Origin: Pseudomonadota bacterium
Lineage (GTDB): Bacteria; Pseudomonadota; Gammaproteobacteria; Burkholderiales; Burkholderiaceae_C
Reading direction: 5' to 3'
DNA: 39,337 bases
NCBI GenBank assembly: GCA_018241325.1
Contig: JAFEEB010000075.1
Location: forward strand, 1 to 39,337
The notes under the pieces were generated by a model. That model worked only from the letters and a program-made list of their open reading frames with translations. It was not told the DNA's origin and searched no databases. The position numbers were made by a program, and so were the translations under genes. Shown one piece after another: positions 1 through 39,337 of the stretch; position 1 is the stretch's first letter; each line of letters begins with the position of its first letter.

Positions 1-93
1 GCGCGAATCCCGCAGCGCGCAGCGTGGAGGGTTCCGGTTTTCGCGCCGGGCCGTTCCCAAGCGCGAACCCCGCAGCGCGCCAGCGCGGAGGGG
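1..93 (+). repeat. Two copies of a GC-rich upstream repeat
   Basis: Copy one (1-31) and copy two (52-93) share GCGCGAAYCCCGCAGCGCGC followed by CAGCG-GAGGG. The second copy ends in GGAGGGG, which serves as the ribosome binding site of the oxidoreductase gene at 99. A third copy lies at 24688-24728, again directly before a start codon, and shares the preceding CCCAAGCGCGAA with copy two. No protein-coding content is seen here. Confidence 0.7.
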
Positions 94-98
94 CGTCA

Positions 99-761
99 AT
101 GACCCTGCGCCGCATCGCCGTGGCCGGCGCCACCGGCCTGGTCGGCCGCTGCCTGGTGCAGCAGCTGTGCGCCGAGCCGGGCGTGGCCGAGGTGCACGGG
201 CTGGCGCGCCGGCCGCTGGACTGGACGCACCCCAAGCTGCAGATGCACCGGGTGGACTTTGCCGCCCTGCCCGCCTTGCCGGCTGTGGACGAGGTCTATC
301 TGGCCCTGGGCACCACCATCAAGATCGCGGGCAGCCAGCCGGCGTTTCGGGCGGTGGACTTCGACGCCAACCTGGCCGTGGCCCGCGCTGCCCAGGCCGC
401 CGGCGCGCGCCGCGCGGGCCTGGTCAGCGCCATGGGGGCCAACGCCAAGTCCGGCGTGTTTTACAGCCGCATCAAGGGCGAGCTGGAAGACGCGCTGGCG
501 GCGCTGGGCTTCGACGCGCTGGTGATCGCGCGCCCCTCCATGCTGCGCGGCGACCGCGCCGTGCTGGGCCAGCCGGTGCGTGCCGGCGAGCTGCGCTGGG
601 CCCGGCTGGACGCCCTGCTGCGCCCGCTGATCCCCGCCAGCTACCGCGCCATCGACGCCGCCGACGTGGCGGCTGCGCTGCGCCGGCATGTGCCCATGGC
701 GCAGGGGCGCGTGCTGCTGCCCTCGGGCGCCATGCAAGGCGCCAACACATCGGGAGCTTGA
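99..761 (+). CDS. NAD(P)-binding oxidoreductase, atypical SDR / YbjT-like
   Basis: This 220-residue protein is a Rossmann-fold oxidoreductase of the NAD(P)H-binding / HTATIP2-like atypical SDR group. The N-terminus holds a dinucleotide-binding GxxGxxG (GATGLVG, residues 10-16) after a short beta strand. A YSRIK segment around residue 130 resembles the YxxxK catalytic pair, and IARPSMLRG follows as usual in this group. The substrate is unknown. The ATG at 99 was chosen because a strong GGAGGGG lies 6-10 bases upstream; an in-frame ATG at 24 would add a low-complexity tail encoded by the upstream repeat. The stop lies 2 bases before the ATG of the S-formylglutathione hydrolase gene, so the two are probably cotranscribed and translationally coupled. 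Confidence 0.85.
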   Translation: MTLRRIAVAGATGLVGRCLVQQLCAEPGVAEVHGLARRPLDWTHPKLQMHRVDFAALPALPAVDEVYLALGTTIKIAGSQPAFRAVDFDANLAVARAAQAAGARRAGLVSAMGANAKSGVFYSRIKGELEDALAALGFDALVIARPSMLRGDRAVLGQPVRAGELRWARLDALLRPLIPASYRAIDAADVAAALRRHVPMAQGRVLLPSGAMQGANTSGA

Positions 762-763
762 CC

Positions 764-1597
764 ATGGAACGCATCGAACACCACGCCAGCTTTGGCGGCC
801 GGCAAGAGGTGTGGCAGCACGCCAGCCGCAGCACCGGCACGCCGATGAAGTTCGGCATCTACCTGCCCGAGGCGGCGGTGCGCGGCCAGAAGTGCCCGGT
901 GCTGTACTGGCTGTCGGGCCTGACCTGCACCGAACAGAACTTCATCACCAAGGCCGGCGCGCAGCAGCACGCGGCGCGGCACGGCCTGATCGTGGTGGCG
1001 CCCGACACCAGCCCGCGCGGCGTCGATGTGGCCGACGACGCGGCCTATGACCTGGGCCAGGGCGCGGGCTTCTACCTCAACGCAACGCAGCAGCCCTGGG
1101 CCGCGCACTACCGCATGCAGGACTACGTGGCGCGCGAACTGCCGGCGCTCGTCGAGCAGCACTTTGCGGCCACCGATGCGCGCTCGATCTTCGGCCACAG
1201 CATGGGCGGGCACGGCGCGCTCGTCACCGCGCTGCGCCATCCGGGGCGGTATCGCAGCGTGTCGGCCTTTGCACCCATTGCCGCGCCGGCGCAGGTGCCT
1301 TGGGGGCAAAAGGCACTGACGGCGTATCTGGGCGAAGACCCCAAGGCGTGGGCCGAGTGGGACGCCGCGGCGCTGATTGCCCAAGCGCGCAGCGAACGCC
1401 TGCCGCTGCTGATCGACCAGGGCGAGGCCGACGAATTCCTGCCGCAGCTGCGCCCGGATTTGCTGCAGGCGGCGTGCGCCCGAGTGGGTCACCCGATCAC
1501 CCTGCGCATGCAGCCGGGCTACGACCACAGCTACTACTTCATCGCCAGCTTCATGGGCGAGCACGTGGCGCATCACGCGGCGGCGCTGCGCGGGTGA
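764..1597 (+). CDS. fghA: S-formylglutathione hydrolase
   Basis: This 277-residue cytosolic serine esterase hydrolyses S-formylglutathione to formate and glutathione, the second step of glutathione-dependent formaldehyde detoxification. It has the esterase D layout: an SGLTC oxyanion-region motif (51-55), nucleophile Ser146 in GHSMGG, Asp223 in the GEADEFL segment, and His255 in GYDHSYYF. Length matches the family (about 280). The partner alcohol dehydrogenase (adhC/frmA), usually adjacent, is not in this window and may lie upstream of base 1. A GGGAGC ribosome site sits at 752-757, inside the end of the preceding gene, which ends 2 bases upstream. Assignment is secure from the complete catalytic triad and family-specific motifs. 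Confidence 0.96.
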   Translation: MERIEHHASFGGRQEVWQHASRSTGTPMKFGIYLPEAAVRGQKCPVLYWLSGLTCTEQNFITKAGAQQHAARHGLIVVAPDTSPRGVDVADDAAYDLGQGAGFYLNATQQPWAAHYRMQDYVARELPALVEQHFAATDARSIFGHSMGGHGALVTALRHPGRYRSVSAFAPIAAPAQVPWGQKALTAYLGEDPKAWAEWDAAALIAQARSERLPLLIDQGEADEFLPQLRPDLLQAACARVGHPITLRMQPGYDHSYYFIASFMGEHVAHHAAALRG

Positions 1598-1609
1598 ATT
1601 GCGCGGTTG

Positions 1610-1792
1610 TTGGGGGCCGAACGTCGGGTTTTCGTGCCTCAACCCGACCTACGAAGACTTTGGGCGGCGTGCAACGCAGTCGGTCGAGTTGGCGAAGCGC
1701 AACCCGACGTAGTCCTGAAATGATAGCTGTCGTCGCTTGCCCATCAAGCGCTACAACCCTGTAGGTTGGGTTGGCGAAGCGTCACCCGACAT
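1610..1792. repeat. Cluster of short intergenic palindromic repeats
   Basis: The space after fghA contains three related units. GTCGGGTT and AACCCGAC form a hairpin at about 1622-1648. TTGGCGAAGCGCAACCCGAC lies at about 1690-1709. GGTTGGGTTGGCGAAGCGTC followed by ACCCGAC lies at about 1764-1790. These belong to a type of REP-like repeat (GTAGGTTGGGTTnGCGAAGC) that I recall as common in beta- and gammaproteobacteria. A copy of the AGCT/GCGC repeat family lies between the second and third units. The region sits between convergent genes, so the hairpins could also help terminate transcription. Confidence 0.65.
1714..1760 (+). repeat. AGCT/GCGC repeat family, copy A (intergenic)
   Basis: The core runs from AGCT (1725) to GCGC (ending 1751), 27 bases, with the palindrome CGCTTG-CCCAT-CAAGCG inside. 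The same 27-base spacing occurs in the copies inside the MFS, parB and moaC genes. It is embedded among the GTCGGGTT repeats. Confidence 0.6.
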
Positions 1793-1846
1793 GACGCGCA
1801 CCCGAGCGGGCGCCACTGCTTGCGCGCCGGCGGGCTTCGGTGGCGC

Positions 1847-2860
1847 TCAGTAATTGACGACCACCGTCACCGTGTCGCTGTAGCTGTCGGGCTGATAGTC
1901 GGCCGAGGGCGCGCGCACGTACACCGTGTGGGATTTGGCGACGCCGGTGCCGCTGCCGGCCACGCCGTTGCCGGCGCTGGAGGCCGTGGCGGTATTGCCC
2001 CAGAGGGTGGTCATGCCGGCGTTCTGGTACAGCTGATACGGCACCTTGTCGGTGTTGCCCGGGGGGGCGGACATCAGGCCGGCGCCCACGGTGCTGTTGT
2101 TGGACGGACGCAGGCCGACGTAATACGGCGTGGTGTTGCTGCAGGTGATGCTGATGTTGCCGTTGTTGGCAACGTTGGCGGCGCTGGCGGGGACGGTGCC
2201 CAGGTCGACGTCGGAGACGGCGTTCACCACGCATTGCTTGGTGACGGTGGCGCTGACGGTGAAGGGGAAATAGCTGCCTTGATAGGTGCTGGGGCAGGTG
2301 CTCGGAGGGGTGCTGCCCATGACCGCGTTGATCGAAATGGCGGTGTCCACCTGTTGATAGACGTCGGCGTAGCTGCCAGGGATCGCACCCGTTTGCCCGC
2401 CAATGACGCGGCCGTACAGCGGGATCGTGCCGCTGGTCCTGGAGCTGGCGCCGCTGCTCCCGGACAGGGTGAACTGCACAGATGCGGGCGTGGCCGAACC
2501 AAAGCCGTAGCTGCCCCAGATCAGCGTGGTGCGGCCGGGATCCTGGTAGAGCTGGAACTGCAAGGTGTTGGAGCCGCTCAGCATCAGCCGCGGGTTCCAT
2601 TGCCGGCCGAACGGTTCACCGATGTGAAAACACACCATGGCGGAATCGGTTCCACCGTCGTTCTTGCTGCAGCTGTAGCTCAGAGTCGCACTGCCGTCGG
2701 TCTGACTCGACAGCGGGTTGACGGGGCCGAAATTGACGTCGGTCATCGTGGCGGAGCAAGTGAGGACAGCGTGTGCCGGAGCGCTGGCCAGCATCGACAC
2801 CAGCAGCACACCGATGGCGGGCAGCGTGCCGATAAAAAGGGATCGCAGCGACAGTTTCAT
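1847..2860 (-). CDS. Two-domain spore coat U protein, CsuE-like pilus tip adhesin
   Basis: A secreted 337-residue protein with a signal peptide (residues 1-31, ending APAHA) and two tandem spore-coat-protein-U (SCPU) domains, about 32-175 and 195-337. Each domain starts with a Cys-containing strand, and the protein ends with a donor-type strand (SDTVTVVVNY). The second domain has the family's VPYQLYQN and WGNT segments. Two SCPU domains and about 340 residues are what is known for CsuE, the tip adhesin of archaic (Csu) chaperone-usher pili; single-domain members are shaft pilins. The start codon overlaps the usher stop as ATGA, implying translational coupling. It is the last gene of the operon. 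The adhesin role is inferred from family and position. Confidence 0.88.
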   Translation of the reverse strand: MKLSLRSLFIGTLPAIGVLLVSMLASAPAHAVLTCSATMTDVNFGPVNPLSSQTDGSATLSYSCSKNDGGTDSAMVCFHIGEPFGRQWNPRLMLSGSNTLQFQLYQDPGRTTLIWGSYGFGSATPASVQFTLSGSSGASSRTSGTIPLYGRVIGGQTGAIPGSYADVYQQVDTAISINAVMGSTPPSTCPSTYQGSYFPFTVSATVTKQCVVNAVSDVDLGTVPASAANVANNGNISITCSNTTPYYVGLRPSNNSTVGAGLMSAPPGNTDKVPYQLYQNAGMTTLWGNTATASSAGNGVAGSGTGVAKSHTVYVRAPSADYQPDSYSDTVTVVVNY

Positions 2861-5268
2861 GGCCGGGTCTCCGGGGTGCAGCGCAGTGGGCCGATGCGGG
2901 GAATGGCGCCGTCGGCGTCCTTGCGATAGTCCAAGCGTACGCTGCAACGGCCGGCGGGGGTTTGCGCGGCCAACTGGTTGTGTTCGTCCAGCGTGTCCAG
3001 ATAGACCTCGCCGTCGTAGCCGACCACGGCGTGGCTCGATTGGCCGTTGATTGTGACGCGGCTGCCCAGGGGCAGCGGCTGGCCGGCGGCGTCCACCAGG
3101 GTGACCAGGGCCGAGCGCACCGGGGTGATGCCGAACTGCACCAGCGTGCCGGCGCGGTCGGGCGGGGTGGCGATGGCTTCCACGCGGTCGATGCGCAGGT
3201 CGGCCGGCAGGTCCATGGGGTTGATGCCCAGCTTGTTGTTCTGCCAGGCGTTCAGCGGCGTGACCAGCAGGTGGCCGCTGGCGTCGGTGGTGCCGATGGG
3301 GCGGTTTTCCAGCCGCACGGGCACGCCGGGCACGCCGTCGGTGGACACCAGGGCGAAGGCGTCGTAAATCTGGCGCGCGGCAAACAGGTGGCCGCCCATG
3401 AAGACCAGGGCGCCGTTGGCATCGCCATACGCGGTGCTGGCGCCGTTCATCACGTTCACGCCGGCGGCGTAGCGCCCGTAGGTGCCCAGGTAGTTGACCT
3501 CGCCCTGCGCGCCGTGCTGGCCGCTGCCGGCGCGCGCCATCGCGTTCCAGCCCCAGCCGCCGTCGCTGGGCGTGGCGTGGCTGGCGCTGGCCGTCAGCTG
3601 GGTGCCGCCGTTGTCGCGCTGCACGCCGGAGCTGATGCTGGTGCGGCTGTCCAGCGCCCAGCTGAGGTTGACGAACACGCTGTAGAGCTTGCGATCGCTC
3701 AGGTCGCGGTTGGCGGTGAGCGAGAGCGTGGCCTGCCGCCCCAGCGACTTGAACCAGCCCGCGCTGGCGTAGCGCGCGGCGGCCTGGCCGGGGTAGTTTT
3801 GATAGAGGTAGCTGAGCGAGAAGCTGCCCGCGTCGCCCGCGTTGTAGCCCACGGTGGCGCTGCCGCTGGCACGCGCCAGTGCGGTGCCGCTTTGCGCCGC
3901 CACGTCGCGGTACTGACCTTGCGCGCGGGTGCCGGTGAAGGCGACGTTGAAGCGCTCGTTGTTCCAGTTGTAGCCCAGGTTCAGCTGCGTGCCGTGCTGG
4001 CCCGCGCCGCTGGAGCCGGCCAGCGCCCCGCTGGCCACGCCGGCGCTGCCCAGCAGCCAGGCCGCGCCGGCGCCGACGTTGGCCAGGCCGCGCGTGGCTT
4101 CGGCGTGGGCGGCCACGGTCAGGCGGTCGCTCAGGCCGCGGCGCCAGCTGCCGCTGACCATGGGGTCGTGGCCGTAGTCGTTGGAGACCAGGCCGTAGTT
4201 CTGGCGCACGCGGCCCAGCTCGACCGACCAGCTGGTCAGGCCGGGCCTCAGCAGCTGCTGCGTGCCGTAGAGCGAGAAATTGAGCGTGGTGCTGCGCCCG
4301 AAGGCGTCGGTCAGCACCACCTGCGCGTTGCCGGCGCCGCTGATGCTGGGCAGGGTGTTGAGCTGAAACGGCCCGGCCGGTACCTGGCCGTTGTACTGGC
4401 GCATGCCGTTGACGTACAAATCCAGCTGCGAGGGCAGCGTGGCCGAGCCCAGCAGCGAGGGCACGGGGGTGGTGCTGAGGTAGGGTTGCAGCGCGAAGTT
4501 GCTGCCGATCTGGATGCCGCCGATGCGCGTGGCGCGCGTCCAGGGCAGGGCCTGGGTCAGCGTGTCGCCCACGCGCACGGTCAGCAGGCGATCGGGCCAG
4601 GACTGGGACCAGCTGGTGTCCAGCCGCACGGTGCGCGGCTGCTGCGGGGTGTCCACGTTGCCGTGCGTGCTGCGCGCCAGCATCGTGTTGCTCAGCACGC
4701 CCCAGTTGCCGAAGGCGCGCAGCTCGGTGAAGGCGCTCAACGAGCCGGTGCCCGCCGAGCCCGCGCCCTGGCTGCGCGCGCCGTAGAGGTCATAGTTGAG
4801 CAGCAGGCCGGGCGCGCTGCTGACGGGGTGCGCCGCGATGCCCGGCACGGTGAGCGTGGTCTCGGGCAGCTTGAGCAGGTCCAGCGGCGCGATCAGGCCG
4901 ACGCGCTGCAGCGCGCGGTCGTACTGCTGCTGCACGCCGGGCAAGTCATGCAGCGCCACCGGGTCGGGTGTACCGGCCGGCAGCACGAAGCCCAGCGCGC
5001 GCAGGCTGGCCGCCGAGGCCCAGAGCTGGCCGGCGCGCTCGCCGAAGTGCACCAGGCCGCGCGCGCTGCCGTTGAGCGTGACGTCCAGATAAACGTCGTG
5101 GCCGGCTGCGCCCGCCAGGCTGGGCTCGGCCGCGCCCAGCACCGCGCCCGCCACCGCGCTCGCCGGCGCATCGGCGGCGTGGGCGGGCAAGGCCGGCAGG
5201 GCCAGCGCCAGCAGCAGGGCCTCAGCGAGGGCGCTCGGCCAGCGGGACGCTTTGGTCGGTCTTGCCAT
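2857..5268 (-). CDS. Outer membrane usher of the Csu-type pilus (CsuD-like)
   Basis: An 803-residue fimbrial usher that would form the outer membrane pore through which chaperone-bound pilins are assembled. It has a signal peptide (about 1-31, ending LPAHA), an N-terminal PapC-like domain (DVYLDVTLNGSARG near 60), a long beta-barrel region rich in alternating short strands, and a C-terminal domain with VTINGQSSHAVVGYDGEVYL and a final pair of Cys residues. Length fits CsuD-class ushers. The ATG at 5268 lies inside the end of the chaperone gene (47-base overlap); no better start follows before the hydrophobic signal. Its stop overlaps the tip adhesin start (ATGA). The strong overlaps suggest one tightly coupled transcript. 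Confidence 0.93.
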   Translation of the reverse strand: MARPTKASRWPSALAEALLLALALPALPAHAADAPASAVAGAVLGAAEPSLAGAAGHDVYLDVTLNGSARGLVHFGERAGQLWASAASLRALGFVLPAGTPDPVALHDLPGVQQQYDRALQRVGLIAPLDLLKLPETTLTVPGIAAHPVSSAPGLLLNYDLYGARSQGAGSAGTGSLSAFTELRAFGNWGVLSNTMLARSTHGNVDTPQQPRTVRLDTSWSQSWPDRLLTVRVGDTLTQALPWTRATRIGGIQIGSNFALQPYLSTTPVPSLLGSATLPSQLDLYVNGMRQYNGQVPAGPFQLNTLPSISGAGNAQVVLTDAFGRSTTLNFSLYGTQQLLRPGLTSWSVELGRVRQNYGLVSNDYGHDPMVSGSWRRGLSDRLTVAAHAEATRGLANVGAGAAWLLGSAGVASGALAGSSGAGQHGTQLNLGYNWNNERFNVAFTGTRAQGQYRDVAAQSGTALARASGSATVGYNAGDAGSFSLSYLYQNYPGQAAARYASAGWFKSLGRQATLSLTANRDLSDRKLYSVFVNLSWALDSRTSISSGVQRDNGGTQLTASASHATPSDGGWGWNAMARAGSGQHGAQGEVNYLGTYGRYAAGVNVMNGASTAYGDANGALVFMGGHLFAARQIYDAFALVSTDGVPGVPVRLENRPIGTTDASGHLLVTPLNAWQNNKLGINPMDLPADLRIDRVEAIATPPDRAGTLVQFGITPVRSALVTLVDAAGQPLPLGSRVTINGQSSHAVVGYDGEVYLDTLDEHNQLAAQTPAGRCSVRLDYRKDADGAIPRIGPLRCTPETRP

Positions 5269-5947
5269 TGATCATTGCTTCCCATTGGCCGCCGGCGAGG
5301 GCGGCCGCCGGCACCTTCACGGCCCAGCGCATGTGCATGCCGGGCAGCACGTAGCCCAGCAGGCCGGGCGCCACGGGGGTGCGCTGGCCGGCGGGGTCGA
5401 TGTAGGTCAGGTCGGCCAGCTGGGCGTGCGTGCCGCCGGCATTGCTGACGGCCAGCCAGGTCTTGTCGCCCTCGCGCTGCAGCGCCCATTGCAGCTGCGG
5501 CTCGCTGGCCGGCATGCCCAAGGGCTGCACGAACACGGGCACCGAGTAGCGCAGCACGTATTGCAGGCCCTTGCGCGCCGGGTCTTCGCTGGGCAGCTCG
5601 TCGATGATGAGGCGGTAGGCCTGCTCGGCGCCGCCCGTGGGTGGCGCGCCCAGGCGAATGGCGCGGATCAGCTGGCGCTCGCCCACGGCCAGCTCGATCA
5701 TGGGCGGGCTGGCCAGCAGCTCCTTGGTGGGCGCCAGCTGGTCGGCGTCGTTCTCCTGCGTCCAGCGGAACACGCGCACCTGCGCGCGCACCGGGGTGTC
5801 GCCGGTGTTGGACAGCCACAGGCCCTCGGCGTTTTGCGTGGCCGGCACGTCGATGGAGACGGGCGAGACCTGCAGGCCGCTGGCGCTGGCGGCGGCGCCA
5901 GCCAGCAGGGTGGCGGCGGCGAGAACGCAGGAGAGGAGTCGGCGCAT
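5222..5947 (-). CDS. Periplasmic pilus chaperone (CsuC-like, PapD fold)
   Basis: A 241-residue periplasmic chaperone expected to deliver SCPU pilins to the usher by donor-strand complementation. A signal peptide covers about residues 1-22. The N-terminal Ig-like domain (23-145) shows LQVSPVSIDVPATQNAEGLWLSNTG, the RVFRWTQ strand, then RQLIRAIRLGAPPTGGAEQAYRLIIDELP, which is the conserved G1-strand/interdomain signature of this chaperone branch. The C-terminal domain ends with the MHMRWAVKVP strand. Shorter than the classical CsuC (about 277). The gene is preceded by the minor pilin (28 bases upstream) and overlaps the usher start by 47 bases. Confidence 0.93.
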   Translation of the reverse strand: MRRLLSCVLAAATLLAGAAASASGLQVSPVSIDVPATQNAEGLWLSNTGDTPVRAQVRVFRWTQENDADQLAPTKELLASPPMIELAVGERQLIRAIRLGAPPTGGAEQAYRLIIDELPSEDPARKGLQYVLRYSVPVFVQPLGMPASEPQLQWALQREGDKTWLAVSNAGGTHAQLADLTYIDPAGQRTPVAPGLLGYVLPGMHMRWAVKVPAAALAGGQWEAMINGKTDQSVPLAERPR

Positions 5948-5975
5948 GGGATGCCTGAGGAAGACGAGGAGCGAG

Positions 5976-6344
5976 TCAATAGTCCACGTGGACCGTCACG
6001 GGTGATTCGGCGGTGCGGCCCGTGCGCACGGTGTCAGCCGCCAGGGTGGCACTGATGGCATCCATGCCGCGCCCCGTGGCCGCGAGGCCGAAGGGGGCCG
6101 ATGCCGACAGGCCGATGGCGAACGGCGTCTTGCGCGAGCAGCGGATCAGCAGGGCCGAAGCGTCGCCCCGTGCCACGCCCGCCGCATCAGGCCCGAGGCC
6201 GGGATGCGGCGGCGCCGACACATGGCAGGTCGAAAGCACTTGCAGCCGGACCGGGAAGCTCAGGCTGGCCTGCCCCGCCTGGGCCGTCGCACCGGCGCAC
6301 AAGGCCAGCAGGGCGGCTTGGGCGATACGGGTACGGGGGCGCAT
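5976..6344 (-). CDS. Short, divergent spore coat U domain protein (minor pilin?)
   Basis: A 122-residue predicted secreted protein with a signal peptide (about 1-26, ending AQAGQA), an STCHVS strand, a second Cys in LLIRCSRKTPFAIGLSASAP, and an SPVTVHVDY end. These are the N-terminal, middle and C-terminal landmarks of an SCPU domain. The usual VPYxLYQ...WGN middle section of about 40 residues is absent, so the domain is about 90 residues instead of 130-140. The frame is open and codon use looks normal, so it is probably a compact minor subunit, but a deleted, decaying pilin gene is possible. It lies 49 bases after the major pilin gene and 28 bases before the chaperone, the position of csuA/csuB in Csu operons. 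Its ribosome site is weak. Confidence 0.75.
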   Translation of the reverse strand: MRPRTRIAQAALLALCAGATAQAGQASLSFPVRLQVLSTCHVSAPPHPGLGPDAAGVARGDASALLIRCSRKTPFAIGLSASAPFGLAATGRGMDAISATLAADTVRTGRTAESPVTVHVDY

Positions 6345-6393
6345 GGGCGAGCTGGGGCGAGGGCCGCCGGTCGAGCCGGTGCGCCACGGGCGA

Positions 6394-6924
6394 TCAGTAG
6401 GTGATGTTGACCGTGACGGTGTCTTTGTAGGCGTCGGGCGTGAAGTCCACATTGGTCGCCTTGGCGAAGACGGTGTAGCTTTTCGCTTTGCCAGCCGCCA
6501 TGCCGTCGCCGGTGCCGGCCTTGGTGTTGGTGCCGATGGTGTTGCCCCAGGCCGGGCCCGTCGCGGTGTCTTGCAGCAGGGCGTAGGGCACCTTGTCCGT
6601 ATTGCCCGCAATGACACCGGTCATGTTGCCGTTGCCATTGGCGTCGCCGCTGTTGGCGGCCGAGGGCGCCATGCCGATATTGAACGCCGTGCCCTTGGAG
6701 CAGTTGACCGCGAACGTGGTGCTGCCCGTCAGGTTGACCGCAGTGGCGGTGGCGACCTGCGATCCCAGGTCAATGTCGATCGGCGCGGTGGCGACCTTGC
6801 AAGTCTTGGTGATCGTCAGTTTGACCAGGAAGGTGGGAGCCGGCGTGATCGAGTCGGCGTGCGCCGCGCCAGCGACGGTGCCCAGGGCGATCAGGGCCAG
6901 CTTGGCGATGAGTTGCTTTTTCAT
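6394..6924 (-). CDS. Spore coat U domain major pilin (CsuA/B-like)
   Basis: A 176-residue single-domain SCPU protein, the likely shaft subunit and first gene of the pilus operon. A signal peptide (MKKQLIAKLA...AAHA, 1-23) precedes the mature protein. Visible landmarks are TCKVATAPIDIDLGS with the first Cys, FAVNCSKGTAFNIG with the second, DKVPYALLQD, WGNT, and the final DTVTVNITY strand. Length matches CsuA/B. The ATG at 6924 is chosen because it begins a classical signal peptide; longer in-frame extensions are non-secretory and Pro/Arg rich. No strong Shine-Dalgarno is seen. Regulation would come from the long divergent intergenic region that follows at higher coordinates. Confidence 0.9.
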   Translation of the reverse strand: MKKQLIAKLALIALGTVAGAAHADSITPAPTFLVKLTITKTCKVATAPIDIDLGSQVATATAVNLTGSTTFAVNCSKGTAFNIGMAPSAANSGDANGNGNMTGVIAGNTDKVPYALLQDTATGPAWGNTIGTNTKAGTGDGMAAGKAKSYTVFAKATNVDFTPDAYKDTVTVNITY

Positions 6925-7415
6925 GATGTGTGGACTTTCGTGCGGCGTGCCGCGGAGGTTGATGGGGTGGTCAATGGGTATCGGTGAGCAAAGACCCGGA
7001 AGTCGAAAGTAGTCTTTGCGGGCGGCGAATCTTAGGGGCGAAGTGGCCGCGGCACCTAATTTTTTCTGCTCAAAAACTGTGCAAAACAGCACGCTGTCGC
7101 GGGGCAACGACAGGGGTGCTCAGCGGCTTTCGACGTTCCGTGAACAAGTTCACGCGGCAAGGCGCCGGGAGATACGGCGGTTCGCGGGACGAAGTCCAAG
7201 GAATTACATGAATCAACGTGCTCGGCGGCGGGCGCCGGGCGAATGCCCGGGGCCTTTCGGTGGACGTCGCGCGCCCTTGCCCGGCGAGCTGTTCGAGCCC
7301 CCCGGGCCCCGCGCCCAGGGGCCTGGCGCCGGGGACCGGGCGAACGCGTGCGTACCCGTGGAACTTGTGCTACGGTGACGGCGCCCGAACTTTCGCAATG
7401 CGAGGGAGTGCGCAG
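6925..7415. promoter_or_regulatory. 491-bp divergent intergenic region between the pilus operon and the dehydrogenase operon
   Basis: No convincing gene is seen. The AT-rich stretch at 7058-7092 is the best place for a pilus promoter: on the minus strand TTGCAC and AATTAG lie 17 bases apart (low confidence). A perfect 8-bp inverted repeat GCAAAGAC/GTCTTTGC (6988-6995, 7012-7019) lies in the presumed pilin leader. CTGTCG/CGACAG (about 7093-7112) and the palindrome CGTGAAC-AA-GTTCACG (7139-7154) are candidate operators. From 7200 to 7400 the sequence is very GC-rich with CCCGG/CCGGG hairpins. The dehydrogenase operon has GAGGGAG as ribosome site at 7402-7408. Confidence 0.45.
7139..7154. promoter_or_regulatory. 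Perfect 7-bp inverted repeat, candidate operator
   Basis: CGTGAAC-AA-GTTCACG is a perfect palindrome with a 2-base centre in the divergent region between the pilus and dehydrogenase operons. Its size and symmetry fit a dimeric regulator site. No regulator gene is adjacent, so the binding protein is unknown. Confidence 0.35.
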
Positions 7416-8150
7416 ATGAACGACGATCGGCAGCCACCCACCACGTGGCACGCGTTGAAGCCGCCCGAAAGCCGGCCCAACCGGCGCTTCATGCTGAAGG
7501 CGGCGGTGGGCAGCGGGGCGGTGCTGCTGGCCGGCGGGCCGTCGGCCACGCAAGCGGCCAAGGCCCTGCTGGACGAGTACAAGCCGGTGTACTTCAGCGG
7601 CGCCGAGTGGGCGTTCGTGCGTGCGGCCTGCGCGCGCCTGATCCCGTCGGGCGGCGACGGGCCGGGCGCGATCGAGGCGCAGGTGCCGGTGTTCATCGAC
7701 CGGCAGATGGCCGGTGATTTCGGCAAGGGCAGCGACTGGTTCATGGGCGGCCCGCACGACCCCAGCGCGGACCCGCAGCGGGGCTTTCAGTCGCCCCTGG
7801 CGCCGGCGCAGATTTACCGCGAGGCCATCTCGGCCGTCGATGGCTGGTGCACGCTGAACAAGGGCAAGGTCTTTGCCGTGCTGGACGAAGCGGCGCAGGA
7901 CGAGGTGCTCAAGACGCTGCAGGCCGGCAAGCTGGGCCTGCGGGCGGAGTTGCGCGACTTCTTCGGGTTTCTGCTGCAAAACTCGAAGGAAGGCTTTCTG
8001 GCCGACCCGATGTATGGCGGCAACCACCAGATGGTGGGCTGGAAGCACATCGGCTTTCCCGGCGCGCGGGGCGCGTTTCTGGAGTGGGCCAATGACCAGG
8101 GCAAGCCGTATCCGCTGGGGCCGGTGGCCATTTCCGGTGAAAGGGGTTGA
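7416..8150 (+). CDS. Gluconate 2-dehydrogenase subunit 3 family protein (Tat-exported small subunit)
   Basis: A 244-residue small (gamma) subunit of a membrane-bound FAD dehydrogenase of the gluconate/sorbitol/glucose dehydrogenase type. An early NRRFMLK (residues 22-28) followed by a hydrophobic Ala/Gly stretch and TQAAKA is a twin-arginine signal, so the folded complex is probably exported with its flavoprotein by hitchhiking. Family landmarks include FSGAEWAFVRAACARLIPS, the DPMYGGNHQMVGWKHIGFPG segment, and a P-A-R region near the end. It lacks cofactor motifs, as expected for a chaperone-like subunit. GAGGGAG at 7402-7408 supports the ATG at 7416. The large-subunit ATG follows the stop by 2 bases. 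Confidence 0.9.
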   Translation: MNDDRQPPTTWHALKPPESRPNRRFMLKAAVGSGAVLLAGGPSATQAAKALLDEYKPVYFSGAEWAFVRAACARLIPSGGDGPGAIEAQVPVFIDRQMAGDFGKGSDWFMGGPHDPSADPQRGFQSPLAPAQIYREAISAVDGWCTLNKGKVFAVLDEAAQDEVLKTLQAGKLGLRAELRDFFGFLLQNSKEGFLADPMYGGNHQMVGWKHIGFPGARGAFLEWANDQGKPYPLGPVAISGERG

Positions 8151-8152
8151 GC

Positions 8153-9919
8153 ATGGCGCGGCAGGAGAAAAAGACCGATGCGGTGATCGTGGGCCTGGGC
8201 TGGACGGGCTCGATCCTGGCGATGGAGCTGGCCGAGGCGGGCCTTCAGGTGCTGGCGCTGGAGCGCGGCGAGGACCGCGACACGGTGCCCGACTTTGCCT
8301 ATCCCAAGATGATCGACGAGCTGAAGTACGGCATCCGGCTCAAGCTGATGAACCGGCCCGCGGACTCGACGCTGACAATTCGCCGGTCGCTGCAGGAGAC
8401 GGCGCTGCCCTACCGCGTGCTGGGCAGCTTTTTGCCGGGCAACGGCGTGGGCGGGGCGGGCGTGCACTGGAACGGCCACACCTGGCGCGCGCTGCCCGAG
8501 GAGCTGCGCCTGCGCTCGTACGTGACCGAAAAGTTCGGCGCCAAGGCGATCGGGCCCGACCTGACGATCGCGGACTGGGGCGTGACCTACGATGAGCTGG
8601 AGCCGTATTTCGACCGCTTCGAATACGTGTGCGGCATCTCCGGCCAGGCCGGCAACATCGGCGGCCAGACGCAGGCGGGCGGCAACCCGTTCGAGGGGCC
8701 GCGCAAGCGCGGCTACCCGCTGGGGCCGCTGCCCACGTTGCTGAACGGCAAGATGTTCGGCGAGGCGGCCAAGGCCATGGGCTACCACCCGTTTCCGCTG
8801 CCTTCGGCCAACCTGTCGGACGCCTACATCAACGAGTACGGCATGCAGATGGGTCCGTGCAATTTTTGCGGCTTTTGCGAGCGCTTCGGCTGCATCAACT
8901 ATTCCAAGTCGGCGCCGCAGACCTGCATCCTGGGCGCGCTCAAGCACAAGCCCAACTTCAGCTATCGCACGCGCGCCGAAGTCATCCGGGTGGAGCTGTC
9001 CGCCGACAGGAAGACCGCCACCGGCGTGACCTATGTCGATGACCGGGGCGAGGAGGTGTTTCAGCCGGCCGATCTGGTCATTCTGGCCGCCTACCAGTTC
9101 TACAACGTGCACCTGCTGCTGCTGTCGGGCATCGGCAAGCCCTACGTGGCGGAGACCGGCGAAGGCGTGGTGGGCAAGAACTACGCCTACCAGATGTCCG
9201 GGGGCACCAGCCTGTTTTTCAAGAACGTCAACTTCAATCCGTTCGTCGGGGCCGGCTCCAGCGCGATGGTGATCGACGATTTCTCGATGAACCAGGTGGA
9301 CTTTGGCCGCGAGGGCTTCATCGGCGGCAGCTACATCAGCAGCGGCCAGTTCAACGGCCGGCCGATCGCCTCGATGGCGCTGCCGCCCGGCACGCCGGCC
9401 TGGGGTGCCGGCTGGAAGCAGGGCATCAAGGACTGGTACGGCCACTCGATGAGCATCGGCAGCCACGGCTCCAACATGTCCTACCGCGATTGCTACCTCG
9501 ACCTGGACCCGACCTACCGCAACAAGTACGGCCAGCCCATGCTGCGCATGACCTTCGACTGGAAGCCCAACGACATCCGCATGACGCAGTTCATGCGCAG
9601 CAAGATCGAGGCGATCGCCCGGTCGATGAACCCGACGCACTGGGCCTCGGGCTACAAGGGCGAGGGCGCGCACTACGACGTGCGGCCTTACCAGACCACG
9701 CACAACGTCGGCGGCGCCATCATGGGCACCGATCCCGCCCACAGCGCCGTCAACCGCTACCTGCAAACCTGGGACGTGCACAACGTGTTCGTGATGGGGT
9801 CCAGCGCCTTCCCGCAGAACCTGCAATACAACCCGACCGGTACCGTGGGCGCGCTGGCGTACTGGTCGGCGCGGGCGATCCGGCAGGACTACCTGAAGAA
9901 CCCGCGTCCGTTGGCTTGA
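8153..9919 (+). CDS. GMC-family FAD dehydrogenase, catalytic large subunit (gluconate/polyol/glucose dehydrogenase type)
   Basis: The 588-residue flavoprotein would oxidise a sugar, sugar acid or polyol in the periplasm and pass electrons to the cytochrome subunit encoded next. The FAD-binding GLGWTG (14-19) begins a Rossmann fold ending in LALERG. The C-terminal GMC domain holds TTHNVGGAIMGTDP, where His precedes the active site, and VMGSSAFPQNLQYNPTGTVG. A Cys-rich CNFCGFCERFGC motif (Cys236, 239, 242, 247) matches the position where FAD-glucose dehydrogenases of this class are known to carry a 3Fe-4S cluster. No signal peptide is present, consistent with co-export on the Tat subunit. Substrate cannot be told from sequence. 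The ATG at 8153 was preferred over a TTG two codons upstream. Confidence 0.93.
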   Translation: MARQEKKTDAVIVGLGWTGSILAMELAEAGLQVLALERGEDRDTVPDFAYPKMIDELKYGIRLKLMNRPADSTLTIRRSLQETALPYRVLGSFLPGNGVGGAGVHWNGHTWRALPEELRLRSYVTEKFGAKAIGPDLTIADWGVTYDELEPYFDRFEYVCGISGQAGNIGGQTQAGGNPFEGPRKRGYPLGPLPTLLNGKMFGEAAKAMGYHPFPLPSANLSDAYINEYGMQMGPCNFCGFCERFGCINYSKSAPQTCILGALKHKPNFSYRTRAEVIRVELSADRKTATGVTYVDDRGEEVFQPADLVILAAYQFYNVHLLLLSGIGKPYVAETGEGVVGKNYAYQMSGGTSLFFKNVNFNPFVGAGSSAMVIDDFSMNQVDFGREGFIGGSYISSGQFNGRPIASMALPPGTPAWGAGWKQGIKDWYGHSMSIGSHGSNMSYRDCYLDLDPTYRNKYGQPMLRMTFDWKPNDIRMTQFMRSKIEAIARSMNPTHWASGYKGEGAHYDVRPYQTTHNVGGAIMGTDPAHSAVNRYLQTWDVHNVFVMGSSAFPQNLQYNPTGTVGALAYWSARAIRQDYLKNPRPLA

Positions 9920-9934
9920 GGCAAGGAGCCTGGC

Positions 9935-11257
9935 ATGAAAGCGCTGCTTCGCATCGTCGGCGTCCTGATCCTGATCGGCATCGTCGTGGTTCTCGGCCTG
10001 ATGTTCGTGCCGCCTCAGCGCACCGCGCCGGCTGCGCCGCTGCCGGCCGACTACCAGGCGCCGCCGGGCGCGGGGCGGGCCGTGGCCGTGGCGGGCGACT
10101 GCATGGCCTGCCACACGGCACCCAAGGGCCAGCCCTATGCGGGCGGGCTGGCCGTGCCTTCGCCCTTCGGCACCATCTACTCGACCAACATCACGCCCGA
10201 CAAGGAAACCGGCATCGGCAACTACACGCTGGACGAGTTTCGTGCCGCGCTGATCGATGGCGTGCGCAAGGATGGCGCGCACCTGTACCCGGCGATGCCG
10301 TATCCGAGCTACCGCAAGATGAGCGAGCCCGACGTGCGTGCGCTGTATGCCTACCTGATGAACGACGTCAAGCCAGTGCATGCGGCGGCGCCGGTGACCG
10401 AGCTGGAGTTTCCGTTCAACCAGCGCTGGGGCATCCGGGCCTGGGACTGGGTGGCCTTGCCCAAGGCGGGTTTCGAGCCGCACATGGGCGACGCGCGGCT
10501 GGATCGCGGCGCGTACCTGGTCGAAGGGTTGGCGCACTGCGGCTCCTGCCACACGCCGCGCAGCGCCTTGACCTTTGCCGAAAAGGGCTACGACGCCCGC
10601 GCGGGCGATTTTTTGACGGGCGCCGTGCTCAATGGCTGGCCGGCGCCCGACCTGCGGGCCAAGGACAGTGACGCGCAGCGCTGGAGCGCGGCGCAGCTGG
10701 CGGCCTTGCTGGCCACCGGCCGCAGCGACACCACCGGCGTGGCCGGCGAGATGGCGACGGCGGTCGAGCACTCGCTGCAATACCTGCCCAAGGACGATCT
10801 GGACGCCGTCGTCGGCTACCTGCAGGCCATCCGCCAGGACCGCGCGGTCGCGGGCCAGACGGCGCCGCGCGCCAACGCGGTGGCGACCACCGCGACGCTC
10901 AACGGCGCCTCGCCGCAGATCGACCTGGGCGCGCGCCTGTACCTGGACAATTGCAGTGCCTGCCACTTCACCAACGGCAAGGGCGCCAAGGCGGTGTTTC
11001 CGCAACTGGACGGCAACGCCCTGGTGACGGCCCAGGACGCCGGCGGCCTGATCGCCGTGATCCTGAACGGCGCGGCCATCCCCTCGACCCAGCTGCGGCC
11101 GGCGCGCCTGGCGATGCCGGGTTTCGGCTGGCGCCTGAAGGACGACGAGGTGGCGGCCCTGGCCAGCTTCGTGCGCCAGAGCTGGTCCAACGACGCCCCG
11201 GCGGTCGCCGGGGCCGACGTGGCCAAGGTGCGCGCCGCGACGGCGTCAGCACGCTGA
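9935..11257 (+). CDS. Triheme membrane-anchored cytochrome c subunit
   Basis: A 440-residue periplasmic cytochrome with an uncleaved-looking N-terminal membrane anchor (about residues 5-25) and three CxxCH heme c sites: CMACH (56-60), CGSCH (202-206) and CSACH (340-344). Three heme domains are the known layout for the cytochrome subunit of gluconate, sorbitol, alcohol and FAD-glucose dehydrogenases, which hands electrons to ubiquinone in the cytoplasmic membrane. Met residues suited as distal ligands follow each heme (for example YPAMPYPSYRKMS near 120-129). AAGGAG at 9923-9928 gives a clear ribosome site. It follows the GMC gene by 15 bases and closes the three-gene operon. Confidence 0.94.
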   Translation: MKALLRIVGVLILIGIVVVLGLMFVPPQRTAPAAPLPADYQAPPGAGRAVAVAGDCMACHTAPKGQPYAGGLAVPSPFGTIYSTNITPDKETGIGNYTLDEFRAALIDGVRKDGAHLYPAMPYPSYRKMSEPDVRALYAYLMNDVKPVHAAAPVTELEFPFNQRWGIRAWDWVALPKAGFEPHMGDARLDRGAYLVEGLAHCGSCHTPRSALTFAEKGYDARAGDFLTGAVLNGWPAPDLRAKDSDAQRWSAAQLAALLATGRSDTTGVAGEMATAVEHSLQYLPKDDLDAVVGYLQAIRQDRAVAGQTAPRANAVATTATLNGASPQIDLGARLYLDNCSACHFTNGKGAKAVFPQLDGNALVTAQDAGGLIAVILNGAAIPSTQLRPARLAMPGFGWRLKDDEVAALASFVRQSWSNDAPAVAGADVAKVRAATASAR

Positions 11258-11289
11258 GCGCGGGCGCCGGGCACCGCGGGTGCAGGTGC

Positions 11290-12417
11290 TCAGGCGTCCA
11301 GCGCCGGATAGTCGGTATAGCCCGCCGCCCCGCCGCCGTACAGCGTGGCGCGCTCGAGGGCGGCGAAGGGGCCGCCGCGGCGGATGCGCTCGGTCAGGTC
11401 GGGCATGCTGATGAAGGCCTTGCCGAAGGCCACCAGGTCGGCGCGGCCGGACTCGATGGCGGCGGCGGCCGCGGCGCCGTCGTAGCCGTTGTTGACCATC
11501 CAGGCGCCGCGGCCGCCGGCCTTGCGCCAGGTGGCCTTCATGGCGGCGTAGTCGAAGGGGCGGCCTTCGACCTCGCGCGGGCCGCCCGTGGCGCCTTCGA
11601 TGACGTGGATGTAAGCCAGCGGCAGCGGCGCCAGTTCGCGCATCAGGTGCCTAAACAGGGGCTGCGGGTCGGCGTCCACGATGTCGTTGGCGGGCGTCAC
11701 GGGGGAGATGCGCAGGCCCGTGCGTTCGGCGCCCACGGCGTCGGCGATGGCGCGGGTCACCTCCAGCATCAGGCGCGCGCGGTTTTCGATGGAGCCGCCG
11801 TAGTCGTCGGTGCGCTGGTTGGCGCCGGTCTTCAGGAACTGGTCGAGCAGATAGCCGTTGGCGCCGTGGATTTCCACGCCGTCGAAGCCGGCCGACTGCA
11901 CGGCGTTGCGCGCGGCGACGGCGAAGTCGTGCACGATGCCGGGAATCTCATGGCGATGCAGCGCGCGCGGCTCGCTGGTGGGCGTAAAGCCGCCCTGGCC
12001 CTCGCAGTCGATCAGGTAGGTCTTGGTGTTGGCGCGGAGGGCCGAGGGGCCGACCGGCAACTGGTGGTCGGGTTGCAGCCGCTGGTGCGACACGCGCCCC
12101 ACGTGCCACAGCTGGCAGAAGATGCGTCCGCCCTGCGCATGCACCGCCTGGGTCACCCGCCTCCAGCCGTCGAGCTGCTCGGTGTCGTACAGGCCGGGCA
12201 CGTCGGCGTAGCCCTGGCCTTGCGGGCTGATGGCGGTGGCTTCGCTCACGATCAGGCTGGCGCCGGTGAGCGGGTCGGCGCGCTGGGCGTAGTACTCGGC
12301 CATCAGTGCGTTGGGCACGGCGCCGGGCGCGCGGTTGCGCGTGAGCGGGGCCATGACGACGCGATGGGGCAGCGTGAGCGCGCCCAGACGAAACGAGGAA
12401 AACAGCGGGTGGGACAT
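11290..12417 (-). CDS. nemA: Old yellow enzyme family alkene reductase
   Basis: A 375-residue FMN-dependent ene-reductase (N-ethylmaleimide reductase type) that reduces activated C=C bonds and often nitro compounds using NADPH. Visible features: LTLPHRVVMAPLTRNRA (15-30) with the FMN-contacting segment, the substrate/FMN pair His184-Asn187 in HGANGYLLDQF with Tyr189, TDDYGGSIENRARLMLEV (about 203-220), LRISP, and NNGYDG near the phosphate-binding end. The ATG at 12417 follows AAGAGA and starts the conserved MSHPLFSSFRLG. It is convergent with the cytochrome gene and divergent from the MFS gene (94 bases). The symbol is by family; the physiological substrate is unknown. Confidence 0.92.
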   Translation of the reverse strand: MSHPLFSSFRLGALTLPHRVVMAPLTRNRAPGAVPNALMAEYYAQRADPLTGASLIVSEATAISPQGQGYADVPGLYDTEQLDGWRRVTQAVHAQGGRIFCQLWHVGRVSHQRLQPDHQLPVGPSALRANTKTYLIDCEGQGGFTPTSEPRALHRHEIPGIVHDFAVAARNAVQSAGFDGVEIHGANGYLLDQFLKTGANQRTDDYGGSIENRARLMLEVTRAIADAVGAERTGLRISPVTPANDIVDADPQPLFRHLMRELAPLPLAYIHVIEGATGGPREVEGRPFDYAAMKATWRKAGGRGAWMVNNGYDGAAAAAAIESGRADLVAFGKAFISMPDLTERIRRGGPFAALERATLYGGGAAGYTDYPALDA

Positions 12418-12511
12418 GGCCGGTCTCTTTGCGATGGCGAGGGGTCGTGCGCCGATTGTGCGACGGGCGCGCCCGCCGTGCCAGCCGCGCGGGCTGCGAC
12501 ACAATGCGCAG

Positions 12512-13744
12512 ATGACCGCACCTGCCGCAGCGCCTGGCCCCGCGCCCGTTTTCCTGGCCCTGGCGCTGTCGCTGGGCGCGGCCGTGTCGCTGGGCATCAC
12601 GCGCTTTGCCTACGGGCTGCTGCTGCCGGTGATGAAGAGCGACCTGGCCTGGAGCTACACGCTGGCCGGCGCGATGAACACCGTCAACGCCGCGGGCTAC
12701 CTGCTGGGCGCGCTCGTCACGCCGTGGCTGCTCAAACGCCTGGGCGCCGCGCGGGTGCTGCTGTGGGGCGCCGTGCTGGCCAGCGTGTTCATGGCGCTGT
12801 CGGGCTTTTTCATCGATGCGGCGCCGCTGCTGCTGCAACGCCTGCTGGCGGGCGTGGCCAGCGCTTTCGTGTTCATCGCCGGCGGGCTGCTGGCGGCCCG
12901 GCTGGGCACGCGCGCGCCGCAGCAGGCCGGCTTGCTGCTGGGCCTGTACTACGGCGGCGTGGGCTGGGGCATTGCGCTGTCGGCGCTGGGCGTGCCGCTG
13001 CTGCTGGAGGCCGCGCGCGGCGTGGCGCATGGCTGGGCCTGGGCCTGGTGGGGCATGGCGCTGCTCTGCCTGGTGGCCACGGCGGTGCTGGCGTGGCCGG
13101 CCAGAATACTACAAAAACAGGAGCTGGTTGCGCAGTCTGGACAAGCGCCAGAACCTCATTTGATTAAAAAAATATCATGGCGGTCGATGGCCTGGGCGCT
13201 GGCGGGCTACACGCTGTTCGGCGTGGGCTACATCGGCTACATGACCTTCGTGATCGCCCTGCTGCGCGAGCAGGGCGCCAGCGCCGGCGCGGTCACGCTG
13301 TTCTACACCCTGCTGGGCCTGGCGGTGGTGGCCTCGGCGCGCATCTGGGCGCGCCTGCTGGACCGCGCCCAGGGCGGCGGCGCGCTGGCGCTGCTCAACG
13401 CCCTGCTGGGCCTGGCCACCGTGCTGCCGGCGCTGACGGCGGCGTGGCCGGTGGTGCTGGCCTCGGGCCTGCTGTTTGGCGCGGTGTTTTTGTCGCTGGT
13501 GGCGTCCACCACCGCCTTCGTGCGGCACAACCTGCCCAGCGCGCAGTGGGCGGCGGGCATCAGCGCCTTCACCATCGTGTTCGCCTTCGGCCAGATCGTG
13601 GGGCCCACCGTGGTGGGCTGGATCGCCGACGGCCCGGGCGGGCTGGCGCGCGGCCTGCTGTATTCGGCCGGCGCGCTGTGGCTGGGCGCGCTGGTGGCGT
13701 GGCGGCAAAGGCCGCTGGCGCAGCGGCCGGTCGCGCCGGTCTAG
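12512..13744 (+). CDS. MFS transporter, YbfB/YjiJ family
   Basis: A 410-residue inner membrane transporter with about 12 hydrophobic segments, of the YbfB/YjiJ branch of the major facilitator superfamily. The start LSLGAAVSLGITRFAYGLLLP (about 16-36) is characteristic of that branch. Substrate unknown. Between the sixth and seventh membrane segments (about residues 198-222) lies a polar stretch, LQKQELVAQSGQAPEPHLIKK, encoded by an AT-rich 65-70 base segment that matches a repeat found also in parB and moaC. The frame is intact through it. The last base of the stop codon is also the first base of the MITE-like element that follows. No strong ribosome site is visible. Confidence 0.9.
   Translation: MTAPAAAPGPAPVFLALALSLGAAVSLGITRFAYGLLLPVMKSDLAWSYTLAGAMNTVNAAGYLLGALVTPWLLKRLGAARVLLWGAVLASVFMALSGFFIDAAPLLLQRLLAGVASAFVFIAGGLLAARLGTRAPQQAGLLLGLYYGGVGWGIALSALGVPLLLEAARGVAHGWAWAWWGMALLCLVATAVLAWPARILQKQELVAQSGQAPEPHLIKKISWRSMAWALAGYTLFGVGYIGYMTFVIALLREQGASAGAVTLFYTLLGLAVVASARIWARLLDRAQGGGALALLNALLGLATVLPALTAAWPVVLASGLLFGAVFLSLVASTTAFVRHNLPSAQWAAGISAFTIVFAFGQIVGPTVVGWIADGPGGLARGLLYSAGALWLGALVAWRQRPLAQRPVAPV
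13105..13172 (+). repeat. AGCT/GCGC repeat family, copy B, in frame inside the MFS gene
   Basis: The core AGCTGGTTGCGC (13122-13133), 11 bases, then GCGC (ending 13148) is flanked by A/T-rich arms (ACAAAAACAGG before, CATTTGATTAAAAAAAT after) that stand out sharply from the surrounding GC-rich codons. The 12-base AGCTGGTTGCGC is identical to the copy in parB read on the opposite strand. Confidence 0.75.
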
Positions 13745-13982
13745 ACCTAAAAGCGGCAGTTGGACGCGCTCGCCAGTGCTGTGATCGGCGTGCCAGGCAA
13801 GGCGCGACGACGCGGCGGGCTCGTGCCCGCAAGGAAGAGCAACGCCGCATGGCGTGCTGAGCGCGGTGCTGGCGAGCGTTTAGCGCGCTCACCCAAGAGG
13901 TGAGAATCAACGAAGCCGCGAAACTCAACGTTCATACGGGCTTCCCGAAGGTGAAAAGCGGTCAACTGCCGTTTTTAGGTCA
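13743..13982. mobile_element. MITE-like element with terminal inverted repeats between convergent genes
   Basis: GACCTAAAAGCGGCAGTTG (13744-13762) is repeated inverted at 13963-13981 with one mismatch. An inner pair CGCTCGCCAG/CTGGCGAGCG (about 13767-13776 and 13869-13878) extends the left half into a nested palindrome. There is no transposase gene, so it resembles a non-autonomous MITE. The ends overlap the MFS stop (TAG, 13742-13744) and the GST stop (13980-13982 on the minus strand). No clear target duplication is visible. The outer hairpin with its T-rich ends could also act as a bidirectional terminator. Confidence 0.6.
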
Positions 13983-14585
13983 AAGCAGACCCTCGGCCTT
14001 CATCGCGCGCTGCACGGCGGGGCGCGCGGCGATGCGCTCGCGGTAGGCGGCGAGGTTTTTCAGGCCGCTGATGTCGAGGCCGGTGGGCTTGGCCCAGTTG
14101 GTGACGGTGAACAGGTAGGCGTCGGCGACGCTGAAGTCGGAGCCCATCAGGTATGGCTTGCCGGCCAGCTCGCCATCGACCCAGCTCAGGCGGCCGAGCA
14201 GCCGCTCCTGGGTGGCCTGCTTGACTTCGTCGGGGGTGGCGGGGTTGAACAGGGGCGAGAAGCCCTTGTGCACCTCGGTGCCGATGAAGTTGAGCCAGCT
14301 CTGCAATTGATAGCGCGCGAGGGTGCCGTTGGCGGGTGCCAGCTTCTTTTCGGGCGCCTGGTCGGCGATGTATTGCACGATGGCCGGGCCTTCGCGCAGG
14401 CCGGTGCCGTCATCCAGCACCAGGTAGGGCACGTAGCCCAGGGGGTTGACCTTGCGGTAGTCGCTGCCGTCGGGCAGCAGCTTGGTCTTGGTGGGGGCGG
14501 AGATGGCCTCGTACTTGAGGCCGGCTTCTTCCAGCGCGATGTGGGGCGAGAGGGAGCAGGCGCCGGCGGAGTAATAGAGTTTCAT
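13980..14585 (-). CDS. gst: Glutathione S-transferase, beta class
   Basis: A 201-residue cytosolic GST. The N-terminus MKLYYSAGACSLSPHIALEEAG is the beta-class signature, with the mixed-disulfide Cys10. The thioredoxin-like domain runs about 1-80, with the cis-Pro region in NPLGYVPYLVLDDG and the glutathione-contacting REGPAIVQYIAD. The all-helical domain runs about 88-201, with DFSVADAYLFTVTNW. Length is typical (about 200). An AGGAA ribosome site precedes the ATG at 14585. The gene is convergent with the MFS gene across the MITE-like element. The beta class is known from Proteobacteria and acts in detoxification or oxidative stress; the specific substrate is not inferable. Confidence 0.95.
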   Translation of the reverse strand: MKLYYSAGACSLSPHIALEEAGLKYEAISAPTKTKLLPDGSDYRKVNPLGYVPYLVLDDGTGLREGPAIVQYIADQAPEKKLAPANGTLARYQLQSWLNFIGTEVHKGFSPLFNPATPDEVKQATQERLLGRLSWVDGELAGKPYLMGSDFSVADAYLFTVTNWAKPTGLDISGLKNLAAYRERIAARPAVQRAMKAEGLL

Positions 14586-14710
14586 GCGATGTTCCTGGTT
14601 GGTTGCCGCACGGACAGGCGCGACGGGCGGTCCCGGCGCCTGCTTCGTAGGCCCGTCAGCGTAGCAAAAGCGCGGCCGGCTTGCAGGCGGTGTCTGGCCG
14701 CGCCCGGTCG

Positions 14711-15145
14711 TCAGCGAGGCATGGCGCAGTCGAGGGCGGACTGTTCGTCCGCGCCCTTGCCGCAGGCGAGGTGGTTTTGCAGCTCGATGACGCGGTTTCG
14801 GGTCAGCTCGGCCAGGCAGCTGTTGACGTTCATGGCGTGGATGCTGCCGCCTTCGCTGCGCACCGCGGCAAAGGCGCACTCGGCATCGCGAAAGCCGATC
14901 CATTGGCGCTGTGCCTGGGTCAGCAGCGGCCTGGCCGGGTCGTCCCGCTTGAGCCGGCTCTGCATTTGCCCGTACAGGCGGTTGAGTTCCTGGTCCTGGC
15001 GCTTGAGGGCATCGGCGGCGCAGGCCGTCAGTTGGCTCTGCGTCTGGGCCTTCTCATAACAGGGGTCGTCGGCGGCATGGGCCAGCGTGCCGCTGGCCAG
15101 GCCGGCGATGCCCAGCAGGGCAGAAGTGAGTACGGCTTTTTTCAT
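14711..15145 (-). CDS. Secreted LprI-like (DUF1311) protein
   Basis: A 144-residue periplasmic protein: signal peptide (about 1-25, ending LAHAAD), then a DUF1311/LprI N-terminal domain with ALKRQDQELNRLYGQMQSRL, AQRQWIGFRDAECAF and a final ELQNHL. Cys residues at the start of the domain, in TACAADAL, in AECAF, and near the C-terminus could form disulfides. Family members include the mycobacterial lysozyme inhibitor LprI, but most proteobacterial members are uncharacterised, so inhibition is only a possibility. The ATG at 15145 was preferred because GGGAT lies 8 bases upstream; another in-frame ATG at 15154 would put the ribosome site too close. Confidence 0.82.
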   Translation of the reverse strand: MKKAVLTSALLGIAGLASGTLAHAADDPCYEKAQTQSQLTACAADALKRQDQELNRLYGQMQSRLKRDDPARPLLTQAQRQWIGFRDAECAFAAVRSEGGSIHAMNVNSCLAELTRNRVIELQNHLACGKGADEQSALDCAMPR

Positions 15146-15230
15146 GGCGATCATCCCAACGGTCTGCGAGGAAACTTGCGGCCAGGGCGGCTGCAGGTGT
15201 CGCGCCGCCCGCGTGGCTTGCGGCGCGCCT

Positions 15231-15737
15231 TCACTGCATTTCCAGTTGGCCAGGCTCGGGTGGGTCGTCCGGGTTCGTCACCAGGCAGCCCGATCCGTGG
15301 CAGCCATCGTAGCCGCTGTCGCGGGGGCGGCGGCGCTCGTGGTCGTCGTCCGAGGCGGCGCCGCCGAGAATGGCGCCCAGCACCAACCCGCCGATCAGCG
15401 CGCCGGCGTCGCGGCCCCGCGCATCGTAGTGGCGCGCGCCTTCGTCGTAGGTGTCGCCGCGCCCGTGGTGGTAGCCGCCCACATCCGCGAAGGTTCCCGC
15501 GCACCCTTCGCCCACCCAGATGTAGCCGCTTCTGGCGTTGTAGCCCCAGGTTCGGTTGACGATGCAGGCGCTGCTCGAAATCTGATGGATCAGCTGCGGG
15601 CGCGAGAGCTGGCCGGCGTAGCATTCGTTGTACTGGTAGTCGCGTGAGCGGCACTCGACCGTGGCCTGGGCCATGGCCTGCGGCAAGGTGGCCAGCGGCG
15701 CGAGGAGAAGGGCGGTGTTGACCAGGAGTCTGCGCAT
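15231..15737 (-). CDS. Secreted DUF3011 domain protein
   Basis: A 168-residue predicted exported protein: signal peptide (about 1-23, ending AMAQ), then a DUF3011-type module (27-88) with VECRS, YNEC, QISSSACIVNRTWGYN and GYIWVGEGCAGTFAD. The spaced Cys residues and the WGY...IWV...GC pattern define this family. A glycine-rich hydrophobic segment ALIGGLVLGAILGG (113-126) follows; it may insert in or associate with a membrane. The tail is acidic and Cys-containing (SGYDGCHGSGCL). The family has no established function. An AGGAG lies 13 bases before the ATG. Its upstream region (15738-15905) is shared with the divergent AraC regulator gene, which may control it. Confidence 0.82.
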   Translation of the reverse strand: MRRLLVNTALLLAPLATLPQAMAQATVECRSRDYQYNECYAGQLSRPQLIHQISSSACIVNRTWGYNARSGYIWVGEGCAGTFADVGGYHHGRGDTYDEGARHYDARGRDAGALIGGLVLGAILGGAASDDDHERRRPRDSGYDGCHGSGCLVTNPDDPPEPGQLEMQ

Positions 15738-15810
15738 GGGGTTTCTTTGGGGGACGGATTCGAGGGTTCAGGACCGGGGGCGTTGCGGGGCCGAGTCTGG
15801 CGTATTCGGC

Positions 15811-15825
15811 TGTCAGAAATCGACC
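15811..15825. promoter_or_regulatory. Repeated 15-bp motif TGTCAGAAATCGACC, candidate regulator site (copy 1)
   Basis: TGTCAGAAATCGACC lies between the divergent DUF3011 and AraC genes, about 80 bases before the AraC start. A 14/15 match, TGTCAGGAATCGACC, lies at 16803-16817, beyond the end of the AraC gene and 120 bases before the lipoprotein gene. Direct repeats flanking an AraC gene are plausible binding sites for its product. Confidence 0.4.
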
Positions 15826-15905
15826 GTTGTTGCATCTCTTGCGCATCGCCTGTAAGGTCGGTGCGATACCGGGGCAGCGCGTCGCGCCGGGGATGGGAAG
15901 TGGTG

Positions 15906-16751
15906 ATGTTGCAAGCGATTCCGGAGCACTGGGGCAGACAGCTCGAAACCGAACACGGCGCAGTGAGCCATTCGCGCGTCGGTCCGAACGCGATCCGGCT
16001 CCAGGCGCAGGGGCACTTGGCGCTGATTCTGTTGAGTACGCAGACGGCACGCCACGTGGCGCTCAACAGCGACCGGATGATGGCGGGGGCGGCGCCCGTG
16101 GGTTCGATCGAGCTGGTTCCCATGGGGTCGGATTTGTCGGCCCAATGGGAAACGCCGAAGGAAAACGTGCTGGCCGGCTTGACGGCGCCCAAGCTGCAGG
16201 CGCTGGCCGGTGCGGAGTTCGGCACGGACCGCTTCGAGCTTTACCCGCCAGGGCTCGGTTGCGTGGACACGCGGGCGCTGGCCATGGGCCGCGCGATCCG
16301 CGACGAGCTGCAGTGCGGCAGCTTCGCGGTGAACGAATGCGTCGATGCCTGGCTCACGATCTTGGGCGTCCATCTGCTGCGCCGGTATTCGAGCCTGGGC
16401 CACCGGGCGCGCTCGGGTGCGCGCGGCGGGCTGTCGCCGGCGACCTGGCGCAAGGTGGAGGACTACATCCGTGTGCATCTGGCCGAGCGCATCACGGTGG
16501 AGCAGCTGGCCGAGACGGCCCGCCTGTCGCCGAGCCACTTCGCCCGCTCCTTCCTGGCGCGCACGGGGCAGGCGCCGCACCAGTACATCCTGGCGATGCG
16601 GCTGGAGGCGGCGCGCGAGCGCATTCTGGCCGGCAAGGAGCCGCTGGAGCGGGTGGCCCGGCTGGCCGGCTTTTCCAGTCACAGCCACCTGACGTCCACC
16701 ATGCGGCGCTTCTGGGGACTGGGTCCGACGGAGCTGCGCCAAGGGCGTTGA
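15906..16751 (+). CDS. AraC family transcriptional regulator
   Basis: A 281-residue regulator. The C-terminal AraC/XylS DNA-binding domain (about 180-280) contains both helix-turn-helix units: ITVEQLAETARLSPSHFARSF (196-216) and LERVARLAGFSSHSHLTSTM (247-266), with the conserved GLGPTELR end. The N-terminal 170 residues are a divergent sensor domain without recognisable ligand residues. The ATG at 15906 has GGGAAG nearby; a longer form from 15747 would run through the promoter area. It is divergent from the DUF3011 gene. The motif TGTCAGRAATCGACC lies on both sides of this gene, suggesting autoregulation and control of the following lipoprotein gene; that is inference. Confidence 0.9.
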   Translation: MLQAIPEHWGRQLETEHGAVSHSRVGPNAIRLQAQGHLALILLSTQTARHVALNSDRMMAGAAPVGSIELVPMGSDLSAQWETPKENVLAGLTAPKLQALAGAEFGTDRFELYPPGLGCVDTRALAMGRAIRDELQCGSFAVNECVDAWLTILGVHLLRRYSSLGHRARSGARGGLSPATWRKVEDYIRVHLAERITVEQLAETARLSPSHFARSFLARTGQAPHQYILAMRLEAARERILAGKEPLERVARLAGFSSHSHLTSTMRRFWGLGPTELRQGR

Positions 16752-16802
16752 AGTGTGCCGTGGGCTCCCGTCGGCGCGGCGACGATCGGAATCCGGCTGC
16801 GC

Positions 16803-16817
16803 TGTCAGGAATCGACC
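16803..16817. promoter_or_regulatory. Repeated 15-bp motif TGTCAGGAATCGACC (copy 2)
   Basis: Second copy of the motif found upstream of the AraC gene (15811-15825), with one difference, in the 187-base space before the lipoprotein gene. Same orientation as copy one. Nothing else is recognised in 16752-16938. Confidence 0.4.
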
Positions 16818-16938
16818 CTGGTGCAGGGCCCGCCTTGGATCAGACGGCGATCCGGCGCGCGGAACGGGCGCTTGGGCGGGTTAGCATGGCCGTATCGAGG
16901 CCGCCAGCCGCGCGGCGTCCCATGATCAGGAGCTTTTC

Positions 16939-17337
16939 ATGTCCGTTTTCAGATGCTGCGTGGGGGCGTTGGCGACCGCGGCCTTGCTGTCGGGTTGCGC
17001 GACGGTCCGGCAGTCGGATCTCGACGCGTGGGTGGGGGTGCCGGTGCAGGCGCTGGACACCCACCCGCTGTTCCTCACCATGCCGCTGTACCGCACCCAG
17101 ACAGCCAACGGGGTCGAGATTCGCAATTATTTCAACAGCAAGGACGTGGAACAGTGCTTCGCCAGCGCGGGGCACGGCGATCGGCGCCAGGTCAGCCACA
17201 GCGCATTCGTCACCTGCTCTGAAACGCGCCTGGCGTGCAGCAACCTTTTCTACATCGAGAACGGCAAGGTGACGCGCTACGCGCCCACGGGCAATTGCTA
17301 CACCAACAGCAGCGTGCGGCCGCAGGCGGGCTATTGA
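16939..17337 (+). CDS. Small lipoprotein of unknown function
   Basis: A 132-residue predicted lipoprotein. The signal peptide ends in a lipobox LLSGC with Cys20, which would be lipidated; Ala21 at the next position argues for transfer to the outer membrane. The rest has several spaced Cys (QCF, TCSE, ACSN, NCYT), a HPLFLTMPLYRTQTANGVEIRNY segment, and a NLFYIENGKVTRYAPTG stretch that is likely beta structure. I recall similar uncharacterised lipoproteins in Burkholderiales but assign no function. AGGAG at 16928-16932 gives a good ribosome site. It follows the AraC gene and a copy of the candidate operator motif. Confidence 0.82.
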   Translation: MSVFRCCVGALATAALLSGCATVRQSDLDAWVGVPVQALDTHPLFLTMPLYRTQTANGVEIRNYFNSKDVEQCFASAGHGDRRQVSHSAFVTCSETRLACSNLFYIENGKVTRYAPTGNCYTNSSVRPQAGY

Positions 17338-17347
17338 CTGGCGCCGT

Positions 17348-17379
17348 GACGGGCGCGCCTGCCGTGCAGGCGCCCCGTC
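17348..17379. terminator. Strong hairpin between convergent genes
   Basis: GACGGGCGCGCCTG and CAGGCGCCCCGTC form a long GC-rich stem with a 5-base loop (CCGTG), between the lipoprotein stop and the gdhA stop. There is no clear T run on either side, so it is a hairpin terminator candidate acting in both directions. Confidence 0.5.
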
Positions 17380-17389
17380 GGCCCCGCGC

Positions 17390-18700
17390 TCAGGGATAGA
17401 GCCCGCGCAGGTCGCGCGCGTTCAGGATGCGCGTGCAGGCGACGATGTAGGCGGCGGTGCGCAGGCTGACCTGGTGCTCCTGCGCCGTTTGCCAGACGGC
17501 GTCAAAGGCGTGCTTCATGATGCCGACCAGGCGCCGGTTGATCTCGTCCTCGTCCCAGAAGAAGCTGGAAAAGTCCTGCACCCACTCGAAGTAGCTGACG
17601 GTGACGCCGCCGGCGTTGGCGATGACGTCGGGCACCACCAGCACGCCCTTGTCGTGCAGGATGTCGTCGGCCTCGGGGGTGGTGGGGCCGTTGGCGCCTT
17701 CGATCAGCATCTTGGCCTTGATCTTTCCGGCGTTGGCCTGCGTGACCTGGCCTTCCAGCGCGGCGGGCACCATGATGTCGCACTTGCAGGACCAGAAGTC
17801 GGCCGGCGTGATGGTTTCGCCGCCCTTGAAGCCGGCCACGCCGCCGGTCTTGGCCACGTGCTCCAGCAGCTTGGGCACGGCCAGGCCCTTGTCGTTGGCC
17901 ACGCCGCCGGTGTGGTCCTGCACGGCCACCACCAGCGCGCCGGCCTCGGCAAACAGCTTGCCGGCAATGCCGCCGACGTTGCCGAAACCCTGCACGGCCA
18001 CGCGCGCGCCCTCGATGGGCAGGCCGATCTGCTTGGCCGCCTCGCAGGCCACGGTGAACACGCCGCGCCCGGTGGCCTCCTTGCGGCCCAGCGAGCCGCC
18101 CATGTCGATGGGCTTGCCGGTAACCACGCCGGTGGCGGTGGAGCCGACGTTCATGGAGTAGGTGTCCATCATCCAGGCCATGATCTTGTCGTTGGTGTTG
18201 ACGTCGGGCGCGGGGATGTCCTTGCTGGGGCCGATGATGATGCCGATCTCGCTGGTGTAGCGGCGCGTCAGGCGCTCCAGCTCCTTGTGCGAGAGCGTGC
18301 GCGGATCGACGCGGATGCCGCCCTTGGCGCCGCCGTAGGGCACGTTGACGGCGGCGTTCTTGATCGACATCCAGGCCGACAGGGCCATCACCTCGGACAG
18401 CGTCACGTCCTGGTGAAAGCGCACGCCGCCCTTGCCGGGGCCGCGGCTGGTGTTGTGCTGCACGCGGTAGCCCTCGAAGTGGGCGATGGTGCCGTTGTCC
18501 AGCTCGATGGGCACGTCCACGATCAGCGCGCGCTTGGGGCGCTTGAGCGTCTCGACCCAGCGCGACAGAGGGCCCAGGTAGGGCGTGACGCGGTCGATCT
18601 GCTGCAGGTAGATGCCCCAGGGGCCCAGATGCTTGGGATCGAGGTAGGACGGCAGGGCGTGCGTGGTGGACACCGGCGCCGCGGATTTGGCTGTGGCCAT
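17390..18700 (-). CDS. gdhA: Glutamate dehydrogenase (Glu/Leu/Phe/Val dehydrogenase family)
   Basis: A 436-residue cytosolic enzyme that interconverts glutamate and 2-oxoglutarate plus ammonia. The substrate domain has [13 protein letters not shown] (88-99) and [15 protein letters not shown] (119-133) with catalytic Lys126. The NAD(P) domain has GRGV and the dinucleotide motif GFGNVGG (238-244). The C-terminal [31 protein letters not shown] and DLRGLYP are family standards. Length fits the hexameric 420-450 residue class. Cofactor preference is not certain from sequence. An AGGAGA ribosome site precedes the ATG at 18700. It is divergent from mnmG across 249 bases. Confidence 0.95.
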
Positions 18701-18835
18701 GAGAGAGTCTCCTTGTTCAAACCGCCGCCCCTCGGTCGTGCTGCGGAGGCGACGCTCCCATTGTCTCGCAGGACACGGCGCCGGCTGCGGTGCGGCGGCT
18801 TTCCCGCGTCGGCGACCGGTTCTTGCGCCGACGCT

Positions 18836-18897
18836 ATGTAATTGATAGCTGCCGACGGCATGCTGCCCGCGCGAACAGCCTCAACGCCTATAAAATA
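18836..18897 (+). repeat. AGCT/GCGC repeat family, copy E, in the mnmG promoter region
   Basis: AATTGATAGCTGC (18840-18852), a degenerate palindrome, then AACAGCCTCAA and an A/T-rich tail resemble the other copies, with the core one base shorter. The tail includes GCCTATAAAATAGGC; TATAAA (18889-18894) is a good -10 box candidate about 55 bases before the mnmG start. No convincing -35 is seen. Confidence 0.45.
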
Positions 18898-18949
18898 GGC
18901 AGTTTGGCGCCGCGGCCTGGCCCGCGGCGCGCCCCCGGAGCATCGCCGC

Positions 18950-20932
18950 GTGACTTCCTACATCCATCCCCAGCATTTCGACGTGATCGTGGTCGGTGGC
19001 GGCCATGCCGGCACCGAGGCGGCGCTGGCCGCCGCGCGCATGGGCGCGCAAACCCTGCTGCTCACGCACAACATCGAAACCCTGGGGCAGATGAGCTGCA
19101 ACCCCAGCATTGGCGGCATCGGCAAGGGCCACCTGGTGCGCGAGGTGGACGCGCTGGGCGGGGCGATGGCCCTGGCCACGGACGAGGCGGGCATCCAGTT
19201 TCGCATCCTGAACAGCAGCAAGGGCCCCGCCGTGCGCGCCACGCGCGCGCAGGCCGATCGGGTGCTCTACAAGGCTGCCATTCGCCGCCGGCTGGAGAAC
19301 CAGCCCAAGCTGCTGCTGTTTCAGCAGGCGGTGGACGACCTGCTGCTGGAGGGCGACCGGGTGGTGGGCGCCGTCACGCAGGCTGGCATTGCCTTCAGGG
19401 CGCGCGCCGTGGTGCTGACGGCGGGCACTTTTCTGGACGGGCGCATCCATGTCGGTCTGGACAACTACCAGGCCGGCCGCGCGGGCGACCCGCCCGCCAT
19501 CAGCCTGTCGGCGCGCCTGAAGGAGCTGAAGCTGCCGCAGGGTCGCCTGAAGACCGGCACGCCGCCGCGCCTGGACGGCCGCACCATCGACTTCAGCCTT
19601 TGCTCCGCGCAGCCGGGCGACGGCATGCCCGGCGGGCAGGGTAGCGCGATGCCGGTGTTCAGCTTCATGGGGCGCGCGGACATGCACCCGCGCCAGCTGC
19701 CATGCTGGATCACGCACACCAACGCGCGCACGCACGACATCATCCGCTCGGGCTTTGACCGCAGCCCCATGTTCACCGGCAAGATCGAGGGCGTGGGCCC
19801 GCGCTATTGCCCCAGCGTGGAAGACAAGATCAACCGCTTTGCCGGCAAGGACAGCCACCAGATCTTTCTGGAGCCCGAGGGCCTGGACACGCACGAGGTG
19901 TATCCCAACGGCATTTCGACCAGCCTGCCGTTCGACATCCAGTACCAGCTGGTGCGCAGCATCGCGGGCCTGGAGAACGCGCACATCCTGCGGCCGGGCT
20001 ACGCGATCGAGTACGACTACTTCGATCCGCGCGCCCTCAAGAGCAGCTTCGAGACGCGGCAGATCGCCGGCCTGTTCTTTGCCGGCCAGATCAACGGGAC
20101 CACGGGTTACGAAGAGGCGGCAGCCCAGGGCCTGTTTGCCGGCATCAATGCGGCGCTGCTGTGCCGGGGCGAGCCGGCATGGCTGCCCGGCCGCGACGAG
20201 GCCTATCTGGGCGTGCTGGTGGACGACTTGATCACCAAGGGCGTGACCGAGCCCTACCGCATGTTCACCAGCCGGGCCGAATACCGCCTGCAGCTGCGCG
20301 AGGACAACGCCGACATGCGCTTGACCGAAACCGGTCGCCGCCTGGGCCTGGTGGACGATGCGCGCTGGGACGCCTTCAATCGCAAGCGCGATGCGGTTTC
20401 ACGTGAAACCGAGCGGCTCAAGTCGGTTTGGGTCAATCCCGCGAACCTGCCGGCCGAGGAGTCGGCGCGTGTCCTGGGCAAGGCCATCGAGCACGAACAC
20501 AATCTGTTCGACTTGCTGCGCCGCCCCGACGTGGGCTATGCGGATTTGACGGGCATGAACGCCGGCCAGTACGCCAGCGCCGATGTTTCACGTGAAACCT
20601 TGGGCGATCTCGCCAAGGCCGTGATCGAGCAGGTGGAGATCGCGGCCAAATACTCGGGCTATATCGACCGTCAGCGCGACGAGGTGGAGCGCGCCGCGCA
20701 TCAGGAAGCGATGCGCCTGCCGGCCGACCTGGACTACATGCAGGTCGGGGCGCTGTCGATCGAGGTCCGCCAAAAGCTGCAAAAGCACCGGCCCGACACC
20801 TTGGGGCAGGCGTCGCGCATTTCGGGGGTTACCCCGGCGGCGATTTCCTTGCTGCTGATCCACCTGAAGAAAAAAGGCGGCCTGGCGGCATTGCAGGCGG
20901 GTTCACCGGCGCTGGGCGCCCGCGTCGCGTGA
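18950..20932 (+). CDS. mnmG: tRNA uridine-5-carboxymethylaminomethyl modification enzyme MnmG (GidA)
   Basis: The 660-residue FAD protein works with MnmE to make the cmnm5 modification at tRNA wobble uridines. The FAD motif [19 protein letters not shown] (14-32), [34 protein letters not shown], the [18 protein letters not shown] segment and the C-terminal helical MnmE-binding region are all present. Slightly longer than the E. coli protein (629). It starts with GTG at 18950, preceded by CGGAG. Codons around residues 482-487 and 545-550 (VSRET both times) are made of parS-like sequences. The last four bases, GTGA, also hold the rsmG start. Together these mark the classical origin-linked mnmG-rsmG operon. 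Confidence 0.98.
20395..20410. other. parS: parS-like centromere site 1, inside mnmG
   Basis: GGTTTCACGTGAAACC is a perfect 16-bp palindrome differing from the consensus TGTTnCACGTGAAACA only at its two outermost bases. It is read as codons for VSRET. It would bind the ParB encoded at 25316. Confidence 0.8.
20584..20599. other. parS: parS-like centromere site 2, inside mnmG
   Basis: TGTTTCACGTGAAACC matches the parS consensus at 15 of 16 positions and lies 189 bases (centre to centre) from site 1. It again encodes VSRET in the mnmG frame. Confidence 0.88.
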
Positions 20933-21579
20933 GCGCGGATTTGCAGACGGGCCTCGGCCAAGGCGCTGCTGCCCTGGGCCTGACGTTGGACGGGGTGCAG
21001 CAGGGCCGCTTGATGGCCTATCTGGATTTGTTGTCCAAGTGGAACCGGGTCTACAACCTGACGGCGGTGCGTGACCCGGCGCAGATGCTCACGCACCACC
21101 TGCTCGACAGCCTGGCGGTCATCGGGCCGCTGCGGCGCCACACCCAGGGCGCTGCCGCAAACCTGCTGGACGTGGGCAGCGGTGGCGGTTTGCCGGGGGT
21201 GGTGATTGCCCTGTGCTGCCCCGAGTTGTCGGTTTGCTGCGTTGACACGGTGGCCAAAAAGGCCAGCTTCATTCAGCACGCGGCAGGCGCCCTGGGCTTG
21301 AACAATCTGCGCGGCGTGCACGCCCGTGTCGAGTCGGTCGAAGAGCGCTTTGACGTGGTGACGTCGCGGGCGTTTGCCTCTTTGGCCGACTTCGTCGCCG
21401 GCTCGCGCCAGGCCTTGGGCGAGCAGGGCGTGTGGATGGCCATGAAGGGCAAGCGGCCGGACGAGGAGATGGTCGTCCTGCCACCGTTTGCCCGGGTGTT
21501 TCACGTGGAACCATTGACGGTGCCCGGCCTCGATGCCGAGCGCTGCCTGGTCTGGATGCGTCCGGCAACGCCAAACTGA
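20929..21579 (+). CDS. rsmG: 16S rRNA (guanine527-N7)-methyltransferase RsmG (GidB)
   Basis: A 216-residue SAM-dependent methyltransferase that methylates G527 of 16S rRNA; loss is known to give low-level streptomycin resistance. The N-terminal [14 protein letters not shown] and HHLLDSLAV precede the SAM-binding [29 protein letters not shown] and MKGKRPDEE follow as in the family. It starts with GTG overlapping the mnmG stop (GTGA), so it is translationally coupled. Near residue 190, the codons for VFHVEP contain a third parS-like site. Length matches the family (about 207-220). Confidence 0.97.
21497..21512. other. parS: parS-like centromere site 3, inside rsmG
   Basis: TGTTTCACGTGGAACC reads GGTTCCACGTGAAACA on the other strand, a one-base deviation from the degenerate consensus TGTTnCACGTGAAACA. 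It lies about 980 bases before parA. Confidence 0.75.
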
Positions 21580-21649
21580 GCCTTTTTCAGCCGCGCGAGC
21601 GGGGCGATCACGTACACTCGCAGCGACCGCCGCCGCGCTGTACCACCCC

Positions 21650-22264
21650 ATGTTTGGCATCTCCGACTATCCGGCCTTCGTGGCCGCCATTCTGCTGTTC
21701 TTGCTGCTGCCCGGGCCGGGTAACCTGGCCATTGTCTCCAGCACGGCGCAGGGGCGGGTGCGCGGCGGGTTGGCCGCCACTTTGGGCATCATCGCGGGCG
21801 ATCAGATTCTGTTGTGGTGCGCCGTGGCCGGGGTGGCGGCGCTGCTCAAGAGCTATCCGGTGGCGTTCTCGGCCGTGCAATGGCTGGGCGCGGCCTACCT
21901 GGCCTGGCTGGGCTGGCACCTGCTGCGCAGCAAGCCGGGTGCCGCACCGGCACTCACCATCAAGCCGCACCACTATTTCAAGCAGGCGTTTTTCATCACG
22001 CTGCTCAATCCCAAGGCCATCGTGTTCTACATGGCCTTCTTCCCACTCTTTGTCGATCCCGCGCGCCAGCCCGGTTTTCTGACCTTTGGCGTCATGGCGC
22101 TGACCATCGCCGTGCTGGGCTTTGGCTATGGCCTGGTGGCCAGCCTCCTGACGCATCGCCTGGCCCAGCGCCTGCGGGCCAGCCCCCGCGTGGTCACGCT
22201 GCTGAACCGGCTGGCCGGCGTGTTTCTGATCGGCTTTGGCCTGCGTCTGGCGCTCACGCACTGA
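21650..22264 (+). CDS. LysE family exporter (RhtB-type)
   Basis: A 204-residue inner membrane protein with about six hydrophobic segments and the LysE/RhtB hallmarks LLPGPGNLAIVSSTAQG (about 19-35), LGAAYLAWLGWHLL (about 83-96), FKQAFFITLLNPKAIVFYMAFFPLFVD, and LNRLAGVFLIGFGLRLAL at the end. The family exports amino acids or related small molecules; the substrate is not known. The ATG at 21650 follows rsmG by 70 bases and lacks a Shine-Dalgarno. It is next to mnmG-rsmG and parA, an arrangement I recall from other Comamonadaceae. Confidence 0.93.
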   Translation: MFGISDYPAFVAAILLFLLLPGPGNLAIVSSTAQGRVRGGLAATLGIIAGDQILLWCAVAGVAALLKSYPVAFSAVQWLGAAYLAWLGWHLLRSKPGAAPALTIKPHHYFKQAFFITLLNPKAIVFYMAFFPLFVDPARQPGFLTFGVMALTIAVLGFGYGLVASLLTHRLAQRLRASPRVVTLLNRLAGVFLIGFGLRLALTH

Positions 22265-22297
22265 TGTCCGCAGCGGACGCCGCACCATCCAAATACC

Positions 22298-22429
22298 AAA
22301 CGCAGAGAACGCAGAGGATTCGCAAAGGACGCAAAAGAAATACCGAAGATTTGGCTTTCGCCCCATTCTGATTCAACTTGTTTTTGAATTTTTTGCGCCC
22401 TCTGCGAAACTTTTGCGTCCTCTGCGTTC
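22298..22429. repeat. Long imperfect inverted repeat before parA
   Basis: The left arm (22298-22336: ACGCAGAGAACGCAGAGG-type units, then TTCGCAAAGGACGCAAAA) matches the reverse complement of the right arm (22391-22429) at about 33 of 39 positions. Within each arm a 9-10 base unit (nnCGCAGAG) is repeated about four times. The 54-base spacer is A/T-rich. The element fills most of the 212-base space between the LysE gene and parA. Confidence 0.7.
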
Positions 22430-22476
22430 GGCTGTTCTGAACGCTTCCCCACCCCAGCCTCAGATAGCACCCACCC

Positions 22477-23259
22477 ATGGCCCAAATTTTTTGCATTGCC
22501 AACCAGAAGGGCGGCGTCGGCAAGACCACCACCACCATCAACCTGGCGGCCGGCCTGGCCAAGATCGGCCAGCGCGTGCTGCTGGTCGATCTGGACCCGC
22601 AGGGCAACGCCACCATGGGCTCGGGCATCGACAAGCGGGCCATGGCGCTGTCGGTGTATGACGTGCTGCTGGAATCCTGCACCATTGCCGAGGCCGCCGT
22701 GGTCCCCGACAAGCTCAAGGAGGCCGGCGCCGCGTACGCCGTGCTGGGTGCCAACCGCGAGCTGGCCGGCGCCGAGGTGGAGCTGGTGGGCGAGGAGCGT
22801 CGCGAGCGCCGCCTGAAGGACGGGCTGGCGCAAGTGAGCGCCGACTACGACTTCGTGCTGATCGACTGCCCGCCCAGCTTGAGCATGCTGACGCTCAACG
22901 GCCTGTGCGCCGCGCAGGGCGTGATCGTGCCCATGCAGTGCGAATACTTCGCGCTGGAGGGCCTGGCCGATTTGACCAACACCATCCGGCAGGTGCACGC
23001 CAACCTCAACCGCGACCTGCGCCTGATCGGCCTGCTGCGCGTGATGTTCGACGCGCGCATCACGCTGCAGCAGCAGGTCAGCGACCAGCTCAAGGCGCAC
23101 TATGGCGCCAAGGTGTTCGACACCATCATCCCGCGCAACGTGCGCCTGGCCGAGGCGCCCAGCTATGGCCTGCCGGGGGTGGTGTTCGACCCGGCGGCCA
23201 AGGGCAGCAAGGCGTTTGTCGAATTTGCTCAGGAAATGGTGCGGCGCGGGTTGACATGA
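22477..23259 (+). CDS. parA: Chromosome partitioning ATPase ParA (Soj)
   Basis: A 260-residue chromosomal ParA. The deviant Walker A KGGVGKTTT (11-19) with its signature Lys11, Walker A' VDLDPQGN (about 40-47) and Walker B FVLIDCPPSLSMLT (about 125-138) are intact. There is no N-terminal helix-turn-helix, which marks the chromosomal Soj type. With ParB and parS it segregates the replication origin. The GxVIxTxIPRNVRLAEAPSYGLP region is well conserved. The ribosome site is weak. Unusually, parB does not follow directly: a repeat begins 2 bases after the stop, then an acyltransferase gene and a hydrolase gene intervene. Confidence 0.97.
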   Translation: MAQIFCIANQKGGVGKTTTTINLAAGLAKIGQRVLLVDLDPQGNATMGSGIDKRAMALSVYDVLLESCTIAEAAVVPDKLKEAGAAYAVLGANRELAGAEVELVGEERRERRLKDGLAQVSADYDFVLIDCPPSLSMLTLNGLCAAQGVIVPMQCEYFALEGLADLTNTIRQVHANLNRDLRLIGLLRVMFDARITLQQQVSDQLKAHYGAKVFDTIIPRNVRLAEAPSYGLPGVVFDPAAKGSKAFVEFAQEMVRRGLT

Positions 23260-23261
23260 CA

Positions 23262-23410
23262 CACCCCCCGTCTCCGCTCGCCGCGCGATGTTTCGCCCAT
23301 CCCCTTGCAGGGACCACCGCCAGGGGCTGGGGCGACCCCGGTCACCGCGATCGCTGGCCTGGCCTGCTCCGTGGCCTTTCGGTTCTGTGGATTTCATGCG
23401 CTGCGGGTGG
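23262..23410 (+). repeat. 3'-end dispersed repeat, copy 1 (after parA)
   Basis: It begins 2 bases after the parA stop. Shared with the copy at 30190-30370 (opposite strand) are CACCCCC-GTCTCC-CT, GCGCGATGTTTCGCCCA, CCCCGGTCACCGCGATCGCT (with small changes), GGCCTGGCCTGCTCCG, and GCGCTGCGGGTG at the far end. A central segment of about 30 bases is absent compared with copy 2. It has no coding potential of its own. Confidence 0.75.
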
Positions 23411-23501
23411 TGCGCCGCGCCGCGGACTTCTGCGATGAAGCCGGATTCGCGGCAAAATAGCGGCCCTGTCGGCGCGTACACTGCGCTGGGCGCTATCAAA
23501 A

Positions 23502-24671
23502 ATGAATCAACTCGTTACCGGCCGGTCGGTCGCCAGCGCGGCGGCGACCGAGCCCTGGATCGACTGGGGCAAGGCCCTGGCCTCGCAACTCATCGTGTGG
23601 CACCACCTGGTGCATTACGGGCCCCTGGCGCCGCGGTTGTCGGCGTTCGCGCCCGGCCTGCTGGCCTGGCTGAACGGCCGCGCACTGTATGCCGTGCAGG
23701 TGTTTCTGGTCGTTGGGGGGTATCTGGCCGCGCGCAGCCTGTGGCCGCAGCCGGGGCACCCGCGCGTGGGCCCGGCCGACTGGGCGCCGCGCGTGGCCCA
23801 GCGCTGGCGCCGGCTGATGCCGCTGTACGCCGCCGCGCTGGTGCTGGCCGTGGTCTGCGCCGCCATCGCGCGCGCGCTCATGCAGGACAAGGACACGCCC
23901 GTCGCCCCCACCCTGGTGCAGTTGATCGCGCACGGGCTGCTGCTGCAAGACCTGCTCAGTCAGCCCGCGCTCAGCGCCGGCGTGTGGTATGTGGCCATCG
24001 ACCTGCAGCTGTATGCGCTGCTGGCCGGCCTGGCGGCCCTGCTGGCCTGGGTGCAGGTGCGTGCCGCGCCCGCGGCCGGCCCGATCGAACCGCGTTGGGG
24101 CGGCCTGGGCGCGTTGGCGCTGGTGGCCTTGGCGCTGGCGTCCATCGGCGTGTTCAACCTGCGTGCCGAGCTGGAAGTATCGGCCCTCTACTTTTTTTGC
24201 AGCTATGCGCTGGGCGTGCTGGCGGCTTGGGGCCGCAGCGCCGCCAGCGACGCGGCGCGCGAGCGCTGGGGCCTGTTGATCGTGCTGCTGGCCGCCTGCG
24301 GGCTGCTGCTGGCCTGGCGCGATCGGCTGGCCCTGGCGGCCTTGTGTGCCGGCCTGCTGCTGTGGCAGCCCGGACGCGGCGCGCTGCGCAGCGGCGCCGG
24401 CGTTGCGGCCGCGCGCATCGCGGCGCAGGGGGCGGCCATTTCGTATGCGCTGTTTCTGGTGCACTACCCGGTCAGCCTGCTGCTGACCGGGGTGGCCGTG
24501 CGCTGGTGGCCGGCGGACGCGGGCCATGCCGTCGCCGCACTGGCGCTGATCTGGGGCGCGAGCCTGGCGCTGGCCTGGGCACTCACCCGGGCGCTGGCGC
24601 CGGGCGTGCTGGCGCGCCGCGTGTGGCAACCTGGCGTGGCGTGGGCGCGCGCGGGGCACTGGGGGCATTGA
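23502..24671 (+). CDS. Acyltransferase family 3 membrane protein
   Basis: A 389-residue integral membrane protein with about 10 hydrophobic segments, matching the acyltransferase_3 (OafA/NodX-like) architecture. An early W..GKALASQLIVWHHLVHYG carries the family's conserved His pair. VQVFLVVGGYLAARSL resembles the usual VxxFFVLSGFL, and the RWRRLMPLYAAALVL segment is the expected R..R..P.Y. A late SYALFLVHYPVSLLL is the usual end-domain signature. Members transfer acetyl or acyl groups to cell-surface or periplasmic glycans; the acceptor is unknown. It lies between parA and the hydrolase gene, making parAB non-contiguous. The start at 23502 has no clear ribosome site. Confidence 0.85.
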   Translation: MNQLVTGRSVASAAATEPWIDWGKALASQLIVWHHLVHYGPLAPRLSAFAPGLLAWLNGRALYAVQVFLVVGGYLAARSLWPQPGHPRVGPADWAPRVAQRWRRLMPLYAAALVLAVVCAAIARALMQDKDTPVAPTLVQLIAHGLLLQDLLSQPALSAGVWYVAIDLQLYALLAGLAALLAWVQVRAAPAAGPIEPRWGGLGALALVALALASIGVFNLRAELEVSALYFFCSYALGVLAAWGRSAASDAARERWGLLIVLLAACGLLLAWRDRLALAALCAGLLLWQPGRGALRSGAGVAAARIAAQGAAISYALFLVHYPVSLLLTGVAVRWWPADAGHAVAALALIWGASLALAWALTRALAPGVLARRVWQPGVAWARAGHWGH

Positions 24672-24687
24672 CATGAGCGCGCGGGAC

Positions 24688-24728
24688 CGCTCCCAAGCGC
24701 GAATCTCGCAGCGCGCAGCGCGCAGGGT
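24688..24728 (+). repeat. GC-rich upstream repeat, copy 3
   Basis: CGCTCCCAAGCGCGAATCTC followed by GCAGCGCGCAGCGCGCAGGG matches the two copies at 1-31 and 52-93. As in copy two, a start codon follows within about 10 bases, here the GTG of the RBBP9-like hydrolase gene. Confidence 0.7.
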
Positions 24729-24734
24729 AGTCCA

Positions 24735-25298
24735 GTGACCGCGCTCGGCGTCCTTCTTCTGCCGGGCTGGTTGGACAGCGGCCCCGGCCACTGGCAGACC
24801 CGCTGGCAAGAGCGCCACGGCTTCGTGCGCGTCGAGCAGCACGACTGGCAGCGCCCATTGCGCGGCGACTGGTGCGCGCGGCTGGAAGACGTGGTGCTGG
24901 CGCAGCCGGCGGGGCGCCCGCTGCTGCTGGCCGCGCACAGCCTGGGCTGCCTGCTGGTGGCGTGGTGGGCGGCGCATTCGCGCTCCGCGCAGCGCGTGGC
25001 GGGGGCCTTGCTGGTGGCGCCGCCCGAGATCGAGCGCGCCGACCTGCGTCAGCAAATCCCGGGCTGGGCGCCGCCCGCACGGCAACGCCTTCCCTTTGCC
25101 AGCGCGGTCGTGGCCAGCAGCGACGACCCCTTTGCCCGCCTCGAGTACGCCACCCGACTGGCCGCCGACTGGGGCGCGGCCCTGCATGGCGTCGGGGCGC
25201 GCGGCCACATCAATGCCGACTCGGGTCTGGGCGACTGGCCCCAGGGGCTCGAATGGTTGCAGGACCTGGCCGGCGGGCCTTTGCCCGCCCATCGTTAG
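24735..25298 (+). CDS. RBBP9/YdeN-type serine hydrolase
   Basis: A 187-residue alpha/beta hydrolase of the RBBP9/YdeN family. The N-terminal LLLPGWLDSGPGHWQTRWQ (about 7-25) is the family fingerprint. The predicted triad is Ser69 in AHSLGC, Asp131 in VVASSDDPF and His158 in ARGHINADSGLGDWPQG. The substrate of bacterial members is unknown. It starts with GTG at 24735, just after a GC-rich repeat whose CAGGG may serve as ribosome site. It ends 17 bases before parB, with which it is probably cotranscribed. Confidence 0.92.
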   Translation: MTALGVLLLPGWLDSGPGHWQTRWQERHGFVRVEQHDWQRPLRGDWCARLEDVVLAQPAGRPLLLAAHSLGCLLVAWWAAHSRSAQRVAGALLVAPPEIERADLRQQIPGWAPPARQRLPFASAVVASSDDPFARLEYATRLAADWGAALHGVGARGHINADSGLGDWPQGLEWLQDLAGGPLPAHR

Positions 25299-25315
25299 AA
25301 CGGAGGAGCTTTTTC

Positions 25316-26275
25316 ATGGTCACCAAAAAACCCAAGGGCCTGGGCCGCGGCCTGGACGCGCTGCTCGGTCCCGCCGCCCCCGCCCCCGACGCGGCGGCCA
25401 CGGCGGCCGGCACGCCCATGATGCTGGCCCTGGACGAGATGGGCCCCGGCCAGTACCAGCCGCGCACGCGCATGGACGAAGGCGCGCTCTACGAGCTGGC
25501 CGAGTCCATCAAGGCGCAGGGCATCATGCAGCCGATCCTGGTGCGGCGCATTTCTGAGTCAAAAGTGGCTCCAGCGCGCGACGGACAAGCGCAACCAGCT
25601 ATTGATTCGAGAGCAAACTACGAGATCATCGCCGGCGAACGCCGCTTTCGCGCCGCCCGGCTGGCCGGCCTGGCCGAGGTGCCCGTGCTGGTGCGCGACG
25701 TGCCCGACGAGGCCGCCGCCGCCATGGCGCTGATCGAGAACATCCAGCGCGAAGACCTGAACCCGCTCGAAGAAGCGCAGGGCCTGCAACGTCTGATCCG
25801 CGAATTCGGCCTGACGCACGAGCAGGCCGCCCAGGCCGTGGGCCGCAGCCGCAGCGCCGCCAGCAACCTGCTGCGCCTGCTGCAACTGACCGAGCCGGTG
25901 CAAACCATGCTGATGGCCGGCGATCTGGACATGGGCCATGCCCGCGCCCTGCTCACGCTGGACGGCGCCGCGCAAATCACCGCCGCCAACCAGGTCGCGG
26001 CGCGCAAGCTCAGCGTGCGCGAGGCCGAGGCGCTGGCGCGCAAGCTGTCGGCCGAGTTCAACCTCACGGCCCCGCGCAAGCCCGCCGGCGCGCCCGACAA
26101 GTCCGGCGACGTGCGCCGCGTCGAGGAAGAGTTGTCGGACCTGCTGATGGCGCAGGTCGAGGTGCGCGTCAAGAAGTCCGGCCGGCGCAGCGATGCGCAG
26201 GCGGGCGAGCTGGCGATCGCGTTTGCCTCGCTGGACGAGCTCAACGGCCTGATCGAGCGCCTGCGCGGGCCGTAG
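25316..26275 (+). CDS. parB: Chromosome partitioning protein ParB (Spo0J) with an inserted segment
   Basis: A 319-residue ParB. It has the ParA-interacting start KPKGLGRGLDALLG (6-19), the N-terminal CTP-binding domain with QYQPRTRMDE (47-55), QGIMQPILVR (68-77), YEIIAGERRFRAARLAGL (102-119) and ENIQREDLNPLEEAQG, then the DNA-binding helices with THEQAAQAVGRSRSAASNLLRLLQL, and a C-terminal dimer domain. Between strand ILVRR and YEIIAGERR are about 22 extra residues (79-101; ISESKVAPARDGQAQPAIDS and RAN), where other ParBs have 4-6. They are encoded by a repeat-family copy. GGAGGAG at 25302-25308 is an excellent ribosome site. Three parS sites lie 3.8-4.9 kb upstream. Confidence 0.97.
   Translation: MVTKKPKGLGRGLDALLGPAAPAPDAAATAAGTPMMLALDEMGPGQYQPRTRMDEGALYELAESIKAQGIMQPILVRRISESKVAPARDGQAQPAIDSRANYEIIAGERRFRAARLAGLAEVPVLVRDVPDEAAAAMALIENIQREDLNPLEEAQGLQRLIREFGLTHEQAAQAVGRSRSAASNLLRLLQLTEPVQTMLMAGDLDMGHARALLTLDGAAQITAANQVAARKLSVREAEALARKLSAEFNLTAPRKPAGAPDKSGDVRRVEEELSDLLMAQVEVRVKKSGRRSDAQAGELAIAFASLDELNGLIERLRGP
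25551..25612 (-). repeat. AGCT/GCGC repeat family, copy C, in frame inside parB
   Basis: Read on the minus strand: AGCTGGTTGCGC (25600-25589), 11 bases, then GCGC (ending 25574), giving the same 27-base core as the copies in the MFS gene and moaC. It is flanked by GAATCAAT on one side and GGAGCCACTTTTGACTC on the other. The 12-base AGCTGGTTGCGC is identical to the MFS copy. Confidence 0.75.
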
Positions 26276-26390
26276 CCAAGGGGGCGCCCGGAACCCGGCG
26301 GGCTGCCCGGGGCGAATCGGCCTCTCGCATGAATCGGGATTTCGTGCTGGAACCCGCAAAATTTCGGCAAGGAAAGTGTCGGTATTCGCC

Positions 26391-26927
26391 ATGAAGCGCG
26401 CACGAATGACGCAGGCCAAGGCCGCCGCGGCCTTGCTGGCATGGGGCGTTCTGCCCAGCGCTTGGGCCGGCGTGCCCGTCGTCCCGGGTGCCATCGTCTA
26501 CGCGCCCCTGTCCAGCGCCGCTCCCGTCCCGACCCTGGGCGAATGGTCGCTGACGCTGATGGCCCTGTTGCTGGCCGTGGTGGCCTATCGCGTCTTGCGC
26601 GGTCGTGTCAACGGACGCTTGCTGACGCCGCTGCTGCTGACCGGCGGGCTGGCCGCGGCGGGGCTGGCCGGCCATGATCTGGTGGGTTTGGCCCAGGCCG
26701 TGGTGCCGCAGGTGCAATTCAGCCAGGCGGCCGGAGGCAGCGTCGGCGTGGGTGTCGGGGAGACGCAAATCATCAACACTTCGGGTGTGCCGCAGCAGGT
26801 GACGTCGATGTCGACGCAGCCGGGCTATTCTTTCGTCACGCCACCCGGTTCGCCGCAATGCCAGGTCGGTACCCCCGTCGCGCCGAGCGGCATATGCTAT
26901 GTGGAGATTTCGAGTCCCGTGGAGTGA
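26391..26927 (+). CDS. Secreted protein with internal IPTL-type sorting signal (midcut-by-XrtH-like)
   Basis: A 178-residue exported protein with a signal peptide (about 1-26, ending PSAWA). At 46-52 it has VPTLGEW, followed by a hydrophobic segment (53-66) and a basic stretch RVLRGRVNGR (67-76): a complete IPTL-type exosortase H sorting signal. In ordinary IPTL-CTERM proteins this signal is at the extreme C-terminus. Here another hydrophobic segment (77-105) and about 70 more residues with two Cys follow. This matches the layout I know as midcut-by-XrtH proteins. No exosortase gene is in this window. The start is uncertain: ATG 26391 is used, but GTG 26376 is possible, with AAGGAAA at 26369-26375. 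Confidence 0.7.
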   Translation: MKRARMTQAKAAAALLAWGVLPSAWAGVPVVPGAIVYAPLSSAAPVPTLGEWSLTLMALLLAVVAYRVLRGRVNGRLLTPLLLTGGLAAAGLAGHDLVGLAQAVVPQVQFSQAAGGSVGVGVGETQIINTSGVPQQVTSMSTQPGYSFVTPPGSPQCQVGTPVAPSGICYVEISSPVE

Positions 26928-26992
26928 GCGGCACGGGTTCGTTTGATCGAGATTCAAGGCCGCGCATGACCGCCTGAGCGCCGCGAACGCCG

Positions 26993-27766
26993 ATGGTTCA
27001 GTTGTACATCGCCACCGCCGCCATGTGCCTGGCGGCGGTTCTGTTTCTGGAATCGCTTGCACCCTTGCACCCGGCCGAGGTGCCCTTGCGCCGCTGGGCG
27101 CACAACGCGGCGCTCTCGGTGCTCTCGGTCGGAACGGTGCTGGCCACGCCCTTGTTGTTCTGGGCGGCGGCGGGCGCCCTGGGCCTGCGGCCCGGCGCAG
27201 GCTGGTTGGCGCGCTGGGGGCTGCCCGACTGGGGCCAGTGGGGGCTCACGTTCATCGTGATGGACGGCCTGGCCTATGCGCTGCACCGCCTCTCGCACGC
27301 CGTGCCCTGGCTGTGGCGCCTGCACGCCGTGCACCACAGCGACGTGCAGCTGGACGCCACCACCACGCACCGCCACCACCCGCTGGAGAGCGCGTTCACC
27401 ACCGCGGCCACCGTGCCGGTGCTGGTGCTGCTGGGGCCGCCCATGCTGGCGGTGCTGGCCTACAGTGGGGTGGCGCTGGCCGTCAGCACGCTGTCGCACG
27501 GCAATCTGCGGCTGCCGGCCGCGCTGGATCGTTGGCTGCGGCCGTGGGTGGTGACGCCGGCGTATCACCGCCTGCACCACAGCGCCCACCAGCCCCAGAC
27601 CGACAGCAACTACGCCACCGTGCTGCCTTTGTTCGACCACCTGCTGCGCAGCGCCGGTACGGTGCCGGGCGACGCGGGCCGGCAGCTGACCATGGGCCTG
27701 CCGTCGCGACGCGATGCGAGCAGCCAGACCGTGTGGGCCTTGCTGCGCGCGCCGTTTCGGGGCTGA
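26993..27766 (+). CDS. Fatty acid hydroxylase / sterol desaturase family membrane protein
   Basis: A 257-residue di-iron membrane oxygenase of the fatty acid hydroxylase superfamily. The eight-His pattern is visible: HRLSH (98-102), HAVHH (111-115), HRHH (126-129) and YHRLHHS (191-197). Several hydrophobic segments surround it (about 5-22, 40-62, 83-97, 135-165). The bacterial members act on lipids or carotenoids, or are uncharacterised; the substrate here is unknown. The preceding IPTL protein ends 66 bases upstream on the same strand. Weak ribosome site. The family assignment is secure from the His boxes, the exact reaction is not. Confidence 0.9.
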   Translation: MVQLYIATAAMCLAAVLFLESLAPLHPAEVPLRRWAHNAALSVLSVGTVLATPLLFWAAAGALGLRPGAGWLARWGLPDWGQWGLTFIVMDGLAYALHRLSHAVPWLWRLHAVHHSDVQLDATTTHRHHPLESAFTTAATVPVLVLLGPPMLAVLAYSGVALAVSTLSHGNLRLPAALDRWLRPWVVTPAYHRLHHSAHQPQTDSNYATVLPLFDHLLRSAGTVPGDAGRQLTMGLPSRRDASSQTVWALLRAPFRG

Positions 27767-28028
27767 GAGCCTGCAAAAAATTCCCTCACGCCCGCCTCGA
27801 CTGCCCAAACGTCCCCGCTCGGCTTTGCCAATACTCGCCGTAGCCCGAGCTGCGGCTGCGTTTTGCGCCTGGATCAGGAGCGTTTTGTCAGTCCTTTCGG
27901 GCGCGCCGAATTCATTCGCAGCCTCCAAGCCGTCAGGGCGGGGCCGATCGGCGGTTTTTTTCCGTTGCATGCCGGCCGCGCACACGGTGTAAGCTGCGCC
28001 CTCGCCGACCCGCGGCCGAGATCCCACC
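27767..28028. other. 262-bp intergenic region with a weak terminator-like palindrome
   Basis: No gene is seen. Near the right end, GCCGATCGGC (27943-27952) is followed by GGTTTTTTT (27953-27961), which could be a weak rho-independent terminator for the hydroxylase gene. The left half is more A/T-rich than the neighbouring genes and may be an old mobile sequence, but no second copy is present in this window. Confidence 0.35.
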
Positions 28029-28739
28029 ATGCCATTGCCCCGCAGCCGAGTCCCCGATCCGCTTGAAATGCTGGCGTTGGCGCGCGCCTTGGCCGAGCAT
28101 CCCGCCACGGCCGTGCGCGCCGCCCGCGTCAGCGTGGTGCGCCTGCGGCGCGCCCTCACGCGCTCGCCGCGCTCGCTGTTTTTGCGTGAGCTGGTGACCC
28201 AGCCCATGGCGGTGGGCGCCATCTGCGCCAGCTCGCCGCACCTGGCCGCGCGCATGGCGGCGCTGGTCGATCCGGCCAGCGACGGCCTGGTGGTGGAGCT
28301 GGGCGGTGGCACGGGCGTCATCACCGCGGCCCTGCTGGCGCGCGGCGTGCCGCCGGCTCGGCTGGTGGTGGTGGAGCAGTCCGAGCGCCTGGCCGCCCAC
28401 CTGCGCCAGCGCTTTGCGGCGGTGCCGGTGCTGCAGGGCGACGCGGCCGAGCTGCCGCAGCTGCTGGCGCGACTGGACGACGAGCGCCGGCAACTGCCGG
28501 TGCTGCACATCGTCTCGGGCCTGCCACTGCTGTCCATCCCCGAGCCCAGCCGGGGGCGCATTCTTGCGGCCGGCGCTGCCGTGCTGGCGCCGCAAGGGCG
28601 CCTGCTGCAATTCACCTACGCGCTGCGCGGCGTCTCTCCATGGCAGCAGGTCGGCCTGGCGTGCCTGCGCCGCGAGCGGGTGCTGGCCAACCTGCCGCCG
28701 GCGCGGGTGGACGTGCTGGGCCCGGCCCCGCCGGTGTGA
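28029..28739 (+). CDS. SAM-dependent methyltransferase, PmtA-like (phospholipid N-methyltransferase)
   Basis: A 236-residue class I methyltransferase related to PmtA, the enzyme that methylates phosphatidylethanolamine. The pre-motif FLRELVTQPMAVGAICASSPHLAARMA (51-77), SAM motif VVELGGGTGVITAAL (88-102), VVVEQSERLAAHL, LQGDAAELPQLL and the HIVSGLPLLSIP segment follow the PmtA/Ksg-like pattern, and LLQFTYALRG is a PmtA feature. About 50 N-terminal residues are basic. Phosphatidylethanolamine methylation is inference; an rRNA or other substrate cannot be excluded. It is followed by the riboswitch region of the TerC gene. Confidence 0.82.
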   Translation: MPLPRSRVPDPLEMLALARALAEHPATAVRAARVSVVRLRRALTRSPRSLFLRELVTQPMAVGAICASSPHLAARMAALVDPASDGLVVELGGGTGVITAALLARGVPPARLVVVEQSERLAAHLRQRFAAVPVLQGDAAELPQLLARLDDERRQLPVLHIVSGLPLLSIPEPSRGRILAAGAAVLAPQGRLLQFTYALRGVSPWQQVGLACLRRERVLANLPPARVDVLGPAPPV

Positions 28740-28761
28740 CGCCGGCCCCGGCCGGGGAAGC

Positions 28762-28790
28762 TTGCCAAAACCGCCGATGAATGGTCCAAT
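28762..28790 (+). promoter_or_regulatory. Candidate sigma-70 promoter for the riboswitch-terC transcript
   Basis: TTGCCA (28762-28767) and TCCAAT (28785-28790) are separated by 17 bases, matching the -35 consensus at 5 of 6 and the -10 at 4 of 6. A transcript would begin about 28797, just before the riboswitch aptamer. Confidence 0.5.
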
Positions 28791-28797
28791 ACGCGGT

Positions 28798-28900
28798 TGT
28801 TGAAGGGGAGTAGCTCCCCGCCGCGCCGCGTTGACACGTATGGCGCGGCATCGCCGGCTCGTCAATACGAAGCGCGAAGGCCCCGGGCCTTTGCCGCCTT
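28798..28900 (+). promoter_or_regulatory. yybP-ykoY (Mn2+) riboswitch aptamer
   Basis: The conserved 5' element AAGGGGAGTAGCTCCCC (28803-28819) and the 3' element CTCGTCAATACGAAG (28858-28872) are present. Between them is a variable stem (CCGCGCC...GGCGCGG), and AAGGCC...GGCCTTTGCC lies on the 3' side. Downstream is a terC-family gene, the standard target of this manganese-sensing riboswitch. The aptamer fit is strong by eye; the switching mechanism is not determined. Confidence 0.88.
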
Positions 28901-28944
28901 CCGGGCCGACGGGCAGCTTGCCCCGTTCGGGACGAGTTGCCGAG

Positions 28945-29002
28945 CAAGACCTTCGATCAAAACCCCGCTCGGGGTGCGTTTGGTCGAATCTCGCAGGTCT
29001 TG
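28945..29002 (+). promoter_or_regulatory. Long hairpin in the terC leader, likely part of the expression platform
   Basis: CAAGACCT (28945-28952) pairs with AGGTCTTG (28995-29002), enclosing TTCGATCAAAACCCC / GGGGTGCGTTTGGTCGAA with a GCTC loop. It lies 43 bases after the aptamer and 100 bases before the terC start. It has no poly-T tail, so it could act through alternative pairing or Rho rather than as a simple terminator. The remaining 363-bp space (28740-29102) holds no gene. Confidence 0.5.
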
Positions 29003-29102
29003 CCGCAAACCCCTGGGGCCCCGTGCCCGCATCGCCGCAAACCCGCCAGGACCTGGGCGCGCCGGGCGGATCGATGCCTTGCAACTTCTGGAGCCTCTCG
29101 TC

Positions 29103-29801
29103 ATGGAATTTCTCTCCGCCCCCTGGTGGTCCGCCCTGCTGGCGATCATCCTGATCGACCTGGTGCTGGCCGGCGACAACGCCATCGTCATTGCCCTGGC
29201 CGCGCGCAGCCTGCCCAAGGCGCTGCAAACCAAGGCCATCCTCTGGGGCACGGTGGGCGCCATCGGCGTGCGCACGCTGATGACGCTGGTCGTGGTGTGG
29301 CTGCTGAAGATCCCCGGCCTGATGCTGGCCGGCGGCCTGGGCCTGCTGTGGATCGCCTACAAGCTGGTGGCCGACACGGGCGAGGGCAACGAGGAGCACG
29401 GCCCGGCCGCGACCACCTTCTGGGGCGCGATGAAGACCATCGTCATCGCCGACGCGCTGATGGGCATCGACAACGTGCTGGGCGTGGCCGGCGCGGCGCA
29501 CGGCGCGATGGACCTGGTGGTGATCGGCCTGCTCATCAGCGTGCCGATCGTGGTGTTCGGCTCCACCCTGGTGCTGAAACTGGTCGAGCGCTTTCCCATC
29601 ATCATCCAGCTGGGCGCGGCGGTGCTGGCGTTCACGGCGGCCTCGATGATCAATGCCGAGCCTCTGCTGGCGCGCTGGCTGGGCGGCGACGAAAGCGCGG
29701 CCACCATGGCGCGCTGGGCCCTGGTGGCGCTGGCCATCGCGGGCGTGCTGGGCGCGGCACACTGGAGCATGCGCCGGCGCGCCGCGGTCGATGGCGATTG
29801 A
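29103..29801 (+). CDS. TerC family protein under riboswitch control (probable Mn2+ exporter)
   Basis: A 232-residue inner membrane protein with about seven hydrophobic segments. The two acidic TerC motifs are present: IDLVLAGDNAIVIALAA (about 18-34) and ADALMGIDNVLGVAGAA (about 117-133). TerC/Alx/MntX-type proteins are known to export Mn2+, protecting from manganese excess and supporting metal loading of exported enzymes. The 300-base leader with a yybP-ykoY riboswitch fits induction by Mn2+. GGAG lies 11 bases before the ATG. A paralogue is encoded at 37963-38664. The small YvlD-like gene follows 26 bases later and may share the transcript. Confidence 0.92.
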   Translation: MEFLSAPWWSALLAIILIDLVLAGDNAIVIALAARSLPKALQTKAILWGTVGAIGVRTLMTLVVVWLLKIPGLMLAGGLGLLWIAYKLVADTGEGNEEHGPAATTFWGAMKTIVIADALMGIDNVLGVAGAAHGAMDLVVIGLLISVPIVVFGSTLVLKLVERFPIIIQLGAAVLAFTAASMINAEPLLARWLGGDESAATMARWALVALAIAGVLGAAHWSMRRRAAVDGD

Positions 29802-29827
29802 CTTGCAACTGCGCTATGCTGCCGGCC

Positions 29828-30169
29828 ATGGGACTGATTCTGAACTGGGTGCTGTCGGCGCTGGCCCTGCTGGGCGTGGCCTATCTGTACAGCGGCGTGG
29901 CGGTGGCGAGTTTCGGCTCGGCCATGTGGGCAGCGCTGGTGATCGGGTTGCTCAACGCGCTGGTGCGCCCCGTGCTGGTGGTGCTGACGATCCCCATCAC
30001 CATCGTCACCCTCGGGTTGTTCCTGTTCGTCATCAACGCGCTGATGTTCTGGGCCGCCTCGGGGCTGCTCAAGGGCTTTCACGTCAATGGCTTCTGGGCC
30101 GCGCTGATCGGCTCGCTGATCTACTCGGCGCTGCGCCTGCTGATCGACGCGGTGCTGCAGCGCGGGTGA
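29828..30169 (+). CDS. Phage holin family IV / YvlD-like small membrane protein
   Basis: A 113-residue membrane protein with four hydrophobic segments (about 5-22, 32-56, 58-80, 88-108). Despite the domain name (mycobacteriophage holin family 4, DUF360), chromosomal members such as YvlD are not phage holins. The motif LLNALVRPVLVVLTIPITIVTLGLF (41-65) is the family core. Function is unknown; some relatives belong to envelope-stress regulons. Nothing phage-like surrounds the gene. It follows terC by 26 bases, so riboswitch control may extend to it. Confidence 0.88.
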   Translation: MGLILNWVLSALALLGVAYLYSGVAVASFGSAMWAALVIGLLNALVRPVLVVLTIPITIVTLGLFLFVINALMFWAASGLLKGFHVNGFWAALIGSLIYSALRLLIDAVLQRG

Positions 30170-30189
30170 GCGGCACTTCTGTCGTTCCG

Positions 30190-30370
30190 ACACCCGCAGC
30201 GCCTGAAACGCAACCAAACGAAGGGCCGCGGAGCAGGCCAGGCCAGCGATCGCCGTGGCCGGGGTCTGCCCGGCCAGGGGCGAGCCTTGCGGGCCGGGTC
30301 GGGCCAGTGGCCCGGCTTCCTTCAGGGGCTGGGCGAAACATCGCGCAGCAAGTGGAGACCGGGGGTGTAT
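30190..30370 (-). repeat. 3'-end dispersed repeat, copy 2 (after the M48 gene)
   Basis: Read on the minus strand it starts a few bases after the M48 stop codon with CACCCCCGGTCTCCACTTGC, then TGCGCGATGTTTCGCCCAGC, and ends with CAGGCGCTGCGGGTG. It matches the sequence after parA (23262-23410) in the same orientation relative to the gene, with about 30 extra bases in the middle (GGCCCGACCCGGCCCGCAAG region). The whole 205-base space between the convergent YvlD and M48 genes is essentially this repeat. Confidence 0.75.
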
Positions 30371-30374
30371 CACC

Positions 30375-31982
30375 TCACCGAAACTTCTTTTCGTCCTCGC
30401 GTTGCTGGTGCAGCAGCGCCTGCGCCTGGCGCAGCCGCGCATCGACGATGCTGACCTCGATCAGCTCGGCGCTGCCGCCGGGGTGCTGGCGTGCCCAGTC
30501 CTGCGCGGCGCGCCAGCGGTTGACGGCGCCGGCATAGTCCAGTTGCGCCATCGGCGCCTCGCCTTCGGCGCGCAAGGCACGCAGCGTCTGGCCTTGCGCG
30601 GCTTCGGCCTGCGCCAGGGCCTGCCAGGCGCTGGCGTCCAGCGGATGATCGCCCACCCAGGTGCGCAGCTGCGACGCGGCTTCGCCGGCCTGGCCGGTGC
30701 GCGTGAGGGCTTGCGCGCGCAGCAGCAGGGCCGCGCGCCCGGCCTGGCCCCGCGGATCGCTCGTCGTGGCCGGTGCTTCGGCCTTCAGGAGATCGAGGGC
30801 GCGCTGCGGCTGGTCAGCGCGCAAGGCCAGTTCAGCCTGCAGTAAATGCACCTGATGCGTGGCGCGCGGGTGGCCGGCCACCAGGGGCAGCAATTGCGCG
30901 GCCAGCGCCTGGGCGCGCGGCAGATCGCGCAGCTCGACCTGCGCCAACGCGGCGGCATAGAGCACGCCGGCACGGCGCGCCAGCGGTTGGCTGGCAAAGC
31001 CGCTTTGGCCGGGCTCGTCCGCCCAGGTGCGCAGCGCATCCACCCCCGGGCGCGAGAGCACGCGTGCGCGCGCCGCCACCAGCAATGCCTCAAGGTCGGG
31101 GGCGAGCGCCCGGCGCGGCAAGGTCTGCTGGCGCTGCTGCATGTCGGCAATGCGCTGGGTGGTGAGCGGGTGGCTGCGCAGATAGGGCCACTCGCCGTTA
31201 TCGTCCACGCGCGCGGCGGCCTGCAGCTTCTCGAACATGCTGACGAAGCCCTGCGGCGCAAAGCCGGCCTGGGTCATCACGGCGTAGCCCACGCGGTCGG
31301 CCTCGCGCTCCATGTCGCGCGAGAAGTTGAGCTGCTGCTGAATCACCGCCGCCTGCCCGCCCACCGCCAGCGCAGCGCCCGCCTGGGGATTTTTGCTGGC
31401 GGCCACCGCGCCTGCCACCATGGCCGCGATCAGCAGCGGCATCTGGCGGCTTTGCTGGCCCAGCAGGCGGGCGATGTGGCGCTGGGTGATGTGGCTCATC
31501 TCGTGCCCCAGCACGGAGGCCAGCTCGTCGCGCGAGGCCACCGCCCCCACCAGCCCCAGGTGCAGGCCCATGTAGCCGCCCGGCAGGGCAAAGGCGTTGA
31601 TGCTGCGGTCGCGCCCCAGCAGCACGCGCCAGGCGTAGCGCTCGTCCAGCTCGGGCGGCAACTCGCCGCGCGCACGCGCGCCCACCATCAGCGCGCGCCA
31701 GATGCCGTCCACGTACTCGCCCACCACGGCGTCGTCGATGTAGTCCGGGTCGCGGTAGAGCTCGCGCGCGATCAGGTCGCCCAGCTTGCGCTCCTCCAGC
31801 GGTGTCATCTCGCCGGCGTCGCCCAGCGAGGGCAGCCCGCGCGGCGCGTCGGGGGCGGGCTGCGCGCGCGCGGGGGCGGCGGCCAAGGCCAGCGCCGCCA
31901 GAACGGCCGCCGCGGCGAGGCGGCGCACGGAACGCCCGGCACGCGGCGCGCCGGCGGGCGATGGAGCAAGCACGGTCTTCAT
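30375..31982 (-). CDS. bepA: Periplasmic M48 metalloprotease with TPR tail, BepA-like
   Basis: A 535-residue exported protease/chaperone. Signal peptide about 1-40 (ending APARA). The M48 zinc site HEMSH (160-164, His160, Glu161, His164) and third-ligand region [14 protein letters not shown] are present, after [25 protein letters not shown]. The C-terminal third (about 330-535) is helical with TPR-like repeats. This is the architecture of E. coli BepA (YfgC), which works with BAM and LptD in outer membrane protein quality control; length fits (about 487 in E. coli). The ATG at 31982 starts the signal peptide after an AGGGG. It is divergent from moaC with 60 bases between the starts. The symbol is by analogy. 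Confidence 0.9.
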
Positions 31983-32042
31983 GGGTGCCCCTATGATGCC
32001 CAATTCATCTTCGGTGTTCCTCGGACCTTGTTTCGGATTGCC

Positions 32043-32558
32043 ATGCCCGCTGCCCACGCTCCCCTGACCCACTTCGACGCCCAAGGCCAGGCCCACATGG
32101 TCGATGTGGGCGACAAGCCCGCCACACACCGGGTGGCGGTGGCCGGCGGGCGCATCGAAATGCAGCCGGCCACGCTGGCGCTGATCGAATCGGGCAACGC
32201 CAAAAAGGGCGACGTGCTGGGCATCGCGCGCGTTGCCGGCATCATGGCGGCCAAGAAGACGAGTGACTTGATCCCGCTGTGCCACCCCTTGGCCCTGTCG
32301 CGCGTCGCTATCGATTTTGAAGCTACTCGCGCAGACCCAACAAGCGCCGCAGCCGTTTTTTGCACTGCAACCGTGGAGACGACCGGGCCCACGGGGGTGG
32401 AGATGGAAGCGCTCACCGCCGTGCAGGTGGCGCTGCTGACCATCTACGACATGGCCAAGGCAGTGGACCGGGGCATGACCATCACCGGCGTGCGCCTGCT
32501 GGAAAAGCGCGGCGGCAAGTCGGGACACTTCAAGGCTGCGGGTCCGACGTCGGCGTAG
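32043..32558 (+). CDS. moaC: Cyclic pyranopterin monophosphate synthase MoaC
   Basis: A 171-residue enzyme of molybdenum cofactor biosynthesis; it converts the MoaA product to cyclic pyranopterin monophosphate. Signature segments: [21 protein letters not shown] (8-28), [18 protein letters not shown] (71-88) with the conserved [13 protein letters not shown] (117-127), [11 protein letters not shown] (135-145), and KRGGKSGHF (155-163). Between LSRVAIDF and CTATVETTG the loop is several residues longer than in the E. coli protein and is encoded by a repeat-family copy (32308-32362). No other mo-gene is adjacent. It ends 15 bases from the convergent ligase gene. Confidence 0.97.
32308..32362 (+). 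repeat. AGCT/GCGC repeat family, copy D, in frame inside moaC
   Basis: ATCGATTTTGA, then the core AGCTACTCGCGC (32321-32332), 11 bases and GCGC (ending 32347), then CGCAGCCGTTTTTTG. The core length (27) equals that in the MFS and parB copies, and the flanking T runs correspond. It is translated as about [17 protein letters not shown]. Confidence 0.65.
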
Positions 32559-32573
32559 GCTTGCGCGTCGGCG

Positions 32574-34109
32574 TCAGCGCGCGGACGGACGGGCGGCGCT
32601 GGCGGCGCCTTGCAGGGCGCGCGCGCCCTCCAGCATGCGCCGGTTGTCCTCGGCCCATTGGCGCTCCTCCACGGGAAACGCCGCCTTGAACCGCGCCAGA
32701 TGCGCCAGCGCCAAGTCCTCGCGGCCCAGCAGGGTGGCGCTTTCGATCACGCGTTCGATCACGCGCGGCTCGGGCGAGTAGTGCAGCAGGCGGCTGGCGG
32801 CCTCCAGCATCCAGGCGGCGTTCTCGCGCGTCGCGGGGCGGGTGGTGACCTCGGCAAACCGCACCGCGCCGCCAAACAGCAGCGTCTGGCGTGCCGCCGC
32901 CATGGGCTCGTCGCGCCAGCGGGCGGCGCGCTGCTCAAGAGGCAGATAGATCTGGCTGACGCGCCAGTAGTCCCAACCCGCATACGCGGTGGCCCCCAGC
33001 ATGGCGAGCGCCAGGCCCAGGCGCGCGCTCGTGAACGCGCTGCGGGCCCGCGTCGGGCTCGCCGATTTGCGCGAGGCCCACAGCAGGCCCACGCTGATCG
33101 CCGCCGCGATCTGAAACGGCCCGTACCACAGGGGGTACTCCACCAAGCTGTGCAGCCCGATGGCCGCCAGCACCGCCCAGGCCAGCTGGCGCGTGGCGTC
33201 GGGCTCGCGCCAGGGCGCACCGCGCCACACCGCCCAGGCCAGGGCCGCGCACACCGCCAGCGCCACCGGCACGCCCAGCTCCACCGCCAGGTGCAGCGGC
33301 AGGTTGTGCGCGTTGTCCAGGATGTGGCAAAAGCGCGGGCCGCCATACAGCGTGATGTAGTGCGCGTAGGACAGCTCGCCCCAGCCCCAGCCCGTCCAGG
33401 GCTTTTGCGCGATCAGGTGCAGCACGTTGCTCCACAGGATCACGCGGCTGCCGCAGGTGCTCTCGGCGGTGCGCAGGCGCTCGAGCACGTCGCGCCCGGC
33501 CACGCCCTCGGCGGTCTCGGCCAGCCAGGGCAGCACCAGCGCTGCCACGGCATACAGCAGCAGCGCCGCCACGGCGGCCCCCAGCACGACGCGCCAGCGC
33601 CCGCTGGCGCGCGCCCAGCCCAGCGCCAGCAGGGCCAGCGCCGCCAGCTCGACCATGCCGATGCGCGACGCCGTGGCCGCCAGCGCCGCCACCAGCAAGG
33701 CGGCCAGGGCGGCGCAGGGCGCAGCCGGCCAGCGCGCCGTTTGCAGCTGCATGCGCAGCGCCGCCAGGCCGATCACCAGCAGCGTGGCCAGCTGATTGGG
33801 CTGGCGCAGGTTGCCAAACGCCTGTCCGGGTTGCGCCAGATCGACCCAGGGGTACAAGGGGCCCTCCAGGTCGAAGTACTGCAACAGCGCGATCACGGCG
33901 CTCACCACCGCCGCCAGCAGCCAGCCCGTGGCCACCCAGTGCACGGCCTGCCGCGGGTCCTGCCGCGCGGGCCACAGCGCCAGCAGCAGGGCCGCCAGGG
34001 CCATCGACGCCAGATAGGGCTGCGTGCCTGCCGTGGGCCCCGAGGTGAAGGGCCACAGCCAGGGCAGGGCCAGCACGGCAATCAAGAGCAGACGATGGGC
34101 GGCGGGCAT
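32574..34109 (-). CDS. PglL-type O-oligosaccharyltransferase / Wzy-like polymerase
   Basis: A 511-residue polytopic membrane protein with about 11 membrane segments, of the O-antigen ligase/Wzy superfamily. The periplasmic-loop landmarks GNLRQPNQLATLLV (99-112), a SRIG segment (148-151), SRVILWSNVLHLIAQKPWTGWGWGEL (221-246) and DNAHNLPLHLAVELG (265-279, with His268) match the PglL branch that glycosylates pilins and other periplasmic proteins. A soluble C-terminal part (about 400-511) resembles the Wzy_C_2/virulence-factor polymerase C-terminal region. Transfer to protein versus glycan polymerisation cannot be told from sequence. It follows the CHASE2 cyclase gene by 43 bases on the same strand. 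Confidence 0.88.
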   Translation of the reverse strand: MPAAHRLLLIAVLALPWLWPFTSGPTAGTQPYLASMALAALLLALWPARQDPRQAVHWVATGWLLAAVVSAVIALLQYFDLEGPLYPWVDLAQPGQAFGNLRQPNQLATLLVIGLAALRMQLQTARWPAAPCAALAALLVAALAATASRIGMVELAALALLALGWARASGRWRVVLGAAVAALLLYAVAALVLPWLAETAEGVAGRDVLERLRTAESTCGSRVILWSNVLHLIAQKPWTGWGWGELSYAHYITLYGGPRFCHILDNAHNLPLHLAVELGVPVALAVCAALAWAVWRGAPWREPDATRQLAWAVLAAIGLHSLVEYPLWYGPFQIAAAISVGLLWASRKSASPTRARSAFTSARLGLALAMLGATAYAGWDYWRVSQIYLPLEQRAARWRDEPMAAARQTLLFGGAVRFAEVTTRPATRENAAWMLEAASRLLHYSPEPRVIERVIESATLLGREDLALAHLARFKAAFPVEERQWAEDNRRMLEGARALQGAASAARPSAR

Positions 34110-34152
34110 GGGTGGCGATTGTGCCCAAGCAGGCCGGATCGAGGATCAGGGT

Positions 34153-36306
34153 TCAAGCGGCGCCATCGGGCGCGCGGTGCGACGCCTCGATGGCTGCCGT
34201 GCAGCGCTGCGCATGCAGGGCATACAGCGCGACGCTGGGGTGCTGCCGGGCCAGGTGCTGGGCGCGCGCGCGGCTGGCCTCGACCTGGCCCTCGCGCCAC
34301 CAGGCCAGCGCCTCGTCCCACTGCGCCAGTTCGTGCCGCAGCGGCGCGGTGGCGACATCCGCCGGGCCGCGCACCGTATAGATGTGATCGGCCTGGCGCC
34401 GGCCGCGCACCCGCACGTGATCGAGCGCCTGCCATGCAAACTCGGCCGCGCCGGCTTGCTGCATGATGGCCTGGCTGACGACGATATCGACGCCGTAGGT
34501 GGTGGCCAGGCCCTCCAGGCGCGAGGCCAGGTTGACGGCGTCGCCGATCACGGTGTAGGTGCGCCGCAGCGCCGTGCCCATGTTGCCCACGGCCATGGGC
34601 CCGGTGTTCAGCCCGATGCCCACGGCCAGCGCAGGCTGGCCGTCGCCGGCGCGCTCGGCGTTCAGGGCCCGCAGCGCGGCGCGGATTTCCAGCGCGGCGT
34701 CCACCGCCTGCCGCGCGTGCTGCTCGCTGCGCACGGGCGCACCCCAGAACGCCATCACGCAGTCGCCCATGTACTTGTCGATGGTGCCGTGGTGGCGCGC
34801 GATCACCTCGGTCAGCCGTTGCAGCACCTCGCGCAGCAGGGCCTGCATGGCGGCGGGCGACTGCGTCTCGGCCAGGGTGGTGAAGCCGCGCAGGTCGCAG
34901 AACATGACCGTGAGCTCCTCGGTGCGCGCCTGCATGTCGTAGCGATGCGGCTCGCGCTGCATCTGGCGGACCAGCTCGGGCGGCACATAGCTGGCGAACT
35001 GCTGCGCCAGCCGATGGCGCGCACGGCGCTCGGCCCCGTAGCCCAGCGCCAGGTCCAGCACCAGGGCCGCGGCGATGAACAGCAGCGGCCCGGCCAGCGG
35101 CAGCAGCAGATGGGCCCCCAGGTAGGCGGCGGCGTCGAGCGCCAGCACCACCGCCAGCGATGCGCCGCCCAGAAACACGGCGCCCAGCAGGCCCAGCCGC
35201 GGCAGCACGGTGATGAACACGGCGCCCAGCGCCAGCAGGAGCCCGACCTCATAGACGAGCGCCCAGGACGGGCGGTAGCGCAGGCGCCCGTCGAGAGCGC
35301 CACTGATCAGGTTGGCATGCACCTCGACGCCGGGATAGGCCTCGCCCACCGGCGTGGCGCGCAGATCCATCAGGCCCGGCGCCGTAAAGCCCAGCAAGGC
35401 ATAGCGCCCGCGCAGGCTCGCCGCCGGCAGTTGCCCGGCCAGGACGTCGGCCGCCGCGATGTAGCGAAACGAGCCGCCGTGGGGGCCGCCGGGGCCGCGG
35501 TAGGGCACTTGCACGGTGCCGCGCGCACCCACGGGCAACACCAGCGTCTGGGTCGGGCCCGCCAGCGTCAGCATGCGGTTGCCATCGGCTGGCGGGGCGG
35601 CCGGCGCGATGCGCAGCGGCGCCGCACCCAAGCCGCGGCGCAACAGCGCCAGGCCCATGGACTCGTACAGCGCGCCCTCGAAGCCGGCCACCAGCGGCAC
35701 CACGCGCACCACGCCATCGGCGTCGGTCACGGCGTTGAAGAAGCCCTGCGCCGACGCGGCCGCCGTCAACGCCGGCAGGTTGGCGCCGTAGCCGCTCCAG
35801 TGCAGCAGCTGCGGCCACGGCGCCTGGCCGGCCAGCGCAGGGGGCAGAAGGCCGCTGCGGCGGCCCTCACGGTCGCTGGTGAAGTAGTAGCCGAGGACCA
35901 CGGGTGCCCCGGCGATGGCCCGTGCCAGCGCGTCGTCCGGGGCGACCCGCGCCGTCGCCGGCGCGCGCTCGGGCTCGGCAAACACCACGTCCAGCCCCAG
36001 CGCGGCCACCTGCTGGCGCTCGACCAGCTCGCGCACCAGCGCGGCCATGCGCGTGCGTGACCAGGGCCAGCGCCCCTCGGCTTGCATGCTGGCCTCGTCG
36101 ATGTCGATGACCACCACGCGCTCATCGAGCGTGCGCGGCTGGACCAAGGCGAGCCGCAGATCGGCGAGTTGCCCTTCCCAGCGCTGCACCCAGGGCAGCG
36201 GCCACCACCCGCTGGCGTGGGCCAGGGTCAGCAGCAGCACGGCCGCGCAAGCGCCGATGCGCCATGGGTGGCGCATCGCGGCGGCAACGGAAGGGGAGTC
36301 GCGCAT
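34153..36306 (-). CDS. CHASE2-domain class III adenylate cyclase
   Basis: A 717-residue membrane sensor. N-terminal membrane segment (about 14-33), periplasmic CHASE2 domain (about 40-340; VVVIDIDEASMQAEGRWPWSR, ALGLDVVFAEP, ALLGFTAPGLMDLRATPV), three membrane segments (about 350-420), then a catalytic domain (about 460-650). The cyclase is complete: metal Asp471 (FCDLRGFT) and Asp515 (KYMGDCVMAFWG), adenine-selecting Lys511 and Asp589 (TVIGDAVNLASR), Asn592 and Arg596. This set predicts adenylate rather than guanylate cyclase. About 70 C-terminal residues form a helical tail. CHASE2 ligands are unknown. It lies in a minus-strand signalling group with FHA and PP2C genes. ATG 36306 is used; ATG 36276 is an alternative. 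Confidence 0.93.
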   Translation of the reverse strand: MRDSPSVAAAMRHPWRIGACAAVLLLTLAHASGWWPLPWVQRWEGQLADLRLALVQPRTLDERVVVIDIDEASMQAEGRWPWSRTRMAALVRELVERQQVAALGLDVVFAEPERAPATARVAPDDALARAIAGAPVVLGYYFTSDREGRRSGLLPPALAGQAPWPQLLHWSGYGANLPALTAAASAQGFFNAVTDADGVVRVVPLVAGFEGALYESMGLALLRRGLGAAPLRIAPAAPPADGNRMLTLAGPTQTLVLPVGARGTVQVPYRGPGGPHGGSFRYIAAADVLAGQLPAASLRGRYALLGFTAPGLMDLRATPVGEAYPGVEVHANLISGALDGRLRYRPSWALVYEVGLLLALGAVFITVLPRLGLLGAVFLGGASLAVVLALDAAAYLGAHLLLPLAGPLLFIAAALVLDLALGYGAERRARHRLAQQFASYVPPELVRQMQREPHRYDMQARTEELTVMFCDLRGFTTLAETQSPAAMQALLREVLQRLTEVIARHHGTIDKYMGDCVMAFWGAPVRSEQHARQAVDAALEIRAALRALNAERAGDGQPALAVGIGLNTGPMAVGNMGTALRRTYTVIGDAVNLASRLEGLATTYGVDIVVSQAIMQQAGAAEFAWQALDHVRVRGRRQADHIYTVRGPADVATAPLRHELAQWDEALAWWREGQVEASRARAQHLARQHPSVALYALHAQRCTAAIEASHRAPDGAA

Positions 36307-36390
36307 GGACCCGTATTGGAACGCACGAACGGGCTGCGCCGGCTCAGGGCCGCAGCAACGGGGATGCCGTCGGCCCGCGGCGGCACCTGC

Positions 36391-37020
36391 TCACTGGTCG
36401 AGGTATTCGAGCCGCACGCTGCCGAGGGTGATCTGATCGCGGTTTTGCAGCCCGATGGGGCCGCCGTCCACCGACACCCCGTTGACGCTGGGCACGAGCG
36501 CGCCCTCGCCATGCGCCAGTTCATAGCCATGGGGCGTGCGGCGGATTTCGGCGACGGCATAGCCACGCTTGCCGATGGTGGTCACGGACTTGACCAGGGG
36601 CATCTCGCTGCCGGCCGCGGCGCCGGTGAGCACCCGCACGCGCGCGCCGGTGGGCACTGCGTCGGGCGGCACGTCGGCCAACGCACTGTCCAGGCTGCCG
36701 ATGACGATCGGCTGCGAATCGCCGCCCGCGCCATTGCCCAGCTGGTATTTGATCTTGTAGCGGCCGATTTCGATCACGTCGCCGTCGGCCAGCGTGTGCT
36801 TGCGCACCGCCCTGCCGTTGACGAAGGTGCCGTTGGTGCTGCCCAGGTCCTCCAGCACGGCCTCCTCGCCCGTCACCTGGATGACCGCGTGCTCGCCGCT
36901 GACGGCCAGGTGATCGACCACGATGTCGTTGTAAGGACGCCGGCCCATGGTGGACCGGTCCTTGGTCAGCTGCGCTTCCTTGACGACTACACCGTCGATC
37001 GTGAGGATCAACTTGGGCAT
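36391..37020 (-). CDS. FHA domain protein with two FHA-like modules
   Basis: A 209-residue cytosolic protein. The N-terminal FHA domain (about 1-95) is canonical: GRRPYNDIVVD with the phosphate-contacting Arg27/Arg28 region, SGEH (41-44), and STNGTFVNG (61-69). It should bind phosphothreonine peptides. After a linker, residues 125-209 form a second FHA-like fold (TTIGKRGYAVAEI, GYELAHG, PSVNGVSVDGGPIGLQNRDQITLGSVRLEYL), but the SxxH and TNG residues are altered, so it is probably non-binding. AGGGAG precedes the ATG. It sits between PP2C and cyclase genes, suggesting Ser/Thr phosphosignalling; no Hanks-type kinase is in this window. Confidence 0.92.
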   Translation of the reverse strand: MPKLILTIDGVVVKEAQLTKDRSTMGRRPYNDIVVDHLAVSGEHAVIQVTGEEAVLEDLGSTNGTFVNGRAVRKHTLADGDVIEIGRYKIKYQLGNGAGGDSQPIVIGSLDSALADVPPDAVPTGARVRVLTGAAAGSEMPLVKSVTTIGKRGYAVAEIRRTPHGYELAHGEGALVPSVNGVSVDGGPIGLQNRDQITLGSVRLEYLDQ

Positions 37021-37110
37021 GGACGGACTCCCTGGAACTCGAAACGGCGGGTGGCCGATACCGCCGGCATCATCGCCGAGGACAAAGCCCGCGCCCGCAT
37101 CGATTGCTTG

Positions 37111-37138
37111 ATTTTAAAATCGCAGGAAGATAACGCAA
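37111..37138 (-). promoter_or_regulatory. Candidate promoter for the FHA gene
   Basis: On the minus strand TTGCGT (37138-37133) and TAAAAT (37116-37111) are separated by 16 bases in the only A/T-rich part of the 135-base space between the PP2C and FHA genes. TAAAAT matches the -10 consensus at 5 of 6. Confidence 0.4.
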
Positions 37139-37155
37139 ATCCGCGTGCCGTGGGG

Positions 37156-37941
37156 TTATTTTTTCCACCAGCTCCCGGCGATTCCTGACTTTTTCAACAT
37201 TTCGCCCGACCGCGCCAGGATCACCGAAACGTTGTCGCGCCCACCACCGGCCTTGGCCCGCTCGATCAGCATCCGGGCCTGCTCGTCCAGCGGCCCGCGC
37301 CCGCCCAGCACGTCGGCAATGTCCGCGTCATCGACCATTTCCGTCAAGCCGTCGGAACACAACAAGAACAAGTCGCCCGCTTGCACGGCGTGCTCGGTGG
37401 TCTCCAGCAACACGGTGTCTTCGACGCCGAGGGCGCGCGTCACCCAGCTGCGATAACCCGACACCGCCGCCTGCTCGGGCGTGATCAGGCCGGCGTCGAG
37501 CTGCTCCTGCAACAGCGAGTGGTCGCGCGTGAGTTGCGTGAGCACGCCTTCGCGCCAGCGGTAGGCGCGCGAGTCGCCCGCGTGGCCCACCAGCAGCTGC
37601 TCGCGCCACAGCAGCGCCAGCACCACGGTGGTGCCCATGCCGGCGTAGTCGGCGTGGGTGTTGGCGGCCTCGAAGATGGCGCGGTTGGCCCGGTCGGTGC
37701 TGTCTTCCATCGCGCGCAGCACCTGGTGCGCGGTGGCGTCATCCGCGGCCTGATCCAGCCAGCGACCCAACTCGGTGCCAATGTGCTCGACCGCCATGGC
37801 GCTGGCCACTTCGCCCGCGTTGTAGCCGCCCATGCCGTCGGCCAGCACGGCCAAGCCCCGGGCGGGATCGACCCGCACGGCGTCCTCGTTGTTGGTGCGT
37901 ACGCAGCCGACGTCGGTGAGGGCACTGAATTCGAACGACAT
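37156..37941 (-). CDS. PP2C-type Ser/Thr protein phosphatase (Stp/PrpC-like)
   Basis: A 261-residue metal-dependent phosphatase. PP2C motifs are in order: RTNNEDA (15-21, with metal Asp20), VLADGMGGYNAGEVAS (32-47, with metal Asp35 and Gly36), AGMGTTVVLALL, VGHAGDSRAYR, LTRDHSL, LLCSDGLTEMVDD and GGGRDNVSVILAR, which supply the remaining metal Asp residues. It should dephosphorylate Ser/Thr on targets of a Hanks kinase. The gene is close to the preceding TerC gene (21 bases), suggesting cotranscription. Start uncertain: ATG 37941 is favoured by the GGTGA before it; ATG 37944 or GTG 37950 add 1-3 residues. Confidence 0.95.
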   Translation of the reverse strand: MSFEFSALTDVGCVRTNNEDAVRVDPARGLAVLADGMGGYNAGEVASAMAVEHIGTELGRWLDQAADDATAHQVLRAMEDSTDRANRAIFEAANTHADYAGMGTTVVLALLWREQLLVGHAGDSRAYRWREGVLTQLTRDHSLLQEQLDAGLITPEQAAVSGYRSWVTRALGVEDTVLLETTEHAVQAGDLFLLCSDGLTEMVDDADIADVLGGRGPLDEQARMLIERAKAGGGRDNVSVILARSGEMLKKSGIAGSWWKK

Positions 37942-37962
37942 CATCTTCACCGACGCACCCGC

Positions 37963-38664
37963 TCAAGCGCCCACCCGGGCCCTGCGGCTTTGCAAAAGCT
38001 TGCCGATCACCAGCACCAGCAGCGCTCCGGCCACGCCCAGGGCGATATGCCACGAGCGGTCTTGGGGCAGATACGGCGTCAGAGCCGGATCGGTGTGCGC
38101 CATGGTTCCGGCGATCCAGCCCAGCAGCATGCCACCCAGCGTGATGATGACCGGGAAGCGGTCCATCAGTTTGAGGATGAGCTGGCTGCCGCCCACGATG
38201 ATCGGAATGCTCACCACCAAGCCGAAAATCACCAGCGCCAGTTGGTGTTGTTCGCCGGCGTTTTGTGCCGCTGCGGCAATGGCCACGACGTTGTCGATAC
38301 TCATCACCAGATCGGCGATCACCACGGTCTTGATTGCCGTCCAGAGTTTGTCGCTGGACTGGATGTTGCCGTGTTCGTCCTCATCCTCGGGCGCAATCAG
38401 CTTGACGCCAATCCACAGCAGCAGCAGCGCGCCGATGAGCTTGAGATAGGGAATTTGCAGCAACGCCAGGGCAAACGCGATCAAAATGATGCGCAGCACG
38501 ATGGCACCCACGGTGCCCCAGATGATGCCCTTGGTGCGCTGATGCGCGGGCAGCCCGCGGCAGGCCAGCGCGATGACCACGGCGTTGTCGCCGCCCAGCA
38601 AAATATCGATCAGGATGATCTGGCCCACGGCGATCCAGAAATGGGCGGTCATGAACTCTTCCAT
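37963..38664 (-). CDS. TerC family membrane protein (second paralogue)
   Basis: A 233-residue inner membrane protein with the TerC motifs ILIDILLGGDNAVVIALAC (about 17-35) and IADLVMSIDNVVAIAAAA (about 117-134). It is the YjbE/TerC-like form related to, but distinct from, the protein at 29103. Unlike that gene it has a normal short leader with GAGGAG just before the ATG and no riboswitch. It follows sucD on the same strand after a hairpin and precedes the PP2C gene by 21 bases. Likely metal-ion transport (Mn2+ or similar) by family; the exact ion is unknown. Confidence 0.92.
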   Translation of the reverse strand: MEEFMTAHFWIAVGQIILIDILLGGDNAVVIALACRGLPAHQRTKGIIWGTVGAIVLRIILIAFALALLQIPYLKLIGALLLLWIGVKLIAPEDEDEHGNIQSSDKLWTAIKTVVIADLVMSIDNVVAIAAAAQNAGEQHQLALVIFGLVVSIPIIVGGSQLILKLMDRFPVIITLGGMLLGWIAGTMAHTDPALTPYLPQDRSWHIALGVAGALLVLVIGKLLQSRRARVGA

Positions 38665-38717
38665 CGCGTCTCCTCGGCATCTTGTTGTCGCAGCGATCGT
38701 CGATCCGCAAATAGTAA

Positions 38718-38745
38718 GCCGGAGCACCCGCCCAGGGTGTCCGGC
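38718..38745 (-). terminator. Hairpin after sucD
   Basis: GCCGGAGCACCC and GGGTGTCCGGC form an 11-pair stem with one bulged base and a 5-base loop. On the minus strand it is followed by TTACTATTTG, a weak T-rich tail. It lies 26 bases after the sucD stop and 53 bases before the TerC start, so it would separate the two transcripts or attenuate readthrough. Confidence 0.55.
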
Positions 38746-38770
38746 TCATCGGACTGGGACGCACCGCGAC

Positions 38771-39337
<567 letters not shown>

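Follow-up and report, generated by a model that had tools for sequence, protein, structure and literature searches.

A dispersed 70-bp hairpin-forming repeat in Comamonadaceae-type genomes, with some copies in frame within genes

REP elements form hairpins, are present in many copies, lie mostly outside genes and are rare between divergent genes, and their head is of the GTAG type. In Rickettsia, the palindromic elements known as RPE measure ~150 bp according to a review, and one passage of this review places nearly half of the copies within genes. MITEs are given in a passage of PMC10969869 as short, non-autonomous and dispersed, and in-frame fusions of them occur. BRE, a repeat of 75-91 bp of Bordetella that is also found in Comamonadaceae, is presented in passages of PMC3110155 as usually intergenic with some copies in coding sequences; up to 29 copies are reported there for Polaromonas JS666. 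The Bordetella copies have a mean G+C of 69.0%, a value higher than that of the genome as a whole, and tandem arrays are found at some loci.

The DNA analysed here, referred to as the window, is the whole stretch of 39,337 nucleotides (contig JAFEEB010000075.1, assembly GCA_018241325.1). An earlier note on it had described one repeat family of five segments sharing the motif AGCT-N4-GCGC-N11-GCGC, three of them in frame in unrelated genes and two intergenic, and had compared it with RPE. The motif has 4 matches in the window against a mean of 0.13 in 100 shuffles, and it is present in exact form in the segments called B, C and E and absent from A and D. The fourth match (33623-33649) is GC-rich, unrelated coding sequence within the gene at 32574-34109, and hence the motif alone is not diagnostic. 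The 12-mer described as common to B and C is real, and the A/T richness of the segments was confirmed, since the five have 41-53% G+C versus 70% in the window. The scan of the window against Rfam gave 0 matches at gathering score.

Genomes were searched with a longer core chosen against circularity, GATAGCT-N4-GCGCTT-N(5,9)-AAGCGC, which has 25 matches in the window's own genome and 0 for the reversed control. A sequence-only profile (R1) was built from 24 of these 25 aligned genome copies (the 28-base one was omitted), none of them from the window, and the window was searched with it with the filters off. Copy A (1711..1762, + strand; 33.5 bits, E 8.2e-10) is intergenic, with a gene at 764-1597 (+) on one side and a gene at 1847-2860 (-) on the other. 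Copy B (13105..13172, +; R1 match 13122-13171, 23.7 bits, E 9.2e-7) lies in frame near the middle of the protein encoded by an MFS_4/YbfB-type transporter gene (12512..13744, +; Pfam PF06779, E 2.7e-59). Copy C (25551..25615; 29.4 bits, E 1.5e-8) has the element on the minus strand and is in frame in parB (25316..26275, +; Pfam ParB_N, HTH_ParB and ParB_C), with QPILVR before it and YEIIAGERR after it. Copy E (32313..32362, +; 15.3 bits, E 4e-4) is a weak element-like stretch within moaC (32043..32558, +; Pfam MoaC, E 5.3e-56). Copy D (18833..18853, +; 12.1 bits, E 4.1e-3) is intergenic, flanked by a Glu/Leu/Phe/Val dehydrogenase gene (17390-18700, -) and by another gene (18950-20932, +); its likeness to the element is confined to 21 nt of the 5' part, and it is at best an element fragment. 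The three host genes and the two intergenic positions named in the earlier note agree with the Pfam domains and the gene predictions, and its family of five is narrowed down to three clear members by an independent profile (A, B and C), a weak one and a fragment.

The genome search with a profile, which had been proposed as a check, returned more copies than expected by chance. In the own genome (3.82 Mb in 93 contigs), R1 finds at least 150 copies, as all the 150 scored candidates pass E<=1, the weakest one at 2e-5. This number is a lower bound because copy A, absent from the 150, outscores some of them; C is the only window copy included. Genome G455 also has at least 150 copies by R1 at E<=1e-4. 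The repeat unit was delimited with 143 exact-core copies from the own genome, the named genomes and possibly a few other loci of the genus. It is 70 bp long and has sharp ends: counted from the G of GATAGCT, conserved positions run from -15 to +54, with background beyond; as the copies were selected on 19 fixed bases, the core appears more conserved than it really is. The unit is A/T-rich outside the hairpin. Folding of the consensus gives -23.3 kcal/mol (z -3.5), and one of the copies (L016) presents a 15-bp hairpin (z -5.9), with the window copies folded alone at z -1.0 (A), -0.8 (B), -0.7 (C) and +0.6 (E). In the outer stem no pair covaries clearly above permutation, the inner stem being fixed by the selection pattern. 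The 143 copies, drawn from many genomes, are well diverged from each other: the best pair is 87% identical, the median nearest neighbour 74%, and there are no near-identical copies among them, in a sample that would reveal recent copying within a single genome only in part. No clear terminal inverted repeats were found in these copies, nor any target-site duplication with fixed ends, some of which could be concealed by shifted ends.

It should also be mentioned that the hairpin loop (5 nt, element positions 18-22) is found in both orientations among the 143 copies, as ATGGA in 16 and as TCCAT in 6. The loop has a reverse complement that also occurs in 92/143 copies, against a mean of 54.5 and a maximum of 74 in 2000 column shuffles; a position-specific Markov control attains this figure in 41/2000. 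Within one genome such loops are 56/91, with a column-shuffle maximum of 54 (5000), and here the Markov control attains the value in 1843/5000. Inversion of the loop, as template switching might give, is a suggestion on which the controls disagree.

Concerning its taxonomic range, the repeat is restricted to one family in the samples taken. Among 150 genomes of the GTDB family, sampled at completeness >=90, the core is present in 21 and the control in none. In a set of 26 relatives it was found in 9 of the 16 genomes of the genus and in 0 of the 10 from other families, and 8 of 12 further genus genomes carry it. The exact-core count within the genus ranges from 0 to 143, several genomes having 0. 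A scan of the class with R1 at E<=1e-7, with stricter filters and 18 candidates scored per genome, recovered 2/274 genomes, the own one and G224, from the same family; the other 272, including G107 of the same family, gave nothing at this threshold, at which weak copies could be missed. The scan of named genomes gave at least 119 stretches; among the matches listed, all are from Acidovorax, Comamonas, Ottowia, Simplicispira, Giesbergeria, Alicycliphilus, Paenacidovorax and Diaphorobacter or from MAGs with broader labels, one of these labelled Rubrivivax. The link with Comamonadaceae, brought up in the earlier note, is supported, since the named carriers of the core are Comamonadaceae-type genera. 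In phage records the consensus gives nothing at E<=0.1. Separately, 48 stretches from IMG/VR (L272-L319) hold the exact core in viral or proviral contigs, in which host flanks are not separated from phage DNA.

For the genomic context, genes were predicted by a simple finder whose training set was the repeat-bearing loci themselves (coding fraction 0.88); because these loci had been selected for the repeat, the background is not entirely independent. Of 153 exact-core copies, 9 near a locus end and 2 without a neighbour on one side were left out. Classified by their core, the remaining 142 copies comprise 8 within genes and 134 outside them, where the neighbouring genes are tandem for 92, convergent for 34 and divergent for 8. 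For random points, 86% fall within genes, and the intergenic ones are 1663 tandem, 351 convergent and 527 divergent. The copies are thus in excess between convergent genes and scarce within genes and between divergent ones (p 2e-6 for the convergent excess and divergent avoidance versus random intergenic points). Their orientation between tandem genes is even (50 vs 42, p 0.47). When the whole 70-bp unit is considered (141 copies), 8 are within a gene, 62 are wholly intergenic, 56 hold the predicted stop of a neighbour and 19 a predicted start, so about half of them overlap a gene end or start.

Regarding the copies inside genes, the 19 residues at the insert in ParB are absent from the solved structure 7bnk and also from 7bnr (two alignments from the 12 distinct chains found). 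In the 25 genus orthologues that cover the site, a set that omits L197 (site not covered) and the paralogue L201, the loop is longer in most and short in five (L189, L193, L194, L196 and L199). R1 recognises the parB element in 8/25 of them at E<=0.003, the window's own included, the others being diverged. Our reading is a single insertion, old and inherited, that some lineages lack or have lost. In the MFS transporter, the 16 genus orthologues covering the site are all equal in length within one residue, in a comparison that covers the genus only, and R1 recognises the element in 5/16 (E<=0.01). For moaC it is recognised in 2/23 orthologues (E 0.002 and 0.014). MoaC at copy E is 4 residues longer than 1ekr and 2 longer than 2eey, and with a difference of only 2-4 residues from two solved MoaC proteins and a weak score, no insertion is claimed in this gene. 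Of the three unrelated genes in which in-frame copies had been described, ParB and the MFS transporter stand, and moaC is left with a weakly scored stretch and weak evidence of insertion; the comparison of orthologues suggested in the same note yielded long and short loops in ParB only.

The frame is also open through the copies in MutL and in a LytTR response regulator, located between domains in each, and through exact-core copies in UvrA, a UvrD-like helicase and an SDR. All six genic copies on the opposite strand read A-L-x-x-(Q/K)-A-x-x-A-I, and those on the same strand are read in other frames. A Giesbergeria MAG has a further exact-core copy close to the 3' end of its gene for a GpA-type terminase (L092:836-894). 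Two exact-core genic copies are in lpxB, and the lpxB genes of Acidovorax, a MAG and Simplicispira present an element-like stretch at the same position (loci L071:3064-3112, L067:1857-1906 and L082:7809-7838); R1 scores for two of them are 40.9 and 43.9 bits. This stretch is not an insertion, because the LpxB of the MAG, the one protein compared, aligns to the solved 5w8n there without a gap; it may be a coincidence extended by the choice of hits, the product of conversion, or the source of the repeat.

Several explanations could account for these observations. Chance matches limited to the window would be compatible with the low scores of D and E and with the exact motif match that proved to be unrelated coding sequence. 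For A, B and C this reading is refuted, as they match a window-free profile at E 1e-6 to 1e-9 and the genome has 25 exact cores vs 0 in the control; it could still apply to D and E, and as an account of the whole it is extremely improbable. A different possibility is a functional cis element at gene ends, such as an mRNA 3'-end stabiliser, a bidirectional terminator or a protein-binding site, kept by selection. The hairpin-forming consensus is in line with it, as are the excess between convergent and the scarcity between divergent genes. This explanation can be confronted with two species of the genus, G283 and G455, which are collinear over about 125 kb in pieces that are 86-99% identical. 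From 64 hits, 44 were examined (>=18.5 bits, after removal of the echoes that a palindrome gives on the opposite strand). For 35 the two flanks could be located, and in 23 of these cases the gap between them in the other genome is equally long (+-1); the 35 hits come from both genomes, so one place may count twice. The remaining aligned hits face in some cases a diverged copy plus extra DNA and in others different DNA, and no clean empty site was found between G283 and G455 among the aligned hits with both flanks. GATAGCT is identical between orthologues at 79/84 positions. Moreover, the comparison of 40 exact-core loci of G283 with the best 30 of G455 gave 10 flank-matched pairs, and 10/10 keep a recognisable element on both sides, both of which were preselected as copies; these two results would also agree with a cis element. 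However, in 12 shared pairs (for the most part weak copies, among them the one in parB) the positions of high and low information diverge equally (319/360 and 423/480 identical, p 0.91). Divergence is greater in the element than in its flanks, which are largely coding (742/840 vs 1801/1912 identical). The unbiased tandem orientation and the exact-core count of 0 in several genomes of the genus also speak against it, and a selected cis element is considered improbable. The even decay fits decay after an old insertion and goes against strong selection, and an old non-autonomous mobile repeat fits because many copies are common to both species and are decaying evenly.

As for the mobiliser, hairpin DNA would naturally point to a Y1 (IS200/RAYT-type) transposase, which is doubtful here since the tests do not favour it. 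If the copies were REP elements mobilised by a host RAYT (REP-associated tyrosine transposase), the hairpin and the location bias would be expected, and RAYT-like genes are indeed present in the own genome (NF047646, 77.1 bits, with a cut-off of 80) and in G452, another Ottowia (82.5 bits). Furthermore, in L257 the RAYT gene (1446-2150) ends inside the element (2137-2193), and L248:2156-2218 and L253:2153-2207 are elements in a similar place, where a RAYT-like gene ends or close to it; these are 3 of the 30 Y1 loci searched, from three Ottowia genomes. Nevertheless, the presence of RAYT does not separate genomes with the repeat from those without it. In other genera it was found in 16/18 genomes with the repeat vs 15/18 without, a comparison in which 11/36 genomes exceed the family cut-off, and in Ottowia in 11/14 genomes with >=7 copies vs 7/15 with <=2 (p 0.13; two genomes with IS200-like genes only were scored as without RAYT). 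G446 has 28 copies and no Y1 match, and the RAYT loci of repeat-bearing genomes in other genera hold a copy in only 2/16 cases, both weak. Mobilisation by RAYT is accordingly unlikely, and RAYT was rejected as a proven mobiliser because its presence does not discriminate; no enzyme tied to the repeat was identified from the presence of RAYT or Y1 across genomes with and without it. The repeat could also be the published betaproteobacterial repeat element BRE (Hot et al. 2011), whose length of 75-91 bp, Comamonadaceae hosts and intergenic location with some coding copies are close to what is observed here, according to passages of PMC3110155. The 69.0% G+C and the tandem arrays given in them contrast with copies that are A/T-rich, 70 bp long and more numerous, and by these descriptions the identity of both repeats is quite improbable. 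In the open literature searched, no published description of this repeat was recognised and BRE, from those passages of PMC3110155, was the nearest; a prior description is possible.

The repeat is most probably a lineage-restricted family of non-autonomous, hairpin-forming dispersed repeats of 70 bp, similar to REP elements or MITEs. In the samples studied it has a unit with sharp ends, a hairpin-forming consensus, a high copy number, persistence with even decay and some in-frame copies. The copies would have spread long ago by transposition of hairpin DNA, with the enzyme supplied elsewhere, and the location bias may reflect selection against copies in promoters and coding regions. The in-frame copies could persist because all they add is a short peptide at loops and linkers, read in a frame that is by chance free of stops.

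The most interesting lead is the presence of the repeat in cassettes of resistance integrons. Six plasmid records have a consensus match at E<=0.01, and two of them are outside Comamonadaceae, from E. coli and Vibrio anguillarum. The match is in an ORF flanked by dfrA12 and aadA2 in the E. coli plasmid and in an ORF flanked by qacEdelta1 and blaOXA-2 in the V. anguillarum plasmid; both loci contain intI1 and both ORFs are annotated as DUF1010. R1 gives 44 bits for each of these cassettes, 37.4 bits for the common form of the first one, again beside dfrA12 and an aadA gene, 32 bits for relatives beside blaOXA-2 and aadA13, and 21 bits for one beside blaGES-5. In the plasmid collection, 44 and 37.4 bits correspond to E of about 1e-7 and 1e-5, with a rough model calibration. 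The repeat is located in the DUF1010 cassettes at L436:2990-3052, L437:2998-3052, L439:409-471, L440:415-466, L441:304-355 and L442:501-549, and the six aligned cassettes are alike over the element and towards the 3' end. The first cassette is present in 1842 plasmid records (1749 at 95-99%), with its neighbours known only among the matches listed, and in 771/5426 E. coli genomes; the consensus gave nothing in E. coli genomes at E<=1, a weak negative because this common cassette was missed too. The cassette between dfr12 and aadA2 is named gcuF in a review passage. DUF1010 cassettes are reported on blaGES-5 integrons in a passage of PMC11616780 (42/195 cassettes), and in an attC-based study of cassette origin a search for the letters gcu gave one occurrence, as gcuG (PMC8352920).

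The Pfam model of DUF1010 (PF06231) matches two cassette ORFs with 98.4 and 92.1 bits (curated cut-off 25). In both, the model starts at the residue where the translated element starts; the element spans about the first 21 of the 66 model positions, and the remainder is outside the repeat. Nine peptides from genome copies, chosen by eye from 45 frames (of 217) through these copies after a tenth was dropped, were also compared, and 6/9 match the start of DUF1010 with E between 5e-5 and 0.04, none of them reaching the cut-off, with no match for 3/9. These data give hints that DUF1010 cassettes may have come from Comamonadaceae. We see about an even chance that a repeat that is a signature of Comamonadaceae travelled into clinical class 1 integrons, that the cassettes formed in that group and that Pfam DUF1010 is partly translated repeat; under this explanation, the cassettes would have formed in a Comamonadaceae genome because each DUF1010 cassette carries an embedded copy. 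No copy among the 143 resembles the cassette copies by more than 78-84%, and the closest ones come from Acidovorax and Ottowia alike, which counts against a claim on the donor. That the repeat began as an lpxB fragment would be a bolder extension of the integron explanation, and it finds little support.

These results delimit a repeat of a common environmental group that reaches at least 150 copies in both of the profile-searched genomes, and it would explain the odd A/T-rich insertion in ParB. It could serve as a marker for DNA that left the group, including integron cassettes on hospital plasmids, and it points to translated repeat as a part of one Pfam family of unknown function. It also provides a second setting, besides Rickettsia, for asking how repeat insertions turn into protein sequence.

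Compared with the known families, the repeat resembles RPE, in the terms of the review passages, in being a short palindromic dispersed repeat with some copies in frame in unrelated genes. It differs in its length, 70 bp and thus about half of ~150 bp, in being genic in only 8/142 exact-core copies (134/142 cores are outside genes), and in its use of several frames and both orientations. By these descriptions, the comparison with Rickettsia made in the earlier note holds as an analogy and not as membership. The repeat shares with REP elements that have a RAYT the hairpin, the many copies, the mostly extragenic location and the rarity between divergent genes, but no exclusive link to RAYT was found for it and its consensus has no GTAG-type head. 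Like MITEs, as given in PMC10969869, it is short, non-autonomous and dispersed, with in-frame copies, and it differs from them in that neither clear terminal inverted repeats nor target-site duplications were found. BRE overlaps with it in host group, has a similar length and is usually intergenic with some copies in genes, whereas in Bordetella it is G+C-rich and partly in tandem in the passages of PMC3110155, a separation made by description. The short palindromic repeat is real, group-specific and probably old, its in-frame copies are occasional, and it is new unless it proves to be BRE.
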